This document shows positions 1 to 47,857 of a DNA stretch of 47,857 bases, piece after piece. Source of the DNA: Bacillota bacterium. Lineage in GTDB: Bacteria > Bacillota > Clostridia > Lachnospirales > Lachnospiraceae. Positions within the stretch are counted from its first letter, which is position 1, and each line of letters starts with the position of its first letter. The translations under genes were made by a program, and so were the position numbers. Location: positions 1 through 47,857 of the forward strand of contig JAEWYQ010000035.1 in assembly GCA_023395555.1 (NCBI GenBank), in the 5' to 3' direction. Under the pieces are notes generated by a model. It worked only from the letters and a program-made list of their open reading frames with translations, had not been told where the DNA came from and made no database searches.

Positions 1-205
1 AAGCAGGAATGGCTTTATATGATTGATAAAAGTCATAGGCTTCGCTCCATGCCAATTCGGGTGTTTGCGCCCAACCGCAGCATTCGTTGAGCCAGTCTTG
101 TCCGCAGGAACCCCATAATATCCAATAGCAGGGCTTCTTTAGCTGTATTGGGTGGGCTGCGGTAATGAGTATTTCGATTTTGTAGGATTTGTTATTTTGG
201 TTCAT
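1..205 (-). CDS. Unknown protein, N-terminal part only (runs off the window)
   Basis: Reading the minus strand from an ATG at 205-203 gives 68 uninterrupted codons to the window edge, beginning MNQNNKSYKIEILIT. A good ribosome site (GGAGGAAAG) lies just upstream of this ATG, which is why I accept it as a real start. The visible part is rich in tryptophan and paired cysteines, for example in WILWGSCGQDWLNECCGW. I do not recognise a family. It is divergent from the DUF262 gene, and the 78 bases between them must hold both promoters. Its size is unknown because the 3' end is missing. It could be the edge of a neighbouring accessory or phage-derived gene. Confidence 0.5.
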   Translation of the reverse strand, partial: MNQNNKSYKIEILITAAHPIQLKKPCYWILWGSCGQDWLNECCGWAQTPELAWSEAYDFYQSYKAIPA

Positions 206-283
206 TCTTTCCTCCAGACTACCGCTTCACGGTACCAAGCATCCTTATACTATTATTAACGTTATGCGGAGGTAATAAACAAT

Positions 284-1564
284 ATGATTGTTGAAAGATA
301 TCAAAGTGATTTATTATCATTAGAAGAGATTGCAAGACATCAGGGGAATAAGATTAATCTATCCATTCTCTTTATCACAATTAAGTGTACGGAAGAGGAG
401 AAGCAGGAGATTATTGATTATTTTCTGAAAAGAGAGATTGAGATCATCAATGAGGATGTGGAACCGGACAGCGATGAGGATGCCGGACAGATAACCATCG
501 ATAGCAGAGTGAATCCCTTTGATCCCTCCAAGATTGACATTAAGATGGATAAGATGGTGGTAGAGTCAATCATCAAGAGGATTAAAAATAATGAGCTGGA
601 ATTTGATTCTTCTTTTCAGCGAAAAGCCGGTCTCTGGACGAAAACCCAGAAAAGCCAGTTGATTGAATCCATCCTGTTAAGAATACCGCTTCCGGCATTT
701 TACTTTGATGCTTCGGATGATGATAAATGGCTGATTATTGATGGACTTCAGCGCATTAGTACGATTAAGGAATATGTGGTTGATGAGTCCTTTGCTTTGA
801 CCGGACTGGAGTTTTTGTACGATTTGAACGGGTTGAAATTCTCGAAGCTGCCCCGTGCTTTGCAGCGGAGAATTGAAGAGACTAATATCAATGCATATTT
901 GGTGAATCCGGCGACCCCCAAGAACGTTAAGTTCAATATTTTCAAGCGGATCAACACAGGCGGGTTGATTTTGGAGCCTCAGGAGATAAGGAATGCGCTG
1001 TACCAGGGACAGGCTACCGAATTCATCTGTACCCTTGCCCGAAACGGGAAGTTCATTCGGGCGACGGACGGTAGTATTAAAACGGACCGGATGCTGGACC
1101 GGGAGTTTTGCCTGCGCTATGTGTCTTTTACCCAGCTTCCGTTGGATACCTATAATGGTTTTTTGGATGAATTTTTGAATCAGGGGATGGATTATCTATC
1201 CAAGGCATCCGCCAATGATTTGGAACAGATTCAGAATCGGTTTGCGGAAGTGATGGACGCTTCTTATAATATATTTGGAAAAAATGCATTTCGTAAAATT
1301 TATGATGACGGAAGACGAAGACCAATTAATAAGGCGTTATTTGAAGGCTGGTCCCATGTGATTTATCACATGGAACGCGGGGATATCAACCTGCTGATCG
1401 AGAGGCGGGAGGAAGTGGTGGATCTGTTTATAAAGCGGTGTGATGACTATTATTTTCAGAATGCGCTGCGAGCGTCCGATAAGAAATCGGTGAATGACCG
1501 GATTAGAATACTGAAAACCATGGCAGAAAGGGTGTTACATAAGGAGGTGAAGGGGCATGCTTAG
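284..1564 (+). CDS. DUF262 (ParB/Srx-like fold) protein, possible nuclease or NTP-binding component of a defence cluster
   Basis: The 426-aa protein has the DUF262 signature. FQRKAGLW near residue 110 replaces the usual YQR-W box, IDGLQR at about 152-157 is the counterpart of DGQQR, and an FKRINTGG segment followed by LEPQEIRNALY completes the domain. DUF262 is related to the ParB/sulfiredoxin fold and is the N-terminal half of GmrSD enzymes, but the GmrSD partner domain DUF1524 with its HNH motif is not visible here. The C-terminal third is helical and unassigned. The start has a GGAGG site, and a TATACT -10-like box lies at 246-251 with no convincing -35. The stop overlaps the next gene by 8 bases, so the two are probably translationally coupled. 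Note the Gln-to-Leu change in DGQQR. Family assignment is firm; the activity is inferred. Confidence 0.82.
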   Translation: MIVERYQSDLLSLEEIARHQGNKINLSILFITIKCTEEEKQEIIDYFLKREIEIINEDVEPDSDEDAGQITIDSRVNPFDPSKIDIKMDKMVVESIIKRIKNNELEFDSSFQRKAGLWTKTQKSQLIESILLRIPLPAFYFDASDDDKWLIIDGLQRISTIKEYVVDESFALTGLEFLYDLNGLKFSKLPRALQRRIEETNINAYLVNPATPKNVKFNIFKRINTGGLILEPQEIRNALYQGQATEFICTLARNGKFIRATDGSIKTDRMLDREFCLRYVSFTQLPLDTYNGFLDEFLNQGMDYLSKASANDLEQIQNRFAEVMDASYNIFGKNAFRKIYDDGRRRPINKALFEGWSHVIYHMERGDINLLIERREEVVDLFIKRCDDYYFQNALRASDKKSVNDRIRILKTMAERVLHKEVKGHA

Positions 1565-2648
1565 AAGGCTGAAGTTATCTAATTTCAAGTGTTTCGAAGA
1601 ATTGGATCTGGAGCTTTCGAATCTGAATGTATTAGCCGGCATTAACAGTATGGGGAAATCCAGTGTGGTTCAGGCATTGCTTTTGCTGAGGCAGTCCTAT
1701 GACATGGGCGCCATTACCAAGGGAATACATTTGAATGGGGAAGCGGTCAGGATAGGAACCGGCTTTGACCTGTTATACAGAAATAGCAGCCAGGACAGGG
1801 TTGGGATCGAGATTGACAGCGATGATGCCTCCTATCATTGTGATTATCAGTATGAGAAGGAATCTGATTTTCAGAAAATCCACTCTGATTATACGACTTG
1901 GAAGACCTTTCAAAGCATCAACCTTTTTTTCTCAACGTTTTCTTATGTTTCGGCAGAGCGGATTGGTCCGAAATCATTTTATGAAAAATCCTATCATCAA
2001 ATATATGAGAAAAACCAGGTTGGCTATAGAGGGGAATTATTTGCGGATTACATAGCGGAGAGAGGATTTACCGACCGGATTGAGAACCGCCGGGTTCTGC
2101 ATCCGGGAACCGACAGCTCCTTTCTGATCTACCAGATGGAGGCATGGATGTCGGAGATTAGTCCGGGGGTGCATATTAACCCTAAGAAATACATGGATGC
2201 CGGTATCGTAGGCATTGGGTATAATGTTTCGGAATATGAATTCACCCCCCTTAATGTGGGCTTTGGAATCAGTTATGCAGCTCCGGTTATTATCAGCCTG
2301 TTGAAAGCAAAGTCCGGCGATCTGGTTATTTTGGAGAATCCGGAAGCGCACCTGCATCCGAAGGGACAGCGTATTATGGGTGAATTGATAGCAAAAGCCT
2401 GTTCCGGCGGTGTTCAGGTGATTGTAGAAACACATAGTGATCATCTGCTCAACGGAATCCGGTTGTCCGTAAAGAACCGTGTAATTAACAGGAATCTGGT
2501 ACGCCTGAACTATTTCTATCAGACAGAGGAGGCGATGATGCCGCGGCATAGAAAATCTTCTCCTGCGATTCTGGAGGATGGAAGTCTTTCTGATTGGCCG
2601 GAAGGCTTTTTTGACGAATGGGATAAGACAATTGATGCACTGTTTTAA
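1557..2648 (+). CDS. ABC-type ATPase with DUF3696 C-terminus
   Basis: This 363-aa protein starts with the RecF/SMC-like LKLSNFKCF strand and a Walker A GINSMGKSS at 28-36. It has a Walker B/signature stretch ENPEAHLHP from about residue 260 and a switch histidine in VETHSDHLL. The tail WPEGFFDEW is typical of DUF3696 proteins. Such single-domain OLD-like ATPases are common regulatory or sensor subunits in phage-defence operons. It starts inside the end of the DUF262 gene, behind the strong site AAGGAGGTGAAGG, and ends 11 bases before the next gene. No TOPRIM or nuclease domain is present in this protein, so any effector activity would have to come from a partner. The ATPase call is firm; the defence role comes from context. 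Confidence 0.85.
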   Translation: MLRRLKLSNFKCFEELDLELSNLNVLAGINSMGKSSVVQALLLLRQSYDMGAITKGIHLNGEAVRIGTGFDLLYRNSSQDRVGIEIDSDDASYHCDYQYEKESDFQKIHSDYTTWKTFQSINLFFSTFSYVSAERIGPKSFYEKSYHQIYEKNQVGYRGELFADYIAERGFTDRIENRRVLHPGTDSSFLIYQMEAWMSEISPGVHINPKKYMDAGIVGIGYNVSEYEFTPLNVGFGISYAAPVIISLLKAKSGDLVILENPEAHLHPKGQRIMGELIAKACSGGVQVIVETHSDHLLNGIRLSVKNRVINRNLVRLNYFYQTEEAMMPRHRKSSPAILEDGSLSDWPEGFFDEWDKTIDALF

Positions 2649-2659
2649 CGGAGGAAATC

Positions 2660-3613
2660 ATGTATCTGGCATTCAACGAGCTTTGCATTCATGAGGAGAT
2701 TAGAAGGACGGGGGATATCCCCGAGGCAAGACAGAGGATGAATGAATTTATTCAACTTCTGCATCGGCTTAAAACCGGAAAGGTCTGTGACGGGCTGGTT
2801 TGTACTCACGACATTCATGCCTTCCGCTTTTGTGCGGGATATGGTGTGGCAGAATGGCTTAAGGACCCCCAGGTGGACAGAACGTATCAGCAGTTTTTCA
2901 GAACCCTTTACAGTAAGAATTGCTCCTATATTGATGCCGCGGATTTTGAGGGGGAGTTCCGTACGGAAATTGACGGAAAAGACTATGGGGGCGCAGGTAA
3001 TACCTATGCGGCTGAAACGGAGAGGATAACGGTAAGTATCCTAACCAATCCGTATTTTCAGCAAAAGGATCTTTGGGGACGATATCTCAAAATAGAGGAT
3101 GCTTCGGAGATAACAGAAACACAGATGTCCATAAGGAACCTGTCTGCCGGAATGAGTGTCGGCGAGATGGAAGGTGACATCAGAAGGTCATGTTTTGAAC
3201 ATATATCATCCGGGCAGGATCTATGGGAACAGAGAGAGGTCTTGTTTCCCAATCTGATCTTTTGTGAAAATGTGAAGGATCAGTTATATAAGGACCCGGA
3301 GAAGTTCCATATTCTTCAGATTATGGATAGACTGCAAAGGGTACAGGAATACTTTCAATGCTATGACGGCGTGTATAACCGGAAAGATCTGGGAATGTAT
3401 GCTCATTCGGAATCAGAGACTGTCAGAATGAATGAGCAGCTGAAAAGGATGAGACTATTTCAAAAGCCGGACGGTGGGACAGAATATTTTTTTGAACATA
3501 TCAGGTTTTCCGGCAAGTTTTCGGGAGGCAGAATCTATCTGCTGCCGGACGATGCGGCCAGGAAATGCTATATTGGTTATATTGGCCGTCATCTGCCGAC
3601 CAAATTATTTTGA
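2660..3613 (+). CDS. Unrecognised 317-aa protein, third gene of the DUF262/DUF3696 cluster
   Basis: I do not recognise a domain. The ATG follows a GGAGG site by 6 bases and lies 11 bases after the ATPase gene, so it belongs to the same transcript. The sequence is soluble-looking, without signal peptide or membrane span. It is rich in aromatic and charged residues and has scattered cysteines and histidines, including an N-terminal CTHDIHAFRFC stretch and a YGGAGNTYAAETERITVS stretch that look conserved in style. The C-terminus (IRFSGKFSGGRIYLL, then IGYIGRHLPT) resembles a beta-rich substrate-facing region. In three-gene DUF262/DUF3696 defence modules a third protein of unknown fold is expected, so this is the natural candidate for the specificity or effector subunit. 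Only the context supports that. Confidence 0.6.
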   Translation: MYLAFNELCIHEEIRRTGDIPEARQRMNEFIQLLHRLKTGKVCDGLVCTHDIHAFRFCAGYGVAEWLKDPQVDRTYQQFFRTLYSKNCSYIDAADFEGEFRTEIDGKDYGGAGNTYAAETERITVSILTNPYFQQKDLWGRYLKIEDASEITETQMSIRNLSAGMSVGEMEGDIRRSCFEHISSGQDLWEQREVLFPNLIFCENVKDQLYKDPEKFHILQIMDRLQRVQEYFQCYDGVYNRKDLGMYAHSESETVRMNEQLKRMRLFQKPDGGTEYFFEHIRFSGKFSGGRIYLLPDDAARKCYIGYIGRHLPTKLF

Positions 3614-3687
3614 TGGGAGTAATGAGGATTGGGAATGAAAATGATAAGATCATGTATTTCTGCAAGGAACAAGGGAGGGCGCAGAGA

Positions 3688-4236
3688 ATGACACTTTCAA
3701 GAGAAGATGGACAGTTGTACTATAAACTCTGGCTGCCATTATTGGACTATGTAAACAAAATATATAATATCAATAGCAAAATAAAGAGAATGGCTGACGA
3801 AGAGAGCTTGAATCCGAATGAAGTGAAAGAAATTGCTGATAAAATGTGGGATGATGTGTCTGTTATAGATGGTTATTTGGAGAAGTGTTCAGGTGCGCTG
3901 GAGGACGAGCATGTAGATATCATAAGAAGCTGGAAACGTAGAATCCGGGGACAGTTTGTACTGGAACGGAATCTTAAGAAGGGTTCTATTTTTATCTCAA
4001 TGGATAATCAACGGGTCTATCAGGTATGCGGGATTATATCAAGTTGGGAAGAGATGTTCCCCTATGCACCCTTGCCGATTATGATGGAGGCAACGTTTAT
4101 ACCATTCAAGGATACAATCATCTCAGATGGCCTGGTTATGCCGTATAATGTGGTGATAGGTCATAACATGGCGGGACAATTGAAGGATATCTATACGGTT
4201 GCAAAGAAAAGCGGGATGTTATATAGAACTCTGTAA
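3688..4236 (+). CDS. Unrecognised 182-aa protein, fourth gene of the cluster
   Basis: The reading frame is open from 3565, but I place the start at ATG 3688 because GGGAGGG lies at the right distance before it and the earlier ATGs (3613, 3622, 3652) lack a good site. The product begins MTLSREDGQLYYKLW. It has an acidic-basic helical middle and ends in PYNVVIGHNMAGQLKDIY. It looks like a cytoplasmic all-alpha/beta protein, and I recall similar stand-alone proteins in clostridia without known function. It lies 74 bases after the previous gene, so it may be co-transcribed or may be a separate passenger. An alternative start at 3613 would overlap the upstream stop as TGATG and give 207 aa. Confidence 0.6.
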   Translation: MTLSREDGQLYYKLWLPLLDYVNKIYNINSKIKRMADEESLNPNEVKEIADKMWDDVSVIDGYLEKCSGALEDEHVDIIRSWKRRIRGQFVLERNLKKGSIFISMDNQRVYQVCGIISSWEEMFPYAPLPIMMEATFIPFKDTIISDGLVMPYNVVIGHNMAGQLKDIYTVAKKSGMLYRTL

Positions 4237-4326
4237 TAGGAGTGATTGAAACTTAAGTCTGTGACCAGGAAAATATTGGAGGGAACAGCCACTGAACGGC
4301 GGCTCCTGCTAGGATATTAGGATATT

Positions 4327-4380
4327 AAACTGCTAAGACAAAAATACTCACTGTGCTGAGACTTTTTGTGTTGGCAGTTT
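4327..4380. repeat. 54-base imperfect inverted repeat
   Basis: The left arm AAACTGCTAAGACAAAAA pairs with the right arm TTTTTGTGTTGGCAGTTT with two mismatches. Inside them CTCA pairs with TGAG around the six-base loop CTGTGC. As RNA it would form one long hairpin of about 22 pairs. It may terminate the upstream cluster in either direction, although the T-run lies inside the arm and not after the stem. It could also be a small mobile palindrome or a structured RNA. I see no second copy in the window. Confidence 0.6.
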
Positions 4381-4542
4381 GGTTTTTGTTGATGTTTTAA
4401 AATCAAAGATAGGGTGTCGGGGTCGGCACCAGAAGCAGATTTGAACACACTACATGAAATTGAAAAAATCAAATTTTAATTCATATTTTATACAAAAATT
4501 AAAAAAGCTTGATAAATAAATACGATAATTCCGAAAATATGG

Positions 4543-4570
4543 TTGATTTTTATGAAATATCGGGTATACT
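4543..4570 (+). promoter_or_regulatory. Predicted sigma-A promoter of the RloA/RloB pair
   Basis: TTGATT at 4543-4548 and TATACT at 4565-4570 are separated by 16 bases, and transcription would start near 4577. A GGAGG ribosome site and the RloA ATG follow about 30 bases later. The region around it is very AT-rich. Confidence 0.6.
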
Positions 4571-4604
4571 ATAGGTAGAAGCAGATTAGCTTGGAGGTAA
4601 ATAT

Positions 4605-5879
4605 ATGTTATTGATGTTTAAGGTGAAAAACTACACATCGTTTAAAAATGAAGCTATCTTGGATATGAGGGCAACTGCTTATGTGCAGCACCCTTCCCAT
4701 GTTATACCTATTAATGATAAACTCGGCTTGCTCAAGACAACCGCTGTTTATGGAGCAAATGCTTCCGGTAAATCCAATTTGATCTCAGCAATGTTCTTTT
4801 TTGAACAGTATATCTTTTTACAATTTATTAACAAAAAAGAAAACGAAGGTTTTGAGTCCTCAGAGAATCAGATGAAAATTAAACTGGAGCCTTTTATGCT
4901 CTCGGAGCATAATAATGATGCTTCGGAGTTTGATATCATTTTTGTTCGTGGTGATAAGCAGATACAGTATGGTTTTGAATGTACATCAAAAGAGGTTTTG
5001 AATGAGTGGCTCTTCATTGATGATAAAAAGGTATTTGAGAGGACCGGTACAGAACTCTCCTTTGGCAGTAAATATCAAAAGATGCTGGGGGTTTATAAGA
5101 AGTTACCTGCTGAAAGATTATATATTGCCGTATTGGAATATTTCCTTGATGATGAAGTGAAAGAAATTATATTAGGAGACTTTATTTCTTTCTTCTATGA
5201 AGAATATAATGTTTTTTCAGAGATCCTCTTTGAATCCACAGTGAAACGATTAGCAGGTTCTATTATGCTTAACAAAAAGTTGGTAAGCAATAAGACATAC
5301 CGCCAGAAAGTTGAGAATTATCTGCGTATGATTGATGTTGGTATTAAGCGTCTTGATGTGCAGACAGAAATTGTATTAAATGAACGAACTGGAAAGAAAA
5401 AGAAGGAGAAGGTTGTTCGTACTGTTCACAATATTTATGATGAAAGCGGAAATGTAACCGGAGAGAAGTTGTTTGACTTACAACAGGAGTCTACTGGTAC
5501 ACTGCGTTTTCTTGCTTATGTTCAAAACATTATTGAGATGATTGAGGATGGCGGTGTGTTTATTGTAGATGAAATGTCTGCAAGGCTTCACCCTCTTCTG
5601 ACCAAGCTGATTGTGGATATTTTCAGCTCCAGCCAGAATAAAAAGGCACAGCTTATTTTTACAACGCACGATATTTCCTTACTGAATTACAATCAGTTTC
5701 GTCGTGACGAAATTATTTTTGTAGATAAAAATGAGCGAGGCGAGTCTACACTTTATGCTCTTTCTGATTTGAAAGTACGTGAGGATGCTACGTTTAGCAA
5801 GGACTATCTGCAAGGAAAGTATGGTGCGATCCCCATCTTTAATTACGATGAAATTATAGGTGGTGAAGTGGATGGGTAG
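4605..5879 (+). CDS. rloA: RloA/AbiLi-type AAA ATPase
   Basis: This 424-aa protein opens with FKVKNYTSFKNEAILDM, the typical start of AAA_15/AAA_21 OLD-like ATPases. It carries a Walker A GANASGKSN at about 50-58, a Walker B VDEMSARLHP with the acidic pair at 322-323, and a switch histidine in FTTHD (about 355). It has no nuclease domain of its own. RloA-like ATPases occur with RloB TOPRIM proteins as restriction-linked ORFs and as the lactococcal AbiL abortive-infection pair, where the ATPase controls the partner. The RloB gene overlaps its last 8 bases. Variation from the common DELDxSLHP signature to DEMSARLHP is noticeable but keeps the key acids. Family assignment is strong; the defence function follows from the family. 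Confidence 0.85.
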   Translation: MLLMFKVKNYTSFKNEAILDMRATAYVQHPSHVIPINDKLGLLKTTAVYGANASGKSNLISAMFFFEQYIFLQFINKKENEGFESSENQMKIKLEPFMLSEHNNDASEFDIIFVRGDKQIQYGFECTSKEVLNEWLFIDDKKVFERTGTELSFGSKYQKMLGVYKKLPAERLYIAVLEYFLDDEVKEIILGDFISFFYEEYNVFSEILFESTVKRLAGSIMLNKKLVSNKTYRQKVENYLRMIDVGIKRLDVQTEIVLNERTGKKKKEKVVRTVHNIYDESGNVTGEKLFDLQQESTGTLRFLAYVQNIIEMIEDGGVFIVDEMSARLHPLLTKLIVDIFSSSQNKKAQLIFTTHDISLLNYNQFRRDEIIFVDKNERGESTLYALSDLKVREDATFSKDYLQGKYGAIPIFNYDEIIGGEVDG

Positions 5880-6510
5880 AACAATACTATCTCCACAGCA
5901 CCGTGCGGAGATTCAAAAAATCAATATCGGCCGCATCATTATTTTTTGTGAGGGTAAGACTGAAAAATACTACTTTGATTATTTTGCGGAAATTATCAAT
6001 AAAAATAAATATACTGATGTTGAGGTGGTATTGGAAACGGCAAATGGTAATGCTCAAACCGTTTTGAATTTTGCTAATGATTTTTTTATAGATGAAGAAA
6101 ATGGCCGGAAATTCAGTATCTATGGCAAGTATCTTGCATTTGATTGTGATGATCCTCCAAATATTCAGTCCGTGGTGCTAGCTTCTAAGGATTATGAGTT
6201 GCTGATTTCAAATTATCTGTTTGAAACATGGCTTTTGATGCATTTTGAAGAAGTGGATTCAACGCTTACCAAGCGCCAAATCTATCGCCGCTTATCAGAG
6301 CATTTAAATAGCACTTATTCAAAAGGCCATAGAGGCAAAACTCGCGAGATTATCCAAAATGGTGAGATAGAAAAGGCAATTGATAATGCTAAAGCTCTGG
6401 AATTCCAATATGAAGATCAGGGCAAAACATTGTCTGCTAATATTAAGGAAATGAACCCGTATACAAGTGTCTATAAGTTGATTGAGCAGTTTATGATGGA
6501 AATTTCATAA
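5872..6510 (+). CDS. rloB: RloB/AbiLii-type TOPRIM protein
   Basis: I choose ATG 5872, preceded by AGGTGG, over the in-frame GTG at 5860; this gives 212 aa. The N-terminal IIFCEGKTEKYYF holds the TOPRIM glutamate (E27), a later FDCDDPP supplies the DxD pair, and SNYLFETWLLMHFE is the hallmark RloB box. TOPRIM enzymes of this kind are metal-dependent nucleases or nucleotidyl-transfer enzymes. In AbiL-like pairs this protein is the likely toxic effector held in check by the ATPase. Overlap with rloA implies coupled translation. The gene is as AT-rich as its partner and is followed by a terminator at 6640-6678, so the pair forms a self-contained module. Confidence 0.83.
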   Translation: MGRTILSPQHRAEIQKINIGRIIIFCEGKTEKYYFDYFAEIINKNKYTDVEVVLETANGNAQTVLNFANDFFIDEENGRKFSIYGKYLAFDCDDPPNIQSVVLASKDYELLISNYLFETWLLMHFEEVDSTLTKRQIYRRLSEHLNSTYSKGHRGKTREIIQNGEIEKAIDNAKALEFQYEDQGKTLSANIKEMNPYTSVYKLIEQFMMEIS

Positions 6511-6826
6511 AATATTCAGGTTGTTTTGCAGCAGATTATATGGAGAATAGCACCAATTCCTATATAATAGTAGAAGGGAAGAAATTTATGTGGAGGCGCT
6601 TGAAAATGGAAAAGAATTTCTGAATAACGGATGAAAAGGAGACCTGCGCTCATGAAATACAGCGCAGGTCTTTTTTTCATTAAGGTAATTAAATTAATAC
6701 ATACTCCTCATCTGAAGCACTCTCATATTATGATAGAGAGCAGACTTAAGTAAGAGCCTTGCCTATGGTATACACGCAGTTAATAGCTTCATCCATTAAC
6801 AAAGGGCGTGCAGGGGAGATTAGAAA
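6511..6826 (+). other. Intergenic region with possible leader ORF before the capsule cassette
   Basis: A TATAAT box at 6563-6568 is followed by an 11-codon reading frame at 6588-6623 with GAAGGG upstream, and then by the strong terminator at 6640-6678. The remaining 148 bases before the CapE gene contain no clear promoter, only a TATGAT at about 6728 without a -35. The small frame and hairpin could be a leader or attenuator, or just a short RNA ended by the terminator that also stops rloAB. Confidence 0.35.
6640..6678 (+). terminator. Strong intrinsic terminator
   Basis: AGACCTGCGCT at 6640-6650 pairs perfectly with AGCGCAGGTCT at 6661-6671 over a 10-base loop and runs into a tract of T residues. 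It stops transcription leaving rloB or the putative short leader. Confidence 0.88.
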
Positions 6827-7885
6827 ATGTCAATGTTTGAGAACAAAACACTGTTGATTACTGGCGGAACGGGTTCTTTTGGAAATGCGGTATTAGCCCG
6901 CTTCCTGAATACAGATATAGGTGAAATCCGTATTTTTTCCCGTGATGAGAAAAAACAGGATGATATGCGTCATGAGTTTCAGACGAAAATGCCTGATATG
7001 GCTGGAAAAGTTAAGTTTTTTATTGGAGATGTAAGAGACATGCAATCGGTGAAAAACGCCGTGCATGGCGTTGACTATATATTTCATGCAGCGGCATTAA
7101 AACAAGTTCCATCCTGCGAATTCTTCCCTATGGAGGCTGTTAAAACAAACGTAATGGGGACAGAGAATGTACTGACTGCTGCAATTGGCGGGGGTGTGAA
7201 GAGCGTGATATGCTTATCGACAGATAAAGCGGCATATCCTGTTAATGCCATGGGAATTTCTAAGGCATTAGGGGAACGTGTGGCAGTTGCGAAAGCGAGG
7301 ACAACGGAAACCACAAAAATTTGCTGCACCAGATATGGAAATGTAATGTGCTCCCGCGGCTCAGTTATTCCGCTTTGGATTGAACAGATGAAAGCAGGCA
7401 GTACCATTACAATTACTGAGCCTGCCATGACCAGGTTTATAATGTCTTTGGATGAAGCGGTTGATCTCGTCCTTTTTGCCTTTGAATATGGGGTCTGCGG
7501 AGATATTCTTGTTCAAAAAGCGCCTGCGTGTACAATCAAGACTTTGGCGCAGGCGGTAACTGGATTGTTTGCTCCGGAGCATGAAATTAAAGTGATTGGT
7601 ATCCGCCATGGTGAGAAAATGTATGAGACCTTGCTGACCAATGAAGAATGCGCCAGCGCAATTGATTTAGGTGATTTTTATAGAGTGCCTTGCGATAGCC
7701 GTGATTTGAATTACGATAAGTATTTTAAGGACGGAGATATCGAAAGAAATATTCTGTCAGAATTCAATAGTAATAACACCAGGCTTCTTACCGTAGATGA
7801 GGTAAAAGAAAAACTGCTGTCCTTGCAATATATTCGAAAGGAACTTGATAATTGGGAGCAGGAAGCTGCCAGTAATAGAAATTAA
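6827..7885 (+). CDS. capE: CapE-type UDP-GlcNAc 4,6-dehydratase/5-epimerase
   Basis: This 352-aa SDR enzyme carries the Rossmann motif TGGTGSFGNAV near the N-terminus, IFSRDEKKQDDMR typical of the FlaA1/CapE group, and the active-site region LSTDKAAYPVNAMGISK. Enzymes of this group (CapE of Staphylococcus, WbjB of Pseudomonas) turn UDP-GlcNAc into UDP-2-acetamido-2,6-dideoxy-beta-L-arabino-hexos-4-ulose, the first step to UDP-N-acetyl-L-fucosamine. A GGGGAG site precedes the ATG; a second ATG two codons later is possible. CapF- and CapG-type genes follow at once, which makes the specific CapE call much more likely than a generic dehydratase. The sugar goes to capsule, O-antigen-like or other cell-surface glycans. 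Confidence 0.88.
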   Translation: MSMFENKTLLITGGTGSFGNAVLARFLNTDIGEIRIFSRDEKKQDDMRHEFQTKMPDMAGKVKFFIGDVRDMQSVKNAVHGVDYIFHAAALKQVPSCEFFPMEAVKTNVMGTENVLTAAIGGGVKSVICLSTDKAAYPVNAMGISKALGERVAVAKARTTETTKICCTRYGNVMCSRGSVIPLWIEQMKAGSTITITEPAMTRFIMSLDEAVDLVLFAFEYGVCGDILVQKAPACTIKTLAQAVTGLFAPEHEIKVIGIRHGEKMYETLLTNEECASAIDLGDFYRVPCDSRDLNYDKYFKDGDIERNILSEFNSNNTRLLTVDEVKEKLLSLQYIRKELDNWEQEAASNRN

Positions 7886-7896
7886 GGAGTAACGGG

Positions 7897-9135
7897 ATGA
7901 GAAAACATAACTCCAGCGTATGGAATAAGACAATATTGGTCACTGGTGCAGCAGGTTTTGTCGGGAAGAATCTGGTTGCATCCTTAAAAAACATACAGCA
8001 GAATAAGGATAAAACGAGACCCAATCTTAAGATTAATGAGATATATGAGTACGATATCAACACAGATCCGGCGTTATTGGAGGTGTATTGCAGGAAAGCA
8101 GACTTTGTGTTCCATCTGGCTGGTGTGAATCGTCCCAAGAACAACGATGAATTCATGGCGGGCAACTTCGGTTTCGCATCCACTTTACTGGACACACTGA
8201 AGGCTCACAATAACACCGCACCGGTGATGCTGAGTTCATCAATCCAGGCAACGCTGCTGGGCCGCTATGCAGGATCTGACTACGGAAAGTCCAAGCTGGC
8301 TGGCGAAGAACTGTTCTTTGATTATGGTAAAACCACAGGAGCGAAGGTTATGGTTTATCGTTTTCCGAATCTATTTGGGAAGTGGTGCCGTCCAAATTAT
8401 AACTCTGCGATTGCAACCTTCTGTAACAATATCGCCAATGATCTGCCGATCACAGTGAATGACCCATCGACAGAGCTAGAGCTTCTTTATATTGATGATC
8501 TGGTGATCGAGATGTTGGATGCCCTGGAGGGTAAGGAGCATCACTGTGAGTTTGATGGAGTGGATGCGGTAGGACAGACAGATGGACGTTACTGCTATGT
8601 GCCGGTTACACATAAGGTAACACTGGGTGAGATTGTAGGGTTATTGAATTCCTTTAAGGTGCAGCCGGATACGCTCCTTATGCCGGAGCTTCCGAAGAAC
8701 TCCTTTACCAAGAAGCTGTATGCCACATACCTTTCCTATCTGCCGGAAAGCAAGATAAAATTTGCGTTGAAGATGAACTGCGATGACAGAGGCAGCTTCA
8801 CGGAATTATTAAAAACGGCGAATTGCGGTCAGTTTTCCGTAAATATCAGCAGGCCCGGTATTACGAACGGGCAGCACTGGCATCATAGCAAATGGGAGCT
8901 TTTCATTGTGGTGTCCGGTTATGGGCTGATTCAGGAGAGGAGGATTGGCACGGATGAAGTATTGAGCTTTGAGGTGTCCGGAGATAAGATGGAAGCAATT
9001 CATATGCTGCCGGGATACACGCACAGTATCAGCAACCTGTCTGAAACAGAGAATTTGGTGACGGTGATGTGGAGCAATGAGCAGTTTGATCCGGCGCATC
9101 CGGATACATTTTTTGAGGTGGTGGAGGAGAAGTGA
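7897..9135 (+). CDS. capF: CapF-type epimerase/reductase with C-terminal cupin
   Basis: The 412-aa protein has an N-terminal NAD(P) Rossmann domain with TGAAGFVGKNL and an SDR-type YGKSKLAGEEL active-site segment. After about residue 285 it has a cupin domain with GQHWHHSKWELFIVV, whose histidines would bind a metal. This two-domain build is diagnostic of CapF/WbjC: the cupin epimerises C-3 and the SDR half reduces C-4 to give UDP-2-acetamido-2,6-dideoxy-L-talose. It lies 11 bases after capE behind AAGGAG, and its TGA overlaps the next ATG. Full length is as in the family. Confidence 0.9.
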   Translation: MRKHNSSVWNKTILVTGAAGFVGKNLVASLKNIQQNKDKTRPNLKINEIYEYDINTDPALLEVYCRKADFVFHLAGVNRPKNNDEFMAGNFGFASTLLDTLKAHNNTAPVMLSSSIQATLLGRYAGSDYGKSKLAGEELFFDYGKTTGAKVMVYRFPNLFGKWCRPNYNSAIATFCNNIANDLPITVNDPSTELELLYIDDLVIEMLDALEGKEHHCEFDGVDAVGQTDGRYCYVPVTHKVTLGEIVGLLNSFKVQPDTLLMPELPKNSFTKKLYATYLSYLPESKIKFALKMNCDDRGSFTELLKTANCGQFSVNISRPGITNGQHWHHSKWELFIVVSGYGLIQERRIGTDEVLSFEVSGDKMEAIHMLPGYTHSISNLSETENLVTVMWSNEQFDPAHPDTFFEVVEEK

Positions 9136-10328
9136 TGTCAGAAACACGTATCAAAACAGACTACAGCGATATACATTTTAAGGAGAACGGAAAACTGAAA
9201 CTTCTTATTATCGTTGGCACCCGCCCGGAGATTATCCGTCTTGGAGCAGTTATCAAAAAGTGCCGAACCTATTTTGATACCATTCTTGCCCACACAGGCC
9301 AGAACTACGATTATAATCTAAATGGCGTGTTTTTTCGGGATCTGAAGCTGGACAGTCCGGAAGTGTATATGGATGCGGTTGGGGATGATCTTGGGGCAAC
9401 GGTTGGAAATATCATAAACTGTTCCTATAAGTTAATGGCAGGTATTAAGCCGGATGCGCTTTTAATCCTCGGTGATACCAATTCCTGCTTATCAGCAATT
9501 GCAGCAAAGCGTCTGAAAATCCCGATTTTCCACATGGAAGCCGGAAACCGCTGTAAGGATGAGTGCTTGCCGGAAGAGACAAACCGCCGTATTGTGGACA
9601 TCATTTCCGATGTAAACCTTGCTTATTCTGAACATGCCAGAAAATATCTGCATGAGTGCGGGCTGCCGAAGGAACGTGTTTATGTAACAGGTTCTCCCAT
9701 GGCGGAAGTGCTGCATCAGAACCTGGCTGAGATAGAGAGCTCTAATATTCTGGAGACGCTGGGCTTAAAGCCGCATAAATATATTTTGCTTTCTGCACAC
9801 CGTGAAGAAAATATTGATATAGAGAGAAACTTCTTATCTTTATTTCATGCAATTAATAAGATGGCAGAGAAATATGATATGCCAGTTTTATATTCCTGCC
9901 ATCCAAGAAGCCGTAAGAGACTGGAAGTATCCGGTTTTCCGCTGGATAAGCGTGTCATCCGGCATGAACCGCTGGGCTTCCATGATTATAATCATCTGCA
10001 GATGAACGCTTTTGCAGTTATATCTGATTCTGGAACACTGCCGGAGGAGTCAAGTTTCTTTACCTCCGTTGGACATTCATTCCCGGCTGTGTGCATACGT
10101 ACCAGCACAGAACGCCCGGAAGCACTGGACAAAGCTTGCTTTATTCTGTCGGGCATTGACGAGAAGCCGTTATTGCAAGCAGTGGATATGGCAGTTACTA
10201 TGAATCTGGAAGGTGACGATGGTATCCCTGTTCCGGATTATGTGGAGGAGAACGTAAGCGCTAAAGTCGTGAAGATTATTCAGTCCTATACCGGAATAAT
10301 TGACAAAATGGTGTGGAGAAAAGGATAG
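9135..10328 (+). CDS. capG: CapG-type UDP-sugar 2-epimerase (UDP-L-FucNAc forming)
   Basis: The start is ATG 9135, overlapping the capF stop and preceded by GAGGAG; the product has 397 aa. LLIIVGTRPEIIRLG, the HTGQNYD box, HMEAGNRC, EETNRRIVD and SAHREENID all mark the non-hydrolysing UDP-GlcNAc 2-epimerase (WecB) family. Beside CapE and CapF it is expected to convert the talo-sugar to UDP-N-acetyl-L-fucosamine, as CapG/WbjD do. With it the three-enzyme pathway is complete. No glycosyltransferase, flippase or polymerase gene sits beside it in the window, so the product must feed a surface-polysaccharide locus elsewhere. Confidence 0.88.
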   Translation: MSETRIKTDYSDIHFKENGKLKLLIIVGTRPEIIRLGAVIKKCRTYFDTILAHTGQNYDYNLNGVFFRDLKLDSPEVYMDAVGDDLGATVGNIINCSYKLMAGIKPDALLILGDTNSCLSAIAAKRLKIPIFHMEAGNRCKDECLPEETNRRIVDIISDVNLAYSEHARKYLHECGLPKERVYVTGSPMAEVLHQNLAEIESSNILETLGLKPHKYILLSAHREENIDIERNFLSLFHAINKMAEKYDMPVLYSCHPRSRKRLEVSGFPLDKRVIRHEPLGFHDYNHLQMNAFAVISDSGTLPEESSFFTSVGHSFPAVCIRTSTERPEALDKACFILSGIDEKPLLQAVDMAVTMNLEGDDGIPVPDYVEENVSAKVVKIIQSYTGIIDKMVWRKG

Positions 10329-10479
10329 AAATTCCATAATAGAAAACGCTATAAATCGGTTACAGTCAAAAGAACATCCAATATATACTATATCTTACCG
10401 TTCATTCTTACTATACCCCCATTTTGAATAAACCAAAAATAAAATGCTAATAAAACGTTAATAATATTCAAGTTAATTA

Positions 10480-10511
10480 TACTTGAATTCAAGTAAATTT
10501 GACAATATGAT
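10480..10511 (+). promoter_or_regulatory. Operator palindrome overlapping the sugar-operon promoter
   Basis: TACTTGAATTCAAGTA (10480-10495) is a perfect 16-base palindrome. A further TTCAAGT half-site lies upstream at 10468-10474, giving TTCAAGT-N6-ACTTGAA as well. TTGAAT inside the palindrome (10484-10489) and TATGAT (10506-10511) are 16 bases apart and make a plausible sigma-A promoter. A repressor bound here would block the -35. The LacI regulator at the end of the operon is the obvious candidate, though the site is not a classical GC-centred LacI operator. Confidence 0.55.
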
Positions 10512-10555
10512 AAGAATATAAGGTTAGAGTATAAGAGATAGATGGAGGAGAGATT

Positions 10556-11875
10556 ATGAGAAAGGAAATTCATTTTAAAGCAATATCAATTCTGCTGATA
10601 TTTATGCTGACGCTGTCTATATTAAGCGGATGCCAGAATAATTCAAACGGCGGTAAGAGCGGACAAGCCAGAACCTATACCTTTGCTACATGGGCTGCCG
10701 GTGAAGAACTCAAAGATTTCCAGGAAATTATTGACCGTGTGAACCTGCAGGCGGACGGAGCATATAAGGTTGAGGTTTTAAGCTTTCCTTCGGATTATTA
10801 TATAAAGCTTTCTACTAAAATAGCAGGGAAAAAGGTGCCGGATTTCTTCTGGCTTACCCAGGAGTTAATTGCAAAGTATGCGGAGCTTGGCGCAATCGCT
10901 GACTTGACGGATCAATTGAATGCCAGTGAGAAATTAAAGCCGGATACTTTTTATCCGGGTGTGCTGGCAGCAGCAACTTATAAGGACAAGTATTATGGGA
11001 TACCATGGATTGCCAACCCGCTGATGGTTTATTATAACCAGGATTTATTCGAAGAGGCCGGTATTGCATTCCCGGATCCTTTGGGGGGCTGGACCTGGGA
11101 TGATTTCTTACAGATTGCAAAACAGCTTACGGTGCAAAAAACCGATTCCCAGGGAAATGCTTACCAGCAGTATGGTTATATTGTGGATGGCTGGCCGAAT
11201 ATTGAAACCTTCTTCTGGGCAGGCGGCGGTGATATTATTTCAGACGATGGCAATGAGATATTGATGGATACACCGCAATCGCTGGAAGGATTAAATATAC
11301 TTCATGAAATTCTTATCAGTAAGGTGACACCGCAGTACAGTAAGGTCTCCAGTCTCGGATCGAATAATGTATGGTTCGAGAAGCAAAGAGCGGCCATGTT
11401 TATGGGGGGTATTCAGGATAATTTTGAAGAGAAGATAAGTAAACTTCCCCAGGAGGAGCAATTTAAGATTGGTTACGCTCCTATGCCTGTTTGCGCGGAC
11501 GGCAGGGCCAGCGGTTTTGACTGGACAGCTTCCACTGTGGTCAGCTCTAAACTGCAGGGGGATTCCCAGGCTTACCAGGTGCTGGAAGCAATCACTGAGG
11601 AATTCTTCCAATGGAAGATAGCATCACCGATTATGGGAACCGTGGATCAGGTGGCGGTGATTGATCCTCTGAAGGCACCCGCCCTTCCTACCATTGAAGT
11701 GTGTCTGAAGAATGCCAGATCAGCCAATTATATTTCAAAATGGAATGAGATAAATGACATGCTTTGGTATCAGTTGTATAATCCGCTGCTCAGTGATCCG
11801 GAGAATTTTGATTATATAACGGCAGCAAAGAATATTGCGGAGAAAAGCCGCCAGTTAATTACTGCCAAAGAATAG
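10556..11875 (+). CDS. Sugar ABC transporter solute-binding lipoprotein
   Basis: This 439-aa protein has a basic N-terminus, a hydrophobic stretch and the lipobox LSGC (cysteine near residue 26), so it is a lipoprotein anchored outside the membrane. The mature part is a family 1 extracellular binding protein (MalE/UgpB type). Supporting segments are TWAAGEELKDFQEI, a WIANPLMVYYNQDLFEEAGI segment that is typical of this family, WTWDDFLQIAKQL and an AMFMGG motif. It captures an oligosaccharide for the two permeases just downstream. GGAGGAG precedes the start. The enzymes encoded later in the operon point to a mannoside or similar glycan, but the ligand cannot be read from this sequence. Confidence 0.88.
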   Translation: MRKEIHFKAISILLIFMLTLSILSGCQNNSNGGKSGQARTYTFATWAAGEELKDFQEIIDRVNLQADGAYKVEVLSFPSDYYIKLSTKIAGKKVPDFFWLTQELIAKYAELGAIADLTDQLNASEKLKPDTFYPGVLAAATYKDKYYGIPWIANPLMVYYNQDLFEEAGIAFPDPLGGWTWDDFLQIAKQLTVQKTDSQGNAYQQYGYIVDGWPNIETFFWAGGGDIISDDGNEILMDTPQSLEGLNILHEILISKVTPQYSKVSSLGSNNVWFEKQRAAMFMGGIQDNFEEKISKLPQEEQFKIGYAPMPVCADGRASGFDWTASTVVSSKLQGDSQAYQVLEAITEEFFQWKIASPIMGTVDQVAVIDPLKAPALPTIEVCLKNARSANYISKWNEINDMLWYQLYNPLLSDPENFDYITAAKNIAEKSRQLITAKE

Positions 11876-11893
11876 CCGAAAGGAAGTAGCAGG

Positions 11894-12772
11894 ATGATAA
11901 GCAATAAAAAGAAAAACAAAGATTCCATAGGGTTTGTTTTTGTACTTCCCTGGGTAATCGGCTTCATTGTTTTTACGGTAATCCCAATGATAGCAGCGGT
12001 TTATATATCCATGACGGATTGGAGTATATTGGGCAATTCTAATTTCATTGGTTTTGAAAACTATCTTGCTATTTTTCGGGATGAAAAGTTTTATAAAGCC
12101 CTTGCGGTTACCGTTCGGTATGCGGTCTTTGCAATACCGTTGACCATTATGACCGCCTTGCTGGTTGCGGTATGCTTGAATTTCCAGAGCAAAGCAATCG
12201 GGGTGTTCCGGGTGATATTTTATATGCCCTCCATTGTTTCCGGTGTTGCTGTTGCCATTGTATTCAAATGGATTTTAGATCCGGGATATGGCCTGATTAA
12301 TTCTCTGCTGGCGGCGCTGGGGATTCACGGACCGGACTGGCTTTTTGATCCCAGTTGGGTGCTGCCCTCGTATCTGATTATGGCTTTATGGGGTGCAAGC
12401 TCCGGTTACCTTACCTATCTGGCGGCGCTGAAGGATGTTCCGAAGGAATTATATGAATCTGCCAAGCTGGAAGGAGCAAGCTTTCTAAAGAGAACTGCCA
12501 AGATTACCGTGCCTTTGATTTCTCCCATCATCTTCTACAACATGGTAATGGGAATTATTGCGGCTTTCCGTAAATTTTCAGATGCCTATATCATGGGAGG
12601 AGCCGGGGAAGAGGGTAGTTTTTATATGGTGTACCTATATAACAGGGCCTTTTCTTATTATGATATGGGTTATGCGACAGCACTTGCCTGGATTTTATTT
12701 GCCATTATTTTGACGTTGACGGCAATTATCAATATCACTAAGAAATTTTGGGTCTATAATGAGGAGGATTAA
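11894..12772 (+). CDS. Sugar ABC permease, MalF/UgpA type
   Basis: The 292-aa membrane protein has about six transmembrane helices, the first being FVFVLPWVIGFIVFTVIPMI. The cytoplasmic EAA loop, ESAKLEGASFLKRTAKITVP near residue 200, docks to the ATPase. FDPSWVLPSYLIMALWG and similar stretches match family 1 sugar permeases. It follows the binding-protein gene by 18 bases and forms the transmembrane channel together with the next permease. There is no ATPase gene in the operon, so a shared MsmX/UgpC-like subunit encoded elsewhere is expected to energise it. Confidence 0.9.
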   Translation: MISNKKKNKDSIGFVFVLPWVIGFIVFTVIPMIAAVYISMTDWSILGNSNFIGFENYLAIFRDEKFYKALAVTVRYAVFAIPLTIMTALLVAVCLNFQSKAIGVFRVIFYMPSIVSGVAVAIVFKWILDPGYGLINSLLAALGIHGPDWLFDPSWVLPSYLIMALWGASSGYLTYLAALKDVPKELYESAKLEGASFLKRTAKITVPLISPIIFYNMVMGIIAAFRKFSDAYIMGGAGEEGSFYMVYLYNRAFSYYDMGYATALAWILFAIILTLTAIINITKKFWVYNEED

Positions 12773-12774
12773 GC

Positions 12775-13614
12775 ATGGATAGTAAAAGCTCAAAAGCCTT
12801 GGGAACCCTCTTGCGTTATTTGTTCTATCTTGTTGGCTCCATTGTTTTGATCCTGCCGTTTTTCTGGATGGCCAGTACCACCTTTAAGATGGATAATGAG
12901 ATTTTTACCAATCCGGTTAAATGGCTGCCGTCCACCCTGTATATGGGTAATATCATACGTGCTTTGGAAATTATGCCAATCACACGTTATATGCTGAATA
13001 CGGCATTAATGGCCGTCTTGAAGATTTTGGGCGAGGTTTTTGTATCCGCATTGGTGGCCTATGGCTTTGCACGGTATAATTTTAAGGGACGAAATCTGAT
13101 TTTCATGATTTTGCTGGCAACGATGATGCTGCCTTATGAGGTTACTATGATTCCCACTTTTATTATGTGGTCGAAGTTAGGTTTATCGGATGGTTATGTA
13201 CCTCTTATTTTACCGGCCTTCTGCGGTTCGGCATCCTTTATCTTCTTCCTGAGAATGTATTTTTCAACCTTTCCAAAGGAACTGGAGGAGGCTATGATGA
13301 TTGACGGAGCAAACAGGTTTCAGATATTTACCCGGATGTATATTCCGCTTAGCAAAGCTGCTTTAATTACAATTACGCTCTGGTCTTTTATGGGTACCTG
13401 GAACGACCTGCTGGGACAGTTAATCTATATCAACGATACGGACTGGTATACGGTACAATTGGGACTGGCATCCTTTAGCAATATGACCGGCGAGACCCTG
13501 TGGGGGCCGCTGATGGCTGCATCACTTTTGGTTTTAATTCCCGTATTCGTGATCTTCTTATTTGCACAGAAATATTTTGTGGAAGGAGTTAAGATGACGG
13601 GTATCAAGGGATAA
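12775..13614 (+). CDS. Sugar ABC permease, MalG/UgpE type
   Basis: This 279-aa partner permease lies 2 bases after the first. It shows the LPFFWMASTTFK N-terminal segment, about six hydrophobic helices and the EAA loop EEAMMIDGANRFQIFTRMYIP, followed by WNDLLGQLIYI as in carbohydrate CUT1 permeases. The C-terminus FAQKYFVEGVKMTGIKG is the standard ending of this family (FVEGLTAGAVKG-like) and shows the gene is complete. It makes the heterodimeric channel for the sugar bound by the upstream lipoprotein. Confidence 0.9.
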   Translation: MDSKSSKALGTLLRYLFYLVGSIVLILPFFWMASTTFKMDNEIFTNPVKWLPSTLYMGNIIRALEIMPITRYMLNTALMAVLKILGEVFVSALVAYGFARYNFKGRNLIFMILLATMMLPYEVTMIPTFIMWSKLGLSDGYVPLILPAFCGSASFIFFLRMYFSTFPKELEEAMMIDGANRFQIFTRMYIPLSKAALITITLWSFMGTWNDLLGQLIYINDTDWYTVQLGLASFSNMTGETLWGPLMAASLLVLIPVFVIFLFAQKYFVEGVKMTGIKG

Positions 13615-13653
13615 AACAATATATCACAACGACAATATGAGGAGGAAACAGTT

Positions 13654-14217
13654 ATGAAAAAATGGAAGAAAGTTTTATGCGCGGCAATGGCGGCAGCAAT
13701 GGCACTGTCTATGACAGCATGCAGTAAGGGAAACGGAAATCAAAACCTTTACTTCTATGACAAAACCGCAGATGATGTGGCAGCGTGGAAACCGATGGAA
13801 ACACCATCCGAAGAAGGAGGCGGCTCCGGCTCTGTTACAAAGGGTGATAAGGCGGCGGTGATTCAAGCGGCATTTGACGGTTGGGGCGGTATCCAGTCAG
13901 AAAAAATCACACTTGATTTAACAAAAAAACCGGTTCTCATGATTCAGGTAAAAGAGAATGCGGACGGCTTTAAATGGGGTGCCAAATTTGTTCCTTCCGA
14001 TCCGGTAATCAGCGACCATGAGTGGGGCTTCTATCTCATTGAAGATACCAATTTCAAGTATAACAATTATGCCGCGGTTGATTTAAAGGCAAAGCTGGGA
14101 CAGGATTTTATTGATGCTTATGGTGATAAAGTAGAGGGTGTTCTCTGGATTTATGCAGCAGGAAGCCCGGATGCTACGGTAGAAATTTCATCCGTCAAGA
14201 TGTTCAATCAAAAATAA
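13654..14217 (+). CDS. Small beta-rich lipoprotein of the sugar operon
   Basis: The 187-aa product starts with a signal peptide and the lipobox MTAC (cysteine near residue 23). Then comes a Gly/Ser-rich linker (EEGGGSGSVTKG) and a region of alternating beta strands with aromatic residues (FDGWGGIQ, GFKWGAKFVP, HEWGFYLI, VLWIYAAGSPDATVEISS). It looks like one jelly-roll domain of the kind found in carbohydrate-binding modules, but I cannot name a family. AGGAGG precedes it, and its position between the permeases and the large lipoprotein suggests it helps capture or present the glycan at the cell surface. Complete and unframeshifted. Confidence 0.6.
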   Translation: MKKWKKVLCAAMAAAMALSMTACSKGNGNQNLYFYDKTADDVAAWKPMETPSEEGGGSGSVTKGDKAAVIQAAFDGWGGIQSEKITLDLTKKPVLMIQVKENADGFKWGAKFVPSDPVISDHEWGFYLIEDTNFKYNNYAAVDLKAKLGQDFIDAYGDKVEGVLWIYAAGSPDATVEISSVKMFNQK

Positions 14218-14240
14218 TCAACCAATATGGGAGAATTGCT

Positions 14241-16211
14241 ATGTTAAAGCATAAGTATATTCTTGCGGGTTTCCTTAAGACTGCCGTCCTTATGGCGGCA
14301 GTCTGCTCCGTCCTTGTGACGGCAGCCTGCCAGGCTAACCGGAAAGGAATGCAAGCGGAGAATGGATATAATAAAAATTTAAGCCGTATTGCTGAATATG
14401 GGCCGATGAACTTGAAGAGCTACCGATTTGTTGACTATAAGGGGATGGCCCTGGATTTTGACCGTCTCGTTTTTGATTATGATGCGGTTGGGGAATACCT
14501 CCCTCTGATCTGGGAGGATAAGACCTATGAATCCTTTGGCTTGCCCGCGTATGTCGGTGATGACAGGCGCTTTAAGGACGGGGCGCAGGAAGCAGTTACT
14601 TGTATTGCGGCTGTTTTGAGTGCATCCCTAAACGGAATAGATAAATCAAACAGCCAGGGCCATAATTATGTACGTATGCTGAATGCATTTTATAACGAGG
14701 AAGAGAAGGTTATTCTGAATAATCCTTCCGGCAGTTCGGCAGCAACATCCATGTGGTATCTTTTATATCCGGCTATTCTGTATGTGCAGACCTCTTCCTT
14801 GTATCCCAATGAAAAACAGATGGCGGAGAATGCCGCCAATACGGTGAACAGTTGGTATGAAGCTTATGAAATCATGTATGGGGATGGCAGCGATCCGGAT
14901 TTTGACTACACCGGATTTGATTTTATGAAAAAGGAGCCTTATCATAATAATATCTGGAGTGAACCGGATTGTGCTGTCGGTATCGCCTGGCTGATGGACT
15001 ATGCCTATGATCTGACCGGCGAGGATAAATATTTTACAGCAATGAAAAATTGTCTGGATTATATCGAAGAGTATTTTGGCGGCCCTTTATATGAGGTTTT
15101 ACAATATTTCGGACCATTTCTGAGTGCGAAAACGAACGCTCTCCATGGAACCAACTACGATATGAACCAAGCCTTTGGAAGGGTATTTGACGGTTCCTCC
15201 ATTCCGAGAGGCGGTTGGGGATCGATACGCGGTACATGGGGTGATTATGATATTTCCGGCTTATTTGGAAGTGTAACGGACCGGGGCGGCTATGCATTTG
15301 CCATGAACAGCTTTGCAGCTACGGGCGCTGTAATACCCGCAGCCAAATATGATACCAGATATGCGAGAGCAATCGGTGACTGGATTCTGCGTGTGATACA
15401 GAACGCCCGTTATTTCTTTGCAGATGAAACAAAGCAGGAGAATCAGTCCACCGGCTATCTTGACAATAAGAGTACTATTCCTGAGCTTATCAAGAGTACC
15501 ATACCGTATGAAGGCATCATTCACAGCTATAACGGGAAGACGCCCTGGTTTGGCGGTGATCCCACGATCAACGGGTGGGCGGAAACTGATTTTTCTCTTT
15601 ACAGCGGAGCTCATATCGGTATTCTGGCATCACGGATATCCCGGACGGATCAGGAAGGAATTCTGAAAATAGATCTTTCCGAGCACCCAATGAAAGAGGA
15701 ACTGAAGTTTTATTTGCTGTATAATCCTTATTCCGAAGATAAAAAAGTAACCTATGAGGTGACAAGCGAAGCTCCGGTTGATCTGTATAACACGGTTATA
15801 AACGAATATCTGGTGAAAGCGGTTACGAAAGAAGCTTCTATCAGCATACCTGCAAAAGAAGCGGCGGTAATCGTTGAAATACCGGCAGGCACCCAGCTTA
15901 GGAACGAGAACGGGACGGTCTATGCAGGCAAGGAATTTATAGCAGCGGGCTTATGCAGCGTGGCAATTGAGAATTTGAAACAGAACCAGTCGGTATCCGG
16001 TAAATTTGATTTTGAGATTAAGCTTTACAGTAATCAGGCGGATGAAATAACGGAAGCGATTCTAAGCATTGCAGGTGAAGAAATTTCCTTTCAAGATAAA
16101 ATAACAATCAATACAAAAGATTACGGCAGCGGCAATAAAAATCTGCAGGTACGGATTAGAACAAAAAACGGACAGACTGATACGGCAATGATCCGTTTGT
16201 ATTTTGAGTAA
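14241..16211 (+). CDS. Large lipoprotein, probable alpha/alpha-barrel glycan-active enzyme
   Basis: The 656-aa protein has a signal sequence ending in VTAAC, a possible lipobox. From about residue 130 to 480 it is helical with aromatic and acidic clusters (NNPSGSSAATSMWYLLYP, WSEPDCAVGIAWLMDYAYD, GGWGSIRGTWGDYDISGLFG, PWFGGDPTINGWAETDFSLY). This pattern recalls six-hairpin (alpha/alpha) glycosidases and polysaccharide lyases. The C-terminal 170 residues are beta-rich and look like one or two beta-sandwich domains. I cannot assign a CAZy family or catalytic residues. Its place in the operon before DUF1861 and GH130 genes suggests an extracellular step in breakdown of the imported glycan. It might instead be a purely binding protein. 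Confidence 0.55.
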   Translation: MLKHKYILAGFLKTAVLMAAVCSVLVTAACQANRKGMQAENGYNKNLSRIAEYGPMNLKSYRFVDYKGMALDFDRLVFDYDAVGEYLPLIWEDKTYESFGLPAYVGDDRRFKDGAQEAVTCIAAVLSASLNGIDKSNSQGHNYVRMLNAFYNEEEKVILNNPSGSSAATSMWYLLYPAILYVQTSSLYPNEKQMAENAANTVNSWYEAYEIMYGDGSDPDFDYTGFDFMKKEPYHNNIWSEPDCAVGIAWLMDYAYDLTGEDKYFTAMKNCLDYIEEYFGGPLYEVLQYFGPFLSAKTNALHGTNYDMNQAFGRVFDGSSIPRGGWGSIRGTWGDYDISGLFGSVTDRGGYAFAMNSFAATGAVIPAAKYDTRYARAIGDWILRVIQNARYFFADETKQENQSTGYLDNKSTIPELIKSTIPYEGIIHSYNGKTPWFGGDPTINGWAETDFSLYSGAHIGILASRISRTDQEGILKIDLSEHPMKEELKFYLLYNPYSEDKKVTYEVTSEAPVDLYNTVINEYLVKAVTKEASISIPAKEAAVIVEIPAGTQLRNENGTVYAGKEFIAAGLCSVAIENLKQNQSVSGKFDFEIKLYSNQADEITEAILSIAGEEISFQDKITINTKDYGSGNKNLQVRIRTKNGQTDTAMIRLYFE

Positions 16212-16247
16212 TTAAGCCGGCTTATTCTTATAAAGGAATGAAATAAA

Positions 16248-16287
16248 CTGTAATAGTCCAGCCCGCAGCAGGGTGGAATTGTTACAG
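16248..16287 (+). other. Intercistronic hairpin within the sugar operon
   Basis: CTGTAA pairs with TTACAG, TCCA with TGGA, and CCC with GGG around the loop GCAGCA, in that nested order. No T-run follows, so it is not a classical terminator. It could stabilise or process the mRNA between the surface-protein genes and the cytoplasmic enzyme genes, lowering or raising the downstream part. Confidence 0.5.
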
Positions 16288-16310
16288 CAAAATGATACTG
16301 GGAGAGACAT

Positions 16311-17258
16311 ATGGAGACAAAACGAAGCTGTGATGAGCTTTTAAAGGAATATCGAAACAACAGAAAAGTAATATCCACTCATAGAATTCAATTTTACTTA
16401 GGTGAAAATGATGACAGGGATGTATACAATATCAGCGCACCTTTTCAATGGAATGGTGAAACCTTAATTGCCGGACGGGTTGAAGCAAGAGACAGTGAGG
16501 TGTCTGAAACTGTTTTTTTTGAGGAGAAGGATGGCAGGTGGGTGAAAAAAGAAGGATATCCGGTATTAAAGCTGCAGGACCCTTTTATTACAAAGCATGG
16601 CGGTGAAATCCTTGTGGGAGGAGTCGAAATCTATGATGACCCGGAATGCAGCGGACACTTAGCCTATCGGACCATCTTTTACAAAGGGAAAACAATCCGG
16701 GAGCTGGAACGCTTTGCGCAAGGTCCGGAGCGGATGAAGGATATCCGTTTACTTTCCATCAGTGACCATGATATATGGGTCTTTACCAGGCCGCAGGGTA
16801 TGATTGGAGGAAGGGGCAAGATTGCCTTTACCCATATATCGGATCTCAGTCAGTTAAATGTGGAAAACATCCGGAAGGCGGAGGTCTTGGAAGACCAGTT
16901 TTATGAGGAAGAGTGGGGCGGTTCCAATGAACTTCACTTATTAAGGAATGGCAAGGTCGGAGTTTTATCCCATATCGCTAAATTTGATGAGCAGGGAAAC
17001 CGGCATTATTATTCCTCCTGTTTTTGCTTTGATTTAAATACCGGGGAATATTCCCCGATGAAAATCATTGCTGCAAGAGAGGATTTTGAGAAGGGCGATG
17101 CCAAAAGGCCCGATTTAATAGATGTAATTTTTAGCGGAGGAATGATCCGAAAACCGGGCGGACTCGCAGAGCTGTATTGTGGTGTCAGCGATGCACAGGG
17201 GCATGTGATTGAGATTCCTGACCCCTTTTCCGAATATGAGGAGACTTTATTTCAATGA
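16311..17258 (+). CDS. DUF1861 family protein
   Basis: This 315-aa cytoplasmic protein matches what I remember of DUF1861. The segments DVYNISAPF, ETLIAGRVEARDSEVS, LKLQDPFITKHGGEILVGGVEI and EEWGGSNELHLL fall at the positions expected for that family. The repeating strands with an Asp or Glu on each blade suggest a five-bladed beta-propeller related to GH43/GH130-type enzymes. DUF1861 genes often sit with glycosidases and sugar transporters. No reaction can be assigned here from the sequence. Its TGA overlaps the ATG of the GH130 gene (ATGA), so the two are made together, which suggests they act on the same substrate or in successive steps. Confidence 0.78.
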   Translation: METKRSCDELLKEYRNNRKVISTHRIQFYLGENDDRDVYNISAPFQWNGETLIAGRVEARDSEVSETVFFEEKDGRWVKKEGYPVLKLQDPFITKHGGEILVGGVEIYDDPECSGHLAYRTIFYKGKTIRELERFAQGPERMKDIRLLSISDHDIWVFTRPQGMIGGRGKIAFTHISDLSQLNVENIRKAEVLEDQFYEEEWGGSNELHLLRNGKVGVLSHIAKFDEQGNRHYYSSCFCFDLNTGEYSPMKIIAAREDFEKGDAKRPDLIDVIFSGGMIRKPGGLAELYCGVSDAQGHVIEIPDPFSEYEETLFQ

Positions 17259-18334
17259 ATAAAATGAACAGATGTACTGATAACCCGTTGATTACACCAG
17301 CAGATATTAAGCCAAGTAATGAGCACTTAAAAGTGGAGGGTGTGTTTAATTGCGGAGTAACAAAATATAACGATGAAGTAATGCTTTTATGCAGGGTAGC
17401 AGAGAGCGTAAAGGATGTCCCTCAGAATGAGGTTAGAATCCCTGTTATCAAAAAGAGAGAGGGAAAAGATGTTATAGATATTGTTACAATTGTGAAGGAG
17501 AATCACCCGGAATATGATTTTAGCGATAACCGGACAATTAGCCGGATCGATGCGAATGGCATCAGCAAGGCGATTTATTTAACCTCGTTATCACACCTGC
17601 GTATTGCAAGATCAAAGGATGGAATTCACTTTACTGTGGATGAGCAGCCCTGCCTCCTGCCTCAGGCGGATGAGGAGGGCTGGGGGATGGAAGATCCCAG
17701 GATTACTAAGCTTATGGATACTTACTATATATCATATACTGCAGTTTCAGAAAACGGTGCCAAAACAGCCTTAGTATCCACCAGGGATTTTAAGACATTT
17801 AAACGCCATGGAATTATATTTGCACCTGAAAATAAGGATGTCACCATTTTTCCTGAAATGTTTGACGGGATGTATCTGGCGTTTAACAGGCCGGTACCTT
17901 ATGGGATCGGATATCCTGATATGTGGATGGCAAAATCCCCGGATCTCATTCATTGGGGCGGGCAAAAGCATTTTTACGGAATATCGGAAGATGGCTGGGA
18001 AAATGGAAGAATTGGCGGCGGAGCGGTACCTTTTCTGACGGAAAGAGGCTGGATTAAAATCTATCATGCGGCAGATAAGCAAAACAGGTATTGCCTGGGA
18101 GCATTTCTGCTGGACACCGGGGAGCCGTCCAAAATATTGGCAAAATCGGCTGAACCAATACTGGAGCCTGAGGAATGGTATGAGAAGGAAGGCTTCTTTC
18201 CCAATGTCGTATTCACATGTGGTTGCATTTTTGAAAACGGTATGGTAAGTATATACTATGGTGCGGCAGATGATAAAATATGCCGTGCCGACATCTCCCT
18301 GGAGGATATTTATGGATCGCTGCAAGTATTTTAA
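17255..18334 (+). CDS. GH130 family mannoside phosphorylase or mannosidase
   Basis: The 359-aa protein carries the GH130 hallmark GWGMEDPRIT, with the catalytic aspartate at D147. Other family segments are the N-terminal NPLITPADI and EGVFNCGVTKYNDEVMLLCRVAES, the VSTRDFKTFKRHG strand, KDVTIFPE and NGRIGGGAVPF. GH130 enzymes are five-bladed beta-propellers that split beta-mannosides, mostly by phosphorolysis to mannose 1-phosphate; a subset hydrolyses beta-1,2-mannosides. The retained KDV-FPE segment favours a phosphorylase, but the phosphate-binding set cannot be verified by eye. No signal peptide: it works in the cytosol on the imported sugar. Confidence 0.85.
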   Translation: MNKMNRCTDNPLITPADIKPSNEHLKVEGVFNCGVTKYNDEVMLLCRVAESVKDVPQNEVRIPVIKKREGKDVIDIVTIVKENHPEYDFSDNRTISRIDANGISKAIYLTSLSHLRIARSKDGIHFTVDEQPCLLPQADEEGWGMEDPRITKLMDTYYISYTAVSENGAKTALVSTRDFKTFKRHGIIFAPENKDVTIFPEMFDGMYLAFNRPVPYGIGYPDMWMAKSPDLIHWGGQKHFYGISEDGWENGRIGGGAVPFLTERGWIKIYHAADKQNRYCLGAFLLDTGEPSKILAKSAEPILEPEEWYEKEGFFPNVVFTCGCIFENGMVSIYYGAADDKICRADISLEDIYGSLQVF

Positions 18335-18363
18335 GTACACACAAAGAGCTTCGGAGACTGCGT

Positions 18364-19395
18364 ATGAAGAATAAAGTTACCATGAAAGAAATTGCGGATA
18401 AATTGAATCTATCGATTAATGCGGTTTCCTTAGTATTAAACGATAAGTCCGGAATCAGTGAAAAGACCAGAAGCCTGGTCTTAAAGACAGCCGATGAGAT
18501 GGGGTATATAGACCAAACCTCAAAATATAAGAAAACCTTCTCCAGTAAGAACCTGGCGGTATTAATCAAGCGTATTTATTTTAAAGATATGCATTTCTAT
18601 TCAAGGATACTTCTCGGACTGGAACAGGAAGCGAAGAAAAATAATTATGATATCCTGATATCTGTCTTAGATGACAATGAAATTCCCAATTGTATCGAAA
18701 ACAGAAAGACAGCAGGTATTTTCATCGTGGGCAAGGTCGAGACCGAATACCTGATGAAGGTCAAGCAATATGGCATACCTGTGATACTTGTGGATACCAC
18801 CTCTTCTATTGAGGAAACAGACAGTGTTATGACGGATAACCGGTTGGGCGGCTACCAGGCAATCCGCTACCTGATTCAGAAAGGTTATCGTAAAATCGGT
18901 TTTTTCGGGGACTTGGGCTATACGGTAAGTGTCCGGGAACGTTATTGGGGTTATCTTGAAGCAATAAAGCATATGCCGGGAATTGACGATTATTTTGAGG
19001 CCTCCGAATACTCCGAGCAGTATTCGGTAGTAGCGGATATTGAGCAGGATATATTAAATAATGATACGGCAAAAATTATCGAACGTGTCAAAAGCGTAAA
19101 AAAGATGCCGGAGGTTTTTTTCTGTTCCAATGACAATGCGGCAATCCTGCTCTGCAATTCATTAAGGCATTTAAATTACCGTATACCGGAGGATATAAGT
19201 GTTATGGGTTTTGATGATGTAGACTTAAGTAACATGGTTATACCAAAGCTTACAACAATCCGTGTAAATAAAGAAATGATAGGAAGCAGGGCGATCCAGT
19301 TGTTTATCTGGAGGCTGGAGCATAAAAACGATCCTCCGGAAAAGGTGTTAATCAGTACGGAAGTGATAGAACGGGATTCTGTTGGCAGCATCTAA
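18364..19395 (+). CDS. LacI-family transcriptional regulator
   Basis: I start the protein at ATG 18364 (343 aa), with GGAG 8 bases upstream, although the frame is open further upstream inside the GH130 gene. The N-terminal helix-turn-helix VTMKEIADKLNLSINAVSLVLN and the hinge ISEKTRSLVLKTADEMGY are typical LacI. The rest is the periplasmic-binding-like sensor domain, with PEDISVMGFDDVDLSNMVIPKLTTI at the usual place. It lies 29 bases after GH130, so it is probably the last gene of the operon and controls its own transcript, with the palindrome at 10480-10495 as likely target. The effector is probably the imported sugar or a breakdown product. Confidence 0.9.
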   Translation: MKNKVTMKEIADKLNLSINAVSLVLNDKSGISEKTRSLVLKTADEMGYIDQTSKYKKTFSSKNLAVLIKRIYFKDMHFYSRILLGLEQEAKKNNYDILISVLDDNEIPNCIENRKTAGIFIVGKVETEYLMKVKQYGIPVILVDTTSSIEETDSVMTDNRLGGYQAIRYLIQKGYRKIGFFGDLGYTVSVRERYWGYLEAIKHMPGIDDYFEASEYSEQYSVVADIEQDILNNDTAKIIERVKSVKKMPEVFFCSNDNAAILLCNSLRHLNYRIPEDISVMGFDDVDLSNMVIPKLTTIRVNKEMIGSRAIQLFIWRLEHKNDPPEKVLISTEVIERDSVGSI

Positions 19396-19436
19396 TTCCG
19401 GGATTCTTGTGGTCAAAGGTTCCCGGTTTATCCTCC

Positions 19437-19465
19437 ATGCCTGGTACCGCACCGGTTCCCGGCAT
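19437..19465 (+). other. Dyad downstream of the LacI gene
   Basis: ATGCCTGGTACC at the left and a matching GGTTCCCGGCAT at the right pair with two mismatches around a short loop. It lies 40 bases after the LacI stop and before the clear terminator at 19502. It may act as a first transcript-end structure. Confidence 0.4.
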
Positions 19466-19501
19466 CAGGGGAGATTTTTCAATCAGAATAAATACTTTGG
19501 T

Positions 19502-19531
19502 CAGCTTCTTTTCTGGAGAAGCTGTTTTTTT
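19502..19531 (+). terminator. Intrinsic terminator of the sugar operon
   Basis: CAGCTTCT (19502-19509) pairs with AGAAGCTG (19517-19524), followed directly by seven T residues. The remainder of the gap (19532-19742) is AT-rich, contains no gene, and must hold the promoter of the uridine phosphorylase gene, although I see no convincing -35/-10 pair. Confidence 0.88.
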
Positions 19532-19742
19532 GTCTGGGATTTTGGATTGTATTTGTTCTGGAAAGATTTTATAATAGTGGCATAAGGGCCTGCGGTCATA
19601 AAGTTCTCAGGTCTTCTTTTGGTATGTAAGTTATAGATCAAAAAAATAGTATGGATTTTTATGAAAAAGTAGTAGAATAATAGATACAACTTTAAAAAGT
19701 ATTTGGAGCATAGGAGAGATTGTGTTTAAAGGAGGATGGGCT

Positions 19743-20525
19743 ATGGTTGATTATACGGAAGGATCCGGCAAGCAATACCATGTTCAGCTGGGACCCGAAG
19801 ATGTGGGAAAATATGTTATACTGCCGGGAGACCCCAAGCGGTGTGAAAAGATAGCAGTACATTTTAAGGATGCGAAGCTCATTGCAGACAGCAGGGAATA
19901 TATTACTTATACCGGCTATCTTGACGGAGTGAAGGTCAGTGTTACTTCAACTGGAATTGGGGGGCCGTCGGCTTGCATTGCGCTGGAGGAGCTGGTGCGG
20001 TGCGGGGCGGACACCTTTATCCGTGTGGGTACCTGCGGCGGAATGCAGGAGAATATCATGGGAGGCGATCTGGTGATTGCCAACGGGGCCATCCGTATGG
20101 AAGGAACCAGCAAGGAATATGCTCCCATTGAGTTTCCTGCGGTTCCTGACGTGCATGTTCTGAACGCGCTGATGAATGCGGCCAGAGAGAGCGGGGTTCC
20201 TTATCATGTGGGAGTTGTGCAATGCAAGGATGCCTTCTATGGCCAGCATGAACCTGAGACCAAACCGGTCAGCTATGAGCTGCAGAATAAATGGGAAGCC
20301 TGGATTCGCTGCGGATGCCTGGCTTCGGAGATGGAATCCGCCGCCCTGTTCGTAGCAGGAAGCTATCTGAGGGTCAGGGTGGGCTCTGTATTTCTTGTGA
20401 TTGCCAATCAGGAGCGTGCCAAGAAGGGACTGAGCAATCCCCAGGTTCATGATACCGATCTTGCTATTGTGACAGCAGTTAATGCAATTAGAAAATTAAT
20501 TCAACAAGACAGCGGGTGCAGATAA
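19743..20525 (+). CDS. udp: Uridine phosphorylase
   Basis: I choose ATG 19743 (260 aa) because AAAGGAGG sits 7 bases before it; the frame itself is open from a GTG at 19722. [38 protein letters not shown]-like [11 protein letters not shown] and the ribose-binding EMESAALF motif define the nucleoside phosphorylase family, and the overall pattern is that of uridine phosphorylase. It cleaves uridine with phosphate to uracil and ribose 1-phosphate. The next gene, phosphopentomutase, takes the sugar phosphate on, so the two make a nucleoside-salvage operon. Purine or thymidine specificity cannot be fully excluded. Confidence 0.88.
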
Positions 20526-20546
20526 AGTAAAACAGGAGGGAAAGAG

Positions 20547-21737
20547 ATGTATCAATATAAAAGAATTTTTACAATTGTAATTGATTCTCTGGGAATCGGA
20601 GCCGCGGAGGATGCCGCGGCCTACGGCGATGCCGGTACGGATACCCTGGGCCATATTTCAGAGGCGGTGGCGGAATTCCATATCCCCAATCTTCAGAAGC
20701 TGGGGCTGGCGAACCTCCATCCCTTGAAGCAGGTTGCGCCTGTGAGCCGGCCCATGGGATATTATATGCCCATGTCGGAAGCCAGCGCAGGGAAGGATAC
20801 CATGACCGGACATTGGGAGCTCATGGGTCTGAAAACCGAAAAACCCTTTCAGACCTTTACTGACACCGGATTTCCCAAAGAATTGATTGAAGAGCTGGAG
20901 AGGCGTACCGGAAGAAGAGTGATCGGCAATAAAAGTGCCAGCGGAACGGAAATTCTGGAGGAGCTGGGGGAGGAGGAGATCCGGACGGGAGCCATGATTG
21001 TCTATACCTCGGCAGATTCTGTTCTTCAGATCTGCGGAAATGAGGAGACCCTTGGCTTGGAGGAGCTGTACCGCTGCTGCGAAATCGCCAGGGAATTGAC
21101 CCTGAGGGATGAGTGGAAGGTGGGACGGGTTATAGCAAGACCCTATACCGGCAAGAAGCGGGGAGAATTCGTACGAACCAGCAACCGGCATGATTATGCC
21201 CTGAAGCCCTTTGGAAAGACTGCCCTGGACGCCTTGAAGGAGAATGGGTACAGTGTGATTTCCATTGGGAAGATTAAAGATATCTTTGACGGGGAAGGGA
21301 TTACGGAAGCCTATAAATCCAAAAGCTCCGTTCATGGAATGGAACAGACCCTGGAAGTGGCGGAGAAGGATTTTACCGGGCTGTGTTTTGTGAATTTGGT
21401 TGATTTCGATGCGCTCTGGGGGCATAGAAGGAACCCTGTGGGTTATGCAGAGGAGCTGGAGAAGTTCGATTTGAACCTGGGACTGCTACTGGATAAACTA
21501 AAGCCTTCGGATTTGCTCATTATTACGGCGGATCATGGCAATGATCCCACCCATACCGGAACGGATCATACCAGAGAAAAGGTGCCTTTTATTGCTTATT
21601 CCCCCTCCATGAAAAAGAGCGGCGCCATGGAAGAAGCCCCTGCCTTTGCAGCCGTGGGGGCTACGATTTCGGATAATTTTAATATCGGGATGCCGGAAGG
21701 AACCATTGGCACCTCCGTGCTGAAGCAGCTGGCTTAA
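20547..21737 (+). CDS. deoB: Phosphopentomutase
   Basis: The 396-aa enzyme shows every DeoB landmark: the metal site [13 protein letters not shown] at the N-terminus, [14 protein letters not shown] with the phosphorylated threonine, [16 protein letters not shown], and the C-terminal metal ligands [18 protein letters not shown]. It interconverts ribose (or deoxyribose) 1-phosphate and 5-phosphate, feeding nucleoside sugars into central metabolism. AGGAGGG precedes the ATG, 21 bases after udp. Length and ends are normal. It is more GC-rich than the left third of the window, as expected of core genes. Confidence 0.97.
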
Positions 21738-21837
21738 TTAAATGGTCAAAATAGGCCAGGCGATTCTTAATGACGGGCAGGGTTTTTTGTGCTAAAATGA
21801 AGGTGCAAGGGTTGCAATTCAGAGGAGAGACCGCGAT

Positions 21838-24800
21838 ATGATTAATACCTCAGAACAGTATAGAATACAGGAATATATCCAGGGAACCGAGAGCAGTGAG
21901 ATCTATAAGGCCATAGATTCCCTGACGGGTGAGCCCGTAATCTTAAAAACAATTAACACAGAGACCATGAGCCCCAAGGCGCTGGCAAAGCTTCGAAATG
22001 AATACAATATCCTGCAAAAGCTGAAGAGCGGCTATGTTCCCAGGGCGATTGATTTTGTGAAGCTGGATCAGACATTTTTTCTGGTGATGGAATACTGTGG
22101 AGGGGTTTCTCTATCCCAATATATCAAAGAGCGCAGAATGTCCGTCAAGGAGTTTCTGCATCTTGCAATCGAGATTGTGGGCGGCCTTTCCGAGATTCAT
22201 AAGGCGGGCATTATACACAAGGATCTGACCCCCTCCAATATAATTTATAATCCCCGGACGAGGAAGATTACAATTGTTGATTTTGGCATATCGGCGGAAT
22301 TTTCCTTCGAGAAGCCTTTGATGGTTGATCCGTCAGCTTCGGAGGGGACTTTATTCTATATTTCACCGGAACAGACAGGAAGAATGAATTGTCCTGTTGA
22401 TTTTCGCACGGATTTTTATTCCCTGGGTATTACCCTTTTCGAAATGCTTTGCGGACGCCGTCCGTTTGATTCCGCAAGCCCGGCAGAGCTGATTTACGAT
22501 CATGTGGCAAGAGTTCCTCTGGCCGCCAGAATGGTCAACTCCGAGGTTCCGGAGATGCTGTCCCGGATGATTTTCAAGCTTATGACTAAGATGCCGGAAA
22601 ACCGATACCTTAGTACGGAAGGCATTCTTTTTGATTTAAAGAAATGCCTGGCTTATTATGACGAAATTTATGAAATACCGGAGTTCCAGATGGGACTTGG
22701 CGATTATTATGACCGGATTGAGATACCCCATAAGCTCTACGGGCGGGAAGAGGAGAGCGTAGTTCTGGAGGAAGCCTACCATAGTATTTTGAAAGGCGGA
22801 AGATGTGCTGTCTTCATCAGCGGACAATCCGGAGTCGGGAAGACCTCCCTGGTAGGAGAGGTTTATAAGCATGTTCTGGAATCAAACGGAATTATGATTA
22901 GCGGTAAGTTTGATCAATATCATAGGGATATCCCGTATTATGCTCTTTTTCAGTTGGTTGGAAACTACTGCGATGCCATTCTTTCGGAAAATGAGAATAC
23001 CATTGCCATCTGGAGAAAATGTATCTCTGAGGCTCTTGGTCAGGACGCTGTCCTGCTGGTTGATAAGGTTCCCCGGTTAGCGCTGATTATCGGACAGCCC
23101 CAGCCCTTGCCGGAGCTGTCGCCTGTTGAGGCGGGCATAAGATTCAAGGCAGCGGTGCAAAGAATGCTGGCAGCGGTTGCGTCCCCTCTGCAGCCGGTGG
23201 TTATCTTTATTGACGATATTCATCTCGCCAATTCCGAGTCCATGGATATTCTGGGAGAAATCATGAGCAATGAAGACATCAGCGGTCTGATGCTGGTGGC
23301 CTGTTACCGGGATAATGAGGTTGACAGCGGCCATCCGGTGAATCTCAGTCTGAACCGGATGAAGCAGCGGGAAATCAATGTGCGCCATCTTTCCCTGTCA
23401 GGGCTCACTCTTTCCGCGGTTACCCGGATGCTCTCGGATACGTTAAACAGCAGTACGGATAAGGTTATGGAGCTGGCCGGAATTGCTTACAGCAAGACAC
23501 ATGGAAATCCATTTTACATAAAACAGTTTTTGATGCTTTGTCACCGGGACGGGATGATTCGTCTTGGAGGGCCGGGCAGGGATTGGAGCTGGGATTTGGA
23601 TGCCATAAAAGTCTGTCCCGCCAAAGAGAATGTGATTGATTTTCTCACCAGGAATACGGATCAGCTTTCCGAGGAAACGGTAAGCCTTCTTTCGATTGGG
23701 GCATGCGGCGGTCAGAGCTTTTCCACCGGTTTTCTGGCCGGTATATCGGGTATGGAGCAGGAGGAAATATCCCGCCTGCTGAAGCCGGCTGTGACCATCG
23801 AGGTGATTTATCCGATACAGAATGATGATGGGGATAGCGCATGGATCCGGTTTCAATTTGCTCACGATAGATTCCAGCAGCTGTTCTATACGATACTGCC
23901 GGAGGACAGAAGATCTGATATTCATTATGCCCTTGCAAAATGCTATGAGGAGGGCCGGTACTGTACCGGAGGGAACGAGGATATACAGTTCTACATGGCG
24001 GACAATTACGCCAAAGCCTTTGAACGCATCTCTCCGGCAAAGGAAAAGAAACGTGTTGCCGGGATTCTCCTGAAGACTGCCCGTGCGGCAACCCTCCTGG
24101 CTTCTTATGATATGGCGGCCCGGTATCTGGAGCAGATTATTGGCTTCCTGGAGCAGGCGGCAGATAATGAGGATGCTTTGCAGGCAGAAGAGGAATTTAT
24201 TTTTTCGGTTTATGCGGCATACCATCTGGTGCTTTGCGGTCTGTCCCGCTATGAAGAGGCGGATGAGATTTACCGGCAGCTTCAAAGGCTTACCGCTGCC
24301 CCTGTTGATCTTACCGAAAGCTGCTGCCTGCAGGCGGTAAGCCTGTCAAATCGTGGGAGATACCGGGATGCTTTCTTCCTTGGCATCGGGCTGCTGGAAA
24401 CACTGGGAGTACATTTCCCCGAAGAGGATCTGTATCCCACTACCCTGGCTGAAATTGAAGAATACTACGCGGAATTCAGGGGAAGAAATTACGAGGGAAC
24501 CCTAGCGGAAGATAAAAAGGAGTTTGCAATCGCCAGAATACTTAACCGGATTGCGGCGGCCAGCTTTTTCTGCGATCCCCTTTATTCCTCCTGGACGATT
24601 ATTACCAGCGCCAGAAGGAGCCTGGTATATGGTTATACTCCGGACGGGCTGCAGCTGTATGCCAGTCTGATGCATGTTCTGGTACCATTTCGGAATGATT
24701 ATAAGAGAGCCTATGAGGCTGCCTGTGCGGCTAAGAGAGTGGCGGAGCAGGGGGGATACAAGAATGAGCTTTATAGGGTATACCATGTATTTTCCTTGTT

Positions 24801-26859
24801 CACCTGTCATTGGTTCGAGGATCTGAAGAACAGTATCCCTTATGCGCGTGAATCCTTTAAGGGGAATGTGACCACAGGTGATTTCGAATTTGCCTGCTAC
24901 AGTTATTTTACGACCCAGCAGGCCGTACTGGAGACGGGGCAGAGTATCGGGGAGCTTTTCTCAGAGAATGAGGCAGCCCTGGCTTTTGCTAAGAAAACAG
25001 GGAATCTCCATGGGCTCCAAAGCTATCTCAGCTATACGCAGCTGTATAAGGCGCTGAAGGGAACGACAAATTCCTGGGGAAGCTTTGAGGACGATGGTTT
25101 CCGTGAGGAGGAGCACCTTGAGAATATACACACCAATCTCATGGCCCGGTGCTACTTTTATATTCTGCGGGCCCTGTCCGCCGCCATTTACCTGGATTAC
25201 GACAAAGTATATGAATTGACGGAAGCGGCGGTGCCGGTGCTTCCGGCAATTACCGGCTTTTATCCCCTGGCCCTTCATAATTTCCTCCACTCCCTCTCCA
25301 TCTGCAAGCGGATGGAAAAGGAGGATTGCGGCAGTGAAGAGAGGAAGAGGCTTCATGAGGTGCTGGATCAAAACCAGAAATGGCTGCAGGAAAGAGCGGC
25401 GGATGCTCCCGGTAATTTTATGCACTTATACAGCGCTGTCAAAGCGGAATTAGCGGGCTTTGGCGGCAGCGCAATTGAATCGGTCATGCTCTATGAGAAA
25501 GCGATTCGGGAAGCGGAAATGAGCAACAGACCCTACCATTATGCGATTATCTGTGAGCTGGCCGCCCAGCGTTTTCTAAAGCTCAACAGTCCGAAAACCG
25601 CAGCTAATTTTTTAAGAGAGGCATATGCAACATACCTTGCCTGGGATGCGGACGGAAAAGCCCGGCAGCTTAAGGAGAACAATGAGGGGCTGTTTCATGT
25701 AAGTGCCATTAGTAAAAGGAATCACGGCATCATGTCCCTGAGCGGCACTTCCGTGACCAGATCCAATATTGACTTCAATGCTCTGATTACTGCCTCCCAG
25801 ACGATTTCGGAAGAAATCAACCAGGAGGCTATCCTGGAGAAGCTTATCCAGATTCTGCTGGAGGTTTCCGGGGCGCAGGTTATTTATTATATAACGAAAA
25901 ATGAAGAGGGCAGATTTATCATCCGTGCGGAGGGGCATTCGGAAGGCGGGAAGAAATGCAGTATAGAGAAACGTGCGGTGGAAACGGACTGTATCTCTCT
26001 GCGGATCTTGAATTATGCGGACCGGACCAGGGAAACGGTTGTGCTGGATGATGCGTCGGTTTCCAATATGTTTAAGCTGAATGACTATGTCCTGGCCTGC
26101 GGCTCCAAGTCGATTCTGTGCATGCCGGTGATTAATAAGAGAGATTTGAAAGGCTTGCTGTATCTGGAAAATAAGCTGATTGAAGGAGCTTTTGACAAGA
26201 AGCGTCTGGAGGCTCTGACCACCATTGCCTCCCAGCTGGCGATTTCTCTTGAAAATGCTTATCTCTACAGCAATCTCAAGTTTCTGGTAGACAATAAGAC
26301 GAAGGAGTTGAGGGAAGAGATCGGAATTCGTAAGCTTGCGGAGAAGCGCCTTCAGCACATGGCAAACCATGACAGTCTGACGAATCTGCCCAACCGGCGG
26401 ATGTTCCAGAATTTTCTGGAGCACTCCCTGGAGGCGGCGTCTTATGATAAAAGTATTATTGCGGTTTTGTTCGTCGATCTGGACGGCTTCAAGTCGGTGA
26501 ATGACTATTATGGGCATGAGAAGGGCGACCTTGTTCTGGTTACGATTGCCGAGAGGCTGCTGGATACCATCAGAGGCTGTGATATGGTCTCCAGGCTGGG
26601 GGGAGATGAGTTCATCCTGGTAATTGAGAACGTGAAAAGCAAAAACGCAATTGAAAAGCTGTGCCAGCGGATTATTGATACCATTGGCGAACCCATCCAA
26701 ATTGATGAGGATGGAACGAAGGTAGTGGTCACTTCCAGCATAGGCATCTGCCTGTCGAAGCAGAACGGAAGTAAGGTGGAAGAGTTGATCAGCAATTCCG
26801 ACCGGGCTATGTATGTCGCAAAGGAAAGGGGCAAGAATCAATATAGTTTTTACTATTAA
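21838..26859 (+). CDS. Giant signalling protein: Ser/Thr kinase, AAA ATPase, helical repeats, GAF, GGDEF
   Basis: Residues 1-275 form a protein kinase with the ATP lysine K37, the catalytic HKDLTPSN (127-134) and DFG (148-150). LYGREEE at about 300 starts an AAA/ORC-like ATPase with Walker A GQSGVGKTS (329-337) and an FIDDIHLANS Walker B near 460. Residues about 690-1290 are all-helical, TPR-like. A GAF domain covers about 1310-1480. A short coiled coil leads to a GGDEF domain with GGDEF at 1588-1592 and an RxxD inhibition site (RGCD) five residues before it, so it should make cyclic di-GMP. Kinase-AAA-GAF proteins usually end in a histidine kinase; here a cyclase takes that place. No membrane span. 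The gene is monocistronic with a TAAAAT -10-like box upstream and a terminator after it. Confidence 0.9.
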   Translation: MINTSEQYRIQEYIQGTESSEIYKAIDSLTGEPVILKTINTETMSPKALAKLRNEYNILQKLKSGYVPRAIDFVKLDQTFFLVMEYCGGVSLSQYIKERRMSVKEFLHLAIEIVGGLSEIHKAGIIHKDLTPSNIIYNPRTRKITIVDFGISAEFSFEKPLMVDPSASEGTLFYISPEQTGRMNCPVDFRTDFYSLGITLFEMLCGRRPFDSASPAELIYDHVARVPLAARMVNSEVPEMLSRMIFKLMTKMPENRYLSTEGILFDLKKCLAYYDEIYEIPEFQMGLGDYYDRIEIPHKLYGREEESVVLEEAYHSILKGGRCAVFISGQSGVGKTSLVGEVYKHVLESNGIMISGKFDQYHRDIPYYALFQLVGNYCDAILSENENTIAIWRKCISEALGQDAVLLVDKVPRLALIIGQPQPLPELSPVEAGIRFKAAVQRMLAAVASPLQPVVIFIDDIHLANSESMDILGEIMSNEDISGLMLVACYRDNEVDSGHPVNLSLNRMKQREINVRHLSLSGLTLSAVTRMLSDTLNSSTDKVMELAGIAYSKTHGNPFYIKQFLMLCHRDGMIRLGGPGRDWSWDLDAIKVCPAKENVIDFLTRNTDQLSEETVSLLSIGACGGQSFSTGFLAGISGMEQEEISRLLKPAVTIEVIYPIQNDDGDSAWIRFQFAHDRFQQLFYTILPEDRRSDIHYALAKCYEEGRYCTGGNEDIQFYMADNYAKAFERISPAKEKKRVAGILLKTARAATLLASYDMAARYLEQIIGFLEQAADNEDALQAEEEFIFSVYAAYHLVLCGLSRYEEADEIYRQLQRLTAAPVDLTESCCLQAVSLSNRGRYRDAFFLGIGLLETLGVHFPEEDLYPTTLAEIEEYYAEFRGRNYEGTLAEDKKEFAIARILNRIAAASFFCDPLYSSWTIITSARRSLVYGYTPDGLQLYASLMHVLVPFRNDYKRAYEAACAAKRVAEQGGYKNELYRVYHVFSLFTCHWFEDLKNSIPYARESFKGNVTTGDFEFACYSYFTTQQAVLETGQSIGELFSENEAALAFAKKTGNLHGLQSYLSYTQLYKALKGTTNSWGSFEDDGFREEEHLENIHTNLMARCYFYILRALSAAIYLDYDKVYELTEAAVPVLPAITGFYPLALHNFLHSLSICKRMEKEDCGSEERKRLHEVLDQNQKWLQERAADAPGNFMHLYSAVKAELAGFGGSAIESVMLYEKAIREAEMSNRPYHYAIICELAAQRFLKLNSPKTAANFLREAYATYLAWDADGKARQLKENNEGLFHVSAISKRNHGIMSLSGTSVTRSNIDFNALITASQTISEEINQEAILEKLIQILLEVSGAQVIYYITKNEEGRFIIRAEGHSEGGKKCSIEKRAVETDCISLRILNYADRTRETVVLDDASVSNMFKLNDYVLACGSKSILCMPVINKRDLKGLLYLENKLIEGAFDKKRLEALTTIASQLAISLENAYLYSNLKFLVDNKTKELREEIGIRKLAEKRLQHMANHDSLTNLPNRRMFQNFLEHSLEAASYDKSIIAVLFVDLDGFKSVNDYYGHEKGDLVLVTIAERLLDTIRGCDMVSRLGGDEFILVIENVKSKNAIEKLCQRIIDTIGEPIQIDEDGTKVVVTSSIGICLSKQNGSKVEELISNSDRAMYVAKERGKNQYSFYY

Positions 26860-26878
26860 TTTATAAACGCAGCTTAGA

Positions 26879-26917
26879 AGACTATCCATTTGATTAATAG
26901 CGGATAGTCTATCTTTA
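26879..26917 (+). terminator. Intrinsic terminator after the kinase-GGDEF gene
   Basis: AGACTATCC pairs perfectly with GGATAGTCT (26902-26910) over a 14-base loop and is followed by ATCTTTAAA. The T-run is short, so it may be leaky, and the GH2 gene starts only 16 bases later. Confidence 0.65.
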
Positions 26918-26932
26918 AATGGGGGAGATTTT

Positions 26933-29767
26933 ATGAAGAAGACAGATTTAAGCGGCAGATGGGAGTTCTGCCTGGATGGGGAGAAGAAAGGGATTGGGAA
27001 GGGGTATTATGGAATCCGTCTGGCGGATAATATTCTTCTGCCGGGGACCGTTTCTGAGGCGGGGAAGGGGATACCTTCCCAGGAGGAACAGACCGGCTAT
27101 CTGACCGATCCATATTTGTTTGAAGGATATGCCTGGTATTCCAGGGAGATCGAGTTTGAAGGAGAACAGGCGGAAGAAGTGTATCTGGTCCTGGAAAGAA
27201 CCAGAATCTCACATGTCTGGCTGGGAAATCAGTATATGGGAAGCAATGACAGCTTGTGTACGGCTCATCGTTATCGTCTCACTCCCTATGCGGCAGGAAA
27301 GAAGAAGCTTACCATCATGATTGATAACACTTCCTATCCGGTCAAGGGAGGGCATATGACCTCTCCTGATACCCAGACGAACTGGAACGGGATCACAGGG
27401 GAAATCTATCTTGAAAAATGCAGCCGAATTCGTCTGACAGGAGTGCAGATCTATCCTGACGCTGCCGGAAAGCGGATTAATACGAGGGTTAAGCTGTGCG
27501 GCACGGCCCATGGCATTCTGACAGCCTGGGTTACGGATGGGGAGCGGATCTTTCCCCAGAGGGAATATACTCTGGAGGAGGGAGAGAACAATTTTTTCTA
27601 TGATATGGATGAAACGGCCATAGCCTGGAGCGAACATACGCCCCATTTATATCAACTGCAGTTATCCCTGCATAGCGACAGGGGGCTGGAGGAGAACAGC
27701 AGCCATTCCTTTGGCCTGCGGGATTTTAAAGCGGCGGGCAGATATTTTGAGATCAATGGAGTTCGTACCTTCCTGAGGGGCAAGCACGATGGAATGATCT
27801 TCCCGCTGACCGGATATGCGCCTGCCGACACGGAGAGCTGGCTGAAGGTTATGACGATGGCAAAGCAGTATGGCATCAATCATTATCGCTTTCATACCTG
27901 CTGCCCGCCGGAGGCGGCCTTTGCCGCGGCAGATCAGCTGGGCATCTATATGGAGCCGGAGCTGCCCTTCTGGGGAACCGTAACCCGGGAGGGAGAGGAG
28001 GGGCATGATGCACAGGCCCAGCAATATCTCATCGATGAGGGCTTCCGTATTCTGGATGAGTTTGGAAATCATCCTTCCTTTGTTATGATGTCCCTGGGAA
28101 ATGAACTTTGGGGAAGCAGGGAACGGCTGGATGAAATCCTCCTGGGATACCGCCGCCATGATTCGAGGCATTTGTATACCCAGGGCTCCAACAATTTTCA
28201 ATTTATGCCCTGTATTCTTGAAAATGAGGATTTTTACTGTGGTGTGCGTTTTTCCAGAGGCAGGCTGTTCCGGGGTTCCTATGCAATGTGCGATGCTCCC
28301 CAGGGACATATTCAGACGAAGGCGCCGGATACGGTCTATAATTATGACCAGATGATCCGGCCGGACATCCGGGGAGAGAATCCTGCGGCGGATATGCCGG
28401 TAAAGGCTTCTATGGCAGGAGGAGAGGTGGAGATCCAGTATGGCACAGGAATTAAAACCGTAAAGGCAGAGGCGGTTGAGGAACTGATTCCTGAGATACC
28501 GGTGGTGTCCCATGAAATAGGACAGTATGCCATGTATCCTGATTTTTCAGAAATTGCTAAATATACCGGAGTATTGAAGGCGCGGAATCTGGAAGTATTC
28601 CAAAGGAGACTGGAGGAGAAGATGCTGCTCTTTATGGCAGATGATTTCTTCCGGGCATCAGGAAGATTTGCCGCAGAATGCTATAAGGCAGAGTTGGAAA
28701 CCGCCTTGAGAAGTAAAGAGCTGGCGGGTTTTCAGATACTGGATCTTCAGGACTTTACCGGCCAGGGGACAGCGCTGGTCGGCATCTTGAATTCCTTTAT
28801 GGAGAGCAAGGGGATCCTGTCGGACCGTCAATGGAGGCAGTTCTGCTCCGATGGAGTTCTCCTGGCGGAATTGCCGGGAATGGTGTATGCCGCCGGAGAG
28901 AAGATACGGGCCGGTATGAAGCTGACTGTTTTTCGGCGGGAGAAAATCAGGAATCCGAAGGTGGTGCTGTCCCTTTCGAATGAGGAGGGAGAGCTTCTGA
29001 CCCAGGTGAATCAGGAACAGGGAGAATATTTTGGAGGAGTATTTCAGTTGAGCGACTTCCTTTTGGAATTACCTGTAAGGAAGCGTCCCGAAAGGCTGGA
29101 GCTGAACCTTTCTCTGGAGGGTACAGAGATTTGTAACTGCTATACACTATGGATTTACCCCAAGGATTTGCCAAAAAGCCCATCTGATCCGGCAGTAGGG
29201 ACAGGGGAACAGGAGGATGTTCTGATCACCGGGAACACAGGGGCGGCATGTCAGGAGCTCCGGCAGGGCAGGAAAGTGCTGCTGTACCCGGAAAAGCTCA
29301 GTGATGGAAACTCCCTTCCGGGAACCTATTGTACGGATTTCTGGTGCTACCCGATGTTTCGCTCCATCTCCGAAGGCATGAAAAAACCGGTTCCGGTGGG
29401 AACCCATGGTCTTTTCATCCATAAAGAAAAACCGGTATTCGAATATTTTCCCGTGCGGGAATATACTACCCCGCAGTGGTATGACATCGTTACCGGTTCC
29501 AGAGCTCTGATTCTGGATGAATATAATATTAAGCCGCTGGTTTGGACCATTGATAATTTTGAACGCAACCATCGGTTGGGAAATCTGCTGGAGCTGAGGG
29601 TGGGCAGCGGCAGGCTGTTGATCTGTACCAGGGATTTGCGGGGGCTTCCCGGCAGCCTCCCTGCCAGATGGCTGGAATACAGCATCCTTCATTATATGAG
29701 CTCCGCGGACTTTAATCCGGAGGCGGAGCTGGGGGAGGAAGAATTGCTGGATATTCTAAACAGATGA
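26933..29767 (+). CDS. Glycoside hydrolase family 2 protein
   Basis: The 944-aa enzyme has the three GH2 domains in order: a sugar-binding jelly roll (about 5-160, including WYSREIEF and NWNGITGEIYL), an Ig-like domain (about 165-275), and a TIM barrel with NHYRFHTCCPPEAAF. The acid/base glutamate lies in SLGNELWG (E391) and the probable nucleophile in VSHEIGQY (E528). About 380 more residues follow, with LDLQDFTGQGTALVGILN and further beta-sandwich domains, as in large GH2 enzymes of gut clostridia. No signal peptide, so it acts in the cytosol. Activity could be beta-galactosidase, beta-glucuronidase or beta-mannosidase-like; I cannot decide. GGGGGAG precedes the ATG. No transporter gene accompanies it. 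Confidence 0.87.
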   Translation: MKKTDLSGRWEFCLDGEKKGIGKGYYGIRLADNILLPGTVSEAGKGIPSQEEQTGYLTDPYLFEGYAWYSREIEFEGEQAEEVYLVLERTRISHVWLGNQYMGSNDSLCTAHRYRLTPYAAGKKKLTIMIDNTSYPVKGGHMTSPDTQTNWNGITGEIYLEKCSRIRLTGVQIYPDAAGKRINTRVKLCGTAHGILTAWVTDGERIFPQREYTLEEGENNFFYDMDETAIAWSEHTPHLYQLQLSLHSDRGLEENSSHSFGLRDFKAAGRYFEINGVRTFLRGKHDGMIFPLTGYAPADTESWLKVMTMAKQYGINHYRFHTCCPPEAAFAAADQLGIYMEPELPFWGTVTREGEEGHDAQAQQYLIDEGFRILDEFGNHPSFVMMSLGNELWGSRERLDEILLGYRRHDSRHLYTQGSNNFQFMPCILENEDFYCGVRFSRGRLFRGSYAMCDAPQGHIQTKAPDTVYNYDQMIRPDIRGENPAADMPVKASMAGGEVEIQYGTGIKTVKAEAVEELIPEIPVVSHEIGQYAMYPDFSEIAKYTGVLKARNLEVFQRRLEEKMLLFMADDFFRASGRFAAECYKAELETALRSKELAGFQILDLQDFTGQGTALVGILNSFMESKGILSDRQWRQFCSDGVLLAELPGMVYAAGEKIRAGMKLTVFRREKIRNPKVVLSLSNEEGELLTQVNQEQGEYFGGVFQLSDFLLELPVRKRPERLELNLSLEGTEICNCYTLWIYPKDLPKSPSDPAVGTGEQEDVLITGNTGAACQELRQGRKVLLYPEKLSDGNSLPGTYCTDFWCYPMFRSISEGMKKPVPVGTHGLFIHKEKPVFEYFPVREYTTPQWYDIVTGSRALILDEYNIKPLVWTIDNFERNHRLGNLLELRVGSGRLLICTRDLRGLPGSLPARWLEYSILHYMSSADFNPEAELGEEELLDILNR

Positions 29768-30190
29768 ACCGGAAAGACGATTGCGCTTTTTGGGATCTTC
29801 CCGTTCAATCCGCATGGTAATTGCCTTACCGTAGAGCGCAGGATCATGCAAGACTGTCTTCCAAGGTATGGTCGGCAAGCTCCATGGTAAGGGTTTTCGA
29901 TACGAAGTCAACGGCGGCAGAGGAGACGCCGTCCAGCTTGTTGATATCCCGTTCGATTTTGGCGGCACAGTTGCGGAGCTGATGTGAAATAGAAGACTTG
30001 GTCATACCCGGAAGGACTGCGATATCGCAGACGCAGAACGATTTAAACTGATTTATGAAATATTTACTTATGGCCGGTAATGTGTTATCATTAAATATAG
30101 TTAATTGCGGATTTTAAGTTATGTCTCCCCCCCCCTTTAATTCATTAACCACACAGGATAAAACAATATTGATGAACAGGAGAGCTGCAG
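29768..30190 (+). other. Intergenic region with decayed genes and a C9 run
   Basis: Most of the stretch (to about 30068) is the minus-strand ArsR/HMA remnant listed separately. The rest is AT-rich and contains a run of nine C residues at 30127-30135, about 55 bases before the PAS-GGDEF-EAL start, and the AGGAG ribosome site of that gene. I see no convincing promoter boxes. Confidence 0.6.
29844..30065 (-). pseudogene. Chimeric remnant of an ArsR (CadC-like) repressor and a heavy-metal P-type ATPase
   Basis: Reading the minus strand from about 30065 down, one open frame first gives an ArsR helix-turn-helix (CVCDIAVLPGMTKSSISHQLR), the DNA-binding core of CadC/ArsR repressors. It passes without a break into NCAAKIERDINKLDGVSSA, the metal-binding HMA domain that begins CadA/ZntA-type ATPases, and stops at TGA 29846-29844. 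A shifted frame continues with ITMRIEREDPKKR to the end of the GH2 gene. Neither half is complete: the repressor lacks its start and C-terminus, and the ATPase lacks all membrane and catalytic domains. The simplest reading is a cad-type repressor-ATPase locus collapsed by internal deletion and then frameshifted. Confidence 0.72.
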
Positions 30191-32968
30191 ATGGAGATAA
30201 CAGAAGAATTCTATAACTCAGTGATTGATAATATGATGAATGGGTTTGCCTATCACAGCATTATAACGGATAACGACGGCAACCCTATTGATTATAGATA
30301 CATTCAAGTAAATCGGGCATTTGAGGAATTTACAGGTTTGAGGCGGGAAGACATCCTTGGCAGGACGCTCCGCGAGTTTATGCCCTCCATCGATCACGAT
30401 TCCCTCAGCTGGGTTAAATTTTTTGGCGAGGTTGCCTTAAGCGGGAACCCTAATGTTACCGAGCAATACTCCCAGGCCTTTGATAGATGGTATTCTGTCA
30501 GTGCCTTTTGCCCTCAGATAGGATATTTTATTGCGGTGTTTGTTGATATTACGGAGCTGAAGGAGCAGGCACATAAGCTGCAGATGAAGCATCAGGAGCT
30601 GAGGAAGGTATATAAAGGGCAGTCGCAGCTCTATCGGGAGCTGCAGGAGAAAAATGAACAGCTGCTTGCCGCCCAGAAGGAAATAGAGAGAAATGAACGC
30701 CGCCTGAGCAAGGCCCAGCAGATCGCACATGTGGGCAACTGGGAGGTGGATTTGGCGACGGGCCGGTTCTGGGCCTCCGACGAGACACGGCGTATCTATG
30801 AGATTGACGGACCCCGGCGGGATATTGATTTTAAGGAAGTAATTGAAAAATATGCGGGACAGAATCCGGATGAACTCAGGGAATATGTGAGAAGCTTCCT
30901 GGAGGAAGGTATCGGCTCTGACATGAAGGTAGAGATCCGTACGGTCAAAGGTACGGTTAAACATATTCATTCCCTGCTGGAGACGGAGAAGGATGCCAAG
31001 GGAAAGCACACCCGCCTTCTTGGTGTGGTAAGGGACATTACCAAGGATGTGGCGGATGAGCTGGAGCTGAAGAATAAGAACGATGAATTGAGCTCGCTTT
31101 ATGAGGAGCTTCTTGCCTCCGAGGAGGAGCTGAGGCAGCAAAATGACGAGCTGCTCCAGAAGAAGGAAGAAATCACGGCCCTTTATGAGGAACTGTTATC
31201 CCAGGAGGAAGAGCTCCGAAGCAATTATAGCCAGTTAAATGACAGCATGGTCCGTTTGAATAAGATGGAGGAGACCAACAAGCTCATCATTGAGGCAACC
31301 TCGGAGGGCGTATGGCAATATGATATAGCGGAGGACAGATATACCATTTCCAGCCAGTTTGCCGAGGGGCTTGGATACCAGACGGAGAATTTCCCCAGTA
31401 TCTATTACCTGGATCGTATCATTCATCCCGAGGACAGGGAATATTCCAGTCAGGTTCTTTCCGCTTATCTTTCCGGTAAAGCGCCTAAATATGAGGTGGA
31501 ATTCCGGTTTATCTGCAAGGATGGCTCCCACCGGTGGGTTAAGTCCTCCGGTAAGGTGTTAAGGGACACGAAGGGAAAGCCTTATTTGATGGCCGGTTCC
31601 TTTATTGATATTACCAGGATGAAGGAGCAGCAGAGCAAATTGGAGCATCTGGCTTACCATGATATGCTGACGGATCTGCCCAACCGGACTCTCTTTTTGA
31701 AGGAAATGGAGCAGGCCCAGTTAAGGGCGGACAGGGAAAAACATAAACTGGCCGTTATTTATATGGATCTGGATAATTTTAAAGATGTCAATGATATGCT
31801 GGGACACAGCACCGGTGACCGGCTTCTTCAGATTATGGCGGACCGGCTTCGGGGACTTGTTTCAGGACAGGAGATAGTGACCAGGCTGGGAGGGGATGAA
31901 TTTGCCATCCTTCTTGTTGATATTAACAGTGAGCAGGAAGCCTATCATTACTGCCTCAGAATGAAAGAAAGTGTGTTAAAGCCTTTTGAGTTCAATGGCT
32001 ATCGCTTGAATATCAGCCCGAGCATGGGAGTTGTCATGTATCCCGACATCACGGGCAGCAGTGAGGATCTGCTGAAGAACGCCGATGTGGCAATGTACCG
32101 TGCCAAGAATATGGGAAAGAATAATATTCAGTTTTACCGGGACAGCATACGTACGGATATCTTAAAGCGGATGACCATAGAGAGTCATCTGAGGGAGGCT
32201 CTGCACCAGGAGCGTTTTACCTTGAATTATCAGCCCCAGATCTGTCTGAAAAACGGAAAAATCAGGGGCTTTGAGGCTTTGGTCCGATGGACGGATGAGG
32301 AATTGGGAGTGCTTTCCCCGGCTGAATTCATTCCTATTGCAGAGGGAAGCGGTCTGATTGTACCCATGGGGGAATGGATTCTGTATGAAGCCTGCCGTCA
32401 GGCTAAGGAGTTCTGCTGCTATGGCATTGATTTTCTGATCTCGGTTAATATTTCGGCAATTCAGTTAAAGCAGACGGATTTTGTCCATAAGGTAAAGAAG
32501 ATTCTCAATGCGACCGGGCTTCCCGCACGGCATTTGGAGCTGGAAGTGACCGAGACCATGATGATCAGCTCCTTTGATTCCAGTATTATCATGCTGGAGG
32601 AGCTTCGGGGGCTGGGGATCAAGATATCTCTGGATGACTTTGGGACAGGCTACTCCTCTCTGAGTTATTTGAAAAAGCTTCCCATTGATGTCCTTAAGAT
32701 AGACAGGAGCTTCATCCACGATCTGGACAGCGAACAGTTTAAGAATGCAATTACCGGTGCGATTATTTCCCTGGTACATGAGCTGGATATCGAGGTAATT
32801 GCAGAGGGAGTGGAGACTGGCAAGCAGCTGGAGTACCTGCATCAGTGCGGCTGTGACAGTATCCAGGGGTATCTTATGAGCAAGCCTGTGCCGGCCTGGA
32901 ATGTCCCCGCCTTATTTGAACGGGATTTTGCCAAAGAGCTTGGGATTAAGGAAGCGGAACAGCCATGA
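30191..32968 (+). CDS. PAS-PAS-PAS-GGDEF-EAL cyclic di-GMP enzyme
   Basis: The 925-aa protein has a PAS domain at about 5-125, a coiled coil, a second PAS at about 175-288, a long coiled coil (EELLASEEELRQQNDELL-type heptads, 290-360), a third PAS at about 365-478, a GGDEF domain (GGDEF at 567-571) and an EAL domain (FEALVRW, with EAL at 695-697). EAL metal and catalytic motifs are all present: VNISAIQL, ELEVTETM, DDFGTGYSSL and AEGVE. The phosphodiesterase side therefore should be active. The cyclase lacks an RxxD inhibition site. No membrane span: a cytosolic sensor. Its TGA overlaps the start of the TetM-like/Rae1-like gene, so translation of the two is coupled. Confidence 0.93.
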   Translation: MEITEEFYNSVIDNMMNGFAYHSIITDNDGNPIDYRYIQVNRAFEEFTGLRREDILGRTLREFMPSIDHDSLSWVKFFGEVALSGNPNVTEQYSQAFDRWYSVSAFCPQIGYFIAVFVDITELKEQAHKLQMKHQELRKVYKGQSQLYRELQEKNEQLLAAQKEIERNERRLSKAQQIAHVGNWEVDLATGRFWASDETRRIYEIDGPRRDIDFKEVIEKYAGQNPDELREYVRSFLEEGIGSDMKVEIRTVKGTVKHIHSLLETEKDAKGKHTRLLGVVRDITKDVADELELKNKNDELSSLYEELLASEEELRQQNDELLQKKEEITALYEELLSQEEELRSNYSQLNDSMVRLNKMEETNKLIIEATSEGVWQYDIAEDRYTISSQFAEGLGYQTENFPSIYYLDRIIHPEDREYSSQVLSAYLSGKAPKYEVEFRFICKDGSHRWVKSSGKVLRDTKGKPYLMAGSFIDITRMKEQQSKLEHLAYHDMLTDLPNRTLFLKEMEQAQLRADREKHKLAVIYMDLDNFKDVNDMLGHSTGDRLLQIMADRLRGLVSGQEIVTRLGGDEFAILLVDINSEQEAYHYCLRMKESVLKPFEFNGYRLNISPSMGVVMYPDITGSSEDLLKNADVAMYRAKNMGKNNIQFYRDSIRTDILKRMTIESHLREALHQERFTLNYQPQICLKNGKIRGFEALVRWTDEELGVLSPAEFIPIAEGSGLIVPMGEWILYEACRQAKEFCCYGIDFLISVNISAIQLKQTDFVHKVKKILNATGLPARHLELEVTETMMISSFDSSIIMLEELRGLGIKISLDDFGTGYSSLSYLKKLPIDVLKIDRSFIHDLDSEQFKNAITGAIISLVHELDIEVIAEGVETGKQLEYLHQCGCDSIQGYLMSKPVPAWNVPALFERDFAKELGIKEAEQP

Positions 32969-35745
32969 AGGGTCTGAAGAAGCTGGTAGTCGGTATTTTA
33001 GCCCATGTAGATGCAGGGAAGACAACCCTGGCGGAAGCCATACTCTATCGGACGGGAAGTATTCGCAGATTGGGCAGGGTTGATCATGGCAATACCTTTT
33101 TAGACACCCATGACCTGGAACGGGCCCGGGGAATCACCATTTTTTCAAAGCAGGCGGTATTTAAGCAGGCCGACATGGAAGCAACCCTGCTGGATACGCC
33201 CGGTCATGTGGATTTTTCTGCGGAGATGGAGAGAACTCTGCAGGTGCTGGATTATGCAATTCTGGTCATCAGCGGGAGCGATGGGGTACAGGGGCATACG
33301 GAAACCTTATGGAAGCTTCTGGCCAGGTATCAGGTGCCGGTCTTTCTGTTCATCAATAAGATGGATCTGGAAGGGACGGACAGAGCCGCTCTGATGGCGG
33401 AGCTGAAGAAGCGTCTCAGTGACGGATGCGTTGATTTCAGCGAAGGACAGGATGAAACGCAGTTTCAGGAGAACCTTGCGGTCTCCGATGAAGGGCTGCT
33501 GGAAGAATATATGGAAACAGGGAAGGTGGAACCCGCAGCTGTGGCGAAGGTGATCCGGAGGCGGGGGATATTTCCCTGTTATTTTGGTTCGGCTCTCCGG
33601 CAGGAGGGGATACAGGATTTCTTGGACGGCCTGGCACAGTATACGCAGAAGCCTCCGCAAAGGGATGAATTTGGTGCCAAGGTATATAAAATTATGAGGG
33701 ATGAGCAGGGAAACCGTTTAACCCTTATGAAGATCACCGGAGGAAGCCTCAGGGTAAAGATGCTGCTGACCAACCGCAGGGAGGAAGCAGCCCAGGCTAT
33801 GTTCGGCGGAAAAGAAGATGAGATATGGGAGGAAAAGGCAGACCAGATACGGATTTATTCCGGTGCCAGGTATGAGGCGGTGGATCAGGCGGAAGCCGGA
33901 ACACTGTGTGCGGTTACCGGACTGAGTAAAACCTATCCGGGTCAGGGACTGGGAACGGAAGCCGGCTCCGATCTTCCGGTGCTGGAGCCGGTGCTGGGCT
34001 ATCATATACTGCCTCCGCCGGATTGTGATGCCCATACATTGCTGTTGAAATTGCGTCAGCTGGAGGAAGAGGATCCCCAGCTGCATGTGGTATGGTCCGA
34101 GCAGTTAAAGGAGATCCATGTGCAGCTGATGGGCGAGGTACAGGTTGAAATTCTAAAAAACCTCATATCAGAGCGTTTTGGCATTGCGGTGGAATTCGGA
34201 GAAGGAAGGGTTGTCTATAAGGAGACCATTGCGGAGCCGGTGGAGGGCGTGGGGCATTTTGAACCGCTGCGTCATTATGCGGAGGTACACCTGCTTCTTG
34301 AACCGGGGGAGCCGGGATCGGGCCTGACCCTGGCCAGCCGCTGCAGTGAGGATGAACTGGACCGCAGCTGGCAGCGGCTGATTCTGACCCATCTGGAGGA
34401 GAAGGAGCATATCGGTGTACTGACCGGTTCTCCGGTCACAGATATGAAGATCACCTTGATTGCCGGACGGGCCCATCAGAAGCATACGGAAGGCGGAGAT
34501 TTCAGGCAGGCAACCTACAGGGCGGTACGCCAGGGGTTAAAGAAGGCAAAGAGCATCCTGCTGGAGCCCTATTACCGCTTCCGGCTGGAGATACCCTCGG
34601 AAACAGTGGGAAGAGCCATGTCGGATATCCAGCGGATGAACGGAACCTTCCTCCCTCCCGACGCGGACGGTGAGATGTCGGTGCTGACCGGGAGTGCTCC
34701 GGTTGCAGCCATGAGGAGCTATCATATTCAGGTGACAGCCTATACCAGGGGACGGGGAAGGCTTTTTTGCACCTTGAAAGGGTATGAGCCCTGTCATAAC
34801 CAGGAAGAAGTAATCCGCACCATCGGCTATGACAGTGAACGGGATCTGGACAACCCTACCGGCTCTGTGTTCTGTGCCCACGGTGCAGGCTTTACGGTTG
34901 CGTGGGACAGGGTGGAGGATTTCATGCATCTGGAAGGGGCCGGCTTAAGGTCTGTTTCGGAAAAGCAGGAGGCAGAAGCCGGACAGGCTGAAACAGCTGC
35001 TATCAGGAAGCGTGCTCATTATGAGATATCCCTGCAGCAGGATAAAGAGCTGGAGGAGATCTTTGTCCGGACATTCGGACCGATTAAGCAGCGGCTGGAC
35101 CCCTCCAAGGGACGTCTTGGAGCGGAGAGAAGAAATCAGAGTACTTCCCCGCAGAAGCAAAAGGACAGTTCCGGCCCAGCTGGTACTCCGGCGAAGGGGA
35201 ACGGCGGAATACAGCAGGCCGCCCTGTCTGATAAAATGTCGGCGAAAGAATATCTGCTGGTAGACGGTTATAATATCATCTTCTCCTGGGAGGAACTGAG
35301 TGAGCTGGCGAAAGATAATATGGACGCCGCGAGAAATAAACTGATGGATATTCTCTGTAATTATCAGGGCTTTAAAAATTGCATCCTGATTCTGGTCTTC
35401 GACGCCTATAAGGTAAAGGGCGGAATTGGTGAGGTTCTGGCATATCACAATATTCATGTGGTATATACAAAGGAAGCTGAGACAGCGGACCAGTATATAG
35501 AAAGGGTGACCCATGAAATTGCGGGTAAGCACCATGTGACGGTTGCAACCTCGGATGCCCTGGAACAGATGATCATATTGGGGAAGGGAGCATTGAGGAT
35601 GTCTGCCGCGGAGCTGAAGGAAGAGGTCAAACGGATCGGGGATCAGATCAGAAGAGAATACCTGGACAGGCCCCGGACGGGACGGGCTTATCTCAGCGAC
35701 CGGTTCACCGAAGAAATCAGAAATGAGCTGGATCAATCAGAGTAG
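32965..35745 (+). CDS. TetM-like ribosomal GTPase fused to a YacP/Rae1-like endoribonuclease
   Basis: Residues 1 to about 700 follow EF-G/TetM throughout: P-loop AHVDAGKT (13-20), ERARGITIF, DTPGH (77-81), NKMD (131-134), and the domain IV-V segments EPYYRFRLEIP and LFCTLKGYEPC. After a Ser/Gln/Gly-rich linker (about 710-758) comes a full NYN domain, LLVDGYN (D767), LVFDAYKVKG (D813), TKEAETAD (D842), VATSD (D864) and GALRMSAAELKEEV. This matches YacP/Rae1, the Bacillus endoribonuclease that cuts mRNA in the ribosomal A site, with its acidic residues kept. TetM alone is about 640 aa, so this is a true fusion of 926 aa. It may clear or protect stalled ribosomes and cut their mRNA. A tetracycline-resistance role is not shown. 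Confidence 0.9.
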   Translation: MKGLKKLVVGILAHVDAGKTTLAEAILYRTGSIRRLGRVDHGNTFLDTHDLERARGITIFSKQAVFKQADMEATLLDTPGHVDFSAEMERTLQVLDYAILVISGSDGVQGHTETLWKLLARYQVPVFLFINKMDLEGTDRAALMAELKKRLSDGCVDFSEGQDETQFQENLAVSDEGLLEEYMETGKVEPAAVAKVIRRRGIFPCYFGSALRQEGIQDFLDGLAQYTQKPPQRDEFGAKVYKIMRDEQGNRLTLMKITGGSLRVKMLLTNRREEAAQAMFGGKEDEIWEEKADQIRIYSGARYEAVDQAEAGTLCAVTGLSKTYPGQGLGTEAGSDLPVLEPVLGYHILPPPDCDAHTLLLKLRQLEEEDPQLHVVWSEQLKEIHVQLMGEVQVEILKNLISERFGIAVEFGEGRVVYKETIAEPVEGVGHFEPLRHYAEVHLLLEPGEPGSGLTLASRCSEDELDRSWQRLILTHLEEKEHIGVLTGSPVTDMKITLIAGRAHQKHTEGGDFRQATYRAVRQGLKKAKSILLEPYYRFRLEIPSETVGRAMSDIQRMNGTFLPPDADGEMSVLTGSAPVAAMRSYHIQVTAYTRGRGRLFCTLKGYEPCHNQEEVIRTIGYDSERDLDNPTGSVFCAHGAGFTVAWDRVEDFMHLEGAGLRSVSEKQEAEAGQAETAAIRKRAHYEISLQQDKELEEIFVRTFGPIKQRLDPSKGRLGAERRNQSTSPQKQKDSSGPAGTPAKGNGGIQQAALSDKMSAKEYLLVDGYNIIFSWEELSELAKDNMDAARNKLMDILCNYQGFKNCILILVFDAYKVKGGIGEVLAYHNIHVVYTKEAETADQYIERVTHEIAGKHHVTVATSDALEQMIILGKGALRMSAAELKEEVKRIGDQIRREYLDRPRTGRAYLSDRFTEEIRNELDQSE

Positions 35746-35782
35746 AAGAACTACTGGGGAAAATCAGTAAGGAGGTAGCAGA

Positions 35783-36490
35783 ATGGAGTTACAGGAAGTC
35801 ATGAATCAGCTTCAAGCCCTTGGGTCAGAGCGGACGAAGAAGCTATACATGGGGAACGGTGCAAAAGAGCCTGTCTTTGGAGTAAGCATAAGCGCTATGA
35901 AACCCCTGTTTAAGCAGTTGAGATTTAACCAGTCCATGGCGGAACGGCTCTATGCCACGGGAAATTATGATGCGATGTATCTGGCCGGCATGATTGCCGA
36001 ACCGGATAAAATGACAGAGGAAGATTTTGAACGGTGGATTGCCGGAGCATATTTTTATATGATTTCAGATTATATCGTAGCCGTGACCCTCGCTGAGACA
36101 AGGATTGCTTTTTCCGTATCGGACCGGTGGATTGACAGCGGGAAGGAGCTGGTTATGTCGGCGGGGTGGAGCTGTTATGAATGGCTTCTGGGTACCCGAA
36201 AGGACAACGAATTTGACCGTGAGCATCTTCTGGAGCTGCTGATCCGGGCAGGACAGACTATTCACAGCCAGCCGGACAGGACAAAGTATGCCATGAATAA
36301 TTTTGTGATTGCGGTTGGGGTATCCTATTTACCTCTGCATGACGAAGCAAAAAAGATTGCCAAAGAGATAGGGGAGGTAACGATATACCGGGGAAAGACA
36401 AAGCTTGCGGTTAATCTGGCCGAAGCCGCTATTCAGAGGGAAGCGGAGAAAGGAAAGCTGGGGTTTAAGCGCAGGAATGTCCGATGCTGA
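35783..36490 (+). CDS. AlkD-like DNA alkylation repair protein
   Basis: The 235-aa protein is almost entirely helical, in HEAT-like repeats. MNQLQALGSERTKKLYMGNGAKEPVFGVSI at the N-terminus, the LWATGNYDA-like LYATGNYDAMYLAG and the central W-rich repeats mark the AlkC/AlkD-type DNA alkylation repair family. Such enzymes bind damaged DNA along the concave face of the repeats and remove alkylated bases. In some members the catalytic residues are lost, and I cannot prove activity here. AAGGAGG precedes the start, 37 bases after the GTPase-nuclease gene, so it may share that transcript. A bidirectional terminator follows. Confidence 0.82.
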   Translation: MELQEVMNQLQALGSERTKKLYMGNGAKEPVFGVSISAMKPLFKQLRFNQSMAERLYATGNYDAMYLAGMIAEPDKMTEEDFERWIAGAYFYMISDYIVAVTLAETRIAFSVSDRWIDSGKELVMSAGWSCYEWLLGTRKDNEFDREHLLELLIRAGQTIHSQPDRTKYAMNNFVIAVGVSYLPLHDEAKKIAKEIGEVTIYRGKTKLAVNLAEAAIQREAEKGKLGFKRRNVRC

Positions 36491-36531
36491 GAAGCTACTT
36501 CAATTCATTGTTTTTTACATTTTGCTTATAG

Positions 36532-36594
36532 AAAACCAGCAGAATTGCGGGCCGGCCTTAAGAGCCTGTACCACAATTCTGCTGGTTTTTGAAT
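36532..36594. terminator. Bidirectional terminator between convergent genes
   Basis: AAAACCAGCAGAATTG (36532-36547) pairs perfectly with CAATTCTGCTGGTTTT (36574-36589) over a 26-base loop that contains GGGCCGGCC. The T-run on the plus strand serves the AlkD-like gene and the mirror A-run serves the permease gene coming from the right. Confidence 0.88.
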
Positions 36595-36611
36595 TCAGAT
36601 AAGTAATATTA

Positions 36612-37949
36612 TTAATCTACTTCCGCAGAATCATCCTTGGGAACAATAATGTTCAAAACAAAGGATACCAGGAAGGATACAACGATAGGGGACTTGCCAA
36701 TGATATTCTGAATATCTTCCGATGCAAACTGGAGAGACTTGGATACCATACTGATACCTACGCCAAGGGCCAGTGCAATACCAACAATCATCTTATTGCG
36801 GTAGTTCAGGGGCTGCTGGCTGATTAACTGGATACCGGACATGGTAATGGCAGCAAATACAGTAACTGTCGCGCCGCCCAGAACCGCATAAGGGATGGTA
36901 GTCATCACAGCGCCAAACTTGGGACAAAGACCGGCTACAATCATGATGCCGCTGACAATTACAAATACTCTCTTGGCAACAACCTTGGTAGTCACGATCA
37001 AACCAACATTCTGGCTGTAGGGATCGGTGGGGAGGCCGGCAATGCAGGCACCCAGCATACCGCAGATGCCCTGGCCCATGATAGCGCCGCCGATCTCCTT
37101 ATCGGTAGCTTCCCGGTTGAAGGCACCGATTGCAGTGGAGGATACGTCGCCGATGGTCTGAACTGCTTGTACGATATACATGATAATCATAGCGAGGATT
37201 GCGGAAAGATGAAACTCCGGCTTCCAGTACAGGATATTGGGAAGAGCAACCCAGTCAGCATCAGCAATATTATTAAAGTTAATCATGCCGCCCCAGAAAT
37301 AGGCGATCACATATCCTACAATAATACCGATCAACATGCCGGACACCTTGATATAGCCCTTGCCAAAGAAATTGCAGGCAAGTGTTACGGCAAGAACAAC
37401 CAGGGCAATGACCCAGTACTTATAGTTTCCGAAGTCCTCGGCGCCGGCACTTCCGCCGGCCATGTAAGTCACAGCAGTACTATACAGGGAGAGACCGATA
37501 CTTAATACTACGGTGCCGCTTACGATGGGAGGGAAGAATTTCCGGATCTTACCGATCCCCAAGCCAATAAAGATGGAGGCAAAAGCGCCGACCAGCTGGG
37601 CTCCGAAGATGGCACGGATGCCGTAACTGGCACCGATTGCAGTTAAAATGGGCATATAGGCAAAAGCAACGCCCATAACATTGGGCAGACCCATGCCGAA
37701 GCCGAAAATCGGGAACAGCTGTACCAAGGTGGTAATACCGCCGATAATCATCGCGGCCTGCATTAAGAGAACTCTTTCCTCATTGGTGAGATTCAGTTGT
37801 TGGGCAATCAGAATAGGAGGAGTGATATTACCCACCAGCATGGCAAGTACATGCTGTAATGCCTGGGGGACGGATACCCCCCAGCCGGGTTTCCCATTCA
37901 GTTGAAATAGGGGTGATGTGTTTGCTCTTTCTACTCTCTTAGCACTCAT
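36612..37949 (-). CDS. NCS2 family nucleobase permease, probably purine/xanthine
   Basis: The 445-aa membrane protein begins with a short polar tail and then has around 12-14 hydrophobic segments. Signature stretches are PGWGVSVPQALQHVLAMLVGNI at the start, FGFGMGLPNVMGVAFAYMP, and AGLPTDPYSQNVGLIVTTKVV, the NCS2 motif region with the conserved Gln-Asn-Val-Gly before a helix. Such carriers import xanthine, urate or uracil with protons or sodium. The QNVGL form and the overall length fit the xanthine/urate branch better than UraA, but the substrate is an inference. AAAGGAA lies before the ATG at 37949. It is the only long minus-strand gene in the central part and shares its terminator with the AlkD-like gene. 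Confidence 0.88.
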   Translation of the reverse strand: MSAKRVERANTSPLFQLNGKPGWGVSVPQALQHVLAMLVGNITPPILIAQQLNLTNEERVLLMQAAMIIGGITTLVQLFPIFGFGMGLPNVMGVAFAYMPILTAIGASYGIRAIFGAQLVGAFASIFIGLGIGKIRKFFPPIVSGTVVLSIGLSLYSTAVTYMAGGSAGAEDFGNYKYWVIALVVLAVTLACNFFGKGYIKVSGMLIGIIVGYVIAYFWGGMINFNNIADADWVALPNILYWKPEFHLSAILAMIIMYIVQAVQTIGDVSSTAIGAFNREATDKEIGGAIMGQGICGMLGACIAGLPTDPYSQNVGLIVTTKVVAKRVFVIVSGIMIVAGLCPKFGAVMTTIPYAVLGGATVTVFAAITMSGIQLISQQPLNYRNKMIVGIALALGVGISMVSKSLQFASEDIQNIIGKSPIVVSFLVSFVLNIIVPKDDSAEVD

Positions 37950-38296
37950 AGATTAAAAATTCCTTTCCATTCTGTTCTATGCAATATTATAATTGCATGC
38001 ATGCGAGAAGATCGGTTAATCCAATGCAGAAGAATTCTGCAATAGTTTGATTAATCAATCTAATTCAAAATAAAAATAATAATGGGCATGATGAATAGTA
38101 TGATCATACGCCCGCATATTTGCTTTGTGGAAAATCACCACACTTTCTTGATATAATATGTTGCCATTATACATTATTTCTATACAAAATGGAATAGCAC
38201 ATTTTAAAATTTATAACAAAATTTTAAATATAAGTTTTTTTAGACACAGAATTGCCAAAAAATACATTTAAAATCCGGTTAAGGAGGGAAGAAAGA
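37950..38296. promoter_or_regulatory. Divergent regulatory region with several palindromes
   Basis: This gap serves the NCS2 permease (left) and the GH18 gene (right). It holds TTGATTAATCAA (38047-38058) and GTATGATCATAC (38098-38109), both perfect palindromes. The latter lies inside a possible hairpin flanked by GGGC and GCCC. TGCAAT and ATTGCA are inverted around 37980-37997. TATAAT occurs at 38152-38157 without a good -35. AAGGAGGG before 38297 is the GH18 ribosome site. I looked for the conserved loops of a purine riboswitch upstream of the permease and did not find them. Confidence 0.5.
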
Positions 38297-40465
38297 ATGA
38301 AAACGAGAAAAATATTGAAAGAAGCAAGTCGATTAGGGCATTTTAGTTTTATGATATTGGCGGTCTGTTTTGCCGCGGTCTTTCTCTGCCACGGGAAACC
38401 GGTGTCTGTTTTGGCCGCGGAAGGAAATCAGGGCGTGCTGCATGCCTTTTATCCGGCGAATGCGGTATTCTCCGAGCAGATGAAGAAATATATTGACGAT
38501 GTGGATACCTTGAGCTTTGCCTGGAGCCGGATGGATGCCGAGGCTCCGGAGCTGGTCAATACCCAGAAGGGCCTCAATGACAATTGGGGTTTTTACTATC
38601 CTACGGATTTCCATAAGCCGGTGGAATATGCGGCAGGCAAAGGGAAGAGGATACAATTAAATATTTATATGGATGGAAGCGATTGTACGAAGGTGCTTCC
38701 TTATGCAGAGCAGCGCAGCATCATGATTCAGGCGATTGTGAAACACCTGCAAGCGGAGATCCTTCCGGGGAAGGCAATCTATTATGATGGGGTTGTCATA
38801 GATTTTGAAGGCTTGCGCGATACCTCCAGCGATAAGAAAGTATTGGAATATGAAGGAAAGCGGATCAGCTATTATTTTATCCAATTTTTGACCGAGCTGA
38901 AGCAGCAGATGGCGGACGCGGGGAAAAGCCTGTATGTAGCGGTGAATCCCGGACTTTATTATGATGGCTATAATTATGCATCCATTTTAGGGATTGCAGA
39001 CAGGGTAATTCTCATGGCTCACGATTATGAGCCGACGGGGAAGCTGGAGAAGGGCCAGGTTCTTCAGTATACCGGTTACAATGCCCTGGAGCCTATCAGC
39101 AGCATGGCACCCATAGGTGCGGTAAGGCAGGCGCTGAATGAGCTGCAGAGTGCGGCAGCCTCCTCCTCTGATTTATCCAGGGTATGGCTGCAGCTTGTAT
39201 TTGACAGTGCCCAATGGCAGTTTGAGGTAACAGGAGAGCAGGGCTTTCATACGCTGGACAATGCCGCTTTGAGCCATGGGGGAAGATTAACTCCCCTGTA
39301 TCAGTCTATTAAGGCCCGTGTTGATAATACGGACGGTAAGGGTAAGAATATTACCTATGGCTACAATAATGAATTACAGACGCCGTATCTGCAATACTAT
39401 AACAGCTCTGACCGGTTTTGGAATATTATTCTTTATGAAGACAGCAACAGCATCCGTGCCAAGATAGAGCTGGCAAAGACTTACGGACTGGGAGGAATCT
39501 CACTCTGGAGCCTTGGCAATGTGCCGGATTATACGGATGCCTCCGGGAAGAAATACCATCTGGATGTATGGACGGCGATTCAGGAGCAAATGTCTGATTA
39601 TGCCGGGCAGTCCAAGAAGAAGTATATCACCATCGCAGACGCGGGAGTGGAGCAGGCGGTCAGAAATAAGCTGGGTAAGGCGGCAGGCAAATTAACGGCA
39701 GCCGAGCTGCAGTCCATCTTCCGGCTGAAGCTTCCCCAGGGGGTAAAAAATCTGAAGGATTTGAAAAATCTGCCCAACCTGGAATATCTGGATGCGCAGC
39801 AGCTGGGGATCAAGAGCATTGCCGGGCTGGAGAGCCTGACGAAGCTTCGGGTTCTCTATCTCCAGCGCAACAGCATATCGGATATCAGTCCGTTGAAGAA
39901 AATGAAAAAACTGGAGGTGTTGTCCCTGAACGGCAATGGCCTTGCCGATATATCCCCGCTGGCCTCTTTGACCGGGTTGAAGGAATTGTATCTGAGAGAG
40001 AATAAGATCACGGATATCACCCCGGTGGGTAAGCTCGCCAAACTGGAGGTGTTAGAATTAGGGGGGAATTCCATCAAAAAGACGGATGCGGTTAAGAAGC
40101 TGAAAAGTCTGCGCTTGCTGGCCCTGGATAATAATAAGATCACGGATATTAAATCCCTGGCTGGTTTGACGGGGTTGAACAGCCTGTATTTACAGAGAAA
40201 CACCATTAGTGATATTACGCCGCTCTCTGCTCTGAGCAATCTGAAGCTGCTGTCTCTGAACGGCAATAAAATCAGCAGCCTGAAACCTCTGGGTAAGCTG
40301 ACAGGGTTGGAGAAGCTATATTTGAAGGACAATAAGATTACCAGCGTAACGGAACTGAAGAATCTGAAGAATTTGAAGGAGCTTTATCTGAGCGGCAATT
40401 CCATCACGAATTACAGTCCGGTAAGGGGCCTGCAAAAATCTTCGGATTTCAACAGTGATTTTTAG
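38297..40465 (+). CDS. Secreted GH18 glycosidase with leucine-rich repeat tail
   Basis: ATG 38297 is chosen for its AAGGAGGG site, although the frame is open from 38252; the product has 722 aa. A signal peptide ends near VLAAEG (about 40). The next 400 residues are a GH18-type barrel with YDGVVIDFEGL, in which DGVVIDFE (164-171) places the acid at E171, plus VAVNPGLYYDGYNY and a C-terminal GGISLWSLGNVPDY. This is the spore-cortex/peptidoglycan GH18 style (YaaH/YdhD). A short helical cap (about 455-490) leads to ten 22-residue internalin-like repeats of the form L-x-L-x-x-N-x-I-x-D-I-x-P-L. No sortase motif is seen. It probably binds and cuts a chitin-like or cell-wall polymer outside the cell. 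Confidence 0.88.
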   Translation: MKTRKILKEASRLGHFSFMILAVCFAAVFLCHGKPVSVLAAEGNQGVLHAFYPANAVFSEQMKKYIDDVDTLSFAWSRMDAEAPELVNTQKGLNDNWGFYYPTDFHKPVEYAAGKGKRIQLNIYMDGSDCTKVLPYAEQRSIMIQAIVKHLQAEILPGKAIYYDGVVIDFEGLRDTSSDKKVLEYEGKRISYYFIQFLTELKQQMADAGKSLYVAVNPGLYYDGYNYASILGIADRVILMAHDYEPTGKLEKGQVLQYTGYNALEPISSMAPIGAVRQALNELQSAAASSSDLSRVWLQLVFDSAQWQFEVTGEQGFHTLDNAALSHGGRLTPLYQSIKARVDNTDGKGKNITYGYNNELQTPYLQYYNSSDRFWNIILYEDSNSIRAKIELAKTYGLGGISLWSLGNVPDYTDASGKKYHLDVWTAIQEQMSDYAGQSKKKYITIADAGVEQAVRNKLGKAAGKLTAAELQSIFRLKLPQGVKNLKDLKNLPNLEYLDAQQLGIKSIAGLESLTKLRVLYLQRNSISDISPLKKMKKLEVLSLNGNGLADISPLASLTGLKELYLRENKITDITPVGKLAKLEVLELGGNSIKKTDAVKKLKSLRLLALDNNKITDIKSLAGLTGLNSLYLQRNTISDITPLSALSNLKLLSLNGNKISSLKPLGKLTGLEKLYLKDNKITSVTELKNLKNLKELYLSGNSITNYSPVRGLQKSSDFNSDF
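39770..40435 (+). repeat. Ten tandem 66-base units coding leucine-rich repeats
   Basis: Units of 66 bases encode 22-residue repeats (NLEYLDAQQLGIKSIAGL, then KLRVLYLQRNSISDISPL and so on). Their DNA has diverged, with short shared stretches such as ACGGATATCACC and AAGATCACGGATAT. The fifth unit (ELGGNSIKKTDAVKKL) has lost the I-x-P-L corner, so it is the most divergent. The array forms a curved solenoid in the protein. Confidence 0.85.
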
Positions 40466-40500
40466 CAGGAACAGGAGGGACTGTATTTCAGTAATGATAA

Positions 40501-41079
40501 TTATTTGGAATGAAGTCCATTGGTTCCGTATACAATCAGCCTTACCATTAAGCTGGCAAGCATTTGCGGATCATCAGCACAATTCTCATCCAGCCAGTGC
40601 CGCATAATACTTAAGAGGCCATCCAGCGCAAACCGTTTCAGATACTGTATTGTGCGGGGAGGAAGGGAGCGTTCTCCCTGAAATTCCTCGACAAGCTTTT
40701 CCTGCGCCAGCTGCATCAGCTCGTATTGAAAAGAGGTATCCCCATTTTCGCTGAGCAGCACCTTTAAAAGAGCGGCATTGGCTTTTCCGTATTCAAGAAC
40801 CTGCACCAGGACGGAAATGGAGCTGTCCGAGGCTTCCGCGAACTGGGCGGAAAAGACCTGCGCTTTGACATCGGCGATGATTTCCTGCTGGATCGCTTTC
40901 AATAAATCATATTGGTCCCTGTAATGTGCATAAAAAGTACTTCGGTTGATATCTGCCGCTTCACATAACATTTTCACCGAAATTTTTGAGATGGGCTGAT
41001 CCTGCATCAGCTCGATCAGGCTCTCTCGTATGGCCAGCTTTGTAATGCGAATTCTCCGGTCTTCCTTCTTTCGATCCAT
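40501..41079 (-). CDS. TetR-family regulator
   Basis: The 192-aa protein has an N-terminal helix-turn-helix (ISVKMLCEAADINRSTFYAHYRDQYDLL), with the TFYxHF-like recognition helix of TetR repressors of the dihydroxyacetone-kinase/TetR_C_7 type. The C-terminal helices form the ligand pocket and dimer face. It is divergent from the ABC exporter at 41384, and the region between has two related dyads containing GTGTTGA (41160-41175 and 41265-41281), the expected arrangement for repression of both genes. The right-hand dyad touches the TATAAT of the exporter. The inducer is unknown. Confidence 0.88.
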   Translation of the reverse strand: MDRKKEDRRIRITKLAIRESLIELMQDQPISKISVKMLCEAADINRSTFYAHYRDQYDLLKAIQQEIIADVKAQVFSAQFAEASDSSISVLVQVLEYGKANAALLKVLLSENGDTSFQYELMQLAQEKLVEEFQGERSLPPRTIQYLKRFALDGLLSIMRHWLDENCADDPQMLASLMVRLIVYGTNGLHSK

Positions 41080-41159
41080 AATTTTCTCCCTTGATAATAT
41101 GAAAGCAGCACTTGCGACGCTGTAATCATAAAATTTTTATTAACATCCGACAATAATTA

Positions 41160-41175
41160 ATACTGTGTTGAGTAT
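41160..41175. promoter_or_regulatory. TetR operator candidate, proximal to the repressor gene
   Basis: ATACTGTGTTGAGTAT is an inverted repeat (ATACT/AGTAT) that contains the GTGTTGA core shared with the second dyad. It lies 80 bases upstream of the tetR start and fits autoregulation. Confidence 0.45.
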
Positions 41176-41264
41176 CGGGCAATATTTCTAATGCTGTGGG
41201 TTGCTTTATTCGGTTATTGCAATTATAATACTACATTGTAGAATACACAAGTGATAGATTTATA

Positions 41265-41281
41265 ATCAACACAGTGTTGAT
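41265..41281. promoter_or_regulatory. TetR operator candidate at the exporter promoter
   Basis: ATCAACACAGTGTTGAT is a perfect 8+1+8 dyad. It overlaps the TATAAT box at 41261-41266 and would hide the exporter promoter when bound. Upstream, TTGTAG at 41236-41241 is a possible -35 with a long 19-base spacer. Confidence 0.65.
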
Positions 41282-41312
41282 AAAAGGCGCTGCTTTTGCG
41301 CCGTCTATCCCG

Positions 41313-41343
41313 ATTACAGGAACGCGCATTTTCTTCCTGTAAT
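41313..41343 (+). other. Leader hairpin before the ABC exporter
   Basis: ATTACAGGAA and TTCCTGTAAT form a perfect 10-pair stem over an 11-base loop in the 5' leader of the exporter. A smaller GGCGC/GCGCC hairpin lies just before it (41286-41302). No T-run follows, so it is not a plain terminator. It ends 40 bases before the ATG. Confidence 0.5.
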
Positions 41344-41383
41344 ACTGAATATAATAAATTTGAGAAAGATAGGAACGTTTGGA

Positions 41384-42085
41384 ATGTCATATATTGAATT
41401 CAATCATGTTATTAAAGAGTATCATACCGGAGGGGCAGCCATCAGGGCGCTGGATGATGCCAGTTTTAATGTGGAAAAGGGGGAGATTGCCATCATCCTG
41501 GGTTCCTCCGGCGCGGGTAAGACAACCGCCCTCAATATTCTGGGAGGAATGGACACAGCTACCTCCGGAGAGATTATCGTGGACGGAAGGGACATAAGCG
41601 GATTTAATGCAAAACAGCTTGTCAGCTACCGCCGGGAGGATATAGGTTTTGTCTTCCAGTTCTATAATCTGGTGCCTAATCTGACGGCTCTGGAGAATGT
41701 GGAACTGGCTGCCCAGATTCGGAGCAATTCCCTCAATGCAGCCGAGACCCTTGGGAAGGTCGGACTGGGAGAACGTATGGGGAATTTCCCCGCACAGCTT
41801 TCCGGCGGAGAGCAGCAAAGGGTCTCCATTGCGCGGGCCATTGCCAAGAATCCCAAGCTGCTGCTGTGTGACGAACCTACCGGAGCGTTGGATTATAATA
41901 CAGGGAAGCAAATCCTGCAGCTTTTGCAGGATACCTGCCGCCGTGATAAAATCACGGTGTTGATTATCACTCATAATTCTGCCCTGGCTCCTATGGCAGA
42001 CAGGGTGATACGTTTTAAAAGCGGAAAGGTAAGGGATATCACCCAGAACACCAATCCAATGCCTATCTCAGAAATTGAATGGTGA
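41384..42085 (+). CDS. ABC exporter ATPase, MacB/LolD type
   Basis: ATG 41384 gives 233 aa; the upstream in-frame codons at 41360 start with a TTG and lack support, although the ribosome site (AGGAA) is weak and rather distant. Walker [10 protein letters not shown] (40-48), the Q-loop [18 protein letters not shown], signature LSGGEQ (139-144) and Walker [13 protein letters not shown] are complete. The sequence belongs to the MacB/LolD/FtsE group that powers FtsX-like permeases, and the next gene is exactly such a permease, overlapping no bases but only 4 apart. Function is expected to be export or extraction of a lipid, peptide or antibiotic, under TetR control. Confidence 0.92.
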
Positions 42086-42089
42086 TGAT

Positions 42090-45000
42090 ATGATGAATGC
42101 TTACATTAAGGATGTATTACGAACGGTAAGAAAAAACGGCAAACGCTTTATTGCCCTGATGTCAATTACCGCATTGGGTTTGACCGCCTTTCTGGGTATT
42201 AACGCTGCCTGCAGGGATATGTATCTGGCCGCTGACCGGTTCTATGACCGGCAGGGGCTTTTTGATATCCGGGTTTTGTCCACCCTGGGACTTACCGAGG
42301 AGGATGTGGAAGCGCTGCAAAGGATATCCGGTGTGGAGACCGCCGACGGGGCCTACAGTGAGACGGTATATACCATGCTAGAGGACGGCGTTACCCGTAA
42401 GAGCGCCGAGATGGTAACCCTCAGTTTCAAAGGAATGAATATGCCCTATCTGATTCAAGGGAGTCTTCCGCAGAATGCGGATGAAATAGCCGTCACTCAG
42501 AAGTATCTGGATGAGACAGGAAAAAGCATAGGGGACAGCCTGACAATGAAAGAAGATATGCCGGACGAGGGCAAAACGGATACTGCAGGGAAAGAAGAGG
42601 ATGAGACAGGAAAAAGCGATGGGGCAGCAAAAGACGGCGAAATAGCGGGAGATGGCAGTATAGAAGGAAATGGTGGTACAAAAACGGATGATATAACAGG
42701 AGAAGGTGACGATACAGAGGAAGATACGGATTTTAATTCGGTGGACTGGAATGCAGAAGCTCCTGCCTTTAAAAACACACAATATATTATAACAGGAGTT
42801 GTGGTCGGCCCCATGGATATTGCCAATAATAAGGGCAGTATGGCTTTCCGCTCCGCCGGGGCAACAGATTATTCCTTCTATGTTACTCCTGAAGCCGCGG
42901 ACAGCAGTATCTATACAGCAGTATACCTTACGCTTAACGGCATGGCCGGATTGGACTGTTACTCCAAGGAATACGCCGTTGCGGTTCAGTCTGCCATTCA
43001 TACGATAGAGTCGGAAATCATGGATCAGCGTCAAAAGGCCCGTTATGATGCCGTAATGGATGAAGCCCTGGATAAAATCACGGATGCAGAAAGGGTAATG
43101 AAGGATAATTTCGCAGAGGCCGAACAGCAATTTGCGGACGCATGGACGAAGATGGAAGATGCGAAGCAGGAGCTTGCAGACGGAGAGACCCGGCTGAGCC
43201 AGGAAGAAAAAGATGCTCTGAAAAAGCTGGCTGATGCCCGATCCAAGCTGGAGGACGGCAAGAGGAAGCTTCGTGCGTCGGAAACGAAGCTGACAGAAGG
43301 AGAATCCGATCTGAAGGAAAATCGGCAAAAGCTGGAGGAAGGGAAGACTCAGCTTGGCGAGGAACGCAGGAAGGCAGAGAAGGAATTTCTCCAGGCAGAA
43401 GGGCAGTTTGACAGAAAGAATTCAGAACTGGAAGCTTCCCGTAATCAGCTCTTACCGGCAATAGAACAGTTGAAGCTTCCCTTTGGCCAGCAGTGGCCGG
43501 AGATGGAGTGGAATGACCTGGTATCAGCTTCAGCCGAAGAGACCTTCCGGCAGAGTATGACCGGCAATTCGGATGAGGAGGATACTACCGGTTCAAGCGG
43601 TGCAGAAGGAGATGACGATACCGGGAAGACTCCCGACCCTGCCCGGATTGCCCTGGCTGTGACGGAGGAGCAAAATACCCTTGCAGCTGCGTTGACAGCG
43701 GTTCTGCCGGCACTGGAAAAGCTGCCGCCGGATGCAGATGCCTCCCAGCTGGTTCAGGATATTATTCAGTCAGGACTGGGACTTGGCATGATAGAAGGAG
43801 GACGGCAAGCGCTGGAAGCACAGAGGGCTTCCTATGAAGAGCAAAAATCCGCAGCATTGCAGCAGCTTACGGATGCGGAGAAGGAACTGACTATTAATGA
43901 AGAACAGCTTGAGAAAGCGCAGCAGGAGATTAAGGAAAACCGGAAGAAGATAACTGAGGGCTGGGCTGAGATCGCTAAGAATGAGAAAAAGCTGGGCAGT
44001 GAAGAAACAAAGGCTCTGCAGCAGCTAAGGGACGGATGGCAGGAGTTGTCCGATGGTAAGAAGGAGTTGTCGGACGGTGAAGCAGAGCTGATAGAAAATG
44101 AAATAAAATATCAGGATAAAAAAGCGGAAGCGGAAGGAAAGCTGGCGGATGCCTATAATGAATTAAAAGAGATTGATATGGCACAGTGGTACGTTCAGGA
44201 CCGTACATCAATAGACAGCTATTCCAGCCTGGATAGCGATCTGTCTTCTGTGGAAGCAATTGGAAGAGCATTTCCTGTGCTGTTCCTTGTGGTGGCGGTT
44301 CTTATTTGTCTTACCACAATGACCCGGATGGTAGAGGAGGAACGGGGACTGATCGGCACATATAAGGCGCTGGGATATGGGAATAGAGCCATTGGACAAA
44401 AGTATATCCTGTACTCATTTCTGGCTTCGGCTGCCGGCAGTATTCTCGGGAATCTTCTGGGCTTTCTGGTTCTGCCCAAAGCGTTGATTGCCATCCTGAG
44501 ATCGATTTATATTATTCCCGGCACGACCCTGGAATTTGACGTTTTCTACAGTGCGGCAGGAACTCTCCTGTTCATGGCCGGTATTGTCCTGGCAACAGCC
44601 CTTACCTGCCGATATGAACTGAGACAGACGCCGGCTTTGCTGATGCGGCCGAAGGCTCCCGGCATAGGCTCCCGTATATTGCTGGAGTATGTTCCGGGAA
44701 TCTGGAATCGGCTCAAGTTCTTGAACAAGGTTACTGCACGCAATCTTTTCCGCTATAAAAAGAGATTGTTCATGACAGTGACCGGAATTGCGGGTTGCAC
44801 CGCCCTGGTATTGACCGGGTTTGCCATTCGTGATTCCGTGACTGATATGATGCCGAAACAATATGAAAATATCTACCGTTATGATCTTCTGGCAGTGTCC
44901 GAAGCAGAGGATTATGATAAGCTGGAAAAGCATTTCAGCAGGGATGAGAAGATTGCAGATTTTCTGTCCGTGCAGCTGGGAAGTGTCAAGGTCTTCAATT

Positions 45001-45839
45001 CGGCAGGAGATTCCGGAAGCATGCAGATGGTGGTGGTTCCTGCCGGAGCTTCTCTGGAATCGTATATCTTCATGCCAACGGGGGAAGGAAGCCTTGCGGA
45101 GTTAAATGACAGTGGTGTACTCATTACCAAAAATGCTGCAGAGCACTTGAAATTGAAACGCGGAGATGCTGTTACTCTGCAAAATCTTCAATTAGACCGG
45201 AGCGTGGCTGTAATTGGGGATGTGGTGGATAACTATTTGGGCAACAGTGTTTTTATATCCCAGGCACTTTATGATACCTTGTTCGGTGAATATGAGCCGA
45301 ATGCTGTATATGCGCATTTTACAGAAGAGGTGGAGAATCAGGTGGCTTATGCCGATCATTTGCGGGGAGAAGAATATGTTCTGTCTTCCATCAGCGTTCA
45401 GAAGCTGAGAGAGGAGTTTTCCAGCAATTTTGTTATACTCAACGCGGTTATTCTTATATTAATTGTATTAGCCGCGGGCCTTGCCTTTGTTGTATTATTT
45501 ACCTTGTCCAGCACGAATATATCCGAGAGGGTGCGGGAGCTGGCTACAATAAAGGTTCTGGGGTTTTTTGACCGAGAGGTTCATTCCTATGCGAATAAGG
45601 AGACCCTGCTGCTTACTTTAATTGGAATTCTGGCGGGGTTACCTTTGGGGCATTTGCTCAGCGGTCTGCTTCTGGCTGCCCTGAAGATGCCGTCCTTTCA
45701 GTTTGAGCTGATGATACAGCCGGGAAGCTATTTGTTTGCCGCGGTAGTATCGTTTTGCTTTGCCATTATAGTAAATCTTATCACTAATCGGATATTGGAC
45801 AGAATTAATATGGTGGAGGCATTGAAGAGTGTAGAATAA
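42090..45839 (+). CDS. FtsX-like ABC permease with a giant extracellular coiled-coil domain
   Basis: The likely start is ATG 42090 or 42093, giving about 1249 aa. An N-terminal helix (FIALMSITALGLTAFLGI) anchors it. Roughly 700 outside residues follow, then two FtsX-type membrane blocks, each with three helices and ending in an MxRPK or NxxEAL-like tail (LLMRPKAPG; MVEALKSVE). The outside part contains a MacB-like start (LFDIRVLSTLGLTEEDV), an acidic low-complexity insert at about 152-215, and long helices that repeat the pattern ADGETRLSQEEK, LSDGKKELSDGEAEL, as in YhgE/Pip-like and tape-measure coiled coils. Gram-positive transporters of this type handle bacteriocins, lipids or cell-wall stress. 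Function is not decided. Confidence 0.9.
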   Translation: MMNAYIKDVLRTVRKNGKRFIALMSITALGLTAFLGINAACRDMYLAADRFYDRQGLFDIRVLSTLGLTEEDVEALQRISGVETADGAYSETVYTMLEDGVTRKSAEMVTLSFKGMNMPYLIQGSLPQNADEIAVTQKYLDETGKSIGDSLTMKEDMPDEGKTDTAGKEEDETGKSDGAAKDGEIAGDGSIEGNGGTKTDDITGEGDDTEEDTDFNSVDWNAEAPAFKNTQYIITGVVVGPMDIANNKGSMAFRSAGATDYSFYVTPEAADSSIYTAVYLTLNGMAGLDCYSKEYAVAVQSAIHTIESEIMDQRQKARYDAVMDEALDKITDAERVMKDNFAEAEQQFADAWTKMEDAKQELADGETRLSQEEKDALKKLADARSKLEDGKRKLRASETKLTEGESDLKENRQKLEEGKTQLGEERRKAEKEFLQAEGQFDRKNSELEASRNQLLPAIEQLKLPFGQQWPEMEWNDLVSASAEETFRQSMTGNSDEEDTTGSSGAEGDDDTGKTPDPARIALAVTEEQNTLAAALTAVLPALEKLPPDADASQLVQDIIQSGLGLGMIEGGRQALEAQRASYEEQKSAALQQLTDAEKELTINEEQLEKAQQEIKENRKKITEGWAEIAKNEKKLGSEETKALQQLRDGWQELSDGKKELSDGEAELIENEIKYQDKKAEAEGKLADAYNELKEIDMAQWYVQDRTSIDSYSSLDSDLSSVEAIGRAFPVLFLVVAVLICLTTMTRMVEEERGLIGTYKALGYGNRAIGQKYILYSFLASAAGSILGNLLGFLVLPKALIAILRSIYIIPGTTLEFDVFYSAAGTLLFMAGIVLATALTCRYELRQTPALLMRPKAPGIGSRILLEYVPGIWNRLKFLNKVTARNLFRYKKRLFMTVTGIAGCTALVLTGFAIRDSVTDMMPKQYENIYRYDLLAVSEAEDYDKLEKHFSRDEKIADFLSVQLGSVKVFNSAGDSGSMQMVVVPAGASLESYIFMPTGEGSLAELNDSGVLITKNAAEHLKLKRGDAVTLQNLQLDRSVAVIGDVVDNYLGNSVFISQALYDTLFGEYEPNAVYAHFTEEVENQVAYADHLRGEEYVLSSISVQKLREEFSSNFVILNAVILILIVLAAGLAFVVLFTLSSTNISERVRELATIKVLGFFDREVHSYANKETLLLTLIGILAGLPLGHLLSGLLLAALKMPSFQFELMIQPGSYLFAAVVSFCFAIIVNLITNRILDRINMVEALKSVE
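42509..42617 (+). repeat. In-frame 90-base duplication in the permease gene
   Basis: The 19-base string GGATGAGACAGGAAAAAGC occurs at 42509-42527 and again at 42599-42617, exactly 90 bases (30 codons) apart and in the same frame. The flanks after both copies are similar (ATAGGGGACAGC and GATGGGGCAGC). It marks the origin of the acidic insert by tandem duplication. Confidence 0.7.
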
Positions 45840-45860
45840 TATATTGGATACTATAGGAAG

Positions 45861-45912
45861 GGCTGTTACCGGGATAACCATATTACATGATTCGGGTAAC
45901 AGCCTTTGATTT
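45861..45912 (+). terminator. Probable terminator of the exporter operon
   Basis: GGCTGTTACC (45861-45870) pairs with GGTAACAGCC (45895-45904) around a 24-base loop. A T-rich stretch TTTGATTTATTT follows. It lies 22 bases after the permease stop. Confidence 0.7.
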
Positions 45913-46047
45913 ATTTATGCTCATGCAATGCGTCCAATGCATCATGTCAATCCGTTTTTGCGCAACCCTATACAAAAAGGAGGAAATTTAGTATAATAAT
46001 ATTTCATCAGAAGTAACACGGTTTGTAAGAGGAAGGTGGGGCGTTAT

Positions 46048-46773
46048 ATGAAGATTAAGATTGAATATATTGGCCATAGCGGTTTTTTGATGGAATGGAA
46101 GAACTGCTATTGGATTTTTGACTACTACACAGGCCCTATTCCGGTACTGAGGCCGGAAAAAAGAATTTTTGTTTTCTCCAGCCATAAGCATGCGGATCAT
46201 TTTAACCCGGAGATTCTTTTATTGGCGGAGCGATACCCTAATGTGGAATACATATTATCTAACGATATCAGACTTCCCAAGGAATATCGGGAGCAGGACA
46301 GGATATTGATGGTGAAACCACATACTCAATATCAGTTCGAGGATGGGCAGGGGCAGCAGATTTTATTAAAAACTCTGAAATCGACAGACAGCGGAGTGGC
46401 TTTTCTGTTATCGTACCAGGGGAAGAGCGTTTATCATGCGGGCGATCTGAATCATTGGATCTGGAAGGGCGAGACCAAACAGAGCAATAATAATATGACG
46501 GCAATGTTTGAGAGGGAGATGAAGGAATTACAGGACATTTCTATTGATGTTGCCTTTGTTCCGCTGGATCCGCGCCAGGAGGAGTGGTATTATCTGGGGC
46601 TTCAGAAGCTGCTGGATACCGCCAGGGTAAGATATGCATTTCCAATGCATTTTTGGGACAAGCCGGAGATTATTCAGCAGTTCCTGCATGAGAGGGCCAT
46701 GTATTTGAATGGAGCAGAGATCATGATGGTGCAAGAAGGCGGACAGAAGTGGGACTTAGAGGAAGGCGGGTGA
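46048..46773 (+). CDS. Metallo-beta-lactamase-fold hydrolase
   Basis: ATG 46048 (241 aa) is preceded by AGGAAGGTGG, so I prefer it to the GTG at 46036. The protein has the UlaG-like start IEYIGHSGFLMEW, the metal motif SSHKHADHFN (HxHxDH), a second histidine site in VYHAGDLNHW, an acidic VAFVPLDPR, and a final PMHFWDKPE histidine. All zinc ligands for a dinuclear Lactamase_B_2 fold are present. Substrates in this family range from ascorbate 6-phosphate lactone to phosphodiesters, and none can be chosen. It lies between the exporter and a MarR regulator, both on the same strand. Confidence 0.87.
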   Translation: MKIKIEYIGHSGFLMEWKNCYWIFDYYTGPIPVLRPEKRIFVFSSHKHADHFNPEILLLAERYPNVEYILSNDIRLPKEYREQDRILMVKPHTQYQFEDGQGQQILLKTLKSTDSGVAFLLSYQGKSVYHAGDLNHWIWKGETKQSNNNMTAMFEREMKELQDISIDVAFVPLDPRQEEWYYLGLQKLLDTARVRYAFPMHFWDKPEIIQQFLHERAMYLNGAEIMMVQEGGQKWDLEEGG

Positions 46774-46817
46774 AAATAATAGTCTGACATGGGTTTACAG
46801 CCAGATTATGATACAGT

Positions 46818-47255
46818 ATGAATACACAAGACGCAATATCGTTAATGGCGAGAATAAAGCAGAAGGCCAACGGAGTCATGCTTGCTGAGCTTTCCCAAAA
46901 CGGAATAAAAGGTATCGTGGCATCCCATGGAGATGTTCTCCTGGCCCTTTTTCAAAAGGAACGGATGACAATGGCAGAGGTTGCGGATCAGATTGCCAAG
47001 GATAAATCAACGGTCACCGCACTGGTCAATAAGCTGATCTCTCAGGGGTATGTAAAAAAGGAACGGGATTACATGGATGCAAGAATTGTATATGCCAGTC
47101 TTACATCGACAGGAAGAGAATTACAGCCGGTATTTGACCAAATATCTGAAAAGGTGAAAAAGATCTTCTATCAAAGCGTTACGGAAGAAGAGAAGGAGGT
47201 GCTGCTTCAGATTATAACCAGGATCGACAGTAATTTTAATTGTTTAAATATATGA
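46818..47255 (+). CDS. MarR-family regulator
   Basis: The 145-aa protein shows the winged helix AEVADQIAKDKSTVTALVNKLISQGYVKKERDYMDARIVYASLT, with the DxR wing motif of MarR proteins, framed by long dimer helices. No ribosome site is seen before ATG 46818 (the bases before it read GATTATGATACAGT), so translation may be weak, coupled or leaderless; a later in-frame ATG at 46845 is no better. It starts 44 bases after the hydrolase gene and may regulate it and the downstream TauE gene. Effector unknown. Confidence 0.87.
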   Translation: MNTQDAISLMARIKQKANGVMLAELSQNGIKGIVASHGDVLLALFQKERMTMAEVADQIAKDKSTVTALVNKLISQGYVKKERDYMDARIVYASLTSTGRELQPVFDQISEKVKKIFYQSVTEEEKEVLLQIITRIDSNFNCLNI

Positions 47256-47261
47256 TGATTA

Positions 47262-47288
47262 AAGCGTCAAAAGGTGCTTTTGACGCTT
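47262..47288 (+). terminator. Perfect hairpin after the MarR gene
   Basis: AAGCGTCAAAAG pairs perfectly with CTTTTGACGCTT around the 3-base loop GTG. There is no downstream T-run, so termination may be partial. As DNA it is also a near-perfect 27-base palindrome that could serve as a protein-binding site. Confidence 0.55.
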
Positions 47289-47317
47289 AACCATATGATA
47301 CATAAGGGGGATATCCT

Positions 47318-47446
47318 ATGAAAGCAAAATATATTATCGGAGTAGATGGAGGAGCAACCAAGACGGATTATCTTCTCTGTACAACGGAAGGTGAATTTGT
47401 AGATGCCCTGCATCTGGGGACCGGAAGCCATGAGGTATTAGCATGA
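47318..47446 (+). pseudogene. Stump of a BadF/BcrA-type sugar kinase (N-terminus only)
   Basis: GGGGGA stands before an ATG that opens a 42-codon frame, MKAKYIIGVDGGATKTDYLL and onwards to GTGSHEVLA, then TGA. The DGGATKTDYLL box is the phosphate-1 loop of BadF/BadG/BcrA/BcrD ATPases and N-acetylglucosamine kinase relatives, which are about 300 aa long. The frame is cut after HEVL and its TGA overlaps the ATG of the next gene (ATGA). The rest of the kinase is missing, so this is a deletion remnant. It might still serve as a translated leader that couples to the TauE gene. Confidence 0.75.
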
Positions 47447-47857
47447 ATTCTTTTTTACAGCTACAGGCTTTAAGCCCCATGCAATGGATGGCAGTGATTG
47501 TTGCGGCGCTGTTGGTAGGCTTTTCAAAGACCGGAATCGGCGGGACGGTTATGCTTACGATTCCGTTGCTGGCAGGTGTCTTTGGCGGGAAGGATTCGAC
47601 CGGAATGATACTTCCCATGCTGTTAATCGGAGATTTATTTGCCATTTGGTATTACCGGCGCAGCGTGGACTGGAAAAATGTAATCACACCCTTACCCTGG
47701 GCCCTCGTGGGATTGGTGCTGGGAGCAGTGATAGGCAATTACCTTGATGACAGAGCCTTTGTAGCTTTGATCGGAAGCATTGTCTTATTATGCATGGGTA
47801 TCCTGATATATACGGAGAGAAAGGGAAAGGATTTTAAGGTGCCGAATGCGGTATGGT
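47443..47857 (+). CDS. TauE/SafE family exporter, N-terminal part only (runs off the window)
   Basis: From ATG 47443, overlapping the stop of the kinase stump, the frame is open to the window end (138 codons). The product begins MNSFLQLQALSPMQW and has hydrophobic helices with LVGFSKTGIGGTVMLTIPLLAGVFGG-like segments (the conserved Gly-rich GFSKTGIGG turn), then STGMILPMLLIGDLFAIWYYRR, which is the TauE/SafE pattern. These proteins have about 250 aa and export sulfite, sulfonates or related anions. No ribosome site other than the stump lies directly upstream, which favours coupled translation. Confidence 0.85.
   Translation, partial: MNSFLQLQALSPMQWMAVIVAALLVGFSKTGIGGTVMLTIPLLAGVFGGKDSTGMILPMLLIGDLFAIWYYRRSVDWKNVITPLPWALVGLVLGAVIGNYLDDRAFVALIGSIVLLCMGILIYTERKGKDFKVPNAVW

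Follow-up and report, generated by a model that had tools for sequence, protein, structure and literature searches.

Rae1 (YacP) of Bacillus subtilis is described as an endoribonuclease that cuts mRNA in the ribosomal A site, and its gene is described as lying next to yacO/rlmB. Tet-NYN proteins, which carry a YacP-like NYN domain, have been recorded in ten Clostridiales species, and the available text of that report suggests a resistance mechanism for them (Atkinson 2015, PMC4342817). In TetM, Pro509 overlaps tetracycline, according to PMC7456112. The stretch of DNA analysed here (the window, 47,857 nucleotides in full) encodes a protein that combines such elements, and its comparison with relatives suggests that the fusion took over the role of Rae1 in many Clostridia, rather than serving in tetracycline resistance.

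A single uninterrupted reading frame on the forward strand (32965-35745), with an ATG start, encodes the fused translational GTPase-NYN protein of 926 aa plus stop, as delimited by the open reading frame and Pfam. All features of the protein lie on the same strand. Its four EF-G-type Pfam domains above cut-off are the G domain with its G motifs (GTP_EFTU, residues 8-228, 32986..33648), EF-G domain III (EFG_III, residues 341-412, 33985..34200), EF-G domain IV (EFG_IV, residues 414-529, 34204..34551) and EF-G domain V (EFG_C, residues 532-613, 34558..34803); EF-G_D2 reaches 19.7 bits, below the Pfam cut-off of 27. Beyond domain V lie a connector with a predicted helix and hairpin and no Pfam match (residues 614-655, 34804..34929), a linker predicted to be disordered (residues 707-758, 35083..35238) and the NYN_YacP (Rae1-type) nuclease domain (residues 764-924, 35254..35736), which Pfam recognizes at 177.1 bits against a cut-off of 24.6. 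In a structure search, residues 1-626 match EF-G structures; the matches listed are all of EF-G/EF-2 type and extend at the farthest to residue 634, that is, over the GTPase part alone. With the curated EF-G model the protein scores 283.4, below the cut-off of 659.4. The closest protein among the matches listed is P0001 from Anaerotaenia torta (Lachnospiraceae), with 908 of 926 positions identical.

A search with the NYN region scored at least 7986 clusters of suitable length, all of them passing, and the best 120 of the 7986 are all fused. A scan of named genomes yielded 591 stretches that encode relatives, the best 80 of which were kept and cover the query at least from residue 9 to residue 889. 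Because the best 120 clusters and the best 80 stretches share the architecture, the fusion is real, neither a chance product nor an assembly artefact. An earlier note on this DNA had proposed that an EF-G/TetM-type GTPase and a YacP/Rae1 NYN domain are joined in one chain through a flexible linker; the open reading frame, Pfam and the relatives bear out the joining. Between positions 706 and 762 the linker measures 26-97 residues, with a median of 35, in 81 proteins (this and the other counts out of 81 refer to the window protein and the 80 best loci, hence to close relatives).

The gene immediately upstream encodes a PAS-GGDEF-EAL protein (30191..32968, forward strand), and its 3' end overlaps the start of the fusion by 4 bases. 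In 78 contexts, comprising the window and 77 of the 80 loci (the filter yielded no fusion ORF for L048, L054 and L077), no conserved neighbour of the fusion was found, the commonest family being present in 15 at scattered positions. The overlap is therefore regarded as incidental, and the PAS-GGDEF-EAL gene was rejected as an operon partner. Other genes of the window are a 1673-aa ORF upstream of the fusion (21838-26859), a DNA alkylation repair family protein encoded directly after it (35783-36490), and a 737-aa protein (38252-40465) in which a glycosyl hydrolase family 18 domain is followed by internalin-like leucine-rich repeats.

The G motifs and the acidic residues of the NYN domain, which the earlier note had said to be kept, are confirmed by position. 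In the GTPase, AHVDAGKT begins at 13, RGIT at 55, DTPGH at 77, NKMD at 131 and SAL at 209. In the NYN domain, D767, D813, D842, E846 and D864 do not vary among the 81 close fused proteins and align with D7, D53, D81, E85 and D104 of B. subtilis YacP, so that D767 and D813, equivalent to D7 and D53, had been correctly named. We take these five residues to be the catalytic set of the NYN domain. Of the positions conserved in standalone Rae1, the fused NYN keeps 22 of 26. At the tip of domain IV (GRAHQKHTEGGDFR, residues 501-514, 34465..34506, aligned to the TetO loop), H504, K506, H507, T508 and G510-R514 are invariant (81/81), as are S634, F636, C637, G640 and G642 of the connector (81/81); a predicted helix between connector and linker (residues 686-704, 35020..35076) keeps E695 in 78/81 and I699 in 79/81. 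The divergent fused protein of genome G016 retains only KHTE at the tip and lacks C637 and H655.

Following the suggestion of Atkinson 2015, the fusion might be a chromosomally encoded tetracycline resistance protein of the ribosome protection type, with an RNase that strengthens the resistance. Among NCBIfam models it matches tet_protect best (425 bits), TetO is the solved structure closest to it in sequence, and some relatives bear TetM/TetW/TetO/TetS family names in databases (P0020, P0083, plasmid match H2). The tet_protect score, however, falls short of the cut-off of 775, every tet model listed stays far under its cut-off, and identity to Tet(M) is about 30% over residues 4-607. We take the P and V of the TetO loop to be, by numbering, TetM Pro509 and Val510, and these align, via TetO, with K506 and H507 of the fusion, identical in 81 of 81 proteins. 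Plasmid carriage also speaks against resistance, since only 2 of the 947 plasmid records with a match to the whole protein cover 80% of it. Among the 12 plasmid records listed, tet(M) or tet(O) accounts for 11, and the other is a 518-kb Monoglobus replicon that carries the fusion. A search with the NYN region alone returned 23 plasmid records, all but one of them classed as non-mobilizable, and two top matches (Monoglobus and a 252-kb Agathobacter replicon) are named translation GTPases. The likeness to TetM drawn in the earlier note thus holds for the EF-G-like domains, whereas the analogy to TetM itself is weakened, the tip being replaced, tet_protect below cut-off and plasmid carriage rare. 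These comparisons leave the TetM reading weak and a role as a resistance protein improbable; the fusion would be atypical as a resistance gene, and an effect on tetracycline action is possible. If the fusion acts as a Rae1 instead, proteins now named as TetM-family tetracycline resistance proteins may be falsely counted as resistance genes. As separate observations, the NYN plasmid matches H4-H15 are twelve Clostridioides difficile records of about 97-150 kb with an NYN domain protein 41% identical, and thirteen records of a phage collection (H21-H33) contain NYN-like matches, several of them on short contigs that lack annotation and may belong to the host.

A survey of fused versus separate forms, which the earlier note had proposed, revealed mutual exclusion in both groups covered. 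Among 196 Clostridia genomes, 74 encode a fused NYN, 59 a standalone NYN, 63 neither and none both; among 62 Desulfitobacteriia the corresponding numbers are 27, 8, 27 and 0. No NYN other than the fused one exceeds the cut-off in any of 15 fusion genomes. Were the two forms independent, about 22 of the 196 Clostridia (74 x 59 / 196) would be expected to have both. The Fisher test for exclusion gives p 6e-16, a calculation that ignores shared ancestry, and we therefore rely on the tree and on gene remnants instead. The fused class of 74 consists of 70 frames of at least 600 aa and four of 313-451 aa that were counted as fused, three with a GTPase match from contig base 1 and one (G059) split in two frames; NYN matches below cut-off (about 21 bits) in G002, G135 and G189 were left uncounted. 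The 63 Clostridia with neither form may mean that the function is dispensable, or that some of the genomes are incomplete, and a single-copy gene of any mechanism could show the same mutual exclusion.

In a tree of NYN domains, 105 fused sequences (94 distinct; some genomes were entered twice, and eight loci missed by the motif filter, L171, L175-L180 and L184, are absent) split from 33 standalone ones with a support of 0.99. Since the fused NYNs form one clade, the fusion probably arose only once. The GTPase tree likewise unites 81 fused proteins in a single clade (0.93), next to 10 unfused proteins (0.84) from 9 of the 11 genomes that have them; both supports, like that of the NYN split, come from unrooted trees. 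The species background was approximated by an RpoB tree (one gene, FastTree) of 129 of the 196 genomes, 46 fused, 51 standalone and 32 with neither form, G161 being left out, and on it the three states are interleaved. The 97 NYN-bearing genomes require 11 changes between fused and standalone, compared with 32.6 when labels are shuffled; the count is 12 with hard splits and, with weak nodes treated as soft, 11 at 0.9 and 8 at 0.95. Well-supported neighbours of opposite state include fused G037 and standalone G066 (0.997), and fused G159 and standalone G155 (1.0). Switching between the two states has thus been repeated, 8-11 times on the RpoB tree, by transfer or differential loss.

The site that rae1 occupies in standalone genomes offers a further view of this exchange. 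In five of six such genomes the order is rlmB-rae1-sigH, and the sixth has rae1 at a distance of about 3 kb from rlmB (sigH was confirmed by a model in two loci and elsewhere assigned by sequence resemblance). No intact rae1 was found after rlmB in any of the nine fusion genomes examined. Remnants were sought in 35 fusion genomes with an rlmB locus, which provided 19 testable rlmB-sigH gaps; the remaining loci had gaps below 45 bases (2), overlaps (2) or no match to SigH in the downstream sequence retrieved (12). In a translated search, 6 of the 19 gaps (in G037, G112, G151, G090, G086 and G131) gave a rae1-like match above all 100 dinucleotide shuffles, where about 0.2 would be expected by chance; two are clear and four weak (25-29 bits). 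The gap of G037 matches the rae1 of its neighbour G066 at 70 and 61 bits in two reading frames and contains 15-19 stops per forward frame, and the genome retains an 886-aa fused frame; the gap of G112 matches rae1 at 36 bits. The 25-bit remnants of G086 and G131 are singly doubtful, because shuffles of one long standalone gap attained 25.0 bits. For G171, G154 and G206 one shuffle in 100 scored as high as the match, so that we do not count these three as remnants, and the translated search found no remnant in the other 10 of the 19 gaps. On the reverse strand, matches in the 19 gaps stayed at or below 20.8 bits, and positive controls from four standalone genomes gave 122-339 bits. Such remnants are the trace expected if the fusion replaced free Rae1, and they indicate that the old gene decayed in some of the carriers. 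As to present gene positions, G206 (L158, L121) has the fused gene and rlmB on one strand, no more than about 5 kb apart; in G189, G135, G037 and G001, where a single contig carries both genes, the distance between them exceeds 150 kb.

That rae1 adjoins a 23S rRNA methylase gene, rlmB, would also suit an NYN domain that processes rRNA or tRNA instead of mRNA, which is what was originally predicted of NYN domains according to PMC4342817. Against such a role, the reported substrate of B. subtilis Rae1 is mRNA in the A site and the fused NYN keeps most of the Rae1-conserved residues, and we regard it as very improbable. Exclusion, shared residues and decay at the old site together argue fairly strongly that the fused NYN would perform Rae1's job. 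We hold it somewhat more probable than its negation that the fusion is a clostridial form of Rae1, in which a ribosome-binding GTPase of EF-G fold carries a tethered Rae1 (YacP) endonuclease that would cut A-site mRNA and rescue paused ribosomes. The pairing of a ribosome-type GTPase with a Rae1-type nuclease, as put forward in the earlier note, is supported by comparison and inference, namely the kept active-site residues and the exclusion with standalone Rae1; ribosome binding, cleavage and the order of action are here predicted from sequence.

In the order of action that we propose, the GTP-bound fusion would dock at the factor site of the ribosome, its domain IV placed in the A site, GTP hydrolysis and release would empty that site, and the NYN domain on its linker would then cut the exposed codon. 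Because domain IV and the NYN domain are unlikely to fit into one A site simultaneously, the two would probably act sequentially, or the NYN domain might work on a neighbouring ribosome. More tentatively, and at less than even probability, the whole could be a one-chain, GTP-driven rescue nuclease whose GTPase senses the stall, clears the A site and passes the codon to Rae1, with a single origin, repeated displacement of free Rae1 across Clostridia and rae1 fossils left behind.

The main rival to a GTPase that opens the A site is simple tethering, in which the GTPase has a separate job and GTP hydrolysis and mRNA cutting are uncoupled. The length and variability of the linker would suit it, and so would the unfused sister GTPases (L133-L144), found in 11 of the 196 Clostridia with open frames of 645-671 aa and one of 729. 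Five of them that were aligned have the tip KHTxGGDFR and the connector, as in the fusion; the sister proteins differ in ending soon after the connector, without an NYN domain. (G121 carries two copies of the unfused gene.) No association of the unfused GTPase with standalone Rae1 was found (6 of 11 genomes versus 53 of 111; p 0.76 by Fisher's test). Given this lack of preference for Rae1 genomes, a dependence of the GTPase on the nuclease is not obvious, and an obligatory partnership of the two is less likely. On the other hand, one fused clade has been exchanged repeatedly with standalone rae1 and the old gene shows decay, which suggests some advantage of the joined form, of whatever kind. 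We judge simple tethering possible but unlikely.

If the fusion did replace Rae1, a large share of Clostridia (74 of the 196 sampled) would cut ribosome-bound mRNA with a GTPase-linked nuclease, not with free Rae1, and the coupling of GTPase entry to A-site cleavage would be directly testable. The fused architecture is already in print; what seems new is the replacement of Rae1 by the fusion. Our literature search found no paper on such a replacement, a weak absence since key Rae1 papers lay outside the search, and the available text of Atkinson 2015 (PMC4342817) makes no mention of Rae1 exclusion, an unfused sister clade or rae1 remnants. Among known systems, TetM and TetO resemble the fusion as EF-G-like multidomain GTPases, but have other tip residues, lack an NYN domain and are carried by many plasmids. 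Rae1/YacP of Bacillus subtilis (structures 5mq8 and 5mq9) matches the NYN domain by sequence at E 5e-26, yet it is a standalone protein without a GTPase; the window protein, with its NYN fused to a GTPase, bears a Rae1-type domain but is not a standalone Rae1. The clostridial Tet-NYN fusions described by Atkinson 2015 share both the architecture and the bacterial group, as far as the available text describes them, and the window protein is a further member of that set.
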